Shown: in pieces, positions 1 through 41,340 of the stretch | Position numbering within the stretch: the first letter of the stretch is position 1 | How the letters are laid out: each line of letters begins with the position of its first letter | NCBI GenBank assembly: GCA_015233615.1 | Contig: JADFXJ010000023.1 | Coordinates: 1 to 41,340 of the forward strand | DNA from: Nitrospirota bacterium | GTDB taxonomy: Bacteria; Nitrospirota; Thermodesulfovibrionia; Thermodesulfovibrionales; Magnetobacteriaceae | Length of the DNA: 41,340 nt | Reading direction: 5' to 3' | The notes under the pieces: generated by a model | The model's input: only the letters and a program-made list of their open reading frames with translations | The model's database searches: none | Told to the model about the DNA's origin: nothing | Made by a program: the position numbers and the translations under genes

Positions 1-102
1 CACGGGGGTACTTCTATTTGGGAGACGATTCTGCCGTTTGCCGAGGTAGTTTAGGCCGGGATAGATAGTTAGATAATATATTAAGCGGCATTCAAAAGAG
101 CA

Positions 103-347
103 AAGGACAACAGATTACCACGAAAAGCACGAACAAGAGCTCGAAAAAGGGCTCGAAAAAGGACTATTGTCCCGTCAAGGGTATAATGTCACACTCCACA
201 TCCGTCATTCCGGCTTGTCCGAAATCGCCCTTGCCATTGTCGTTATTCTGGAAAACCGGAATGCGTCATATCCCGTTGACACCTATTATGCATTTCTGCA
301 CCTTTTCGTGCCCTTTTTCGTGCTTTTCGTGGTAATCTTTTGTCCTT
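103..347. repeat. imperfect long inverted repeat with nested repeat copy
   Basis: The left arm (about 103-163) carries ACCACGAAAAGCAC and two copies of CTCGAAAAAGG. The right arm (about 300-347) is its reverse complement with few mismatches. The arms resemble the CCACGAAGAACACGAAGG arms of the element at 7752-8042. The interior holds a copy of another repeat (203-292). I read this as a decayed, non-autonomous palindromic element with no coding content. Open frames through it are incidental. Confidence 0.6.
203..292 (+). repeat. short copy of the CATTCCGGCTTGTCC repeat family
   Basis: This stretch starts with GTCATTCCGGCTTGTCC, continues with AATCGCCCTTGCC and TTGTCGT, and ends with GAATGCGTCAT and GTTGACAC. 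The same opening and closing blocks bracket the longer copy at 13399-13640, so this looks like a deletion derivative of one element. The core motif also forms the palindrome inside the MITE at 23201-23365. Confidence 0.6.
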
Positions 348-611
348 CGTTGTTCTTTACTCGTTTGACCGCTACCCGGTATTACGTTACACCGCTTATA
401 TCACTTACAATATCGCCGAGAATATTTGACAAAAATTCAGGCAGCTTTGTAAAATCAAAGATGCGAAAGCGGCGGAAACCGGTAGAACTGACAGACTTGC
501 CGGGTGTGCTTGTAAAAATGGGAAAAGGGTATATCCGGACAGGTTCGGTATGACGGATGAGCAGTTTTTTTGGCATTTGCCATGGCGTTGAATAAATTTA
601 GAGGTTAAACC

Positions 612-1016
612 ATGAATATTGATGAAGACGTAAAAAATTTATTGGTGGCTTTTGAAGAAAAGGATCAGTTTGCCGATATTTTCAATCTTTTTCTTGATTT
701 GTCTGAAAAGCAGGAGTTCAGGATTTTGGGGGAACCAAAGAATGACGTGAAGCTCAAATTGACCATTGCCGAGCTTATGAAAAAAATAATTAAAGGTGCT
801 TCGATAAATAATTACTTAGCTATGTATGTAGACAAGTACAAATTGTGGCACGGCGGCTTTTTTGCGAATAGGATGTTGTCTACGTTTTTTTACTTTGAGG
901 AACTCGGCAAAGGAATGGTGGCAGTTGCCAAAGGAAAAGACAACATGGAGTTTGCCAGGTTTACTCTTTATAAAAATGTGTTTACAAGTAATAAAGACTC
1001 GAAATATACACATTGA
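612..1016 (+). CDS. hypothetical protein, 134 aa
   Basis: I do not recognise this family. The 134-residue product is Lys-rich and mostly hydrophilic, with a Phe/Leu-rich N-terminal half (FADIFNLFLDLSEKQEF) and an aromatic stretch (STFFYFEELGKG); no signal peptide or membrane segment is evident. An AGAGG sits 8 nt before the ATG, a moderate ribosome binding site. It stands alone between repeat-rich sequence on the left and uvrA on the right. The composition looks protein-like rather than random, but there is no functional clue. Confidence 0.5.
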   Translation: MNIDEDVKNLLVAFEEKDQFADIFNLFLDLSEKQEFRILGEPKNDVKLKLTIAELMKKIIKGASINNYLAMYVDKYKLWHGGFFANRMLSTFFYFEELGKGMVAVAKGKDNMEFARFTLYKNVFTSNKDSKYTH

Positions 1017-1500
1017 CATTACACTGATATTACACATTGGTGAGCACGGAGTCAGTAAGTGCGACATTGACGAGTGCCGCCTCCGCATATCTCCGTTTCC
1101 GTCGTTCGGGGCAATTATCGGACTCTAGCCATGAATCTCTTTGTTCTTTATATCAGATGGCTATCATGAGAATATGGCAGCCCCTGGGAGCGTTACGGGG
1201 GATCACCAGTGGCTCGTTAGCATACACTCAGAAGGGGTAGCATATCTTCTGAATCGACTACTGTCATGTCAACAGTTAAATGTCCAGGAGTTCCCCCAAA
1301 AAATAACAGGAAGAAAGCTAATACCAAGTCCTCGTTCAGAAATGTTGTTTGTAGGTTCAACCCCTTCATTAAGGATAAAGGTGAATGGGTAACTTATAAA
1401 TGAATCCAGTATTCGACTTGCGATGCATCAAGCTTTCTACCGCACGTAGATGAATCGGCCGGTAATGCCCAAAAAACACACAAAATGTTAAAATATCCCG
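1017..1500. other. gap before uvrA, nothing recognised
   Basis: About 480 bp without a convincing gene. Short open frames exist in all frames, but none has a ribosome binding site or a recognisable product. No strong promoter or terminator was seen. It could be the remains of a decayed gene. Confidence 0.4.
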
Positions 1501-4350
1501 ATGGACACAAACTGGCTGATTATCAACGGAATAAGACAGAATAACCTGAAAAACGTCTCGCTGAGGATTCCCCACGACAAGTTCGTCGTCGTCACCGGCG
1601 TGTCGGGTTCCGGGAAGTCGTCTTTGGCCTTCGACACGATTTTTGCCGAAGGGCAGTGGCGCTTCATCGAGTCCCTGTCGAGTTACGCTAAGCTCTTTCT
1701 CGAAAAGCTCAACAGGCCGGACGTGGACGAGGTTTTGAACATACGTCCCGCCATAGCCCTCCAGCAGAGGAACCCGGTGAAGGGTTCCCGCTCCACCCTT
1801 GGCACGGTTACTGAGATTTACGATCTCCTGAGGGTAATGTACGCCAGGGTATCTCAGCCGGTATGCCCGGCGTGCGGTGAGGAAATTCGCCGGTGGGATA
1901 CGGCAAGCACTCTTAAGGAGCTGCTCCTGAAGTTTACCGGCGAGCGGGCCATGATACTTTTCGAGACTTCCGAACCGCTCACTTCACTGAGGGAGCGGGG
2001 TTATTACAGGCTCTTTATCGCCGGCGAGATTAAAGAGATCTTCGACATGAAAAAGCCGGATGACTCAAACCCAGATGCCACAGACATTGTAAGTTCTCAA
2101 CCCAATAGTCCCGGCTCCGATAGCCCCGTCATGGTACTTCTGGACAGGGTAGTCATAAAGGACGAGCCGCGCCTCTACGATTCCATCGAGCTTGCCTGGC
2201 GGGAGGGGCACGGCAGAATAAAGGTTATCGTCATAAACCACGGGGAGTTCGTCTTCTCCGACGCCAATAAGTGCGACAAGTGCGGAAAAATCCTGCCGGA
2301 GCCAACGCCGGTACTTTTTTCCTTTAACCACCCAGTCGGGGCTTGCCCGAAGTGTAAGGGCTTTGGAAACATACTTAAATATGACGAATCCCTCGTAATA
2401 CCGGACCCGTCTAAGTCTCTTGCCAGGGGAGCGATAGAGCCATGGGAAAAACCCTCGTTCGATTGGTGGAAGGGACAACTCATGTCCCATGCGGACGTCC
2501 TTGGCCTGGACCTCTACAAACCTGTGCAGGATTTCTCCGAAGAGGAAAAAAAGCTCATCTACGAAAGCGGGAAGGGGTTTTACGGCCTAAACGACTTTTT
2601 CGAATTTATGGAGGAAAAACGCTACAAGCTCCACGTGAGGGTTTTCCTGAGCAGGTATAGAATACCCCAGTTGTGTACGGAGTGCAGCGGCAAGCGGCTC
2701 AACGCCGGGGCCCTGAGCTACAAGATAGGAGGCATGGACATCGGCGACGTAAGTGCCATGACCATAGGCGATCTTTACGAGCTTTTCAAAACTCCGTCAC
2801 TTACGCAACATCAGTCGGACGTAGCCGACGAATTACTCCGCCACATGATGGCAAAATTGGAGCTTCTCCTGAGGGTTGGCCTTGACTACCTCACGCTGAA
2901 CAGGCAGACGATGACTCTTTCCGGCGGCGAATTTCAGCGGATTAACCTGGCTAACCAGCTTTCGGCGCGCCTGGCAGGTGCGCTTTACGTCCTGGACGAG
3001 CCCACGGTGGGCCTTCACAGCAGGGACAACGAGCGGGTGGCGGCCATAATCAGGGAACTGGCCGGGCAGGGCAATACCATAATCGTCGTAGAGCACGACA
3101 CCGAGATAATAGGTGCCGCCGACTGGGTTGTGGAATTGGGGCCGGGAGGGGGTAAGGACGGCGGCAAACTCGTATTTAACGGCCCAATATCGGAATTCTC
3201 CGGCTCCGGCACCATTACTGCCAGGTATATGCGGCAAATCCTCAAACCCGGCACGGGCAAAACCCGCAAAGAAGACGGACTACCTTCCGGTACCGTCCGT
3301 CCGTCCGGTAAGGACAGGCATTTTCTTACTATAAAAGGGGCCGGTGGGCATAACCTCAGAAATATCGATTTTACTATCCCTCTAGGTGAGTTCACCGTCG
3401 TTACCGGCGTATCCGGCTCCGGTAAGAGCAGCCTCGTCGTGGAGACCATGTACCGCGCCGTTGCGAGGTATTTCAAAGAGATGGTCGAGATGCCACTGTC
3501 CTTGCTGGGCATGGAAGGACAGAAGCACCTCAAAGGGGTCACCCTCATAGACCAATCCCCTATCGGGCGAAGCCCGCGGTCCAATCCCGCTACTTACGTA
3601 AAACTCTTTGACGGAATCAGGAAGGTCTTCGCCGCCCAACAGGAGGCCAGGGTATACGGCTACGGCGCCGGATTCTTCTCTTTCAACGTCGCAGGCGGCA
3701 GATGTGAGACGTGCAAGGGGGAGGGTTACCAGAAGCTGGAGATGTACTTTTTCGAAGACCTGTACGTGAAGTGCGAGGCTTGCGGCGGCACCAGGTATAG
3801 CCGCGAAGCCCTGCAGATCAAGTACCGCGGGAAAAACGTCAGCGAAGTGCTGGATTTAACCGTGGATGAGGCCATTAGCCTGTTTTCGGAGGAGCCTTCG
3901 CTCGTTAAGAAACTGTCGATTCTGAGGGAAGTGGGTCTTGGCTACCTGCGGTTAGGGCAGTCTGCGACGACCCTTTCGGGTGGTGAGGCGCAGAGGCTGA
4001 AAATATGCGCGGAACTGGGCGTCTCTCCAAAGCGGCATCACCTGTACGTCATGGACGAGCCTACCATCGGGCTTCACATGCATGACGTTACGGCCCTGCT
4101 CGGAGTAATCGGCAGGCTTATCGACATGGAAAACACCGTCGTGATGATAGAGCATAACCTCGACGTTGTAAACTCCGCCGATTGGATAGTGGATATCGGG
4201 CCGGAGGGCGGTGAGAGGGGGGGGGATATCGTATTCGAAGGCCCGCCGGACAAACTGGCCCTCAACGAACGCTCCCACACGGGTAAGAGCCTTGCGAAGA
4301 GGCGTGCCATAGACGACGAGTTCTACTCCATGTCGGAGGTGCTGTCGTAA
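1501..4350 (+). CDS. uvrA: UvrA-family excinuclease ABC subunit A
   Basis: The 949-aa product has the full UvrA plan: two ABC modules that bind DNA damage as a dimer in nucleotide excision repair. Walker A motifs GVSGSGKSS lie near residues 33 and 636, signatures LSGGEFQR near 473 and LSGGEAQR near 825, and Walker B motifs LDEPTVGL near 498 and MDEPTIGL near 851. Zinc-binding pairs are CDKC/CPKC near 258-287 and CETC/CEAC near 734-760. The first Walker A reads GVSGSGK where UvrA usually has GLSGSGK, and the region after it ([17 protein letters not shown]) also differs from the usual sequence, so a UvrA2-like paralogue is possible. The start is the first ATG, with no clear Shine-Dalgarno. No uvrB or uvrC lies nearby. 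Confidence 0.93.
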
Positions 4351-4380
4351 ATGAAGTATGATCGTAAATATTCAGATGTC

Positions 4381-4460
4381 TGAACTATGATTCATAATGT
4401 GGAAAGCGGATATTTGTTATTTATCATAGCCTTCATTTAATCATTATTAATCACAGTTCA
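4381..4460. terminator. inverted repeat between convergent genes, possible bidirectional terminator
   Basis: Arms 4381-4399 and 4442-4460 match at 17 of 19 positions (TGAACTATGATTCATAATG against the complement of the right arm). The 42-nt loop is AT-rich. It lies exactly between the ends of uvrA and the TonB receptor gene. There is no GC-rich stem or T-run, so a terminator role is a guess and a small palindromic element is equally possible. Confidence 0.35.
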
Positions 4461-4469
4461 AGACAATTA

Positions 4470-6632
4470 TTAGAAATTACCCCTTATGCCGACGCCAAAA
4501 TTCCTTCCGGCGGACTCGAAACCGAATCGTTCGCTGTACTGCTTATCCAGGATATTGTAGACGAAGGCCGTAAGCTTGAGGTACTTGCCGATGGGATACA
4601 GATATTCCGCGTCCAAAGTGGCGTAGGATGCCTGGTTTCTCAACGCTGAATTCGTGTTGCCGGAGGTGTTGTCGTTGTAAATGACAGTCTGGCTCGAAGC
4701 GGTGGCCAGGTAAAGGGCTATCCTGTCCTGCTTGGGCCCTTTAAACTGAAGCCCGACGTTTGCCTTATGTTCGGGCAGGCCGGGTATCTGGTCGAACCCT
4801 CTGTATTGAGACGAGAGCGATTTGGCCAACAACGAGTTATTGGCGGTCTTGCTCCATTGGAACGTGTAGTTCATAAAGAAAGAAAACCCGCTACCTAGTT
4901 GTTGTGCCCCTTCGAACTCGATGCCGTAAATGCACGCGTGGTCGATGTTAAAAGATGCCGGTTCGACGGAATCGAAGTGTATATAGTTCGTTACGTAGTA
5001 GTAATAAGGGGAAAACTTTATAGTCGATTTGTTTGGAAGGTCTGCGCGCCAACCGGCCTGTACCGTTATGCCGTCTTCTTTTTTCAGTGGGAGAGATGAC
5101 GCGTTTATCATCGCGTCCCGTGAGTAGTGCCAGTACTGCTCCTGCGGTGCAGGCAATCGCAGTGCCCGTGCGACGCTTACGTATGCCAGATTAGCGCTAT
5201 CCGGCAGATAAGTCAACTTCAGAGTCGGAGTAAATCCCTCCGCGTAAACGTCTCCGATGCTTTCAATCTGACCACCGGAGGCGGCCTTGCCGTCATACGA
5301 TGAATACCTGAGTCCCGGAGTCAGTATAGTAGAGTTTGACAGGGCTATGTCATCCATCAGATAAGCTCCAACCCTGGTCGCGTTAATAAGCGAACCCACC
5401 TGGAAAAATTGGCGGTAATCGCCCTGCAGGTTTTTAGCTCCCCCGTCGGCAAGCCTGCCGTAGTCGACTCCCAGGGTGAAGGAATTCCGGCCCGAATGTA
5501 GGGCGAAAGAGGCGTCGGCACCATAAGATCTGTCGTCGAAAAACTTCTTGTGGTACACAACACCCTGTGCCTGATTGGTATTATAGGCTTCCCTGTCACC
5601 GTAATTATCCCAGACGTCGAGTTTCAGGACGCTGCTGCCGACGTTCTGCACGTAACCAACGGTCGAGTATAGTTTCACATCTTTCCACCAGCTTCCAACC
5701 TCCGTGTTGCCTCCCATGCCTGACGGTGCTATTTCGCCGTCGGAGGCCGGATAGGCTCCGTTTATAGCCGTACCGTAATCGGAGGAGTTATAGTCCCTGG
5801 AGACCCTGTTGTTTACGATAAACCCTCTTTTGAACTCCACGTATCGCTCGCTTACCGTGAGTTTTCCATTCCATGGAAAGGAGTAAGCCAGGTACGCCTG
5901 GGCGTTTTGAAGGCGGGAATCGCCGTTTCTCAAATACCCGTCGCCATCGGCTAACCCTCCGCTTATGGAGTACTCGAAACTCCCCGGTTTCCAACCGTGG
6001 TAAAAGCTCACGTCCCTGGTAGCGTAACTGCCAATTGAGGAAGACAGCTCGAAAGAGGGCTTTGCCGCAGGCTTTTTCGTAATCAGATTGATATACCCTC
6101 CCAAACCGCCGTCATCGCGTGGCGAACCCACACCCTTAACGATCTCGATTTTCTCCACGTCGTTCAGTATTATGGATGACCAGTCGATAGCGGACGATCC
6201 TGCTAATCCGGGTGAATTCATGGGACGACCGTCTAAAAACAGAGAAATATCCCCCGAACCGAAACCGCGAAGCTTAAATGATCCGTCGTCGAAAAAGCCT
6301 CCAAACACCTGGGACCTTTGCACGTCCACTCCGGCCTGCCTTTTCAATACCCCGTCGATGGTACTGCCGATACCACGGATTTGAAACTCCGTCTTTACCA
6401 CGTCCATATTTGGGGTTTCCAGTTCTTCTTTAACCTCCGACTGCGTAACCTGGGCCTCTTCCAACTGGACGAGCCTATTGCCCTGCACGCCGGTGGTGTC
6501 CTCCGCGTAAAGGCCCGGGGCGGAAAGTAAAATAAGTACGGCTATAAAGATAACGAGCGATGGAGCCGATATAAGAAATGGGGCTGATATAAGTAACGGT
6601 TCAGGCTCTTGTCGCCTGTTACTATTTCTCAT
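4470..6632 (-). CDS. TonB-dependent outer-membrane receptor
   Basis: The 720-aa product is an outer-membrane beta-barrel transporter driven by TonB. I chose the start at 6632 because AAGGAGGG lies 4 nt before that ATG; a longer frame back to 6677 lacks this. A signal peptide ends near LYAED. The plug domain follows, with VLKRQAGVDVQ, LRGFGSGDISLFLDGRP and VEKIEIVKGVGSPRDDGGLGG. The barrel ends GVGIRGNF with the terminal Phe typical of outer-membrane proteins. The substrate cannot be read from sequence; siderophore, vitamin B12 or another ligand is possible. No ABC importer or TonB gene is adjacent. The signal region repeats LLISAP/FLISAP. Confidence 0.93.
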   Translation of the reverse strand: MRNSNRRQEPEPLLISAPFLISAPSLVIFIAVLILLSAPGLYAEDTTGVQGNRLVQLEEAQVTQSEVKEELETPNMDVVKTEFQIRGIGSTIDGVLKRQAGVDVQRSQVFGGFFDDGSFKLRGFGSGDISLFLDGRPMNSPGLAGSSAIDWSSIILNDVEKIEIVKGVGSPRDDGGLGGYINLITKKPAAKPSFELSSSIGSYATRDVSFYHGWKPGSFEYSISGGLADGDGYLRNGDSRLQNAQAYLAYSFPWNGKLTVSERYVEFKRGFIVNNRVSRDYNSSDYGTAINGAYPASDGEIAPSGMGGNTEVGSWWKDVKLYSTVGYVQNVGSSVLKLDVWDNYGDREAYNTNQAQGVVYHKKFFDDRSYGADASFALHSGRNSFTLGVDYGRLADGGAKNLQGDYRQFFQVGSLINATRVGAYLMDDIALSNSTILTPGLRYSSYDGKAASGGQIESIGDVYAEGFTPTLKLTYLPDSANLAYVSVARALRLPAPQEQYWHYSRDAMINASSLPLKKEDGITVQAGWRADLPNKSTIKFSPYYYYVTNYIHFDSVEPASFNIDHACIYGIEFEGAQQLGSGFSFFMNYTFQWSKTANNSLLAKSLSSQYRGFDQIPGLPEHKANVGLQFKGPKQDRIALYLATASSQTVIYNDNTSGNTNSALRNQASYATLDAEYLYPIGKYLKLTAFVYNILDKQYSERFGFESAGRNFGVGIRGNF

Positions 6633-6712
6633 GCAACCCTCCTTGGCATATATCGACAGTGATCGCTCCAATGGCAAAGCACAGCGTGCCAGGATGCAAC
6701 CGGGATACGGGC

Positions 6713-6760
6713 TTAACGTTGAACCTTAGTGAACCTTAACGTCGAACTTTAACGTTGAAC
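6713..6760. promoter_or_regulatory. three direct 12-mers upstream of the TonB receptor gene
   Basis: TTAACGTTGAAC occurs at 6713-6724 and 6749-6760, and as TTAACGTCGAAC at 6736-6747, in a divergent gap between the receptor (start 6632) and the two-CW gene (start 7070). The centre AACGTT is palindromic. The sites lie 80-130 bp upstream of the receptor start, where an operator could sit. No cobalamin riboswitch motif or other feature was recognised in the rest of this roughly 440-bp gap. Confidence 0.35.
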
Positions 6761-7069
6761 AAAGGTGATGAATAAAGGTAACATATTGGCCCCGAGCCGC
6801 GCAAGATTATTATTTGCGTTATAGTAGTCGATATTGTACGCGATACGAAGGGGTTAGAAGTATCTGAGGGGTTAGTAAAAATAATACCGTGCTACTGCGA
6901 TAGCGGGTCTGCCGCCAATGCCCCGCGCCGGGATTTACGGATCGTCCGTCGTTGGAACCCGTGGCTGTAACGCTATTGGGCACGGAATCGCTTTATGGAG
7001 CTTTGCAGCGGGATACCACAAAACCGTACAACTTATTACCGGCAACTATTATATAAAGGAGATAAAATA

Positions 7070-7744
7070 GTGGAACAATACCCTGAAAAGAAGCTGAACT
7101 GTTGGGAATATAAACATTGCGGACGAGAGCCCGGAGGGCGTAACTCTCACATTCTCGGTGTATGCCCTGTTCCTTTGGAAAAAGATTTCGACGGCTTCCA
7201 TGGTGGCGTAAATGCCGGACGCGCCTGCTGGGCGGTGGCGGGCACGCTTTGTGGTGGCGAGGTTAAGGGAACTTTCGCTCAAAAGTTCAAAGACTGCCTT
7301 GCCTGTGACTTCCATCATCTTGTCATAAAGGAAGAGGAGAATTACACAAGCGCCGTGTCCAGGAAAAAGCTTAGCAAGAAGGCCTCCGAGGCCAGGAAGT
7401 TCAGGGAGCCGGGCTTCCTGAAGCACGTGATAGCCAAGAGCAAGATGGTGTACGTCGACGCCGAGGAGCAGGAGATGGACTCTCTCTTCATATCCATGCT
7501 GATAGCCTGGACAAACCTCTGTCCCTCGGTCGGCATGCTGGAAGGCGCAAAGCGTCTGTGCAGGGAAGACCTCGTGGACGAACTTATGATTATAGACGCC
7601 ATATCGGACAAGCCAAGAAGGAGGGCCGCCAAGTTGTTTGCAAAAACGGTGACCAAGGCTCTCGGACGACAGGTCAAAAACTACTTCAAACCGGCTACGG
7701 AAATGCTACACGCAAGGATGAAACGTATTCCGGAAAAAACTTAA
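7070..7744 (+). CDS. two-CW domain protein
   Basis: The product has about 224 residues with a GTG start at 7070, chosen because AAAGGAG lies 7 nt upstream; an in-frame ATG at 6995 has no such site. The N-terminal domain shows the Cys/Trp pattern of the two-CW family: LNCWEYKHCGREPGG, then ACWAVAGTLCGG, then FKDCLACDFH. It is likely a small metal-binding or redox module, but its function is not established. The C-terminal half is helical and Lys/Arg-rich with no known domain, and no signal peptide is seen. The gene ends only 7 bp before the inverted-repeat element at 7752. Confidence 0.8.
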   Translation: MEQYPEKKLNCWEYKHCGREPGGRNSHILGVCPVPLEKDFDGFHGGVNAGRACWAVAGTLCGGEVKGTFAQKFKDCLACDFHHLVIKEEENYTSAVSRKKLSKKASEARKFREPGFLKHVIAKSKMVYVDAEEQEMDSLFISMLIAWTNLCPSVGMLEGAKRLCREDLVDELMIIDAISDKPRRRAAKLFAKTVTKALGRQVKNYFKPATEMLHARMKRIPEKT

Positions 7745-7751
7745 AAAGGGC

Positions 7752-8042
7752 TGATCCACGAAGAACACGAAGGAACACGAAGAAAAAACTTAAAAAGAGT
7801 TATCCCCAAGAAGCACCTCCGTGAACCTTCATGGACATTTTACGAACCTCTTCCATTCCAGCTTGTCGGGACTGCCGAAATTGATAAGCAGGCCCACTAG
7901 CTTCCTGGCAGACTGCTTCAAGAAAACCCGGCCTGAGTTCCCGGTGGACCTCGATGGCCGCACCCACAATCGAGTAGACTTCTTCCTCCAACAGCAATTC
8001 CGTCATTTCTTCTTCGTGTTTCTTCGTGTTCTTCGTGGATCA
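7752..8042. mobile_element. 291-bp inverted-repeat element carrying a deleted GxxExxY gene
   Basis: Arms 7752-7784 and 8010-8042 are inverted repeats matching at 32 of 33 positions; each begins TGATCCACGAAGAACACGAA when read inward. This CCACGAAGAACACGAAGG type of arm is commonly found around GxxExxY genes. The only content is the remnant gene at 7829-8006. No transposase is present, so it would be non-autonomous. The outermost TGA of the right arm serves as the stop codon of the neighbouring TPR gene. No target-site duplication is evident. Confidence 0.75.
7829..8006 (-). pseudogene. GxxExxY protein, internally deleted
   Basis: The first 36 residues match the family start, including LEEEVYSIVGAAIEVHREL (the GxxExxY-type segment) and GFLEAVCQEA. 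Directly after them, in the next frame, comes the family C-terminus KLVGLLINFGSPDKLEWKR followed by FVKCP and a stop at 7829. The middle of the protein, roughly half including the PD-(D/E)XK-like core, is missing, and the junction shifts the frame. GxxExxY proteins have no firmly established role. This copy cannot make a functional product. Confidence 0.8.
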
Positions 8043-8915
8043 ATCTTTTTCCTTTGCCTTTTCCTTTGCCTTACCGCCTTTTTCGGGATTTTTTGTTTCT
8101 GTTGCGGCCGGTTTAGACGTGGCTTGTACCGAAGTGGCTGCCGGTGAGCTGGATGAAACTGCTGCCGGTGAGGCGGATGTAGTTGCCGGTGTGCCGGGTG
8201 AAGGGCTGCCCTGAGGCGCGGTTTGTACGGGCTTTGACTCGATTTTTGATTGTTTGCCCATTGCGTAAGGGGAGTTTGGATAGTTCTTTTCGAGTTCTTC
8301 CATCTTCTTTGCGGACTCGTCGTTTTGTCCATTTTGCTTGAGTATCTGGGCCCAGGCATACAAGGCGTAGTCCTTGTAGATCGGCGATTGGAGGGAAATC
8401 AGCTTCTTTATGGCTTCAAGAGCCTTGTCCTTCTGGTTGCTGGAGCGATATATGTCAATTAGCTTGATATATGATAAGGGCAGGACATAGCCGTTTTCGG
8501 AGTACTTCCTGTTAAGTTCGAGGAGAGTTTTTTCGGCTTCGTCGGCTTTCCCCATCTTGTAGTAAGCGTCAGCCACGTAGAGAAGGGTAATCGGGGATTT
8601 TTGCTTGTTGTAAGCTTTCTGGAAGAATTCGAGAGCTTTTTTGGTGTCGGCTTCTTTGTTGCCGACCTCGGGATTTTCGAGCTTTGCCATGGTGTTGTAG
8701 CCCTGGGAATTAAGCATGGAAGCCTCCTTGCCGGTGTAGCCGTTGTATGCCCAGAGGGCTGCTATAACGATAACTATAGATATAACTACCCACCCAACCA
8801 GGTTAACTTCACTTTTGTGCTCCTTGTAGTAGGATTTGTAGGTTTCGATGGTCGACTTTAGTCCTTCTTCGGGTTTCTCTTTTTTCGGTATTCTCTTTTT
8901 GATCTGTTTAGGCAT
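8040..8915 (-). CDS. membrane-anchored tetratricopeptide repeat protein
   Basis: The 291-aa product has a basic N-terminus (MPKQIKKRIPKK), one membrane helix at about residues 39-58 (LVGWVVISIVIVIAALWAYN), then helical repeats of TPR type (FFQKAYNKQKSPITLLYVAD, AYYKMGKADEAEKTLLELN, IDIYRSSNQKDKALEAIKKL) to about residue 215. A low-complexity Ser/Thr/Pro/Ala tail and a Lys/Glu-rich end follow. The layout resembles YfgM-like periplasmic scaffold proteins with the TPRs outside the inner membrane. A weak TGGAG lies before the ATG. The stop codon lies inside the arm of the adjacent inverted-repeat element, so the C-terminus may have been changed by that insertion. Confidence 0.82.
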   Translation of the reverse strand: MPKQIKKRIPKKEKPEEGLKSTIETYKSYYKEHKSEVNLVGWVVISIVIVIAALWAYNGYTGKEASMLNSQGYNTMAKLENPEVGNKEADTKKALEFFQKAYNKQKSPITLLYVADAYYKMGKADEAEKTLLELNRKYSENGYVLPLSYIKLIDIYRSSNQKDKALEAIKKLISLQSPIYKDYALYAWAQILKQNGQNDESAKKMEELEKNYPNSPYAMGKQSKIESKPVQTAPQGSPSPGTPATTSASPAAVSSSSPAATSVQATSKPAATETKNPEKGGKAKEKAKEKD

Positions 8916-9093
8916 TTATTCATCTCCACGATAAGTATAGAAAATTATTTTTTAAACCGGTTGAAATAGCGCATCTGTTGCCCTCTTCCTGCTCTCTTAT
9001 TGTCGCCCATCGATGGCACCTTCCTTCGATTGCATTTTCAGGTGCCGTCCGATTGGCCTCCTGGTATCATTTCAAGCGTTATAAGGCTCATAT

Positions 9094-9744
9094 TTACTTA
9101 AGTGCCTTCGCCGCAAGGTTTTCCCCGTGCTTAAATACGTCATCCACGTCTTCGTGGGCGATACCTGCCGCAAGGAGAATTTTCTCGGCCATGGCCCTCG
9201 TGACAAGGTCTCCGGGGCCGTGGGTGTCAGTGTTGATAGTGACCGGGATGCCCAGCCGCTTCGACTCTTTCGCTATGTAACCGTTTGAGAGGCTGTGCCC
9301 CTTTCTTGCCGTTATTTCGAGGGTTACCCCTTTTTCTTTTGCAAGGAGGAGGTCTTCCAGGCTTATTAGCCCGGGATGGGTGAGAATGTCCACGCCGGCC
9401 TCTATAGCGGCTCTATTGGTGCCTTCGGCGACCGGTTCCACTATTGTTTCGCCGTGAACCAATACGAGCCTGGCTCCAAGTCTCCTGGCTTCCGACACAA
9501 GGTCACCGATCATAGCAGGGGGTACGTGGGTTATCTCCACGCCGGGGATGACCGACAGTGGAGAGCGGCCATTAAGATCCCTTGCTACGCGGATTATATT
9601 TGGCAGCACGAACTCAAGGTTAGAGCTGTCCACGTGGTCGGTAAAGGCAATAGCCCTGTAACCCATGAAGAGTGCTCTCCTGGCCAACTCGGACGGTATC
9701 AGCTCACCGTCGCTAAATATTGTGTGGCTATGCAAATCTATCAT
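9094..9744 (-). CDS. PHP-domain phosphoesterase (histidinol-phosphatase-like)
   Basis: The 216-aa product begins with the PHP metal-binding motif LHSHTIFSDGE (His5, His7, Asp12). It continues with AFTDHVDSSN, IPGVEITH, LVHGETIVEP, ILTHPGL, EITARKGHSL and INTDTHGPGDL, giving the His/Asp/Glu set for a trinuclear metal site. The PHP family includes histidinol phosphatases and polymerase-associated exonucleases. Nothing here fixes the substrate, and no histidine biosynthesis genes are near. Its length is typical for short stand-alone PHP proteins. Confidence 0.87.
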   Translation of the reverse strand: MIDLHSHTIFSDGELIPSELARRALFMGYRAIAFTDHVDSSNLEFVLPNIIRVARDLNGRSPLSVIPGVEITHVPPAMIGDLVSEARRLGARLVLVHGETIVEPVAEGTNRAAIEAGVDILTHPGLISLEDLLLAKEKGVTLEITARKGHSLSNGYIAKESKRLGIPVTINTDTHGPGDLVTRAMAEKILLAAGIAHEDVDDVFKHGENLAAKALK

Positions 9745-10029
9745 AAATCTATCGTTATTTCATTACTTGAATAATTTAAAACTTACTTTTGTGTCTTATT
9801 ATATTCTATCGATAGTAGGTTTTGGCAACTATTTGGCAACTATATTAAAACTTTTTGCCCAAATGGCTACTATATAGTATTTTTTTCGATTATAGCAAAT
9901 TATTTTTCCGGTGCAAAGGTTTCTTTATCATGCCGGAATGTTTTAGATTATATAGGTTAAGCAGGTTAAGCCATCGGGATTAAACCGATATACAAATATA
10001 CAAGCTACTGGATAAAGGGAGGTCAGTCC

Positions 10030-10629
10030 ATGGAAAGATACGACGTGGTAATAGCAGGTGGAGGGGTAGCGGGGCTTTCCTGTGCTTTAACGCTTGGTTC
10101 GTCAAAGGGTAAAGGGCAATGGGCAGAGGGTAGACGTTTCCTAGTCATAGACTCCGGTAAAAGCGATCTTCTGAAGGCAATGTTGAATAACGTACCCGGC
10201 ATACCCGCCGGTACTACGGGTAAAAAGGCCCTCGAAGATCTTAAAGCCCAGGCTTTAGTCTATGGAAACGTGGAAATCGTAAAGGGTTCCGTAAAAAAGG
10301 TGGAGGGGGCAAAGTCGGCCTTCACCGTGCATACCGAAGATGGGAATGCCTATGAGAGCGAGATTGTCGTGCTTGCTACCGGGTTTCACTCCTTCGACGC
10401 CGACGTTGCCGGAGTTCGGGTCGTGCCTCATGCCAACTCGCCAAAGGAGGGCCGGGTGATGATCGTAGTTAATCCTGACGACACCGTCAGGGAGGGGCTT
10501 TACGTGGCCGGCATTCTCGCCGGGGTTAGCACCATGTACGCTACGGCGGCGGGTTCCGGCACTCAGGTGGCCTGCTCGATACTTTCCGGTTGGGCCGGGA
10601 AAAAGACAGTCGTACACGACAGGGTATAA
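10030..10629 (+). CDS. FAD-dependent oxidoreductase, thioredoxin-reductase-like, short
   Basis: The 199-aa product opens with a dinucleotide-binding Rossmann motif (VVIAGGGVAGLSCALTLGSS, Gly10-Gly15). It has VVLATGFHSFDAD in the middle and a C-terminal flavin-contact-like stretch REGLYVAGILAGVSTMYATA. It corresponds to the FAD-binding halves of thioredoxin-reductase-like proteins. The NADP domain with its CxxC redox pair is absent, so it is a short family member rather than a true thioredoxin reductase. AGGGAGG precedes the ATG by 7 nt. The physiological substrate is unknown. It is followed at once by a stack of repeat elements. Confidence 0.8.
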   Translation: MERYDVVIAGGGVAGLSCALTLGSSKGKGQWAEGRRFLVIDSGKSDLLKAMLNNVPGIPAGTTGKKALEDLKAQALVYGNVEIVKGSVKKVEGAKSAFTVHTEDGNAYESEIVVLATGFHSFDADVAGVRVVPHANSPKEGRVMIVVNPDDTVREGLYVAGILAGVSTMYATAAGSGTQVACSILSGWAGKKTVVHDRV

Positions 10630-10630
10630 T

Positions 10631-10721
10631 AAGTACCTAAGCAAATTTAATTATATGTCGATACAAGAGAATCGGCTTACGTACCATGATAGCACATATA
10701 ATTATTTGTGCTTACCTACTT
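10631..10721. repeat. 91-bp palindromic element
   Basis: Arms 10631-10658 and 10694-10721 are inverted repeats with 23 of 28 matches, AT-rich at the inner ends (TAATTATATGT) and starting AAGTA at the outer ends. The 35-nt loop has no open frame. It begins just after the stop codon of the FAD protein gene. It may be a MITE-like element or an RNA stem-loop that protects or ends the transcript. Confidence 0.55.
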
Positions 10722-10740
10722 ACCAGGTAGCAGCCAGGAG

Positions 10741-10857
10741 TAATAAGATTGCCAATTGATAGTCCTTTGACAGGGGGCCGCCAGTGGCTGACGGGCACCC
10801 ATTAAGAAAGGGTAGCGTAAGGACGCGTCCTATTTTGCGGCAAAGCCGTCAGACGAA
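10741..10857 (+). repeat. non-coding repeat family R2, degenerate copy A
   Basis: It begins TAATAAGATTGCCAATTGATA and runs through GGGTAGCGTAAGGACGCG and TTTTGCGGC. It aligns with the better copy at 37072-37230 (TAATAAGATTGTCGATTGAC, GGGGTAGCGTAATGACGCG, TTTTGCGGC) and with the reversed copy at 17772-17970. The central GGGGGCGTTGCGGGGG block is degraded here. No protein is encoded. Confidence 0.55.
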
Positions 10858-10867
10858 TTTGCGGGCC

Positions 10868-10899
10868 GGAATCTGCCTTTTGTATCGCATACCACTGGA
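10868..10899 (+). repeat. solo right end of the 165-bp MITE
   Basis: This matches the right terminus of the MITE at 23201-23365: TTGTATCGCATACCACTGG then ATTTCGCT here, against TTGTATCGCATTCCACTGG then ATTCCGCT there. No left terminus was found upstream, so this is a half copy. It is followed by ATA, compatible with a TA target. Confidence 0.55.
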
Positions 10900-10971
10900 T
10901 TTCGCTATATTATACTTATGACTTGATATAAGCTTCGGTGCGGTGCTTAGATGCGGGATTACTTTACAGGC

Positions 10972-11844
10972 TTATCTTACCGACTTTATAACGTTGTCGC
11001 CCATGCAGCGGTACGATATTTCCCTGGTAGACATCTTAACGATGTTGCCGGTGTAGACGTTTATCTTCCTGGCGAATAGATAAAGCCTGCCCGGGGTAAA
11101 CTTATAGGTGCCGACTATGGCCTCGCTGTATGGGTATTCGGTTTGCTTGAGTTCATCGGGCTTTCTCGTTAATACCACGAGACCTTCCTGGTTGATCTTG
11201 AAGTGTTCGCCGAACTCACCCTGCATTACCCTGTAGCAACAAACGTTGCTCATGCCGTTTCTCATGAGCTCGCTTAGGAACAAACCGGCCGAACGCGGTG
11301 TGAGGTAGACCAGGTCTACGAAGTCCGTGGTTAGCATGGTGGTGTTTGCACACATGGGATCCTGCGTCACGCAGCCATTAGCACAGACGGGAGCACAAAG
11401 CTCCGCCGCCATTTTGTTGATCACGTCCTTGAGATCCAGGCGCACGATTACGTTTTCGAAGTTATATGGGCTGTCATTACAGTTAAAGCTCTCGGGAAAC
11501 GCAGCCGAAAGGGGGCTTGTCGTATTATACATGGTGTTGGCACATCCGGCGAGAGCGACGGCCATCCAAACGATAGCCATCCATAGGAAGGTCGCTGCCA
11601 GTAAAGGAAGAGGACTGCCGCTTTCGCGACAATGACATAGAGGCTGAAGTTGATTGCCGCTCCCCCCCGGTCGCCGACGGGGCCCGCGTATACCCCCCTC
11701 TCGGGGGGTAGGGGAATGGCGGTCGATGGCTCGAGCTTCGCGACAATGACATATTATTAGAAGAGGATTCGCAGGTACTGACATAGTCATACCCCCGATA
11801 AGACTCACAGGCTGTCGGTTAATTTTCAATAGGCCTCTTTTCAT
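10972..11844 (-). CDS. FlgO-like lipoprotein with a repeat-derived N-terminus
   Basis: The C-terminal 185 residues form a FlgO-like domain: LTPRSAGLFLSELMRNGM, then QGEFGEHFKINQEGLVVLTR, then EAIVGTYKFTPGRLYLFAR and INVYTGNIV. This envelope domain is named after a protein needed for flagellar assembly in Vibrio. A lipoprotein signal ends WMAVALAGC at residue 101. The reading frame extends about 75 residues further upstream, but residues 31-75 come from an inserted repeat (CHCREAR and CHCRES are its translated ends). No good ribosome binding site supports 11844, and the true start may be much nearer the signal peptide, for example Met89 at 11580. It is the last gene of a four-gene minus-strand run. 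Cysteines are frequent. Confidence 0.65.
   Translation of the reverse strand: MKRGLLKINRQPVSLIGGMTMSVPANPLLIICHCREARAIDRHSPTPREGGIRGPRRRPGGSGNQLQPLCHCRESGSPLPLLAATFLWMAIVWMAVALAGCANTMYNTTSPLSAAFPESFNCNDSPYNFENVIVRLDLKDVINKMAAELCAPVCANGCVTQDPMCANTTMLTTDFVDLVYLTPRSAGLFLSELMRNGMSNVCCYRVMQGEFGEHFKINQEGLVVLTRKPDELKQTEYPYSEAIVGTYKFTPGRLYLFARKINVYTGNIVKMSTREISYRCMGDNVIKSVR
11623..11753. repeat. repeat insertion inside the lipoprotein gene
   Basis: The 17-mer TTCGCGACAATGACATA occurs perfectly at 11623-11639 and 11737-11753. Between them lies GC-rich sequence with the palindrome TACCCCCCTCTCGGGGGGTA around 11690-11710. The block stays open in frame when read with the minus-strand gene. Related CATTG...CAATGAC sequences occur at 13320-13347 and 17727-17757, so it belongs to a dispersed family. 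Confidence 0.6.
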
Positions 11845-11896
11845 TTGCCGTTGGAGTTGTGTACATTGTCAAAAGTATTATCAAACAGGGCATTAA

Positions 11897-12712
11897 TTAT
11901 TTAGTCTCTTCTTTCTTAGTCTCTTCTTTTTTAGGTTCTTCTTTCTGAACTTCTTCTGCTTTAAAAGGTTCCTTTTTACGCTTCTTTTTGTGTATAACCT
12001 TTTTGGGTACAACCTTTTTGGGGAGGGGTTCTTCTTTTTGAAGTCTTTCCTCGTAGATTATTCGGGGGTGGACTTCCTCGCGTGGGCCGTTATCCCCCGC
12101 TATCTTCATTGGCTTTGGCTGAGAGTAATGCACCAATAAACTCTCAATCCCGGCATAGGGCAACGATACCTGCGCCGTTGACAATACAATTCCCGTTTGA
12201 GGATTGATTAATCTGGCGTTGATTACAATACACTCAGGGGTGTAACTATACGTGCCCGTTACAATGCCTCCGATGTGGTATTGTTCTTTTACCCTTTTTA
12301 TGTCACGGCTTAAGCTGAATTCTCCGTCGTCATTCATTACGACCTCGTTCATGATCCTTATGTCAAGTACTGCCCATTTTCTGACCTGAAGCTCATGCAT
12401 GAGGGTTTCCGATATCAGCCTGCCAAGACGGCTGGTCTCTTTAAGGTTGTCTAGATTGGGGAATGACGTGACAATTATCGGGGAAGAAACGTCTTGAAAG
12501 TCAACGTTTCTTTCCAGTTGATCGGCAAGAAATATAATCATGGCGTTCAGATTACCGATTGGTGTGCGGCTTCTTATTACCCCCAGCGGATTTTCCTCGA
12601 GGTAGTTCTTTTCCTGCTTTATAGTCTCACCATTCGAACAGACTGCGCTCGTTAGTAAAAAAAACACAAGAAGAAACAACACCGTACTTCTGTGATTCGA
12701 TTTTATAAACAT
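11897..12712 (-). CDS. FlgO-domain envelope protein with Lys/Glu-rich tail
   Basis: The 271-aa product has a hydrophobic N-terminal signal (VLFLLVFFLLTSAVC) and a FlgO-type domain at about residues 45-185: LADQLERNVDF, PIIVTSFPNLDNLKETSRLG, RLISETLMHELQVRKWAVLD, GEFSLSRDIKRVKEQYHI, GGIVTGTYSYTPECIVINAR and LINPQTGIVLSTAQV. A long basic/acidic repeat tail (PKKVVPKKVIHKKKRKKEP, then EEPKKEETKKEETK) ends it and could bind polyanions or span the periplasm. It lies between the other FlgO-like lipoprotein and two small lipoproteins on the same strand, probably one operon. The signal could be type I or a weak lipobox. No flagellar genes are present, so a general envelope role is as likely. Confidence 0.78.
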   Translation of the reverse strand: MFIKSNHRSTVLFLLVFFLLTSAVCSNGETIKQEKNYLEENPLGVIRSRTPIGNLNAMIIFLADQLERNVDFQDVSSPIIVTSFPNLDNLKETSRLGRLISETLMHELQVRKWAVLDIRIMNEVVMNDDGEFSLSRDIKRVKEQYHIGGIVTGTYSYTPECIVINARLINPQTGIVLSTAQVSLPYAGIESLLVHYSQPKPMKIAGDNGPREEVHPRIIYEERLQKEEPLPKKVVPKKVIHKKKRKKEPFKAEEVQKEEPKKEETKKEETK

Positions 12713-12738
12713 TTTTTTACCTCAACCTTCTTCATGTT

Positions 12739-12972
12739 CTAGTTTGGCTTGGCACATGGTGGTTTACATGTTTCCTGATATTCTGTTAACTTTGATTTAT
12801 AGGAAACCGGAAAATCACAACAACGAACGTAGGTAACTCCATAGTCACCGTTGGAATACTCTAAACTTCTATGCGGATACAAAATTTTATTACTGTTGTA
12901 AACCGCAGACGAGCAACTTGCCAGTAACACCAGGCTGAAAAGAAGAAGCAGCTTGATTAATGTTAGTTTCAC
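12739..12972 (-). CDS. small lipoprotein, about 77 aa
   Basis: A GTG start at 12972 is chosen because AAAGGAG lies 8 nt upstream; the longer frame to 12996 overlaps that site. The product starts with a lipoprotein signal (KLTLIKLLLLFSLVLLASC), so the mature chain begins at the lipobox Cys as CSSAVYNSNKILYPHRSLEY. The mature part has a CC pair and a C-terminal CKPPCAKPN, suggesting disulfide bonds or metal binding. No known family is recognised. It lies between the Cys-rich lipoprotein gene and the FlgO gene, all on the minus strand with short gaps. Confidence 0.7.
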   Translation of the reverse strand: MKLTLIKLLLLFSLVLLASCSSAVYNSNKILYPHRSLEYSNGDYGVTYVRCCDFPVSYKSKLTEYQETCKPPCAKPN

Positions 12973-13008
12973 GATAGAATCTCCTTTATTTTTCACTTAA
13001 TGGCAACG

Positions 13009-13176
13009 TTAATAACCATAATTGCAATTGTGCCAGGAGTCCTGGCTACAACTATAACATCTGCTACTGCGGCCGCATCCTCCATAACATTCTCCACGAT
13101 CGCCGTAATAAGTAGCACATCCCGTTATTAGCAACAATACTATAATAACTAATATAGACGCTGACTTTTTCCTCAT
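13009..13176 (-). CDS. tiny Cys/Tyr-rich lipoprotein, about 55 aa
   Basis: The start at 13176 has a strong AGGAGG 5 nt upstream. The signal MRKKSASILVIIVLLLITGC ends in a clean lipobox. The mature part of about 36 residues is dominated by Cys, Tyr and Gly (YYGDRGECYGGCGRSSRCYS, then CSQDSWHNCNYGY), with six further cysteines in short spacing. This fits a small disulfide-locked or metal-binding surface lipoprotein. It is the first gene of the minus-strand run that continues through the small lipoprotein and the two FlgO-like proteins. The family is unknown to me. Confidence 0.68.
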   Translation of the reverse strand: MRKKSASILVIIVLLLITGCATYYGDRGECYGGCGRSSRCYSCSQDSWHNCNYGY

Positions 13177-13398
13177 GTAACCTCCTGCTGCCATATTTTA
13201 TAGTATATATAAAAATATATATTTAGATCCCGATATATTTTTCACCGGCATATTCCGGCATATTATTTCATCGGTACATCGATGAGCAAACTTTAGATGT
13301 ATACTGTAAGAGACCTGCCATTGCAAGCGTAAGCGTGGCAATGACAAATTTCTATATCACGCGATGTTCAACTTTTTTGTCGTCCTTTGCCCCTGCCC

Positions 13399-13640
13399 TT
13401 GTCGTCATTCCGGCTTGTCCGGAATCGCCCTTGCCCTTGTCGTCCTTGTCTTTTCCTTGGTCGTCCTTCTCACGAAGCTTGCCTCCGGCTTGAACAGAGC
13501 GTGCCCCTGGCCTGAACACGGGAACATAACAAACATGGGCGAGAATGACGAGGGAAAGGATAAGGACAAAGGCGATTCCGGCTCGCGAATGCGGCTGACG
13601 GCTCGGTTCATTATGAATGCGTCATTTTACAGTTGACACG
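13399..13640 (+). repeat. longer copy of the CATTCCGGCTTGTCC repeat
   Basis: It opens GTCATTCCGGCTTGTCC and GGAATCGCCCTTGCCCTTGT and closes GAATGCGTCATTTTACAGTTGACAC, matching the blocks that bracket the short copy at 203-292. Its interior is an imperfect palindrome: GGAATCGCCCTTG near 13420 against CAAAGGCGATTCC near 13567. A 90-codon open frame crosses it, but that is repeat-derived and not a gene. Confidence 0.6.
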
Positions 13641-13708
13641 ACACTCTCCGGCAGTGTCAGAAAAATGCTGAGCATCAAGTTATATCGGAATCGAGTTATA
13701 TCGGAATT

Positions 13709-13738
13709 TTGACATGACTTTGACATGACGATTATAAT
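13709..13738 (+). promoter_or_regulatory. sigma-70-type promoter of the PP2C-kinase module
   Basis: TTGACA at 13709-13714 and TATAAT at 13733-13738 are both perfect consensus, with an 18-bp spacer. Transcription would begin near 13745, about 26 nt before the first ATG at 13771. A second TTGACA at 13720 is too close to this -10 to pair with it. Confidence 0.7.
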
Positions 13739-13770
13739 ATTACTCTTCATCATTTGTATTATGATATAAT

Positions 13771-14616
13771 ATGCTTCATCGCCTACAGACGGGATCGGTT
13801 AGTGCGGATAATGATATACTTAGGCATACTTTGGCGAAAAACATGAAAGAACACCCTGTTTACCACATCGATTATGGGAAAAATACTCATATTGGTGGAA
13901 GAAGTGAAAACCAGGATTATTCGGATGCCGTTATAGACCCGGAGCATCTGCGTTATTGCTTTGCCGTAGCCGACGGTCTCGGTGGCCACCTCGGAGGGCA
14001 AATGGCCTCGAAGACGGCAGTAATGTCTATCATGAAGGCATTTCCCAATTTCACGAAAGATAATATAAACCGGGAGTTCACGGCAATGTTCCACGAGGCT
14101 AACGAAATCATTAAGGAAAAGAGCAAAGCTCAGCTTTTAATGGAAAATATGAAGACTACGTGCGTGGTGCTTGTAATTATCGAAGACAAGGCATACTGGG
14201 CCCACGTGGGAGATTCACGGCTGTACGTTTTCAGGAAATGGGCGCCATACTACAGGACAAAGGACCACTCAGTAGTACAACTTCTCCTCGATATAGGAGA
14301 GATCGGGCCGGATGAAGTGCTGAAGCACCCCGACAGAAACAAGGTAACCAGAAACCTTGGAATGACTGCGAAATTAGAGCCATCGGTATTTGCCAATGGC
14401 CTTGAACTTAACCCGGGTGACTGTTTCCTTCTGTGTACCGATGGATTCTGGCAATATATGAACGAAAAAGAGATCGCCTTAATATTGCGGTATTACTCAG
14501 ATAACCCGGCACAGAAAATCATCGACATTCTCTTTGACAAAGCCATAACCAAGGCTCGTAGCGGCGATGAAAAAAAATACGACAACCTGACGGCCCAACT
14601 GGTGATTGTCAGATGA
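13771..14616 (+). CDS. PP2C-family Ser/Thr protein phosphatase
   Basis: The product has 281 residues from the first ATG; a start at 13843 (MKEHPVYHIDYG) is also possible, and neither has a clear ribosome binding site. PP2C motifs appear in order: RSENQD (about 44-49), FAVADGLGGH (64-73), HVGDSRLYVFR, KDHSVVQ, LLCTDGFWQYM and KKYDNLTAQLV, so the metal-binding aspartates are present and the enzyme should be active. It would dephosphorylate Ser/Thr targets of the two kinases that follow. Its stop codon overlaps the start of the first kinase (ATGA), implying coupled translation. Confidence 0.92.
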   Translation: MLHRLQTGSVSADNDILRHTLAKNMKEHPVYHIDYGKNTHIGGRSENQDYSDAVIDPEHLRYCFAVADGLGGHLGGQMASKTAVMSIMKAFPNFTKDNINREFTAMFHEANEIIKEKSKAQLLMENMKTTCVVLVIIEDKAYWAHVGDSRLYVFRKWAPYYRTKDHSVVQLLLDIGEIGPDEVLKHPDRNKVTRNLGMTAKLEPSVFANGLELNPGDCFLLCTDGFWQYMNEKEIALILRYYSDNPAQKIIDILFDKAITKARSGDEKKYDNLTAQLVIVR

Positions 14617-15929
14617 ATTACTCGAATTACTGTATCACCTGCATGCATGACACCTGCGGGAAGTTCCCCTGTGCTATTTGTGGCAGCGAACAGGATACAA
14701 GCAACCCACCGCCGGGGCTTCAACCCTATACTGTGTTAAACGGCCAGTATCTCATCGGTAAGTGTTTAGGGCTGGGTGGATTTGGTGTTACATACATCGG
14801 TCTGGATCTGGTTCTTAAGATGAAAGTGGTAATCAAGGAATTTCTTCCACGCCACATTGCCCGGCGTGACACTCACAAATCCATAGTTGTACCCATAACT
14901 AACGATTTTAAAGAGGATTATGATTATAGTTTGTCGAAATTCATAGACGAAGCCCAAACCCTGGCACGGTTTAACCATCAAAACATCGTTCCCATTTTGT
15001 TTTTTTTTAAAGAAAAAAACACGGCATACTTTATAATGCGCTATATTCCGGGGTGCACCCTTGAAGAGCATGTAAGGCGCCACCCCGACGGACTGTCGGA
15101 AGAGGAAATGCTCGACATAATAATGCCCGTGCTCGACGGCCTCGAAGAGGTGCATAAGGCAGGGGTTTTGCATCGCGATATAAAACCAAAGAACATATTT
15201 ATGAGCGACGAGGGTAAGCCCATATTGCTCGATTTCGGTGCGGCCCGTTATGCTATAAGCAATAAACTCTCCATATGGCTCACTCACAGCTTCGCCCCGC
15301 TGGAGCAATACGCGGCCGACACGACTTACGGACACCAGGGCCCCTGGTCGGATATTTATGCATGCGCGGCTACTATGTACAGTTGCCTTCAGGGGTATAA
15401 CTTCGAAAAAAAAAGGCTCGATGGCCCCACCAGAGCGCCCGACCGCCAAAACGGCCACCCGCTGCCTCATTTAAAAAATGTATCGAAGAAAAAACTTAGC
15501 CGCCCTTTTGCCGACGCTATCATGAAAGGCCTCGAAATGGATATTAAACAAAGGCCTCAAACGGCTCGTGAGTTCCAGGAGCTTTTGAAGGGGTCGCAAC
15601 GTCAGGCCCTCGAGAAAAAACATGAACTCCTCATTCTGGCAGGCGAATTCGAGGGAGAGCGCATACCTCTGTCTTCGAAACCGTTAATTGTCGGGCGTAA
15701 TCCCAGGAAATCCTCGCTGGTGTTTTCCGACACCAATATTTCCGGCACTCACGTGCAGTTTCACAGTGCTAACGGCATGGTTTACGTGATGGACATGCAA
15801 TCTACACTGGGTACGTATATAAACGATACAAAGCGGATTTCCCCTTTCGAAATAGTCGTGGTAACCACCGGAGAGACCGTTTCACTCGGTGGCCGCGTGG
15901 TGTTCAAGGTGGTCGAACGAGACTCTTAA
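14613..15929 (+). CDS. Ser/Thr protein kinase with N-terminal zinc ribbon and C-terminal FHA domain
   Basis: The 438-aa product starts with a short Cys module (CITCMHDTCGKFPCAIC). A Hanks-type kinase follows: glycine loop LGLGGFGVTY (about 52-61), VIKEF Lys75, Glu113, HRDIKPKN (187-194) and DFGAAR Asp207, so all catalytic residues are present. An FHA domain fills residues about 335-430 (PLIVGRNPRKSSLVFSD, ISGTHVQFHS, STLGTYIND), which binds phosphothreonine. No membrane helix is seen, so it is probably cytoplasmic. It overlaps the phosphatase gene by 4 nt and precedes a related kinase gene. The FHA domain may recognise the phosphorylated partner kinase. Confidence 0.93.
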   Translation: MNYSNYCITCMHDTCGKFPCAICGSEQDTSNPPPGLQPYTVLNGQYLIGKCLGLGGFGVTYIGLDLVLKMKVVIKEFLPRHIARRDTHKSIVVPITNDFKEDYDYSLSKFIDEAQTLARFNHQNIVPILFFFKEKNTAYFIMRYIPGCTLEEHVRRHPDGLSEEEMLDIIMPVLDGLEEVHKAGVLHRDIKPKNIFMSDEGKPILLDFGAARYAISNKLSIWLTHSFAPLEQYAADTTYGHQGPWSDIYACAATMYSCLQGYNFEKKRLDGPTRAPDRQNGHPLPHLKNVSKKKLSRPFADAIMKGLEMDIKQRPQTAREFQELLKGSQRQALEKKHELLILAGEFEGERIPLSSKPLIVGRNPRKSSLVFSDTNISGTHVQFHSANGMVYVMDMQSTLGTYINDTKRISPFEIVVVTTGETVSLGGRVVFKVVERDS

Positions 15930-15984
15930 GGCAAATCTTTAAGGATCATCGACAAAAACAATAACGGTTCGGCAGGTAGAAGAG

Positions 15985-17688
15985 ATGGAAAATCAGATTA
16001 GCGATCAATATTCGAAAATATGTATTAACTGCATGGAAGAAAGAGGCGCAGGCCACTTATGTGCCAACTGTGGATACGACGAAACCAACTACGCTCTTCA
16101 TCCATTACATCTAAAGCCGCGCAGAATTCTGAAAAAACAATACCTTATCGGGCGAGTACTCGGGCAGGGCGGTTTTGGCATCACCTACATGGGGCTTGAC
16201 GTCAACCTGTATAAAAAAGTGGCTATAAAGGAATATTTGCCATCATCTCTGGCCGGCAGAGAGATAAGCAAGAGTACCGTCATCCCTTTCAAGGGCGATC
16301 AGGAGGCATTTTTTACCGACGGCCTCAAATCTTTTATCGCCGAAGCCAGAAGCGTAGCCAAGTTTTCCCATAATCCACACATAGTCCACGTTATTAACTA
16401 TTTCGAGGAAAACAACACGGGTTACATCGTTATGGACTATATTGAGGGAGAGACACTGGCGGCTTACCTCAAGAACCACCAGGGAAAGCTCTCCGTAGAG
16501 GATGCTCTGGCTATCCTTTTCCCTATTATGGACGCGCTGCAGGAGGTACACGCACACGGCATATACCATCGGGACATCTCCTCGCAAAATATATATCTTG
16601 TAAAAAATACAACTCCTATTTTAATAGACTTCGGTGCCGCCCGGCATGTGGTAGGCGAACAAAGCCGCAGCCTCGACGTTGTGCTTAAGCCCGGTTATTC
16701 GCCGCTTGAGCAATACTCCTCAAAGGGACGCATCGGCTCATGGACTGACGTTTACGCCTGCGGTGCGATGCTTTATCTGATGATTACCGGCATTCTGCCG
16801 CCACCGGCGACAAATCGCGTATATATGGACGAACTACAGCAGCCATCGGGCATCGAAGGGCTTGACGTCTCTGCGCAACTTAATAATGCCATACTCTATT
16901 CCCTTGCCGTACGTATAGAGGACAGGTATAAGACTATCAGGGAGTTCAAAGAAGCTCTCAAACGAAACCCGGCAAACGAATACAGAGAACTTCTTGAAAG
17001 CTATTTAGCCGCCAGGGTATTATCGCTGAAAGACAGACTCTTTCTCGATTCATTCCTTGGCGAACATCAGATTACTTCGGATGTTGCACAAAAATTAGAG
17101 CACGAAGTACGCAAAGCCTGCAAGCTGCCGCCTCTGGACTGGGAAGCCGAATACATCGACACCATGCAGGCGGCGTGCAATGATCATGACGGTAAAATAC
17201 CCGCCGATACCCTTAGACAACTTAAGGAAACCTACGTAAAGACACCACGAATAACCGAAGAAACCGCGGACAAGGTTTTCAACATGGTTGCAAAACCGCC
17301 AAAGTCCACTGCAATGGAAACCGTCGGGACAGCTCCCGCTGGCAACAAGCGAACCTACACGGTGGGAGCGATTACACTTGCCGCTATCATTGCCATCGGA
17401 TTGACACTGTTTATTTTTCACGGCATGACACCGAAGTCAACAACGACGACACCCCCCACGGGCCGGTACGGGTATATAAACGTGTGGAGCACTCCTGATG
17501 CGGAAATTTTCATAAACGGCACGTCCTACGGGACTACACCGCAATCAAAATTGAAAGTGCCTGCCGGGAAAATCACTATCAAACTCGTAAACAAGAAGCT
17601 CGATATCGAAAAAGAATACTCACAATCGGTGGAACCGGAGGAAAGAGCAGCACCTGAAGAAAAAGCCGGACCTCCGGTGAAAAACTGA
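15985..17688 (+). CDS. Ser/Thr kinase-like protein with transmembrane helix and PEGA domain
   Basis: The 567-aa product has an N-terminal zinc ribbon (CINCMEERGAGHLCANC) and a kinase domain with LGQGGFGITY (about 59-68), AIKEY Lys82, Glu120, HRDISSQN (175-182) and DFGAAR Asp205. The usual Lys of HRDxK is replaced by Ser, so catalysis may be weak or use a variant mechanism; Asp177 and Asn182 remain. A helical linker follows, then one membrane helix (about 456-479) and an extracytoplasmic PEGA domain (YGYINVWSTPDAEIFINGTS, about 494-513) that may bind envelope ligands. It resembles the upstream FHA kinase closely, suggesting duplication. The gap of 55 nt suggests the same operon. Confidence 0.9.
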   Translation: MENQISDQYSKICINCMEERGAGHLCANCGYDETNYALHPLHLKPRRILKKQYLIGRVLGQGGFGITYMGLDVNLYKKVAIKEYLPSSLAGREISKSTVIPFKGDQEAFFTDGLKSFIAEARSVAKFSHNPHIVHVINYFEENNTGYIVMDYIEGETLAAYLKNHQGKLSVEDALAILFPIMDALQEVHAHGIYHRDISSQNIYLVKNTTPILIDFGAARHVVGEQSRSLDVVLKPGYSPLEQYSSKGRIGSWTDVYACGAMLYLMITGILPPPATNRVYMDELQQPSGIEGLDVSAQLNNAILYSLAVRIEDRYKTIREFKEALKRNPANEYRELLESYLAARVLSLKDRLFLDSFLGEHQITSDVAQKLEHEVRKACKLPPLDWEAEYIDTMQAACNDHDGKIPADTLRQLKETYVKTPRITEETADKVFNMVAKPPKSTAMETVGTAPAGNKRTYTVGAITLAAIIAIGLTLFIFHGMTPKSTTTTPPTGRYGYINVWSTPDAEIFINGTSYGTTPQSKLKVPAGKITIKLVNKKLDIEKEYSQSVEPEERAAPEEKAGPPVKN

Positions 17689-17771
17689 GACCAAGTTGCG
17701 GTTATAAGAGTAAAAGCCTCAACGATGTCATTGCAAGCGAAGCAAAACAATGACAAAGAAATGGATAATCC

Positions 17772-17970
17772 TCAAGGGGCTTCGCCCCCTTGACCCCCAA
17801 AACAAGACTGATGAACCCCAGGTGTCGCGGCATACGCGTCCTTAAAGGGGGTTTCCAAAGGGGGCAAAGAACGCGTCCTGGCGACTACCCTCTCTGCGGG
17901 GGAGGCCCCCCGCAACGCCCCCCGATGACTGCCAAAGCGCTGAGTATCGATAATATCATATTACTTTTAT
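17772..17970 (-). repeat. non-coding repeat family R2, copy C (reversed)
   Basis: Read on the minus strand, it gives TTTGGCAGTCATCGGGGGG, GCGTTGCGGGGGGCCTCCCC, CGCAGAGAGGGTAGTC and GGACGCG, matching copy B at 37072-37230. Beyond the shared core it carries GGGGGTTTCC/GGGGGCAAAG blocks and the palindrome GGGGCTTCGCCCCCTTGACC. It fills the space between the PEGA kinase and truA, which are convergent. Confidence 0.6.
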
Positions 17971-17992
17971 GATTGCCACCTGGTATGAATAG

Positions 17993-18820
17993 CTATAAGT
18001 AGAAAACTTTCTCGAGAAACAGTCCTTTTGGAGGGGCGCACTGGCCTGCTCTCCTTCTGTCTCTTTCTTCCAGTATCTTTGCGAGATCGCCGGGCTGGAG
18101 TTTCCCTCTGCCTACGTCAACCAGTGTACCCACAAGGTTCCTCACCATGTGGCGCAGAAAACCGCTTGCCTCTATGCCGAACTTCAGGAAGTCGCCGCTT
18201 ATCCGGAAGTCCATGAAGCCTATGCCGCTCGTACGGGTTATCGATATTTCGTATATTATCCTTTCGGTGCTCATAACGTCGGTGCCGGTGGCCGAAAAGG
18301 CCTTGAAGTCGTGCCTGCCGGTGAGATAGCCAAGGGCCATCGCCATCGACCCCATGTCTAAAGGGTAATTCACTTGCCAGGCGTAGCGGTGGGCAAAAGG
18401 AGATGGCCGCAGGCCAATGCTTGCCGCATGGACGTCCTGCGGGCAGCCAAAGGTACGAATGTGGCCGCGGGTCGAGATTAGATATGAATAGCGCTTTTTC
18501 ACCGCGTCGTACTGTGGATGGAAGTCTTCGCTTGTGTAACTGGCGTCAAGCACGGTTATATCGGGCGGAAGCGTCGAGTTCAGGGCCCGCGCAAAGGCTT
18601 CGGGTGGCAACGTTGACGTGGTCGAAAACACGGCCACCTGCTGGAGAGCGTGTACGCCCGCATCGGTTCTGCCTGACCCGGTGAGGCGCACCTGGTGGCC
18701 CGTTATCCTCTGAATATGCTCTTGGACGACACCCTGTATCGTTAAGCCAAAAGGCTGCACCTGCCAGCCCAGATAGCCGGTGCCGTCGTATGCAATGGAT
18801 AAGCGAATAAATTTCTTCAC
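17993..18820 (-). CDS. truA: tRNA pseudouridine synthase A
   Basis: The 275-aa product is TruA, which isomerises uridines 38-40 in the anticodon arm of many tRNAs. Visible family motifs are IAYDGTGYLGWQVQP at the start, LTGSGRTDAGVHALQQ with catalytic Asp53, ALNSTLPPDI, FHPQYDAVKKRYSY, YLTGRHDFKAFSA and GFLRHMVRNLVGTLVDVGRG near the C-terminus. Its length is normal. It is a single gene, transcribed away from the ABC transporter pair. Confidence 0.95.
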   Translation of the reverse strand: MKKFIRLSIAYDGTGYLGWQVQPFGLTIQGVVQEHIQRITGHQVRLTGSGRTDAGVHALQQVAVFSTTSTLPPEAFARALNSTLPPDITVLDASYTSEDFHPQYDAVKKRYSYLISTRGHIRTFGCPQDVHAASIGLRPSPFAHRYAWQVNYPLDMGSMAMALGYLTGRHDFKAFSATGTDVMSTERIIYEISITRTSGIGFMDFRISGDFLKFGIEASGFLRHMVRNLVGTLVDVGRGKLQPGDLAKILEERDRRRAGQCAPPKGLFLEKVFYL

Positions 18821-18934
18821 GGATGCCGCGATTATGATAACATAATATTTTGAGGGAGCATGGAATTTTAATGCCGGGTAAAAAGCATCGATGCCAAAAA
18901 TATTAAAGCCGGAAATATTACATTTACATGTGAA

Positions 18935-19600
18935 ATGGTTGTCCTGAAAGGAGTCAAAAAGAGCTACGGCACTGGTGACGGAGCGTTGGAAGTGCTCAAG
19001 GGGATAGATCTTGACGTGAAGGCCGGGCAGTACATTGCTATCATGGGGCCATCGGGCTCCGGCAAGTCAACGCTTCTGCATATCATAGGCTGCCTCGACA
19101 GACCAACCTCCGGCACGTACCACCTTGGGGGGTTGGACGTGAGCCAGGCCGCCATGGACGAACTTGCGGAAATCAGAAACGGAAAGATTGGCTTCGTTTT
19201 CCAGCAATTTAACCTGATAGCCAGGATGCCGGCCTGGAAAAACGTAGAGCTTCCGCTCATATACACGGCTATGCCGCCGCCTGAGAGGAAAGCCCTGGCA
19301 ACGTCCATGCTCCGGCGCGTGGGTCTGTCGCACAGGTACGCCCACCGGCCAAACGAACTCTCCGGCGGCGAGCAGCAGAGGGTTGCCATAGCCAGGGCCC
19401 TCGTCAATTCCCCAAGGCTGATACTGGCGGACGAGCCCACCGGCAACCTTGACTCCAGGTCGGGAGCGGACGTAATCTCACTATTTGACGAACTCAACGC
19501 TGAGGGCATAACGATAATTCTCATAACCCACGATACGGGAGTGGCCGAAAAAGCGCATAGCATCGTAACCATAAGGGACGGAGTTTTTCTGCGATCATGA
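18935..19600 (+). CDS. ABC transporter ATP-binding protein, MacB/LolD type
   Basis: The 221-aa ATPase has Walker A GPSGSGKST (about 43-51), a Q-loop FVFQQFNLIARM, signature LSGGEQQRVAIARAL, Walker B LILADEPTGNLDS and switch ITHDT. The sequence class (IGCLDRPTSGTYHLGGLDV) is that of the MacB/LolD/FtsE group, which powers export or lipoprotein release rather than import. The next gene encodes its permease. No Shine-Dalgarno is obvious before the ATG. Its stop overlaps the ATG of a 16-codon reading frame that leads into the permease gene. Confidence 0.93.
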   Translation: MVVLKGVKKSYGTGDGALEVLKGIDLDVKAGQYIAIMGPSGSGKSTLLHIIGCLDRPTSGTYHLGGLDVSQAAMDELAEIRNGKIGFVFQQFNLIARMPAWKNVELPLIYTAMPPPERKALATSMLRRVGLSHRYAHRPNELSGGEQQRVAIARALVNSPRLILADEPTGNLDSRSGADVISLFDELNAEGITIILITHDTGVAEKAHSIVTIRDGVFLRS

Positions 19601-19647
19601 AAATACCTATTCGAACGCCGATGAAAGCACTAATGGAAACGAAGTGA
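19597..19647 (+). other. 16-codon linker reading frame between the ABC genes
   Basis: ATG at 19597 overlaps the ATPase stop (ATGA). The frame encodes MKIPIRTPMKALMETK, and its TGA (19645-19647) overlaps the GTG start of the permease (GTGA). Its opening MKIPIRT resembles the permease start MKTPMRT at DNA level too, so it looks like a duplicated or resected permease 5' end. It could couple translation of the two genes. Expression of the peptide is not shown. Confidence 0.45.
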
Positions 19648-20861
19648 AAACACCGATGAGAACATTCGAGTATGCCGTCCAGGCGTGGGACTCGATAGCG
19701 GCAAATAAGGGCCGCGCCGCGCTCACGATGCTGGGCGTCATAATAGGGGTATGCGCGGTCATACTGCTCATAGCCATAGGCGAGGGGGCCAGAAAGTACA
19801 TATGGAAAGAGCTGGGAGAACTCGGCACGAATATTCTCATCGTAGTGCCGGGCAAGACGGCCAAGGAGGGGGGTATGCACATGGGCACGTCCACCGTGAG
19901 GAAGCTGGTATTTGACGACGCCCGCATTCTCGAAAGACGCAGCCGGTACGTGGAGCACGCCGTACCAGTCGTCATAGGCACCGCCTACGTTAAGTACTAC
20001 GGTAAAAACAGGGACACTTACGTAGTGGGTGTAACGGAGCCCTACTTCGATATTAGAAACCTCGGTATAGACGTGGGAAGGAAGTTTACCGCCGAGGAAA
20101 TCGACGCCAAAAGGCGGGTGTGCGTACTCGGCAGGACGGTTAAAAATAGCCTGTTCGGCGACAAAAACCCCCTGGGTACCCTCCTTTCACTGGGAGACGC
20201 CAAGTACCGGGTTATCGGCGTCATGGCGAAAAAGGGAGTGACACTGGGCTTTGACATCGACGACGTGGTCCTCATACCCACAACGGCGGCACGGGATCTT
20301 TTCGACACGGATTCACTTTTTAATATTACCCTTAAGGTTGCTTCGGAATCCGACATGGAAAACGCCAAAAGGGATATAATCGCCATCATTAAAAGGCGCC
20401 ACGCCGGCAAGGAGGACTTCACCATCATGTCCCAGGACGAGATGCTCGCCGTAATGGGCAAGATATTGAGAGTGCTCACGAGCGTGCTGGCAGGCATAGC
20501 GGCCATATCTCTCCTTGTAGGGGGAATAGGCATTATGAACGTGATGCTCATCTCGGTCAAGGAAAGAACACGGGAGATAGGCATAAGGAAGGCCGTGGGG
20601 GCAAAGAACAGTGACATTTTGATGCAGTTTTTAACCGAGTCGGTGGTGTTGAGTGCCGTGGGAGGGTTAGGCGGCATAGGGTTAAGCATGGCCCTGGCCT
20701 GGCTGATCACGCTTGTGTGGGAGAATATTCCCATAACGATAACGTGGTGGTCTGTGGCCGCGGCGTTTCTCTTTTCCGCTTTCGTTGGAATCTTCTTTGG
20801 CGTCTACCCCGCGAAAAAAGCCGCAGGTGCCGACCCCATCGTCGCACTAAGATATGAATAG
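19644..20861 (+). CDS. ABC transporter permease, MacB/FtsX family
   Basis: The 405-aa protein has the four-helix MacB plan: an N-terminal helix (AALTMLGVIIGVCAVILLIA), a large periplasmic MacB core domain (about 50-275), then three C-terminal helices around LAGIAAISLLVGGIGIMNVM, VVLSAVGGLGGIGLSMALAW and VAAAFLFSAFVGIFFGVYPA. The family motif KERTREIGIRKAVGAK sits between them, and the end ADPIVALRYE is typical. It pairs with the upstream ATPase to form a putative exporter. No adaptor (MacA-like) gene is present here. The start is GTG at 19644 or ATG at 19656. Confidence 0.93.
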   Translation: MKTPMRTFEYAVQAWDSIAANKGRAALTMLGVIIGVCAVILLIAIGEGARKYIWKELGELGTNILIVVPGKTAKEGGMHMGTSTVRKLVFDDARILERRSRYVEHAVPVVIGTAYVKYYGKNRDTYVVGVTEPYFDIRNLGIDVGRKFTAEEIDAKRRVCVLGRTVKNSLFGDKNPLGTLLSLGDAKYRVIGVMAKKGVTLGFDIDDVVLIPTTAARDLFDTDSLFNITLKVASESDMENAKRDIIAIIKRRHAGKEDFTIMSQDEMLAVMGKILRVLTSVLAGIAAISLLVGGIGIMNVMLISVKERTREIGIRKAVGAKNSDILMQFLTESVVLSAVGGLGGIGLSMALAWLITLVWENIPITITWWSVAAAFLFSAFVGIFFGVYPAKKAAGADPIVALRYE

Positions 20862-20979
20862 TATGCCATGCCGCATGAGCGGCGATACACCGGCAGGGAC
20901 GGCGTACGGCGTAATACCTGTTGCGGACAAAGCCAGGCCGGGGAGAAATCCATTAAGCGGTATCTCGGTGTTCCAATTC

Positions 20980-21008
20980 TTGACAAATAAATACATTATT
21001 GCAATAAT
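20980..21008 (+). promoter_or_regulatory. sigma-70-type promoter of the two-TM gene
   Basis: TTGACA at 20980-20985, a 17-bp spacer and AATAAT at 21003-21008. A start near 21015 would give an approximately 50-nt leader before the ATG at 21067. The 100 bp upstream of it hold no recognised feature. Confidence 0.6.
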
Positions 21009-21066
21009 AAAAGAAGACCCGTATTTATATTGTATTTAGTTCAATTTATAAAGTTTGCGAGGCTTT

Positions 21067-21558
21067 ATGTATCAGGAGCGATATTGGAAGGAATTTGTTG
21101 ATTTGAAAGTTCATTCATACTATTTGGAGCGTTTATTGCTACGCGCTGAGTTTTGGGACAAGTGTATTGCTGTTATCATTGCGTTATCATCGAGCGCTAG
21201 TATTGCCGGGTGGGCAATCTGGCAAAAAGCGCCTTTTATTTGGGCTGGCATCATTGCTTTATCTCAGGTAATTAGCATAATTGACAAAATTTTACCCTAT
21301 AAAACAAGACTGAAATCATTCCCGGGATTAATATATGGACTATAAAGTTTGACATTAGCCGTCGAAAAAAAATGGTATGACGTTTCTGAGGGTAATTTAA
21401 CAGAAAAAGAGATACATGATCTACAAATGAACGTCAAGTTTAAGATAGCTGAAATTACAAAAAAATATTTGGACAGTAACACTTTACCGGATAAAAGAGC
21501 ATTATTGCGTAAAGCAGAAAAGTCGGCGAATAATTATTTTAATAAATACTACCCGTAG
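21067..21558 (+). pseudogene. small two-TM protein interrupted by an in-frame stop
   Basis: GCGAGGC precedes the ATG at 21067. The frame runs through two hydrophobic segments (CIAVIIALSSSASIAGWAIW and APFIWAGIIALSQVISII) to LIYGL, then TAA at 21343-21345. It continues in the same frame with SLTLAVEKKWYDVSEGNLTE and ends NNYFNKYYP at 21558. The two parts read as one protein of about 163 residues: two membrane helices and a soluble helical tail, the layout of SLATT-like two-TM proteins. A TTG at 21349 could restart the second half. Either it is a nonsense-mutated gene or the stop is read through; I favour a pseudogene. The family name is not certain. Confidence 0.6.
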
Positions 21559-21568
21559 GAGGACTGAA

Positions 21569-21739
21569 ATGTTTGACAGAAAGCAAGGACGAGATCAAAG
21601 CACAAGTAAACTCAAGCCTTCATTAGTGGATGACGCCCCAGTGGAGAGAGGATTGCCACCTGTGCGGCTAATAATACCAATGCCAAAGGTTAAACCTCCA
21701 AAACAACAGGTTGAACCTCCAAAACCGCCCACTAAGTGA
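21569..21739 (+). CDS. small Pro-rich protein, 56 aa
   Basis: A strong ribosome binding site (AGGAGG, 6 nt before the ATG) starts a 56-codon frame only 10 bp after the two-TM gene. The product begins MFDRKQGRDQSTSKLKPSLV and ends with Lys/Pro/Gln repeats (PKVKPPKQQVEPPKPPTK). It is hydrophilic, has no signal peptide and is probably disordered. It is likely co-transcribed with the two-TM gene and may act with it. No function is recognised. Confidence 0.6.
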   Translation: MFDRKQGRDQSTSKLKPSLVDDAPVERGLPPVRLIIPMPKVKPPKQQVEPPKPPTK

Positions 21740-21864
21740 TGGTTGGTTTATATTGTAACGTATGAATAAAACGTAACCGTTCACCAGCTTGAGGCCCTCT
21801 CTCAGATAGACTGATGTGTGAGTAGGGGTTTTCAGAACATCAAAGAACATCGCTTTTAATAATA

Positions 21865-22860
21865 ATGGTCTGTTCATACTGTAAAAAACCCATAAAAGAC
21901 TTCTACTTAACCGGCGGCAAGAACGTTTACCATAAGGAATGCTACTTCAACCACGTAGCCCCGCGGTGCGGCCACTGCGGCGAGGTTATAGAGGGCCAAT
22001 ACGTTGTCTCTTCCGGGAAAAGTTACCATAACCGGTGTTTCGATGCCCACGTAGCCTTAAAGTGCGACGTTTGCGGAGGGCCATTGTCGGGGAAATACTA
22101 TGTGGATTTCTACGGTAACAAATACCACGAGGCCCACAAGGCGAAGCTTACCGGCTGCTCCTGTTGCGGCCGTCTCATTTGCGAGGCTCTGACCCAGGGG
22201 GGCAGGTGCTACTCCGACGGCAGAGAGATTTGCACACTGTGTCACATGACCGCCATAAAGACGGACGGGCAGCTTCAGGCGGCTATAAAATATACTTCAG
22301 GGAAACTCGAAGGTCTGGGCCTGGGCCTTGACTTCCGATCCGTCCGCTACGAGATGGTGGACATAGACGGGTTGAGACGCATAATGGGCAATAGGTTTAA
22401 CCATAGCAGGAGCCAGGGGGCAATGACGCTCACCGAAGAAACGATGGTTAACGTCGTCGCCGGCAACCCCGGCAGAAGGGTTAGCAACCCCGGATTAACG
22501 CGCCGGAGCATCGCGGTTTACGTGCTGTACGGGCTATCGGCCATAAGGTTTAAGTGCGTCCTGGCCCACGAGCTTACCCACGCGTGGTTTGCGCTTCACT
22601 GCCCGCATCTTCCCGTTCAGGTGGAGGAGGGCACGGCCAACCTGGTTAGCTCGCTCATGCTCGAAATGATAGGTAACGAGGAGGCCCGGTATATTCTTCG
22701 CTCGATGGAGGATGACAATGATCCCGTCTACGGTGAGGGTTACCGGAGAGCCAGGAAACATTATGAAAAGGAGGGACTCACCGGACTTCTCGCCAACGTG
22801 TGTGAAAAGAAAGCTTTCTCAGCCGGCTTGTTTGCAAGGCTTGCCGACTGGCTAAGTTAG
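21865..22860 (+). CDS. DA1-like protein: LIM-type zinc fingers plus metallopeptidase
   Basis: The 331-aa product begins with LIM-like zinc modules: CSYCKKPI with YHKEC (Cys3-Cys26), CGHCGEVI with YHNRC (about 35-58) and CDVCGGPL with YHEAH, then CSCCGRLI and CTLCH. The C-terminal domain has the zinc peptidase motif AHELTHAW (His235, Glu236, His239), with VEEGTANLVSSLM about 15 residues later supplying the third ligand. This order, LIM then HExxH peptidase, matches plant DA1 ubiquitin-activated peptidases; bacterial DA1-like proteins are known but their substrates are not. No signal peptide or membrane helix is seen, so it should be cytoplasmic. It stands alone downstream of the small two-TM and Pro-rich genes. 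Confidence 0.85.
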   Translation: MVCSYCKKPIKDFYLTGGKNVYHKECYFNHVAPRCGHCGEVIEGQYVVSSGKSYHNRCFDAHVALKCDVCGGPLSGKYYVDFYGNKYHEAHKAKLTGCSCCGRLICEALTQGGRCYSDGREICTLCHMTAIKTDGQLQAAIKYTSGKLEGLGLGLDFRSVRYEMVDIDGLRRIMGNRFNHSRSQGAMTLTEETMVNVVAGNPGRRVSNPGLTRRSIAVYVLYGLSAIRFKCVLAHELTHAWFALHCPHLPVQVEEGTANLVSSLMLEMIGNEEARYILRSMEDDNDPVYGEGYRRARKHYEKEGLTGLLANVCEKKAFSAGLFARLADWLS

Positions 22861-22861
22861 A

Positions 22862-22874
22862 CCGGCTTTGCCGG
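22862..22874 (+). terminator. short GC hairpin after the DA1-like gene
   Basis: CCGGC TTT GCCGG directly follows the stop codon. There is no T-run, so it is only a weak terminator candidate. Confidence 0.25.
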
Positions 22875-22963
22875 CTTCCCGGTTGATGAGTAAGTGTTTA
22901 TAAAACCCCAACTTCACAGAAAGATAAGAAGATGTCATAATGGGCCTAAAAAGGAGGTTCATC

Positions 22964-23463
22964 ATGACGAACAAAGCAAAGAAGCAATCAAGAGCCGAGG
23001 CCCTTCAATTATGGAAGGGACATATCGAGGCATGGCAAACAAGTGGACTTACGCAATCCCAATACTGTCGTCAACATGCACTGAATCTAAAAACTTTTAC
23101 CTATAGGAAGATTAAACTCAACTTACCTCAACCAAAGGCGGTTTTTTATCCTGTACGAATCCGACCCGAAGAGGATAATGAAAGCTCAGGCGCATCACTA
23201 TAGCGGAATTCAGTGGGATGCAATACAGCAGCCACACGGATTCAGGGCTAGACTGCCGGACAAGCCGGAATGACGGGTAGATAAAATCGACGTCATTGCC
23301 CTTTCCGTCATTCCGGCTTGTCCGGCAGTCTAGTCCTTTGTATCGCATTCCACTGGATTCCGCTGTAAGCCTGATGATAGGTCAGCGATACCGAATCGAA
23401 GTTGGAGACGGCTTCAAGCCCGTCACCCTTCATAGACTTATTGAAACTTTGGAGCGAAGCTGA
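22964..23463 (+). pseudogene. tnpA: IS66-family tnpA accessory gene, interrupted by a MITE
   Basis: AAGGAGG lies 7 nt before the ATG at 22964. The first part matches IS66 TnpA (EALQLWKGHIEAWQTSGLTQ, SQYCRQHALNLKTFTYRK). At 23201 a 165-bp MITE interrupts it. After the MITE the frame resumes with RYRIEVGDGFKPVTLHRLIE and TLERS, the typical C-terminus. Removing 23201-23365 and one TA restores a single open frame of the expected length, so the break is due only to the MITE. The stop overlaps the tnpB start. Confidence 0.85.
23201..23365. mobile_element. 165-bp MITE with TA target duplication
   Basis: Terminal inverted repeats of 25 bp match at 22 positions: AGCGGAATTCAGTGGGATGC at the left end, GCATTCCACTGGATTCCGCT at the right. 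TA flanks it on both sides (23199-23200 and 23366-23367), as for Tc1/mariner or IS630-type transposition. The interior is a near-perfect palindrome with CTAGACTGCCGGACAAGCCG and its complement, the same core as the repeat family at 203 and 13399. It has no coding capacity, so a transposase elsewhere would have mobilised it. Confidence 0.85.
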
Positions 23464-23818
23464 TGTATCGAGGGGCATCGAATATCCGTGTCTATCTGGC
23501 GGCGGGCCCTACGGATATGCGCAAATCTATTAACGGGTTGTCCATTGTTGTTGAAGGGATTCTGTGGAACTTGATCCATTTTCAGGTTATCTCTTTGTAT
23601 TCAGCAATCGCAGACGCAACATAGTGAAGATCTTGTACTGGGATCATAACGGTTTCTGTCTGTGGCAAAAGCGTCTCGAAAAGGATCGGTTCAAATGGCC
23701 GGACATTCCAAACAGGACACTGGAGATAGGACGCAGAGAGCTCAACTGGCTGCTCGACGGACTTGAAATACACCAGAATAAGGCTCATGGAAGCCTTAAA
23801 TACAGTACAGTGTTATGA
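23463..23818 (+). pseudogene. tnpB: IS66-family tnpB (Orf2), frameshifted
   Basis: The first frame reads MYRGASNIRVYLAAGPTDMR then KSINGLSIVVEGIL, the IS66 TnpB start. An extra TG near 23561 then shifts the frame, and the protein continues as ELDPFSGYLFVFSNRRRN, KILYWDHNGFCLWQKRLEK and RFKWP to a stop at 23818. The total length less 2 nt is divisible by three, in agreement. IS66 TnpB is an accessory protein of unclear function; this copy is inactive. The main DDE transposase gene (tnpC) is missing apart from a possible stub. Confidence 0.85.
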
Positions 23819-23897
23819 CTTAAATATGGCTGTCTGTGTCAAGAATATTACATAAATATATTGCCTTAATATAATGGTTTCTGTTACCATATATACG

Positions 23898-24032
23898 ATG
23901 ATAACAGAAACTGATATTAACGCCCAGAGTGTATGCAAATTACTATTGGAAATTGCCAGCCTTAATGGTATTGTTCCCGTACTAACATTGCGTTTTCAGA
24001 CATTTGAAAATGCTCAAATTATGAACTTGTGA
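23898..24032 (+). pseudogene. possible 5' stub of IS66 tnpC
   Basis: A 44-codon frame starts 79 nt after tnpB, where tnpC normally begins. It reads MITETDINAQSVCKLLLEIA and SLNGIVPVLTLRF before a stop. The leucine-rich start is compatible with the TnpC N-terminus, but nothing beyond it is recognisable. I assign it mainly by position. Confidence 0.3.
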
Positions 24033-24048
24033 AGTATAGTTTGGCATA

Positions 24049-24495
24049 TTATGATAGCCAGTTTTGGAAAAGAAACCTGTTGTTAATTCTGCTAATATCT
24101 TCAAAAACCCTGTCAGCACTTACCAAAGTACAACCATTTACGATGGCTATACTGGCTAACATAACGTCAATGTTATGCTTTTTGCTATTTTTCCCTGCTT
24201 GAGTTTCTGAATTCTTTAAGACGGCTTTTTAGCTCTCCGTAAATCTTAGCGCCTGACTCTGGGAGGGGTAAAACCTGGAAATCATTTCTCAGGCTTTTTA
24301 AGGTTGCCCTGAAAAATGCTTGCTGGTCTGGCTTTCCATTAAAAATACTGTATTCCTTTCATACAAACTTAAGACGGAAACATAAAGGCTGTCTGAACCC
24401 TTCAGAGTGGAAAGTTTGCGATAGATTTTTGTATGATTTTCCAAACTTTCATCATACAGAAAAACCAGAATATTTGTATCAAACAAAAAGTTCAT
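24049..24495 (-). pseudogene. PIN-domain toxin, two frameshifts
   Basis: The N-terminus MNFLFDTNILVFLYDESLEN has the first PIN acidic residue and reaches SVLSLYE (second). A shift near 24355 then leads to YSIFNGKPDQQAFFRATLKS, NDFQVLPLPESGAKIYGELK and SRLKEFRNSSREK. A second shift in an A-run leads to NIDVMLASIAIVNGCTLVSA and DRVFEDISRI, ending at 24049. Read together this is a full-length VapC-like ribonuclease with its acidic residues. It follows the antitoxin gene by 5 bp. As written it is inactive; the A-run shift could be a sequencing error, but the 2-nt shift less likely so. Confidence 0.78.
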
Positions 24496-24500
24496 ACAGA

Positions 24501-24767
24501 TTATTCATCATGTTTAAAGACAAAGTCTTCTCGAAATTCCTTGATCAGTTTAAGCAAATCTTTGCCATGGCCTTTTAACGGGCTTTCTTTATGTATCTTT
24601 TCCGCTAAAAGCGCCCACTTGGAAGGTTGCTCTCCCGTCTCTTTTGGGTGGGCGGTCTCTGCTTTATTGATAACCGTAACCGTTAACTTCTCACCTTCCG
24701 GCAAATCCACTTGCTCTAAAGGCTCAAGCAAGCCATGTGAAACTTTCACTTCAAAAGTTATCGTCAT
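24501..24767 (-). CDS. AF2212-like antitoxin
   Basis: The start at 24767 is set by AAAGGAGG, 7 nt upstream. The roughly 88-aa product opens with the antitoxin pattern MTITFEVKVSHGLLEPLEQV and DLPEGEKLTVTV, a small beta-rich DNA-binding type seen in front of PIN toxins. The C-terminal half (WALLAEKIHKESPLKGHGKD and LLKLIKEFREDFVFKHDE) would embrace the toxin. The next gene, 5 bp downstream, is the frameshifted PIN toxin, so this antitoxin is probably an orphan. It may still be made, and would repress its own promoter if like its relatives. Confidence 0.75.
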   Translation of the reverse strand: MTITFEVKVSHGLLEPLEQVDLPEGEKLTVTVINKAETAHPKETGEQPSKWALLAEKIHKESPLKGHGKDLLKLIKEFREDFVFKHDE

Positions 24768-25000
24768 CGTTTTGCCTCCTTTTGGCCTGTCTTCTGGCCG
24801 TTCTAAAGTGCCTTTCATGCTTACGGATTAAAGTTTCTACCCTTATTTTACCTTAGCGGTTATATAAGAGCAAACTATTTAACGAGTATCATAAACTAAT
24901 TCCTTTAATGGGTTAGTGGGATTGTAAATTATAGGATGGGAAAATGCAATTGAAATTACGCTAATATCTCAGTTTGGCAGGTGGTATTGGAGTAGTCCCA

Positions 25001-25107
25001 TCAAACGACCGTTTTTTCACCTTCAACCAAGGCGGCATCTACTTCAATGATCGCGTCCGGGACTTCCTCAAATCGTAGCGGCTCATTAACTTCAAAAATA
25101 TTTGTAA
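25001..25107 (-). pseudogene. short C-terminal gene fragment, family unknown
   Basis: The minus strand reads FEVNEPLRFEEVPDAIIEVD then AALVEGEKTVV and a stop, a protein-like end with no start codon upstream. It may be a relic of another small gene. The rest of the 24768-25173 gap is AT-rich and shows nothing else recognised. Confidence 0.3.
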
Positions 25108-25173
25108 TATATTACGGGGTTAATATATAATGAGATGACTTTGATCAGTGCTTTTACGCAAATTTAAATTAGA

Positions 25174-25917
25174 ATGAAGATCGACCTGACCGGAAAAATA
25201 GCACTCGTTACCGGAGGAGCCAGGGGTATCGGCCGGGATATATCGAAAACCCTCGCCGCGGCGGGAGCCTTTGTCGTCGCCGTATACAATAGCTCTGAGG
25301 AGGAGGCGCAGAGCCTTAAGGAGGCTCTCGGCGGTACCGGAGACATATTCAGGGCCGACGTGTCGGAGGAGGCGCAGGTTAAAGCTCTCTTCAGTCATGT
25401 GAGAAAGGTTTTTAAGACCCTCGACATACTGGTCAATAATGCGGGCGTTATTAAAGACACACTCCTGCTTGCCATGGAGGCTAAGGACTGGGACAGGGTA
25501 ATCAACGTAAACCTTCGCGGGACGTACCTCTCAAGCCGCTACGCCTCCGAACTCATGATGATAGGCCACGCCGGAAAAATTATAAACATATCGTCAATAG
25601 CGGCCGTGAAGTGTACGCGGGGACAATCGAATTACGCGGCTTCCAAAGGGGGGATAGTCTCCTTCACGAAAGCTTGTGCCGTGGAACTGGCCCCCAAGGG
25701 TATCCAGGTAAACGCAGTTTTGCCCGGAATGATTGACACTCAGATGAGTCAGCGTGTGCGCAAGCGCGCCGGAGAGGAGATCGTTAAGAGCATCCCCATG
25801 GGGCGCATCGGCACTACGGTGGAGGTGGCCAACCTCGTGGCATTTTTGGCCTCACCCCTGGCCGACTACATATCCGGACAGGCCATAGCCGTGGACGGAG
25901 GGCTTACAGCCTCGTGA
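25174..25917 (+). CDS. fabG: 3-oxoacyl-ACP/CoA reductase, FabG type
   Basis: The 247-aa short-chain dehydrogenase has the NADP motif TGGARGIG (13-20), NNAG (88-91), a catalytic Ser in NISSIAAV, and YAASK (Tyr154, Lys158). The end [15 protein letters not shown] is typical of FabG, which reduces 3-oxoacyl thioesters to (R)-3-hydroxyacyl thioesters. In this setting it could serve as the acetoacetyl reductase (PhaB role) supplying the PHA synthase downstream. It starts the cluster fabG-acpS-fabZ-KS; its stop overlaps the GTG start of acpS. No distinct ribosome binding site was seen. Confidence 0.9.
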
Positions 25918-26330
25918 TCTACCATGGCATAGACATCGTGTACGTGCCTAAGTTCAGGGCGATTGCATCCAGGTGCGGAGCGTTTCTTACGGAACTGTTT
26001 ACCGCCGGCGAACTTAACGAGTGCATGGGAAGGCGCGAGCCTTTTATCTGCCTCGCCGGTCGTTTTGCCGCCAAGGAGGCATTCCTTAAGGCTCTCGGTA
26101 CCGGCTTTACCGCCTCCGGCGTGTTTAAGGAAATCGAGGTAATTTCGTCTCCTTCGGGCAAACCCATGGCACAGCTTACTGGATGGGCGGGGAAATTGGC
26201 GAATCTGCGCAAAACCGCATCCATCGCTCTTTCCATCTCCCATAGCGGGGAGTACGCCACCGCATCCGTTATTATTAACACTAGCACAAACACTTCGGAT
26301 GAAGCCGGATATTCGAAGGACGCAGGATAA
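25914..26330 (+). CDS. acpS: holo-ACP synthase
   Basis: The 138-aa product fits AcpS, which transfers phosphopantetheine to acyl carrier protein. Motifs are [10 protein letters not shown] (metal ligand Asp7), [19 protein letters not shown] (Glu55) and [16 protein letters not shown]. It starts with GTG overlapping the fabG stop (GTGA), so translation is coupled. The C-terminal tail ([17 protein letters not shown]) is extra to the family. A carrier protein gene is not found in the window, so the enzyme must act on an ACP encoded elsewhere. Confidence 0.87.
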
Positions 26331-26341
26331 AAAGATAAAAC

Positions 26342-26833
26342 ATGCGATACTTACTCGTAGACAGGGTAACCAAATGGAATGCAGGCGAAAGTATAAATGG
26401 CGTAAAAAACGTAGCCATGACCGAAGATTTTCTCGAATTTCACTTCCCTAAGAGCCCGGTTATGCCGGGAGTGCTCCTGCTGGAGGCCATGGCCCAACTT
26501 GCCGGATGGCTCAGGGCGGCATCGTCGGATTTTGGCGAGTGGTTTTTACTTCAACGCGTTGACAAGTGTAAGTTTTACGGCTTTGCCTTGCCGGGCGACC
26601 AGATAGAGATAGAGGTTAAGGCACTCGATAGCATCGATGGCATCGCCGGCGCCTCTGCGGATACTTCACCGGCAGCCGCATCGACGGCGAGCTTTAGCGC
26701 GGTAGGTTTCGTAAACGGCAAGAAAAAGGTCGTTGCCGAGTTTTCCGGAATCGTTACACCTCTTGGCGAACTCGAAGAAATGGAAGAGCAGCGAAGGTTC
26801 TTCAATATACTCACAAGGCAACTACAGTTGTGA
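26342..26833 (+). CDS. fabZ: 3-hydroxyacyl-ACP dehydratase, FabZ family
   Basis: The 163-aa hot-dog-fold protein carries HFPKSPVMPGVLLLEAMAQ with catalytic His34 and Glu48, then VDKCKFYGFALPGDQIEIEV. An Ala/Ser-rich insertion (about residues 100-120, AGASADTSPAAASTASF) separates the last strands, which is unusual. FabZ removes water from 3-hydroxyacyl-ACP, or hydrates enoyl thioesters in the reverse direction. It begins 11 nt after acpS and precedes the ketosynthase, so it is likely one transcript. Confidence 0.87.
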   Translation: MRYLLVDRVTKWNAGESINGVKNVAMTEDFLEFHFPKSPVMPGVLLLEAMAQLAGWLRAASSDFGEWFLLQRVDKCKFYGFALPGDQIEIEVKALDSIDGIAGASADTSPAAASTASFSAVGFVNGKKKVVAEFSGIVTPLGELEEMEEQRRFFNILTRQLQL

Positions 26834-26908
26834 AAGTATACAATAGAACATGATGCAATTATTTGGCAGGGGGCAGTATGACAGAGTGCAGTGTGACAGG
26901 GTGCAGTT

Positions 26909-28273
26909 GTGACCGGTAAGGGAGTCGCCATAACGGGCATGGGCCTTGTAACTTCCCTCGGCACGGGGGTTCAGGAGAACTTTGCCGCCGTTACCGGGCA
27001 TAAGACCGGCTTAGCCCGTTACCCAAGGGAAGGCTGCCCGGAGAATTTCCAGTACATGGGCAAGGTGAATCTGCAGCCATATCCTTTCGAAATACCGGTA
27101 AAGCTACAGAGCCAGATGAAGTTTCTAAACCGCGGATCGGTTCTTGGTTTTGCCGCGGCTCTCGATGCCATACGCCATGCCGGCCTGCATCCCGCTTACG
27201 GCAACCCTCTGCGCACCGGTGCCGGTAACCCTCCGCAAAAAGCCGAAACGGTTGAAACGGCCGAAACCGAAATGGCTGGCATAGCACCCTCCAGAAGGGC
27301 CCTCTACGTCGCATCCGGAGACCTTACGAAGGTTGGATACGACTTCATGTACCCGGCACTGAAAGACGCCACCCGGGGAACATTCCGCAACGTGGACACT
27401 CACAAACTCAACTCCTCCACGTTGAAAAAGGTAAACCCTTTCTTTCTCCTCGAATCGATTTCCAATAACCTTTTTAGCGTACTCAGTGCCTTCGTTAATT
27501 TCATGGGGCCAAACACGACCATAGCCACCCTCTCGCCATGTGGCGCGCAGGCGCTGGAGTTCGCGGCCCGCTCCATTTCCCAGGGCAGGGCCGACATAGC
27601 CCTGGCCGTAGGTTGTGGAAACTGGATAACGGAGGTGCCACTGTACGAGATGTCCGGTCTGGGGCTGTTGTCCCGGTGCTTAAGCGGCGAGAGATCGTTC
27701 AGGCCTTTTGACCGTACCAGGGACGGCTTCATTCCCTCGGAGGGGGGGGCGGCCATAGTGCTGGAGAACGAGCAGGTTGCAAAGCAGCGAGGAGCGACGA
27801 TACACGCCGTCGTGAGGGGATTTGGAAGTGCCATAGAATACTCCGGTGGCTCGTCCATAAGCGTTCCCGACATGGTTATCGAAAGGGTTATAGAAGGGGC
27901 TCTCAGGGACGCAGGCCTGGATCTTGAGGACATGGCCTTCATATGTCCCCACGGAAGTGCCACGGTCAAAGGCGACAGGTCCGAGTTAAACTCCGTTCGT
28001 ACTCTGTGTGGCGGGGCTGCCGTGCCTGTGTGCGGATTGAAACCCTATACCGGGCATATGGCGGCGGCAAGCGACATAGCCGAGGCGATTATAGGCGTAA
28101 TGGCCCTGAAAAATGGTATGGTTCCCGGTACGCTCAACTTCCGGGGAGCCGGTGAAGCCTTTAAAACCCTTCCCATAAGCGCCAATCACGTGCCAACCAA
28201 CGGCAAGGTCTTCGTAACCATAAGTTACGGCCTCGGTGCCCAGTCATCGGCAGTGGTGCTGGAGGCTGTCTGA
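26909..28273 (+). CDS. beta-ketoacyl-ACP synthase (KAS I/II type)
   Basis: The 454-aa thiolase-fold enzyme has the catalytic triad Cys211 (TLSPCGAQALEFA), His348 (CPHGSATVKGD) and His383 (KPYTGHMAAAS), with SYGLGAQSSAVVLEAV at the C-terminus. It starts ITGMGLVTSLGTG like FabF. The Cys context SPCGA differs from the usual TACATG/SSS, and an insertion rich in Ala/Glu/Thr lies near residues 102-125, so it is a divergent subgroup and its substrate is uncertain. The start is GTG with a weak ribosome site, within short GTGCAGT repeats. It closes the fabG-acpS-fabZ-KS set, about 160 bp before the PHA gene group. Confidence 0.88.
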   Translation: MTGKGVAITGMGLVTSLGTGVQENFAAVTGHKTGLARYPREGCPENFQYMGKVNLQPYPFEIPVKLQSQMKFLNRGSVLGFAAALDAIRHAGLHPAYGNPLRTGAGNPPQKAETVETAETEMAGIAPSRRALYVASGDLTKVGYDFMYPALKDATRGTFRNVDTHKLNSSTLKKVNPFFLLESISNNLFSVLSAFVNFMGPNTTIATLSPCGAQALEFAARSISQGRADIALAVGCGNWITEVPLYEMSGLGLLSRCLSGERSFRPFDRTRDGFIPSEGGAAIVLENEQVAKQRGATIHAVVRGFGSAIEYSGGSSISVPDMVIERVIEGALRDAGLDLEDMAFICPHGSATVKGDRSELNSVRTLCGGAAVPVCGLKPYTGHMAAASDIAEAIIGVMALKNGMVPGTLNFRGAGEAFKTLPISANHVPTNGKVFVTISYGLGAQSSAVVLEAV

Positions 28274-28279
28274 TTTGGC

Positions 28280-28353
28280 TTGACACACATTTCCATTTTG
28301 GTATAACACATTTCCATTTTGGCTTGACTTATTTCTTTGAAAGGATATATTAT
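28280..28353 (+). promoter_or_regulatory. tandem promoters overlapping 17-bp direct repeats, upstream of the PHA genes
   Basis: ACACATTTCCATTTTGG occurs at 28285-28301 and 28306-28322, 21 bp apart, that is two helical turns. TTGACA 28280-28285 with TATAAC 28302-28307 (16-bp spacer) makes one promoter. TTGACT 28324-28329 with TATTAT 28348-28353 (18 bp) makes a second, just after the repeats. The repeats could bind a regulator of PHA synthesis. Confidence 0.5.
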
Positions 28354-28411
28354 AGCCTTGTATTAGAAGTATTAGAAATGTAGTAATTATGAAGGAGGAG
28401 ACACTTCGGTT

Positions 28412-28435
28412 ATGAACAGGTCTTTTAAGCCATGA
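28412..28435 (+). other. 7-codon leader frame overlapping the phasin start
   Basis: After AAGGAGGAG at 28392-28400, an ATG starts MNRSFKP. Its TGA (28433-28435) overlaps the ATG of the next gene (28432-28434). The phasin-like ORF has no closer ribosome site, so reinitiation after this leader may set its translation. Confidence 0.4.
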
Positions 28436-28863
28436 GCGACGATTTATTAAAGAATCTAATGAACCTGTATTCCAATCCTTTGTTTAAGAACGCATTCAAG
28501 GATTATTTTACCAGGATGCAGGAAGAAGGCATGGAGGCAGCGAGAAAGGCATTTAATCTTTCGCCTGAAAAAAACAATTTCATGTTGGGGGCAAATGCCT
28601 TCGAGAAAATGATAGAGTTTTACTCCGACCTGGGCTTCGTTTCGCGGAAGAAGTATGACGAGCTTTTAAAAGAGAACGATGATCTCCGCAAGGAAAACGC
28701 CTTTTTAAAAGACACCATGCACAGGATGAACGTAGAGGTATTCACAGACGGAAGCAAGTCTATGCAGGAAGCATGGAAAAACACTCTCGAAAAGCAGACG
28801 GAAATGAGTAAGGAGCTAACAAAGTCTTTTTTCGACTTCTTTAAGGGAATGTCGAAAAAATAG
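28432..28863 (+). CDS. phasin-like PHA granule-associated protein
   Basis: The 143-aa all-helical product (MSDDLLKNLMNLYSNPLFKN, VSRKKYDELLKENDDLRKEN, ELTKSFFDFFKGMSKK) has a central coiled coil with amphipathic helices on both sides, as in phasins and PhaE/PhaR-like regulators. It lacks enzyme motifs and a signal peptide. Its place directly upstream of phaE and phaC and after the tandem promoter supports a role on PHA granules or as a synthase partner. The family match is by layout, not by a diagnostic motif. Confidence 0.6.
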   Translation: MSDDLLKNLMNLYSNPLFKNAFKDYFTRMQEEGMEAARKAFNLSPEKNNFMLGANAFEKMIEFYSDLGFVSRKKYDELLKENDDLRKENAFLKDTMHRMNVEVFTDGSKSMQEAWKNTLEKQTEMSKELTKSFFDFFKGMSKK

Positions 28864-29118
28864 TCTCCCTTCACTGCGGAGATACGTTGGCCGTCGGAAT
28901 AGTAGAGCAATTCGATAAATGAGGGTACGTTGGCAACTTCCCGCTAATAGTGGAAAATTGTGTTTAACGGCCTGGATACTATCGCTTAGCCAATCGTTGG
29001 CCAATAATTGTTTGGACAATAAATAGATAATCGTTTGGCCAATATCGAAAAGATTACACGGCAGAATGGCCGCTTTGGGGCGGCCAAAAAACCTAAATGA
29101 ATTGAGGAGGACAAAAAG

Positions 29119-30222
29119 ATGGAAGGTAGTGCATCTTTTTTCGACTCGTTGTTGAAGGGACAGAAAGAATTCATCGATAACTGGATGAGCACTGCCACGA
29201 ACATGCAAAAAACCTTTTTCTCCATGGGTATGCCAAAGGAAGGCGCCATGGGAGGGGACATATTTGGTATGTACAACTCGTGGCTTAAGACAATAGGCAA
29301 ATCCTACGACGAAATGATGAAGCTCCAACCCTCCGGCTTAGGGAAAGACACGGCGTCGAAGCTTTTTCGTAGTTTTGATTCATACATGAAGGTGTTCGAG
29401 TTATGGTCACCACTTTTGAGAGCCATGCAGGAAAACACTTTAAACCCGGACGCATATAAGGATCTCCTGGATCCGGCCAAGTACAAAGAGCTCCTCGACA
29501 AGGTTTTTGGCTTTACCTCGCCTGAGGCCGCAGCCGAGATGTTCGGACAAGCCTCCAAACTCATCGAGACCTGGGGCTCCGCAGCACAGAACTACGTTAA
29601 CCCCTGGGCGGACGCCTTACAGAAAAACCTGAACATATTCACCGACATTGGATCGTCCGCAGACCCTAATGCCAGCATGAACATGTTCCATAACCTCTAC
29701 AACGCCTTCGAGCATACCATCGGCAAAGTCTTCAAAACTCCCCAGGTCGGCAAGGACAGGGAGAAACTCGAACTCATACTGCGCACCATGGACATGTATT
29801 CCGTTTATATAGCCCGGAGCGCAGAGTTCCAGCATAACATGTACCTGGCCGGTGAGAAGGCCATGAAAAAGGTGATCGAGACTATCGCAGCAAAGGTTAA
29901 GGCAGGAGAGGAAGTAAAGAGCTATAACGAGTTCTACAAAATATGGAGCGACGTCAACGAGGCCCAATACTTCGAGCTCTTCAACACGGAGGAGTTCTCC
30001 AAAGTGCAGGGCATGCTTTTGGAGTCGGCACTCGAATTCAGGAGGCAATTCCACAAGCTACTGGAGCTCTTCCTGGTAGACCTGCCCATTCCGGTGCGCT
30101 CTGAAATGGACGACGTATATAAGACTATATACGAGCTCAAAAAGAGAGTCCGCGCCCTGGAGAAAAAAGGAAGCTCGAAAATTGAAAAGACTGAAAAGAC
30201 TGAGAAGGAGGTGGTAATATGA
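29119..30222 (+). CDS. phaE: class III PHA synthase subunit PhaE
   Basis: The 367-aa helical protein has PhaE features: MEGSASFFDSLLKGQKEFID, a WGSAAQNYVNPWADALQK segment, and the C-terminal VDLPIPVRSEMDDVYKTIYE and LKKRVRALEKKG coiled coil. PhaE partners PhaC to form active class III synthase that polymerises (R)-3-hydroxyacyl-CoA. AGGAGG precedes the ATG by 8 nt. Its stop overlaps the phaC ATG (ATGA). The 255-bp gap before it includes TTTGGCCAAT-type short repeats and a GGCCGC/GCGGCC hairpin (29068-29085) without a T-run. Confidence 0.9.
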   Translation: MEGSASFFDSLLKGQKEFIDNWMSTATNMQKTFFSMGMPKEGAMGGDIFGMYNSWLKTIGKSYDEMMKLQPSGLGKDTASKLFRSFDSYMKVFELWSPLLRAMQENTLNPDAYKDLLDPAKYKELLDKVFGFTSPEAAAEMFGQASKLIETWGSAAQNYVNPWADALQKNLNIFTDIGSSADPNASMNMFHNLYNAFEHTIGKVFKTPQVGKDREKLELILRTMDMYSVYIARSAEFQHNMYLAGEKAMKKVIETIAAKVKAGEEVKSYNEFYKIWSDVNEAQYFELFNTEEFSKVQGMLLESALEFRRQFHKLLELFLVDLPIPVRSEMDDVYKTIYELKKRVRALEKKGSSKIEKTEKTEKEVVI

Positions 30223-31337
30223 AAACACCTTTTTTAACTTTTGACACAAAAAACATCTCGAAAGAACTTAACGACCTGGGCCAGAAGATACTCAAAGGGT
30301 CCGAGACAATCATGGGGCTCGAAGATATAGACGTTGGCGTTACACCGAAAGACCTGGTCTTTCAGCAGGATAAGATGAAGCTCTACCACTACAAAAACGA
30401 AGGGAAGGTCACCTGCCCGGTGCCGGTGCTCATCGTGTACGCTCTAGTTAACAAAGAGTATATGCTGGACATTCAGCCCGACAGGAGTATAGTAAGAAAC
30501 CTGCTCAACCATGGTCTGGACCTCTATATAATAGACTGGGGTTACCCCACCAAGGCCGACATGTACGTATCCCTCGACGATTACATAAACGTTTACCTCG
30601 ATGACGCAGTAGACTTCATCAGGGAAAGCACCCACTCCGACAAGGTTAACCTCATGGGAATTTGCCAGGGTGGCACGTTCAGCGCCATGTATTCGTCTAT
30701 TCATCCGGAAAAGATTAAAAACCTGATTACCCTCGTTACTCCCATCGACTTCTCGGTGAAAAAAGGCCTCCTTTTTAACTGGTCAAGGAACATCAACGCC
30801 GATACCCTTGTCGATACGTACGGAGTGATTCCCGGCGACTTCCTTAACAACGGCTTCCTCATGCTCATGCCCATTACTCTGAACGTGGGCAAATACGTGG
30901 GCATGGTAGACGTCATATCGGACAAGGAAAAACTCCTCAACTTTATGAGGATGGAAAAATGGATATTCGACAGCCCGGACCAGGCTGGTGAGTGCATGAG
31001 GCAATTCATCAAAGACATGTACCAGGAAAACAAGCTGGCCAAGGGCACCCTTAAAATCGGCGACAAAGAGGTCAACCTCAAAAACGCTACCATGCCCCTG
31101 TTAAATATCTTCGCTAACGCAGATCACATAGTTCCACCGGATGCCACAAAACCGCTGAACGATCTGATCGGAAGCACGGATAAAGAATTATACGAGTTTA
31201 AAGGCGGCCACATCGGCGTTTTCGTTGGAGGAAAGTCCCAGAAGGAACTCGCCCCGGCCATATCGGCATGGCTCCACAAGAGGGCCGATGGCGAAAAACA
31301 CGCCAAGAAAGCTAAACCGGCAACAGAAAGCCATTAA
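30219..31337 (+). CDS. phaC: class III polyhydroxyalkanoate synthase PhaC
   Basis: The 372-aa alpha/beta hydrolase-fold polymerase has the lipase-like box GICQGG with nucleophile Cys149, plus Asp302 (FANADHIVPP) and His331 (KGGHIGVFVGG). These are exactly the catalytic positions described for Allochromatium PhaC. YIIDWGYP is also typical. The length fits class III, which needs PhaE; that gene overlaps it by 4 nt. It polymerises hydroxyacyl-CoA on cytoplasmic granules. The C-terminal Lys-rich tail (EKHAKKAKPATESH) is variable. A terminator follows 55 bp later, closing the operon. Confidence 0.95.
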   Translation: MKTPFLTFDTKNISKELNDLGQKILKGSETIMGLEDIDVGVTPKDLVFQQDKMKLYHYKNEGKVTCPVPVLIVYALVNKEYMLDIQPDRSIVRNLLNHGLDLYIIDWGYPTKADMYVSLDDYINVYLDDAVDFIRESTHSDKVNLMGICQGGTFSAMYSSIHPEKIKNLITLVTPIDFSVKKGLLFNWSRNINADTLVDTYGVIPGDFLNNGFLMLMPITLNVGKYVGMVDVISDKEKLLNFMRMEKWIFDSPDQAGECMRQFIKDMYQENKLAKGTLKIGDKEVNLKNATMPLLNIFANADHIVPPDATKPLNDLIGSTDKELYEFKGGHIGVFVGGKSQKELAPAISAWLHKRADGEKHAKKAKPATESH

Positions 31338-31391
31338 CAAAATATAAATCGGTAACGAAATACAGACCGGTAACGAATTGTAAATCTGCAG

Positions 31392-31419
31392 GCGGGCCAC
31401 CATGGCCCGCTTGTTTTTT
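31392..31419 (+). terminator. rho-independent terminator after phaC
   Basis: GCGGGCCA, loop CCA, TGGCCCGC (31392-31410) forms a perfect 8-bp GC-rich stem, followed by TTGTTTTTT. It lies 55 bp after the phaC stop. Confidence 0.85.
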
Positions 31420-31449
31420 CCCGCGTGGACTGGCCCGAAATTAAAGAGT

Positions 31450-31479
31450 TTGACGAAATCTCGAAAAACCTTGTACAAT
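31450..31479 (+). promoter_or_regulatory. promoter of tRNA-Leu
   Basis: TTGACG 31450-31455, an 18-bp spacer and TACAAT 31474-31479 with TG one base before it. The tRNA begins 16 nt further on. Confidence 0.65.
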
Positions 31480-31495
31480 TAGCAATGTTAATAAC

Positions 31496-31577
31496 GCGAG
31501 AGTGGCGGAACTGGCAGACGCGCTGGACTTAGGATCCAGTGCCGCAAGGCATAGGGGTTCGACTCCCCTCTTTCGCA
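31496..31577 (+). tRNA. tRNA-Leu (anticodon UAG)
   Basis: The 82-nt cloverleaf has acceptor stem GCGAGAG paired with CTTTCGC, discriminator A and anticodon stem CTGGA/TCCAG with loop CTTAGGA, giving anticodon TAG at 31530-31532. It has a long variable arm (TGCCGCAAGGCA) typical of class II tRNAs, and T-loop GGTTCGACTCC. CCA is not encoded. It reads CUN leucine codons, chiefly CUA and CUG. Confidence 0.95.
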
Positions 31578-31680
31578 TTTCCCGACCGGCGGAGGGTACC
31601 GTGGAAGCATCGTATCCATTTTTACCGGAGATTATTATAACATTAATTATCGGCATGATCTGCCAACGTGAGCTATTAAC

Positions 31681-32223
31681 TTGAAAATACAACTCAATCG
31701 TATAATAAATATCTTCGGTAATCTAAAAGAAGCGCTACATAATCTGTATTCGATAGTTAATAATACCGCAAAGATAGAAAAGGGCTTGGAAGGATTTCTG
31801 TGCCCGATGCAGATGTTTTTCGAATTATCGGGTAATGGTTTTAACTATAATGCGTTTAAAATGCTGAAACATGACTTAAACGTAAAGCGAATCTATTTGA
31901 CAAACATAGTGTTTTCATACCTCCGCGACGTTGCCGGTGCCGTAAAAGTTGTAAATGCCATAAAAGTTATAAGTGCCGTAAAAGTTCCGGGTGTCGTAGA
32001 AGAATCCATCGGGACGCCATCGTCGTTTAATCTTTCGAAGGATTCGATAACCGCGGTAAATAAATCGCCGGCCGGTATTTTTCGAACAAGAGCCGAATCC
32101 CACAATAAATTGACGCCCATCGGGAACGTTATATCCGTGCCGGTATTCATAATTGGTGTTATTTACGCGATTATTACGAATATACGAAAATATATCGCTA
32201 ATTTTTTAAAGCACCGGTTGTAA
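31681..32223 (+). CDS. hypothetical protein, 180 aa
   Basis: A frame from TTG 31681 to 32223 has no ribosome binding site and no known family. It is Asn/Lys/Ile-rich, shows short internal repeats (AVKVVNAIKVISAVKVPGVV) and ends with one hydrophobic helix (VISVPVFIIGVIYAIITNI) and a basic tail. It ends 5 bp before the SNF2 gene, which makes co-transcription plausible. It might be a real small membrane protein or low-complexity noise. Confidence 0.35.
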   Translation: MKIQLNRIINIFGNLKEALHNLYSIVNNTAKIEKGLEGFLCPMQMFFELSGNGFNYNAFKMLKHDLNVKRIYLTNIVFSYLRDVAGAVKVVNAIKVISAVKVPGVVEESIGTPSSFNLSKDSITAVNKSPAGIFRTRAESHNKLTPIGNVISVPVFIIGVIYAIITNIRKYIANFLKHRL

Positions 32224-32228
32224 AGCTG

Positions 32229-35200
32229 ATGATAACTATAAACGATATCGATAGATTTAATTCCATATACGGAAGTTTGATTATATTCGAGAGGAGAGTG
32301 TTACAGATCATCTCGATTATTTACGAACGTGCGGATAGCAGAAATATCCTGGAGTGTCTTAAAAAAGCCGAGATCAAAATATCGAAGGGGAAATCGCCTT
32401 TGCTGCAAGACCTGGAGCCTGCCCTTCGAAGATTGAAGGAAATAGGCTTTATCGGCAAAAATCTCGAATGTATCGACTTTGTAAAGAATGAAGCGACGTT
32501 CAAAGCGATACAAGATAATGTATTCGATAAAATGACACAAGCGGTACAACAAATATTTCCCGTCCAGGACTATAGATATTACCGTTACCATACTTTTTTT
32601 CATGATAGATTCGTTCGGGAGATACGCATAGGGTTTTATACCCATGACGTAGAGAAAGTAATGAAATATGCGAACCTTGGATGGTCGGAGGATCCTTCAT
32701 ACTTTGTAAATGCCAGGGTATATTGCAGAATTTGCAATACTCCGTTCAGGATGCAATGGTTTAAAACCCTTCCGATAATTCTCCAGGCACTGGCGCTACA
32801 TGAAATTATCGATGATGCGATAATGAATTTCGAGCCTATAGTCGAACCTCTCGAACTGTTAAAAACGTATAAAGACCTTCCCGACTGGAAACAACAATCC
32901 ACGATGCGCTCTTTGCTGGCGACGGTATTAATGTCCCAGGGTAAACTCGACGAAGCATTCGAGCTCATAGAAAATGACAGGAGTAACTCGTATGCACAAA
33001 CCCTGTTGGGTTGGTATTACCTTCTTAAAGGCGATATCGACGGGTCGATAGAAGAATATGAAGCGGCTCTTAAGACCCTGCAGAGGACCATTCATAGGAG
33101 AAAGGTATTTTTTACCGATATAACCGGACTTTTCTTTTTAATAGCCAAACTTAAAAAGGGCGACAACGAATTTTTCGTAACATACGGAGACATGATAAAT
33201 AAGACGCCATATTACAGGTATATAGCATCTTTTATGAGTATAAGATCCATCCACTATTGCCTGAACGGTAAAAATAGCGAGGCCGCAGAACTGCTGTCCT
33301 CACGCGCCATTTCTAATGCTACTGACTGTATATCGGCTTTTTTCTACTATCTCGCTTCATATTATATTAATCCTAAGATGGTTAAAGATAAAGTTTCCGG
33401 CCTGTATACGCTATACCGGAAAGCTTTACAAGGCGGATATGAACTTTGGGCTATGGACATGGCCAATCTGTTATCACATATAGAAAAAGGGTATCATAAA
33501 TTAGAAGATTACGTGTCGAAAAGCCAGGAAGAATCAGGATCGAGAGGACTGGTGGCATTGTTAAATTTAAACGAGGAGCCATGGGAACGTTCTCTTAACG
33601 CGTTAATCGGCGTTTTTTCCATCGAAAAGAGCACGACACTCTCCGCGAAAAAGGCTTCCCGTCTCGTATGGCTACTAAATATAACCGAAGATTATTGCGG
33701 CATAACCCCTAAAGAACAGAGAAGTTTGGCAAACGGGGGCTGGTTGAAGGGAAAGGCTATAGCCCTGAAGCGGTTATACGGGGGGAATGCTACCGGGGAG
33801 TTCGATTGTCTGACGCCGCAGGATATACGCATTTGCACCGCGATAGAGAGAGACGTGATGTATGGTTTCGCGCCTTATAAAATAAATTGGAAGAAGGCCT
33901 TACGTGAAATGGTGGGACATCCTCTGCTTTTTCTGGACAACCCGGCAATGGATAAACTGGAACTGGTAAACGATTCTCCAAAGTTTGTAATAGAGAAAAC
34001 CAAAGACGGCTATTTACTAAAACTTTCACCTGCCATCGAAGGCCTGTCAGGTGATGAAATCAAGCTGATCAGTGAGACTCCAACGAGATATAAAATCATA
34101 GAGTTCACCGAAGAGCACCGAAAACTCAACAATATTCTCGGCTCCAAGGGACTACGGGTACCGCACGTTGCAAAAGAAAAAGTTCTTCAGGCGATAGCCG
34201 GCATCTCTTCCCTTGTGCCGATTCATTCCTCGATGGGTATTAATCTGGAAAATGCCGAGGACGTCACAGCGGATACCCAGCCCCACGTACGTCTGTTTCC
34301 ATTTGGAAACGGATTGAAAGCCGAAATTCTCATAAGGCCGTTTTCCAGCGACGGCCCATACTTTAAACCCGGAGCCGGGGGCATTAGCCTCGTAGTGGAG
34401 ATAGCCGGAAAGACTCTCCAGACCCGGCGAAATTTTGAGGAGGAAATCCTCAGAGCACGGAAAATAGAAAACGCCTGTTCGGTACTTAGTGAAGCAGAGG
34501 GCGCCAACTGGGAGTGGATCATCGACGACCCCGATAAGTGTCTTCAGTTACTCCTGGAGCTAAAGGAGATTGGTGAGGACGCTGTAATAGACTGGCAGGA
34601 GGGGCAGAAATTCAGGGTAACACGCCAACTGTCTTTCGACAGCCTTAAGTTGTCGGTTAAACGGGAAAATGACTGGTTTAGCGTATCAGGCAAGGTTCAA
34701 TTAGACGATAGCACGGTAGTAGAACTAAAACGTCTCCTGGAACTTCTCGACGACGGGGAGAGCCGCTTCGTAAAACTTGAGGAAGGACGATTCATAGCGC
34801 TTACCCGCGAGTTCAAACGCAGGCTGACAGAGATGAAAGCCTATACCGAGAGCAACGCCAAAGGTATACGTATGCACCCCCTCGCGTGCGTGGCAGTGCA
34901 GGAGTTTTTTAACAGTGCCGGGCAGTTCGACTCCGACGACGACTGGAAAGAGTATACCAAACGATTTGCCGAAATCGAGGACGTACGCTCCGTATTACCG
35001 TCGACTTTGCAGGCGGAACTGCGCGATTACCAGGTCGAGGGCTTTAAGTGGCTCTCGAAGCTGGCCCACTGGGGCGTAGGAGCGTGTCTTGCCGACGACA
35101 TGGGATTAGGTAAAACCATGGAAGCACTCGCGGTTATACTGGAGCGCTCACACGGCGGGCCGACTCTGGTTATTGTGCCTACGTCCGTTTTGTCCAACTG

Positions 35201-36389
35201 GGTAAACGAGATAGAGCGTTTTGCACCGACGCTGAATATCGTCGTATTTGGCGGTAAGGAAAGAAGCCGGATTGTCGAAGAGATAAAACCCAACGACGTT
35301 TTGCTTTGCACTTACGGATTACTTCAGCAGGATGAGGAGCTTCTTCGTGAAGTTGAGTGGCAATCGATAGTACTGGACGAGGCACAGGCGATTAAGAATT
35401 TCACTACTAAAAGGTCGCAGGCTGCAATGAAACTCAAGGGCGGCTTCAAGATTATCACCACGGGCACGCCGATAGAAAACCATCTTGGAGAGCTATGGAA
35501 CCTGTTTAACTTCATTAATCCCGGCTTACTCGGCTCATTGGACAGGTTTAACCAGAGGTACGCCGTGCCGGTGGAGAAATACGGCAGCAAAGACGCCCGC
35601 AAACGTTTGAAAAAGCTGATACAGCCGTTTATATTGCGGCGTACGAAGGCCCAGGTTTTAGAAGAGCTGCCGTCACGGACGGAGATCGTGCTCCAGGTAG
35701 AGATGTCCCCGGAGGAGGCGGCCTTTTACGAAGCACTCAGGCTCAAGGCCCTGGAAAAGATCGAAAATACGGACGGCGCACCGGGACAAAAACTAATTAA
35801 CATCCTCGCCGAGATAATGAGACTACGCCGGGCCTGTTGTAACCCCAGGTTGGTTACCGAAGATATAAACATACCGAGCAGTAAACTGAACTTGTTTACC
35901 GAAATCGTAGACGAGCTTTTGGAAAATAAGCACAAGGCGCTGGTATTCAGCCAGTTCGTGGGCCATCTGAGGATCATCCGGGAGGCTCTCGACAATAAGT
36001 CCATTTCGTACCAGTACCTGGACGGCAGCACGCCTATGAAAGAACGTGCAAGATCGGTGGACGCTTTTCAAGCCGGAGAGGGAGACATCTTTCTAATCAG
36101 CATAAAGGCCGGCGGATTCGGGTTGAACCTGACCGCGGCGGACTACGTTATACATATGGATCCGTGGTGGAATCCGGCGGTAGAGGATCAGGCCTCCGAC
36201 AGAGTACACCGGATAGGGCAGAAACGCCCGGTAACGATTTATAAGTTGGTAACGCGAAACACCATTGAAGAGAAGATCGTAAAGCTGCACCACGATAAGA
36301 AGGAACTAGCAGATAGCCTTCTGGAAGGCAGCGACGTCAGCGGCAAGATCTCGGCCGAGGAACTCATTTCGTTAATAAAAGAGCTGTAG
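32229..36389 (+). CDS. SNF2-family DNA-dependent ATPase with large N-terminal region
   Basis: The 1386-aa product has a complete SNF2 motor in its last third (about 925-1386): LRDYQVEGFKWL, motif I ADDMGLGKT (about 955), LVIVPTSVLSNW, motif II LDEAQAIKN (about 1050), TGTPIENHLGELWNLFNF, LVFSQFVGH, DGSTPMKERA and motif VI QASDRVHRIGQ (about 1326). The first 900 residues hold a winged-helix-like start, TPR-like helical repeats (about 200-460) and a middle region related to those in other bacterial SNF2/HepA-like proteins. It likely moves on DNA or removes proteins from it, using ATP; its target is unknown. The N-terminal half is more AT-rich than the motor. No partner gene is evident. Confidence 0.9.
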   Translation: MITINDIDRFNSIYGSLIIFERRVLQIISIIYERADSRNILECLKKAEIKISKGKSPLLQDLEPALRRLKEIGFIGKNLECIDFVKNEATFKAIQDNVFDKMTQAVQQIFPVQDYRYYRYHTFFHDRFVREIRIGFYTHDVEKVMKYANLGWSEDPSYFVNARVYCRICNTPFRMQWFKTLPIILQALALHEIIDDAIMNFEPIVEPLELLKTYKDLPDWKQQSTMRSLLATVLMSQGKLDEAFELIENDRSNSYAQTLLGWYYLLKGDIDGSIEEYEAALKTLQRTIHRRKVFFTDITGLFFLIAKLKKGDNEFFVTYGDMINKTPYYRYIASFMSIRSIHYCLNGKNSEAAELLSSRAISNATDCISAFFYYLASYYINPKMVKDKVSGLYTLYRKALQGGYELWAMDMANLLSHIEKGYHKLEDYVSKSQEESGSRGLVALLNLNEEPWERSLNALIGVFSIEKSTTLSAKKASRLVWLLNITEDYCGITPKEQRSLANGGWLKGKAIALKRLYGGNATGEFDCLTPQDIRICTAIERDVMYGFAPYKINWKKALREMVGHPLLFLDNPAMDKLELVNDSPKFVIEKTKDGYLLKLSPAIEGLSGDEIKLISETPTRYKIIEFTEEHRKLNNILGSKGLRVPHVAKEKVLQAIAGISSLVPIHSSMGINLENAEDVTADTQPHVRLFPFGNGLKAEILIRPFSSDGPYFKPGAGGISLVVEIAGKTLQTRRNFEEEILRARKIENACSVLSEAEGANWEWIIDDPDKCLQLLLELKEIGEDAVIDWQEGQKFRVTRQLSFDSLKLSVKRENDWFSVSGKVQLDDSTVVELKRLLELLDDGESRFVKLEEGRFIALTREFKRRLTEMKAYTESNAKGIRMHPLACVAVQEFFNSAGQFDSDDDWKEYTKRFAEIEDVRSVLPSTLQAELRDYQVEGFKWLSKLAHWGVGACLADDMGLGKTMEALAVILERSHGGPTLVIVPTSVLSNWVNEIERFAPTLNIVVFGGKERSRIVEEIKPNDVLLCTYGLLQQDEELLREVEWQSIVLDEAQAIKNFTTKRSQAAMKLKGGFKIITTGTPIENHLGELWNLFNFINPGLLGSLDRFNQRYAVPVEKYGSKDARKRLKKLIQPFILRRTKAQVLEELPSRTEIVLQVEMSPEEAAFYEALRLKALEKIENTDGAPGQKLINILAEIMRLRRACCNPRLVTEDINIPSSKLNLFTEIVDELLENKHKALVFSQFVGHLRIIREALDNKSISYQYLDGSTPMKERARSVDAFQAGEGDIFLISIKAGGFGLNLTAADYVIHMDPWWNPAVEDQASDRVHRIGQKRPVTIYKLVTRNTIEEKIVKLHHDKKELADSLLEGSDVSGKISAEELISLIKEL

Positions 36390-36467
36390 CCGGGTTATTT
36401 TGATTTCGGGTTGGTTATAAAATACCGGCCCATTGTGGATGTAAACTATACGTCTATTTTATACAGG

Positions 36468-36709
36468 TTAGGCGCGCTGCTTGCATTTCTCGAGTAACGT
36501 AAAATACGTTTTTCTGTCAAGGCAAGCTGTTCTCATGTTGCTTTTGATAATGTCCACTTCTATGTTATTGTAAATAGGGAGATTACCGGTCTAAGGACAC
36601 CGGCTTTAACGTAGGCACGGTGTGAGCCTTCCTGACGGTGCAGTACAAAACCAAGCTCCTGGAATATGCACTCAAGGACTTTCCAGTTTACCGGCGTTAA
36701 GCGTGGCAT
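36468..36709 (-). pseudogene. hicA: HicA-like toxin, frameshifted
   Basis: From ATG 36709 the frame reads MPRLTPVNWKVLECIFQELG then FVLHRQEGSHRAYVKAGVLR and PV, with the HicA catalytic His in GSH. A frameshift near 36575 breaks it; the other frame continues IYNNIEVDIIKSNMRTACLD then RKTYFTLLEKCKQRA to a stop at 36468. HicA toxins are small double-stranded-RNA-binding-fold RNases that cut mRNA. This copy is probably dead. Its start overlaps the end of the hicB-like gene by 13 nt. Confidence 0.75.
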
Positions 36710-36990
36710 TTATTTTGGTTATGAGCCGTGAAATAGGGTACTGATACGGATATATACTGATTCTCTTTTAGTGTCGTTCTTTTAAAAGGGTCAAATCCAC
36801 ATTGTTTTAGTACTTCATCGATAGTACCTCGCTCAATACAGGTTATAAGAAAAAGCCTTGTGGCTTCAATTAAATTGGCTTTAGCTTCCTGTTCACTGTT
36901 TCCCTGTGTAACAATGTCCAAAATTGGACAGGTAGCAACCACGCAGCAACTCTTTTTCTTTAATCGAAAAGGCAACTTATAGTCCATCAC
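36697..36990 (-). CDS. hicB: HicB-like antitoxin
   Basis: The 97-aa product has the HicB partial RNase-H-like fold pattern: CCVVATCPILDIVTQGNSEQ and EAKANLIEATRLFLITCIER. This small acidic antitoxin normally binds HicA and its own operator. The order here is hicB then hicA, with a short overlap; both orders are known. Since hicA carries a frameshift, this antitoxin is likely an orphan. The start is taken at the first Met; the second Met is also possible. Confidence 0.72.
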   Translation of the reverse strand: MMDYKLPFRLKKKSCCVVATCPILDIVTQGNSEQEAKANLIEATRLFLITCIERGTIDEVLKQCGFDPFKRTTLKENQYISVSVPYFTAHNQNKCHA

Positions 36991-37071
36991 TTATTTTAGA
37001 ACGTCTAACTAAGCATAGTCAAGTGGTAAAGAAGAAAATGCGGTAAAATACCTTATACCAAATTGCAATCA

Positions 37072-37230
37072 TAGGATTAATAAGATTGTCGATTGACAGT
37101 TCTTTGGCAGTCCTTGGGGGCGTTGCGGGGGAACTTCCCCGCAGAAGGGGTAGCGTAATGACGCGCATTTTGCGGCCGAAGCGAGGGGAAGGCTTTCCCC
37201 TCCTCATCTTTTGTGCTTTCATTATTCCTA
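37072..37230 (+). repeat. non-coding repeat family R2, copy B
   Basis: The clearest copy: TAATAAGATTGTCGATTGAC, TTTGGCAGTCCTTGGGGGCG, TTGCGGGGGAACTTCCCCGC, GGGGTAGCGTAATGACGCG, TTTTGCGGCC and GGGGAAGGCTTTCCCC. Related copies lie at 10741-10857 and, reversed, 17772-17970. GC-rich internal palindromes suggest a MITE-like or structured-RNA element. Confidence 0.6.
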
Positions 37231-37295
37231 TGCGTGCAGCCTGGTATAATGATCCTTTTCACGGTTCTGATAATTTTCACTTAAACATGACATAG

Positions 37296-38129
37296 TTATT
37301 CCATAAAGTTATTCTCTGGCACGCCCGGAAACACAACTGTATCACCAAGTCCATCGTGAATTACCTTTCTGCATTTCTCTTTGAACGCTTGATCATTAGA
37401 CTCGGCTATATATTTTGCCACAGTAAATAAATCAGCAGTCTTTACGAGTGCAATTTTATCTCGGATAGCACCTGTTTTGCATTTTTTCGTAAAATCCAGC
37501 TTTCTATCCTTTGGAGGCATTAAACGTTGAGGGTTGCCAAATAGAATTCCAAAAGCCTTTTCTTTTACTTCGTCTCTGTTAAAATCGGCATTCATTGATT
37601 CCATTAATTGGCGGAGTTTTGTTATGTTTATATCCTGCTCATCTTTCCCCTCACATTCGCCAATGTATCTGTGACCTTCTGGACTCTCTATAACTTGATC
37701 GAGTTCAAGTTCTCCATCGTTGTAGTTCTCTGCTTTATATCCTAAAAGTTTAAGGGCTTTTATTACTGCGTTTTCTAAAGGCTTACCCTGCTCAAAAAGT
37801 AGATCTTTTAGTGTTCGTTCATCTGTAAGCTCGATCTGAAGCTTATCAATTGTTGCGTTAATTTCATTAAGCTTCCTCTTTTCTGCATCTATCGCAATGA
37901 TAACTGTTTCTTCCTTTTTACTGATAAAATTACTTGCATTTATCCATAGTGGACGAGGAGTTGTCCCTGAATTTTCTTTTAAGCCTTTGTCTATATGTAC
38001 AAGACTTGCGATTAGTGTATCTCCAAACTTGATAGCTTCTGTAGTCCAGTATGCATCTCCTGTACCTTTTTTGTATTTTGTAAATTTATTATGGTCATAA
38101 TTTAGATAAGGTAAAAGAACTAAATGGCC
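37296..38129 (-). pseudogene. PD-(D/E)XK-like nuclease domain protein, 5'-truncated by IS21
   Basis: About 277 residues remain. The C-terminal part (LENAVIKALKLLGYKAENYN, GELELDQVIESPEGHRYIGE and CEGKDEQDI) shows the spacing of a restriction-endonuclease-like fold: Asp in ELDQV and ExxGK in GECEGK. The N-terminal part has a coiled segment (EKRKLNEINATIDKLQIEL). The apparent start ATG lies in the IS21 terminus at 38130 and following, so the true 5' end is lost. It may be the remnant of a restriction or DNA-sensing ATPase protein. No partner remains. Confidence 0.55.
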
Positions 38130-39410
38130 TGTCATTTTTCACGTTAATTGAGCCACTAGTTTTTCAAGCTAATTGATCCACCTGCAGCACTCAATCGTCG
38201 ATTTTCAAAGTTGATAGTATAGTATCATAAATTGCCCTTTTTCTTTTTCACAAAAATCTTTTGTAGTAGCGGCTTGTGGGAATGTTAACAACTCGAAGCG
38301 TCCTTTGCTGAGAGTTGTTAAAAGGATTGTTGGAAACTCGTTTTTTGAGTTTTCAATAATCCTGCCATTTCCACAGCCGTCATTCCTTGTACTTAGGCGC
38401 CAGCTTACGTCTATAGCTTTCCCCCTCGATTATAATCTGATGGGCATTGTGGGCAAGCCGGTCAAGAGCCGAGTTAGCCATAATCGGGTCAACGAACAAC
38501 GGCGTCCACTCATCTACATGCCGGTTACTGGTGATTATAGTAGAGGCCCTGCCGTAACGCTCTACGACGACTTCATAGATATCGTTGGACTGTTGTTGCG
38601 TAAGTGCTTTCAAGCCGAAGTCGTCTATGATGAGCAGATCCATGCCGATTAACCTGACAAGTTCTTTGCCGAGAGAGTTATCCGCCCGGCTTTGGAGGAG
38701 TACCGTAAACATATCGTTTGCTTTTAGTATCAGCACGTTGCGTACCTTACGGCAGGCAATTAACCCCAGAGCGTTCGCGATATGCGTCTTTCCAACACCC
38801 ACAGGCCCGCAGAATATAACGTTTTCATGTCTGTCCATGAAGTTAAGACTCAAGAGGTCTTTTATCCGATCCCTGTCTATGGTTATTTGTGCATCCCAGT
38901 CAAAACGCTCGATTGTCTGTTGCGGATTGAGCCTCGCATTTTGAATACGCCTGTTCAGAGAGCCATGCTCCCTTCTGTCCACCTCGTCTCTCAACACAAG
39001 CTCCTTAAACTCGAAATGGGACAGTTTAACCCCCTTGGCATACGATGCTCTGTCTGCGAGAGTAGACAATACACCCGATAGTCTTAACTTTTTAAGAGTT
39101 TGCTTAAGTTCGTTGGTCAATTCCATTATCTGTTTCCTCCTTATGGCTAAAGTATGTGGCGGAACGTTGAAAACGTCCTTCGACAACCACTTTCCCTTCT
39201 TTATCGGGGGTTATATTACTTGTTAACACTTGCAGAACAATCTTCTCTACCCGATAAACGTTAACCAGGTCGAACGACAGGGCTCGCTGACATGCTTGCT
39301 CTACGCGGTCTTTTCCGTATTTTTCCCACAGACGTTTCAGCTTCTGTGCCTGCCGTAGTTTACACCAGGGGAAGACGCCGCTCAAGAGCTTCTCTGCGTA
39401 TTCCGGAACA
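38130..39410 (-). mobile_element. IS21-family element A (istB intact, istA truncated)
   Basis: The left end TGTCATTTTTCACG with two related terminal repeats (TTTTTCACGTTAATTGAGCC at 38135 and TTTTTCAAGCTAATTGATCC at 38160) is typical of IS21. The element carries istB and only the C-terminal part of istA. Its other end is replaced by element B. It cut the nuclease-like gene at 38129. Confidence 0.75.
38380..39126 (-). CDS. istB: IS21-family transposition helper ATPase IstB
   Basis: The product has 248 residues from ATG 39126, which has AAGGAGG 10 nt upstream; a longer frame to 39186 lacks one. It is an AAA+ ATPase: Walker A GPVGVGKTHIANALG, Walker B LLIIDDFGL, with IITSNRHVDEWTPLF and LAHNAHQIIIEGESYRRKL following. 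IstB assembles on DNA and stimulates the IstA transposase. It is full-length and so might still act in trans, but its own istA is truncated. Its start overlaps the istA stop by 23 nt as usual. Confidence 0.9.
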   Translation of the reverse strand: MELTNELKQTLKKLRLSGVLSTLADRASYAKGVKLSHFEFKELVLRDEVDRREHGSLNRRIQNARLNPQQTIERFDWDAQITIDRDRIKDLLSLNFMDRHENVIFCGPVGVGKTHIANALGLIACRKVRNVLILKANDMFTVLLQSRADNSLGKELVRLIGMDLLIIDDFGLKALTQQQSNDIYEVVVERYGRASTIITSNRHVDEWTPLFVDPIMANSALDRLAHNAHQIIIEGESYRRKLAPKYKE

Positions 39411-39412
39411 TT
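39104..39412 (-). pseudogene. istA: IS21 istA, C-terminal remnant of element A
   Basis: The frame reads VPEYAEKLLSGVFPWCKLRQ then AQKLKRLWEKYGKDRVEQAC and QRALSFDLVNVYRVEKIVLQ, the IstA C-terminus that precedes istB. The N-terminal helix-turn-helix and the DDE catalytic domain are missing. The break coincides with the ATTCCGGCCACTGATTCCG end repeats of element B. Confidence 0.8.
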
Positions 39413-39495
39413 CCGGCCACTGATTCCGTTTATTCCGGCCACTGATTCCGGAGTAAACCGGCCACCTATTCCGGAGCATTCCGGCCGGGTGGCAC
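39400..39495. repeat. terminal repeats of IS21 element B
   Basis: ATTCCGGCCACTGATTCCG occurs twice in tandem (about 39410 and 39432), then GTAAACCGGCCACC and ATTCCGGAGCATTCCGGCCG. Multiple short end repeats are the transposase binding sites of IS21 elements. They start the element that contains the istA at 39602. Confidence 0.7.
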
Positions 39496-39601
39496 CGCCT
39501 TGTAAATAGCCAACTATAAGTAAGTGACCATCGCTGGATAATATACGAGAAAAATAGCCAAACTACCTATTTGTACAATAAAAATGCAAATAGGAGGCAC
39601 A

Positions 39602-40308
39602 ATGGCAAAAGAGAGGGTATCCATGCGTAAGGTGAAAGAGATATTGAGACTTTATTGGGAGGAGGGACTGAGCAGGCGCCAGATAGCGAAATCATGTAAT
39701 ATATCGCGCAGTGCGGTATCGGAATATATAGCAAGGGCAGAGAAAGCTGGATTGAGGCATCCGCTATCGGAGGAGTTAGACGATGCGACAATAGAGGCGA
39801 AGTTGTTTCCCAAAGAGGAGCCTACAGGTAAGGATATCAGACCAATGCCTGCAATGGAAGAGATTCACAGGGAGTTGCAAAAGAAGGGGGTAACGCTTCA
39901 GTTATTGTGGCTCGAGTACAAGGATAAATACCCGGGGGGTATCAATACAGCCAGTTTTGCGAGTTGTACAGGAAATGGAAGTCCACATTGGGTTTGACGT
40001 TAAGACAAGAGCACAGGGCCGGGGAGAAGATGTTTGTGGATTTTGCCGGACAGACGATACCCGTAACAAATCCAACAACCGGCGAGGTGACACAATCCGA
40101 GGTATTTGTAGCTGTTTTAGGTGCGAGCAACTATACCTATAGCGAGGCATTAGAATCTCAGGCATTACCATGCTGGATACGTGGTCATGTGAATGGCTAT
40201 GAATATTTTGGTGGTGTAGCCAGTGTAACGGTACCGGACAATCTAAAATCCGGGGGTGTCGGGTATCAGAATAAACCGGATATAAAAGGCGTCGCAGTCT
40301 CAGAATAA
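39602..40308 (+). pseudogene. istA: IS21 istA of element B, frameshifted and truncated
   Basis: AGGAGG lies 5 nt before the ATG at 39602. The start MAKERVSMRKVKEILRLYWE and GLSRRQIAKSCNISRSAVSE is the IstA helix-turn-helix. One G is missing from the G-run near 39931-39936; after it the second frame gives YRKWKSTLGLTLRQEHRAGE and KMFVDFAGQTIPV (first catalytic Asp). It reaches VPDNLKSG (second Asp) and then loses similarity, so the Glu and C-terminal region are absent. No istB follows. Confidence 0.82.
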
Positions 40309-40378
40309 AGCAAACACGCCTCAAAAAATTTCACAATAAAGTAAACATACCGTATAATATCTCATAATAAAGTGGCAA
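40264..40378 (+). repeat. AATAAAG direct repeats with 31-bp period
   Basis: TCTCAGAATAAAGCAAACA at 40298, TTTCACAATAAAGTAAACA at 40329 and TCTCATAATAAAGTGGCAA at 40360 are spaced exactly 31 bp. A weaker copy is at 40264. They look like the terminal transposase-binding repeats of an IS21 element, one not matching the B left end. The roughly 260 bp between them and the next istA hold AT-rich sequence and a further set of end repeats. Confidence 0.55.
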
Positions 40379-40547
40379 TGGCTGGGAATCTATAGACAGG
40401 AGAGGTGTAACCTGTAAAGTACTTTCGACGATACCAAATGCAGGTTACACCTCAACAAGCATACATATATTGATACTATATTTTGAAGTAGATGTCAAGA
40501 GGTTAAATGAAGTAGGGAAAGGCTATCCATGGCCTATTGTAGATCGT

Positions 40548-40592
40548 AAGATAGAAGTGACCCCCCTCGTCATTTAAAACTGACCCCCTAAA
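40548..40592. repeat. terminal repeats of IS21 element C
   Basis: GAAGTGACCCCCCTCG and TTAAAACTGACCCCCTAAA form the TGACCCCC-type end repeats seen in many IS21 elements. They lie about 50-90 bp before the istA that follows. Confidence 0.6.
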
Positions 40593-40638
40593 AGGTTACA
40601 ATCTCCTTTCAAGAAAAAACCTGGAAGGAGGAGAAAGG

Positions 40639-41316
40639 GTGGTAAGCATGTATATGTGGCAACAGGTAAAGGCACTGAAGTCAACAGGGTTATCGATAAA
40701 AGAGATAACGAGGCATTTGAAATTATCGAGAACTACGGTGAGGAAGTATTTAAGGAGTAACGAAGCACCACGTTTCAAGCAGCGCCGGACTGAGAAGGCC
40801 CTGGACAAGTATGAGGCGACGATTCGAGAGATGTTGGGGAAAGGCTTCATAGGTACGAGAATATATGAGGAATTGCGTGTTATTGGTTATAGCGGCTCCT
40901 TATCGTCAGTCCACCGCTATATTGCGTGTATTGTGGAAGGGGAAAAGAAGAAGGCCAAAGTAACGACGAGGGTGGAAAGTGAACCTGGGAGCCAAATGCA
41001 GTATGATTGGAAGGAATGGGAGTTGCCCGTAAGCGGAAAGGATATAAAGATTTACATTCACGAAGTGGTGCTGAGTTACAGCCGCATGAAATATTATGCG
41101 TGTTCATTGAGCATAACTACATCGGACGTGATAAGGGCGATAGAAGATGCAATACTTTATTTTGGTGGGATAGCGCCGGAGATAGTGATAGATAATCCTA
41201 AACAGATGGTCATAGTGCATGAAAAAAACGGCATAGTCCGGTACAACGAAGAGTTTCTGAAGTTCTGTGGCCTATATGGTCTGCAACGGGTCTGCGTCAC
41301 GAAATGGGGTATTTAA
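40639..41316 (+). pseudogene. istA: IS21 istA of element C, truncated at the window edge
   Basis: AAGGAGG precedes the GTG start by 9 nt. The 225 codons give an IstA N-terminus: STGLSIKEITRHLKLSRTTV (helix-turn-helix), SQMQYDWKEWELPVSGKDIK (first catalytic Asp) and EIVIDNPKQMVIVHEKNGIV (second Asp). After LKFCGLYGLQ the sequence stops matching, and the frame ends VCVTKWGI, so the Glu and C-terminal part are lost. The break is near 41285, 50 bp before the window ends; a frameshift or another insertion is likely. Confidence 0.8.
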
Positions 41317-41340
41317 GCAACGCGACTTTCCCAGAAGTCT

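Follow-up and report, generated by a model that had tools for sequence, protein, structure and literature searches.

The window, a stretch of 41,340 nucleotides that constitutes contig C144 of a draft genome of a magnetotactic-type Nitrospirota bacterium (G000; 4.0 Mb, 220 contigs, 79.9% complete), carries two gene modules side by side, fabG-acpS-fabZ-KSc2 and phasin-like-phaE-phaC. We consider it probable that these modules are independent, the former being part of a lipid A acyl synthase and the latter an ordinary class III PHA operon, and that they became adjacent through rearrangement. The original prediction had joined the seven genes in one set, and had proposed either that PHA monomers are made by ACP-linked chain extension or that a separate lipid product is made beside PHA. 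The prediction was partly supported: the first alternative is not supported, because the two halves are not neighbours in relatives and the PHA operon has its own conserved promoter, whereas the second is favoured, because the fab-type block belongs to a type II synthase that ends in LpxL and is often followed by lpxB-waaA-lpxK. Hence, the proposed novel source of PHA monomers falls away, and the finding points instead to an acyl synthase that is linked with lipid A genes and occurs in phyla with little-known outer-membrane lipids.

As judged from family searches and coordinates, the seven genes are real and lie in the predicted order, all on the + strand; the observation as a whole was confirmed in part. 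The fabG gene (25174-25917) encodes a FabG-type 3-ketoacyl-ACP reductase (PF13561, 228 bits; TIGR01830, 262 bits, under the 297.75 cut-off) that has the catalytic residues Ser140/Tyr154/Lys158, and acpS (25914-26330) encodes an AcpS-type holo-ACP synthase (TIGR00516, 80.2 bits, above the 59.8 cut-off); orthologues of both were found at the same place in relatives. They are followed by a FabZ-like 3-hydroxyacyl-ACP dehydratase gene (26342-26833; PF07977, 71.9 bits; NF000582, 97.6 bits, under the 113 cut-off), whose product retains His34 and Glu48, and by KSc2 (26909-28273; PF00109/PF02801), which encodes a divergent ketosynthase-fold protein. After a gap of 159 bp the second module begins with a phasin-like gene (28432-28863, 143 aa), which also precedes phaE-phaC in relatives, and continues with phaE (29119-30222; PF09712, 125 bits, above 25.7; TIGR01834, 91.4 bits, under 154.95) and phaC (30219-31337; TIGR01836, 487.9 bits, above 365.3). 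The catalytic triad of PhaC, Cys149/Asp302/His331, was identified by motif. An intrinsic-terminator-like hairpin (31388-31414, +; 12-pair stem with a T run) lies 3′ of phaC, and a tRNA gene (31496-31577, +) stands directly 3′ of the operon. The phasin-like protein is 41-58% identical among relatives, and gave no match above cut-off with Pfam and NCBIfam-type models; that it might be a PhaE paralogue was rejected (hhalign probability 0.4%).

The conservation of the seven-gene order was then analyzed. A KSc2 search over 61 genomes yielded 20 orthologues (E < 1e-110), followed by paralogues near 1e-37. Of the 20 genomes compared from the family (Magnetobacteriaceae-like Nitrospirota), 16 have such an orthologue; the other 4 orthologues were found in as many genomes, from two further families of the order. 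In relatives, fabG, acpS and fabZ recur around KSc2. One family member with a 6-Mb genome (G006) gave 27 ketosynthase matches without an orthologue of KSc2. As for phaC, 19 of the 20 family members have it (71-87% identity); the order phasin-like-phaE-phaC is likewise repeated in the family, at other sites than the KSc2 block. Fifteen family genomes have both modules, and in only one, that of the window, do these adjoin. The gene 3′ of KSc2 was the phasin-like gene in none of the 15 other KSc2-bearing family genomes and in none of 62 loci from named genomes, and no PHA genes were found within the retrieved flanks of these 62 loci. Furthermore, in relatives the matches to the DNA across the junction are split between two contigs. 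Each half is therefore conserved separately, in all relatives the break in the order falls between the ketosynthase and phasin-like genes, and the adjacency observed in the window is probably a neighbour effect that arose by rearrangement in one genome; insertion-sequence genes are present nearby.

In one complete genome (G008) 8 kb separate the modules, and the PHA operon precedes the KSc2 block, opposite to the order in the window. A 553-aa gene stands between them, and the same gene is found 3′ of phaC in sister genomes, which do not share the proximity of the modules. A functional link deduced from this single case was rejected on account of the distance, the opposite order and the sister genomes. 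The 8-kb spacing is likely due to chance, since a genome can have as many as three fragments of the cluster (an estimate, not a formal test), although G008 leaves some residual room for a link between the modules.

The PHA operon appears to have its own promoter. In the gap between KSc2 and the phasin-like gene, the sequence TTGACT-N18-TATTAT (28324-28353, +) is a match to the promoter consensus rather than a mapped start, and 13 of 16 genomes have TTGAC[TA]T ahead of their phasin-like gene (mean 0.83 and maximum 4 in base-shuffled copies). No regulatory element or RNA was accepted for the gap, the tRNA mentioned above being the only RNA gene found. By eye, a short direct repeat (ACACATTTCCATTTTGG, present twice) was spotted at 28283-28330 (+). 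Read-through from the ketosynthase gene is possible, as the gap showed no strong forward terminator. The phasin-like, phaE and phaC genes are the class III PHA operon that is usual for the family, probably transcribed from its own promoter. Like other class III operons, it has the PhaC and PhaE families and the catalytic triad; unlike them, it is led by a conserved phasin-like gene, and no phaA/phaB, which are usual although not required in class III loci, was found beside it in any of the relatives examined.

The other module was placed in context by scanning 84,980 species genomes with a KSc2 alignment; the 62 loci obtained are spread over Nitrospirota, Syntrophobacteraceae, Desulfarculales, Terriglobia, Tectomicrobia and others. 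Loci from named records include those of Candidatus Magnetobacterium casense and Candidatus Magnetominusculus xianensis (both Nitrospirota), to which the window's genome is accordingly considered to be related. In many of these loci the order is FabL-like SDR, ACP, KS, CLF, FabZ, KS, FabG, AcpS, FabZ, KSc2, LpxL. The four genes of the window correspond to genes 7 to 10 of this set, in its 3′ part. The remaining seven are found on three further contigs of the window's genome (SDR-ACP-KS on C106, CLF-FabZ-KS on C150 and LpxL on C130), so that all 11 genes are present, dispersed over four contigs. The single lipid A acyltransferase-family gene of this genome, on C130, is 60% identical to the cluster LpxL type, and in a tree the ketosynthases of the genome group with the matching cluster types. 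The CLF-type KS had no Cys in 26 of 26 cases, whereas the other two cluster KSs retain it (17/17 and 30/30). The cluster SDR carries Y-x5-K, with Leu at the position of the ketoreductase Tyr, in 19 of 19 loci and in the copy of the window's genome; its best family is FabL, below cut-off. In addition, the cluster ACP ends in a tail some 100 residues long, the four Cys of which are arranged as CxxC...CxxC in 15 of 18 proteins and as CxC...CxxC in the other three; this Cys4 tail resembles a zinc ribbon (L105:6360-6923 and ACPs of related loci). No published description of the 11-gene cluster was found in the literature searched, most subscription journals excepted, and we are apparently dealing with a widespread, undescribed acyl synthase.

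The original prediction had assigned an intact Cys-His-His active site to the ketosynthase of the window, and this did not hold. A profile of 19 KSc2 orthologues aligned without gaps to Pseudomonas aeruginosa FabF at the nucleophile, with Ser209 (TCG codon at 27533-27535, +) on the catalytic Cys. Ser209, His348, Lys378 and His383 were invariant in 60 of 60 homologues, whereas residue 211, a Cys in KSc2, is a Cys in 38 of the 60. KSc2 thus lacks the catalytic Cys of a condensing beta-ketoacyl-ACP synthase and keeps the active-site His/Lys/His, and the Cys-to-Ser change with the His pair kept is what is expected, at the sequence level, of a decarboxylating Ser-type ketosynthase. The KSc2 proteins formed a monophyletic group (support 100/100). 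A structure model (pTM 0.83; mean pLDDT 76, with low values around residues 97-120 and 177-182) supports a FabF/FabB fold, and this support extends to the fold only, not to the active-site geometry. Cys-to-Ser (KSS) ketosynthases in polyene loading modules are decarboxylases (PMC12843615), and because of this KSc2 may prime the synthase, making the acetyl primer as a malonyl-ACP decarboxylase. It resembles those enzymes in having Ser for the catalytic Cys with His/Lys/His kept, and differs from them in being a stand-alone type II protein that is encoded in a lipid cluster. An ordinary primer supply (FabH) is also possible.

The genes downstream of the cluster point to lipid A. At least one of lpxB, waaA and lpxK was found downstream of LpxL in 14 of the 62 loci, and in at least 12 of the 62 all three lie 3′ of LpxL on the same strand as lpxB-waaA-lpxK, directly adjacent at several. 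With NCBIfam models, lpxB (287 bits, above 190) and lpxK (217 bits, above 92) were identified, while the waaA matches (best, 324 bits) stayed below the equivalog cut-offs. This linkage is almost confined to Nitrospirota; downstream of the Magnetominusculus block, heptose-phosphate kinase- and guanylyltransferase-like genes, also below equivalog cut-offs, stand in place of these. The most likely role of the fabG-acpS-fabZ-KSc2 block, as far as sequence can tell, is in lipid A acylation. In the proposed pathway AcpS would charge the dedicated ACP, the Ser-type KSc2 would decarboxylate malonyl-ACP to give the acetyl primer, KS/CLF and the FabF-like KS would extend the chain, and FabG, FabZ and the FabL-like enzyme would reduce it. 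The LpxL-type acyltransferase would finally move the finished acyl chain, which is probably the product of the synthase, onto a lipid A precursor, its probable acceptor. The Ser-type KS and the Cys4-tailed ACP provide testable predictions on how the synthase starts and on what carries its chain.

The closest precedent is the rhizobial acpXL-fabZXL-fabF2XL-fabF1XL-(adh)-lpxXL cluster, which provides the very-long-chain acyl groups of lipid A (PMC11901934, PMC5613085). Both clusters have a dedicated ACP, a dehydratase, two FabF-like KSs and an LpxL-family acyltransferase, but the 11-gene set adds AcpS, FabG, a second FabZ, a CLF-like KS, the Ser-type KS and the FabL-like SDR, its ACP has the Cys4 tail, and its hosts are not alphaproteobacterial. 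The cluster ACP scored 41 bits against the 83 cut-off of NF005079, which we take to be the AcpXL model, and therefore does not qualify as AcpXL-type. The best model for the cluster acyltransferases was NF005120, which presumably covers LpxXL; the match was weak, 146-148 bits against the equivalog cut-off of 273 for lipid A lauroyl transferases. We tentatively propose, as a possibility that is less likely than not, a dedicated lipid A acyl synthase of Nitrospirota and Syntrophobacteria that is self-primed by a Ser-type KS, uses an ACP with a zinc-ribbon-like tail and stands outside the alphaproteobacterial VLCFA system.

The product of the 11-gene set could also be a conjugated lipid with an outer-membrane anchor, of the aryl-polyene (APE) kind or another, which we regard as unlikely. 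KS, CLF, FabZ, FabG, a further KS, ACP and an acyltransferase are indeed shared with the E. coli ape clusters (PMC8253772, PMC8358021). As in the APE system (ApeO-ApeC plus ApeR), a KS is paired with a Cys-less chain-length factor, and a second KS, a ketoreductase, dehydratases and an acyltransferase accompany what would be an outer-membrane lipid. The 11-gene set differs, however, in its Ser-type KS and in its enoyl-reductase-type reductase, the FabL-like SDR with invariant Y-x5-K instead of Y-x3-K, which the APE system lacks, and its downstream neighbours are lipid A genes. Furthermore, neither an aryl-starter ligase (acyl-ACP synthetase) nor LolA/LolB-like genes were found when the families common to at least four loci were inspected at the level of sequence, and an RND-type exporter-like gene was seen near only 6 of the 62 loci, on the other strand. 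The literature searched held nothing on point on APE in Nitrospirota. That the fab-type genes provide the PHA synthase with (R)-3-hydroxyacyl groups, all seven genes forming a single PHA unit, is very improbable. The shared strand, the 159-bp gap with no strong forward terminator and the 8-kb proximity in G008 speak for it, and so does the state of monomer supply: no reductase reached the PhaB cut-off in G000, G008 or G009 (the FabG of the window was rejected as PhaB, with 214 bits against 302.1), and no MaoC/PhaJ-type hydratase was found in the 79.9% complete G000. Against it stand the single adjacency among 15 genomes and the lack of pha genes near any of the 62 loci, the conserved promoter of the PHA operon, a ketosynthase of the Ser type rather than a normal condensing enzyme, and relatives of the block that end in LpxL and not in PHA genes; on synteny, promoter and KS type, monomer supply by the block was rejected.

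A thiolase is also encoded elsewhere in the window's genome (contig C162, 2846-4132; TIGR01930, 452 bits, above 240.55), which weakens the same reading. The statement that the set has no thiolase and no carrier protein is hence correct for the stretch and not for the genome, where the thiolase is on C162 and the cluster's ACP on C106. A normal phaA/phaB pair elsewhere, named in the original prediction as an argument against it, was found by half, i.e., one thiolase and no reductase at the PhaB cut-off. The literature searched gave nothing on point on PHA in Nitrospirota, or on class III loci with acpS or a KS. The junction itself might be a metagenome assembly error and not a real arrangement; the draft state of the genome (220 contigs, 79.9% complete), its being the sole one of its genus among those compared and a 26-bp repeat in the gap would fit with this. 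Nevertheless, both sides are of Nitrospirota origin, KSc2 groups with Magnetobacterium (90/90) and PhaC is 84-87% identical to that of the same genus, and GC3 differs little across the junction, so that we judge an error improbable.

Apart from the two modules, insertion-sequence genes are present on both sides of them, an IS66 Orf2-like gene (23564-23818, +), an IstB-like gene (38380-39186, -) and a gene for an integrase-core protein (40639-41316, +). The gene at 21865-22860 (+) encodes a DA1-like domain (PF12315, 59 bits) together with a LIM-type zinc-finger match (PF00412, 31 bits), which is unusual for a bacterium.
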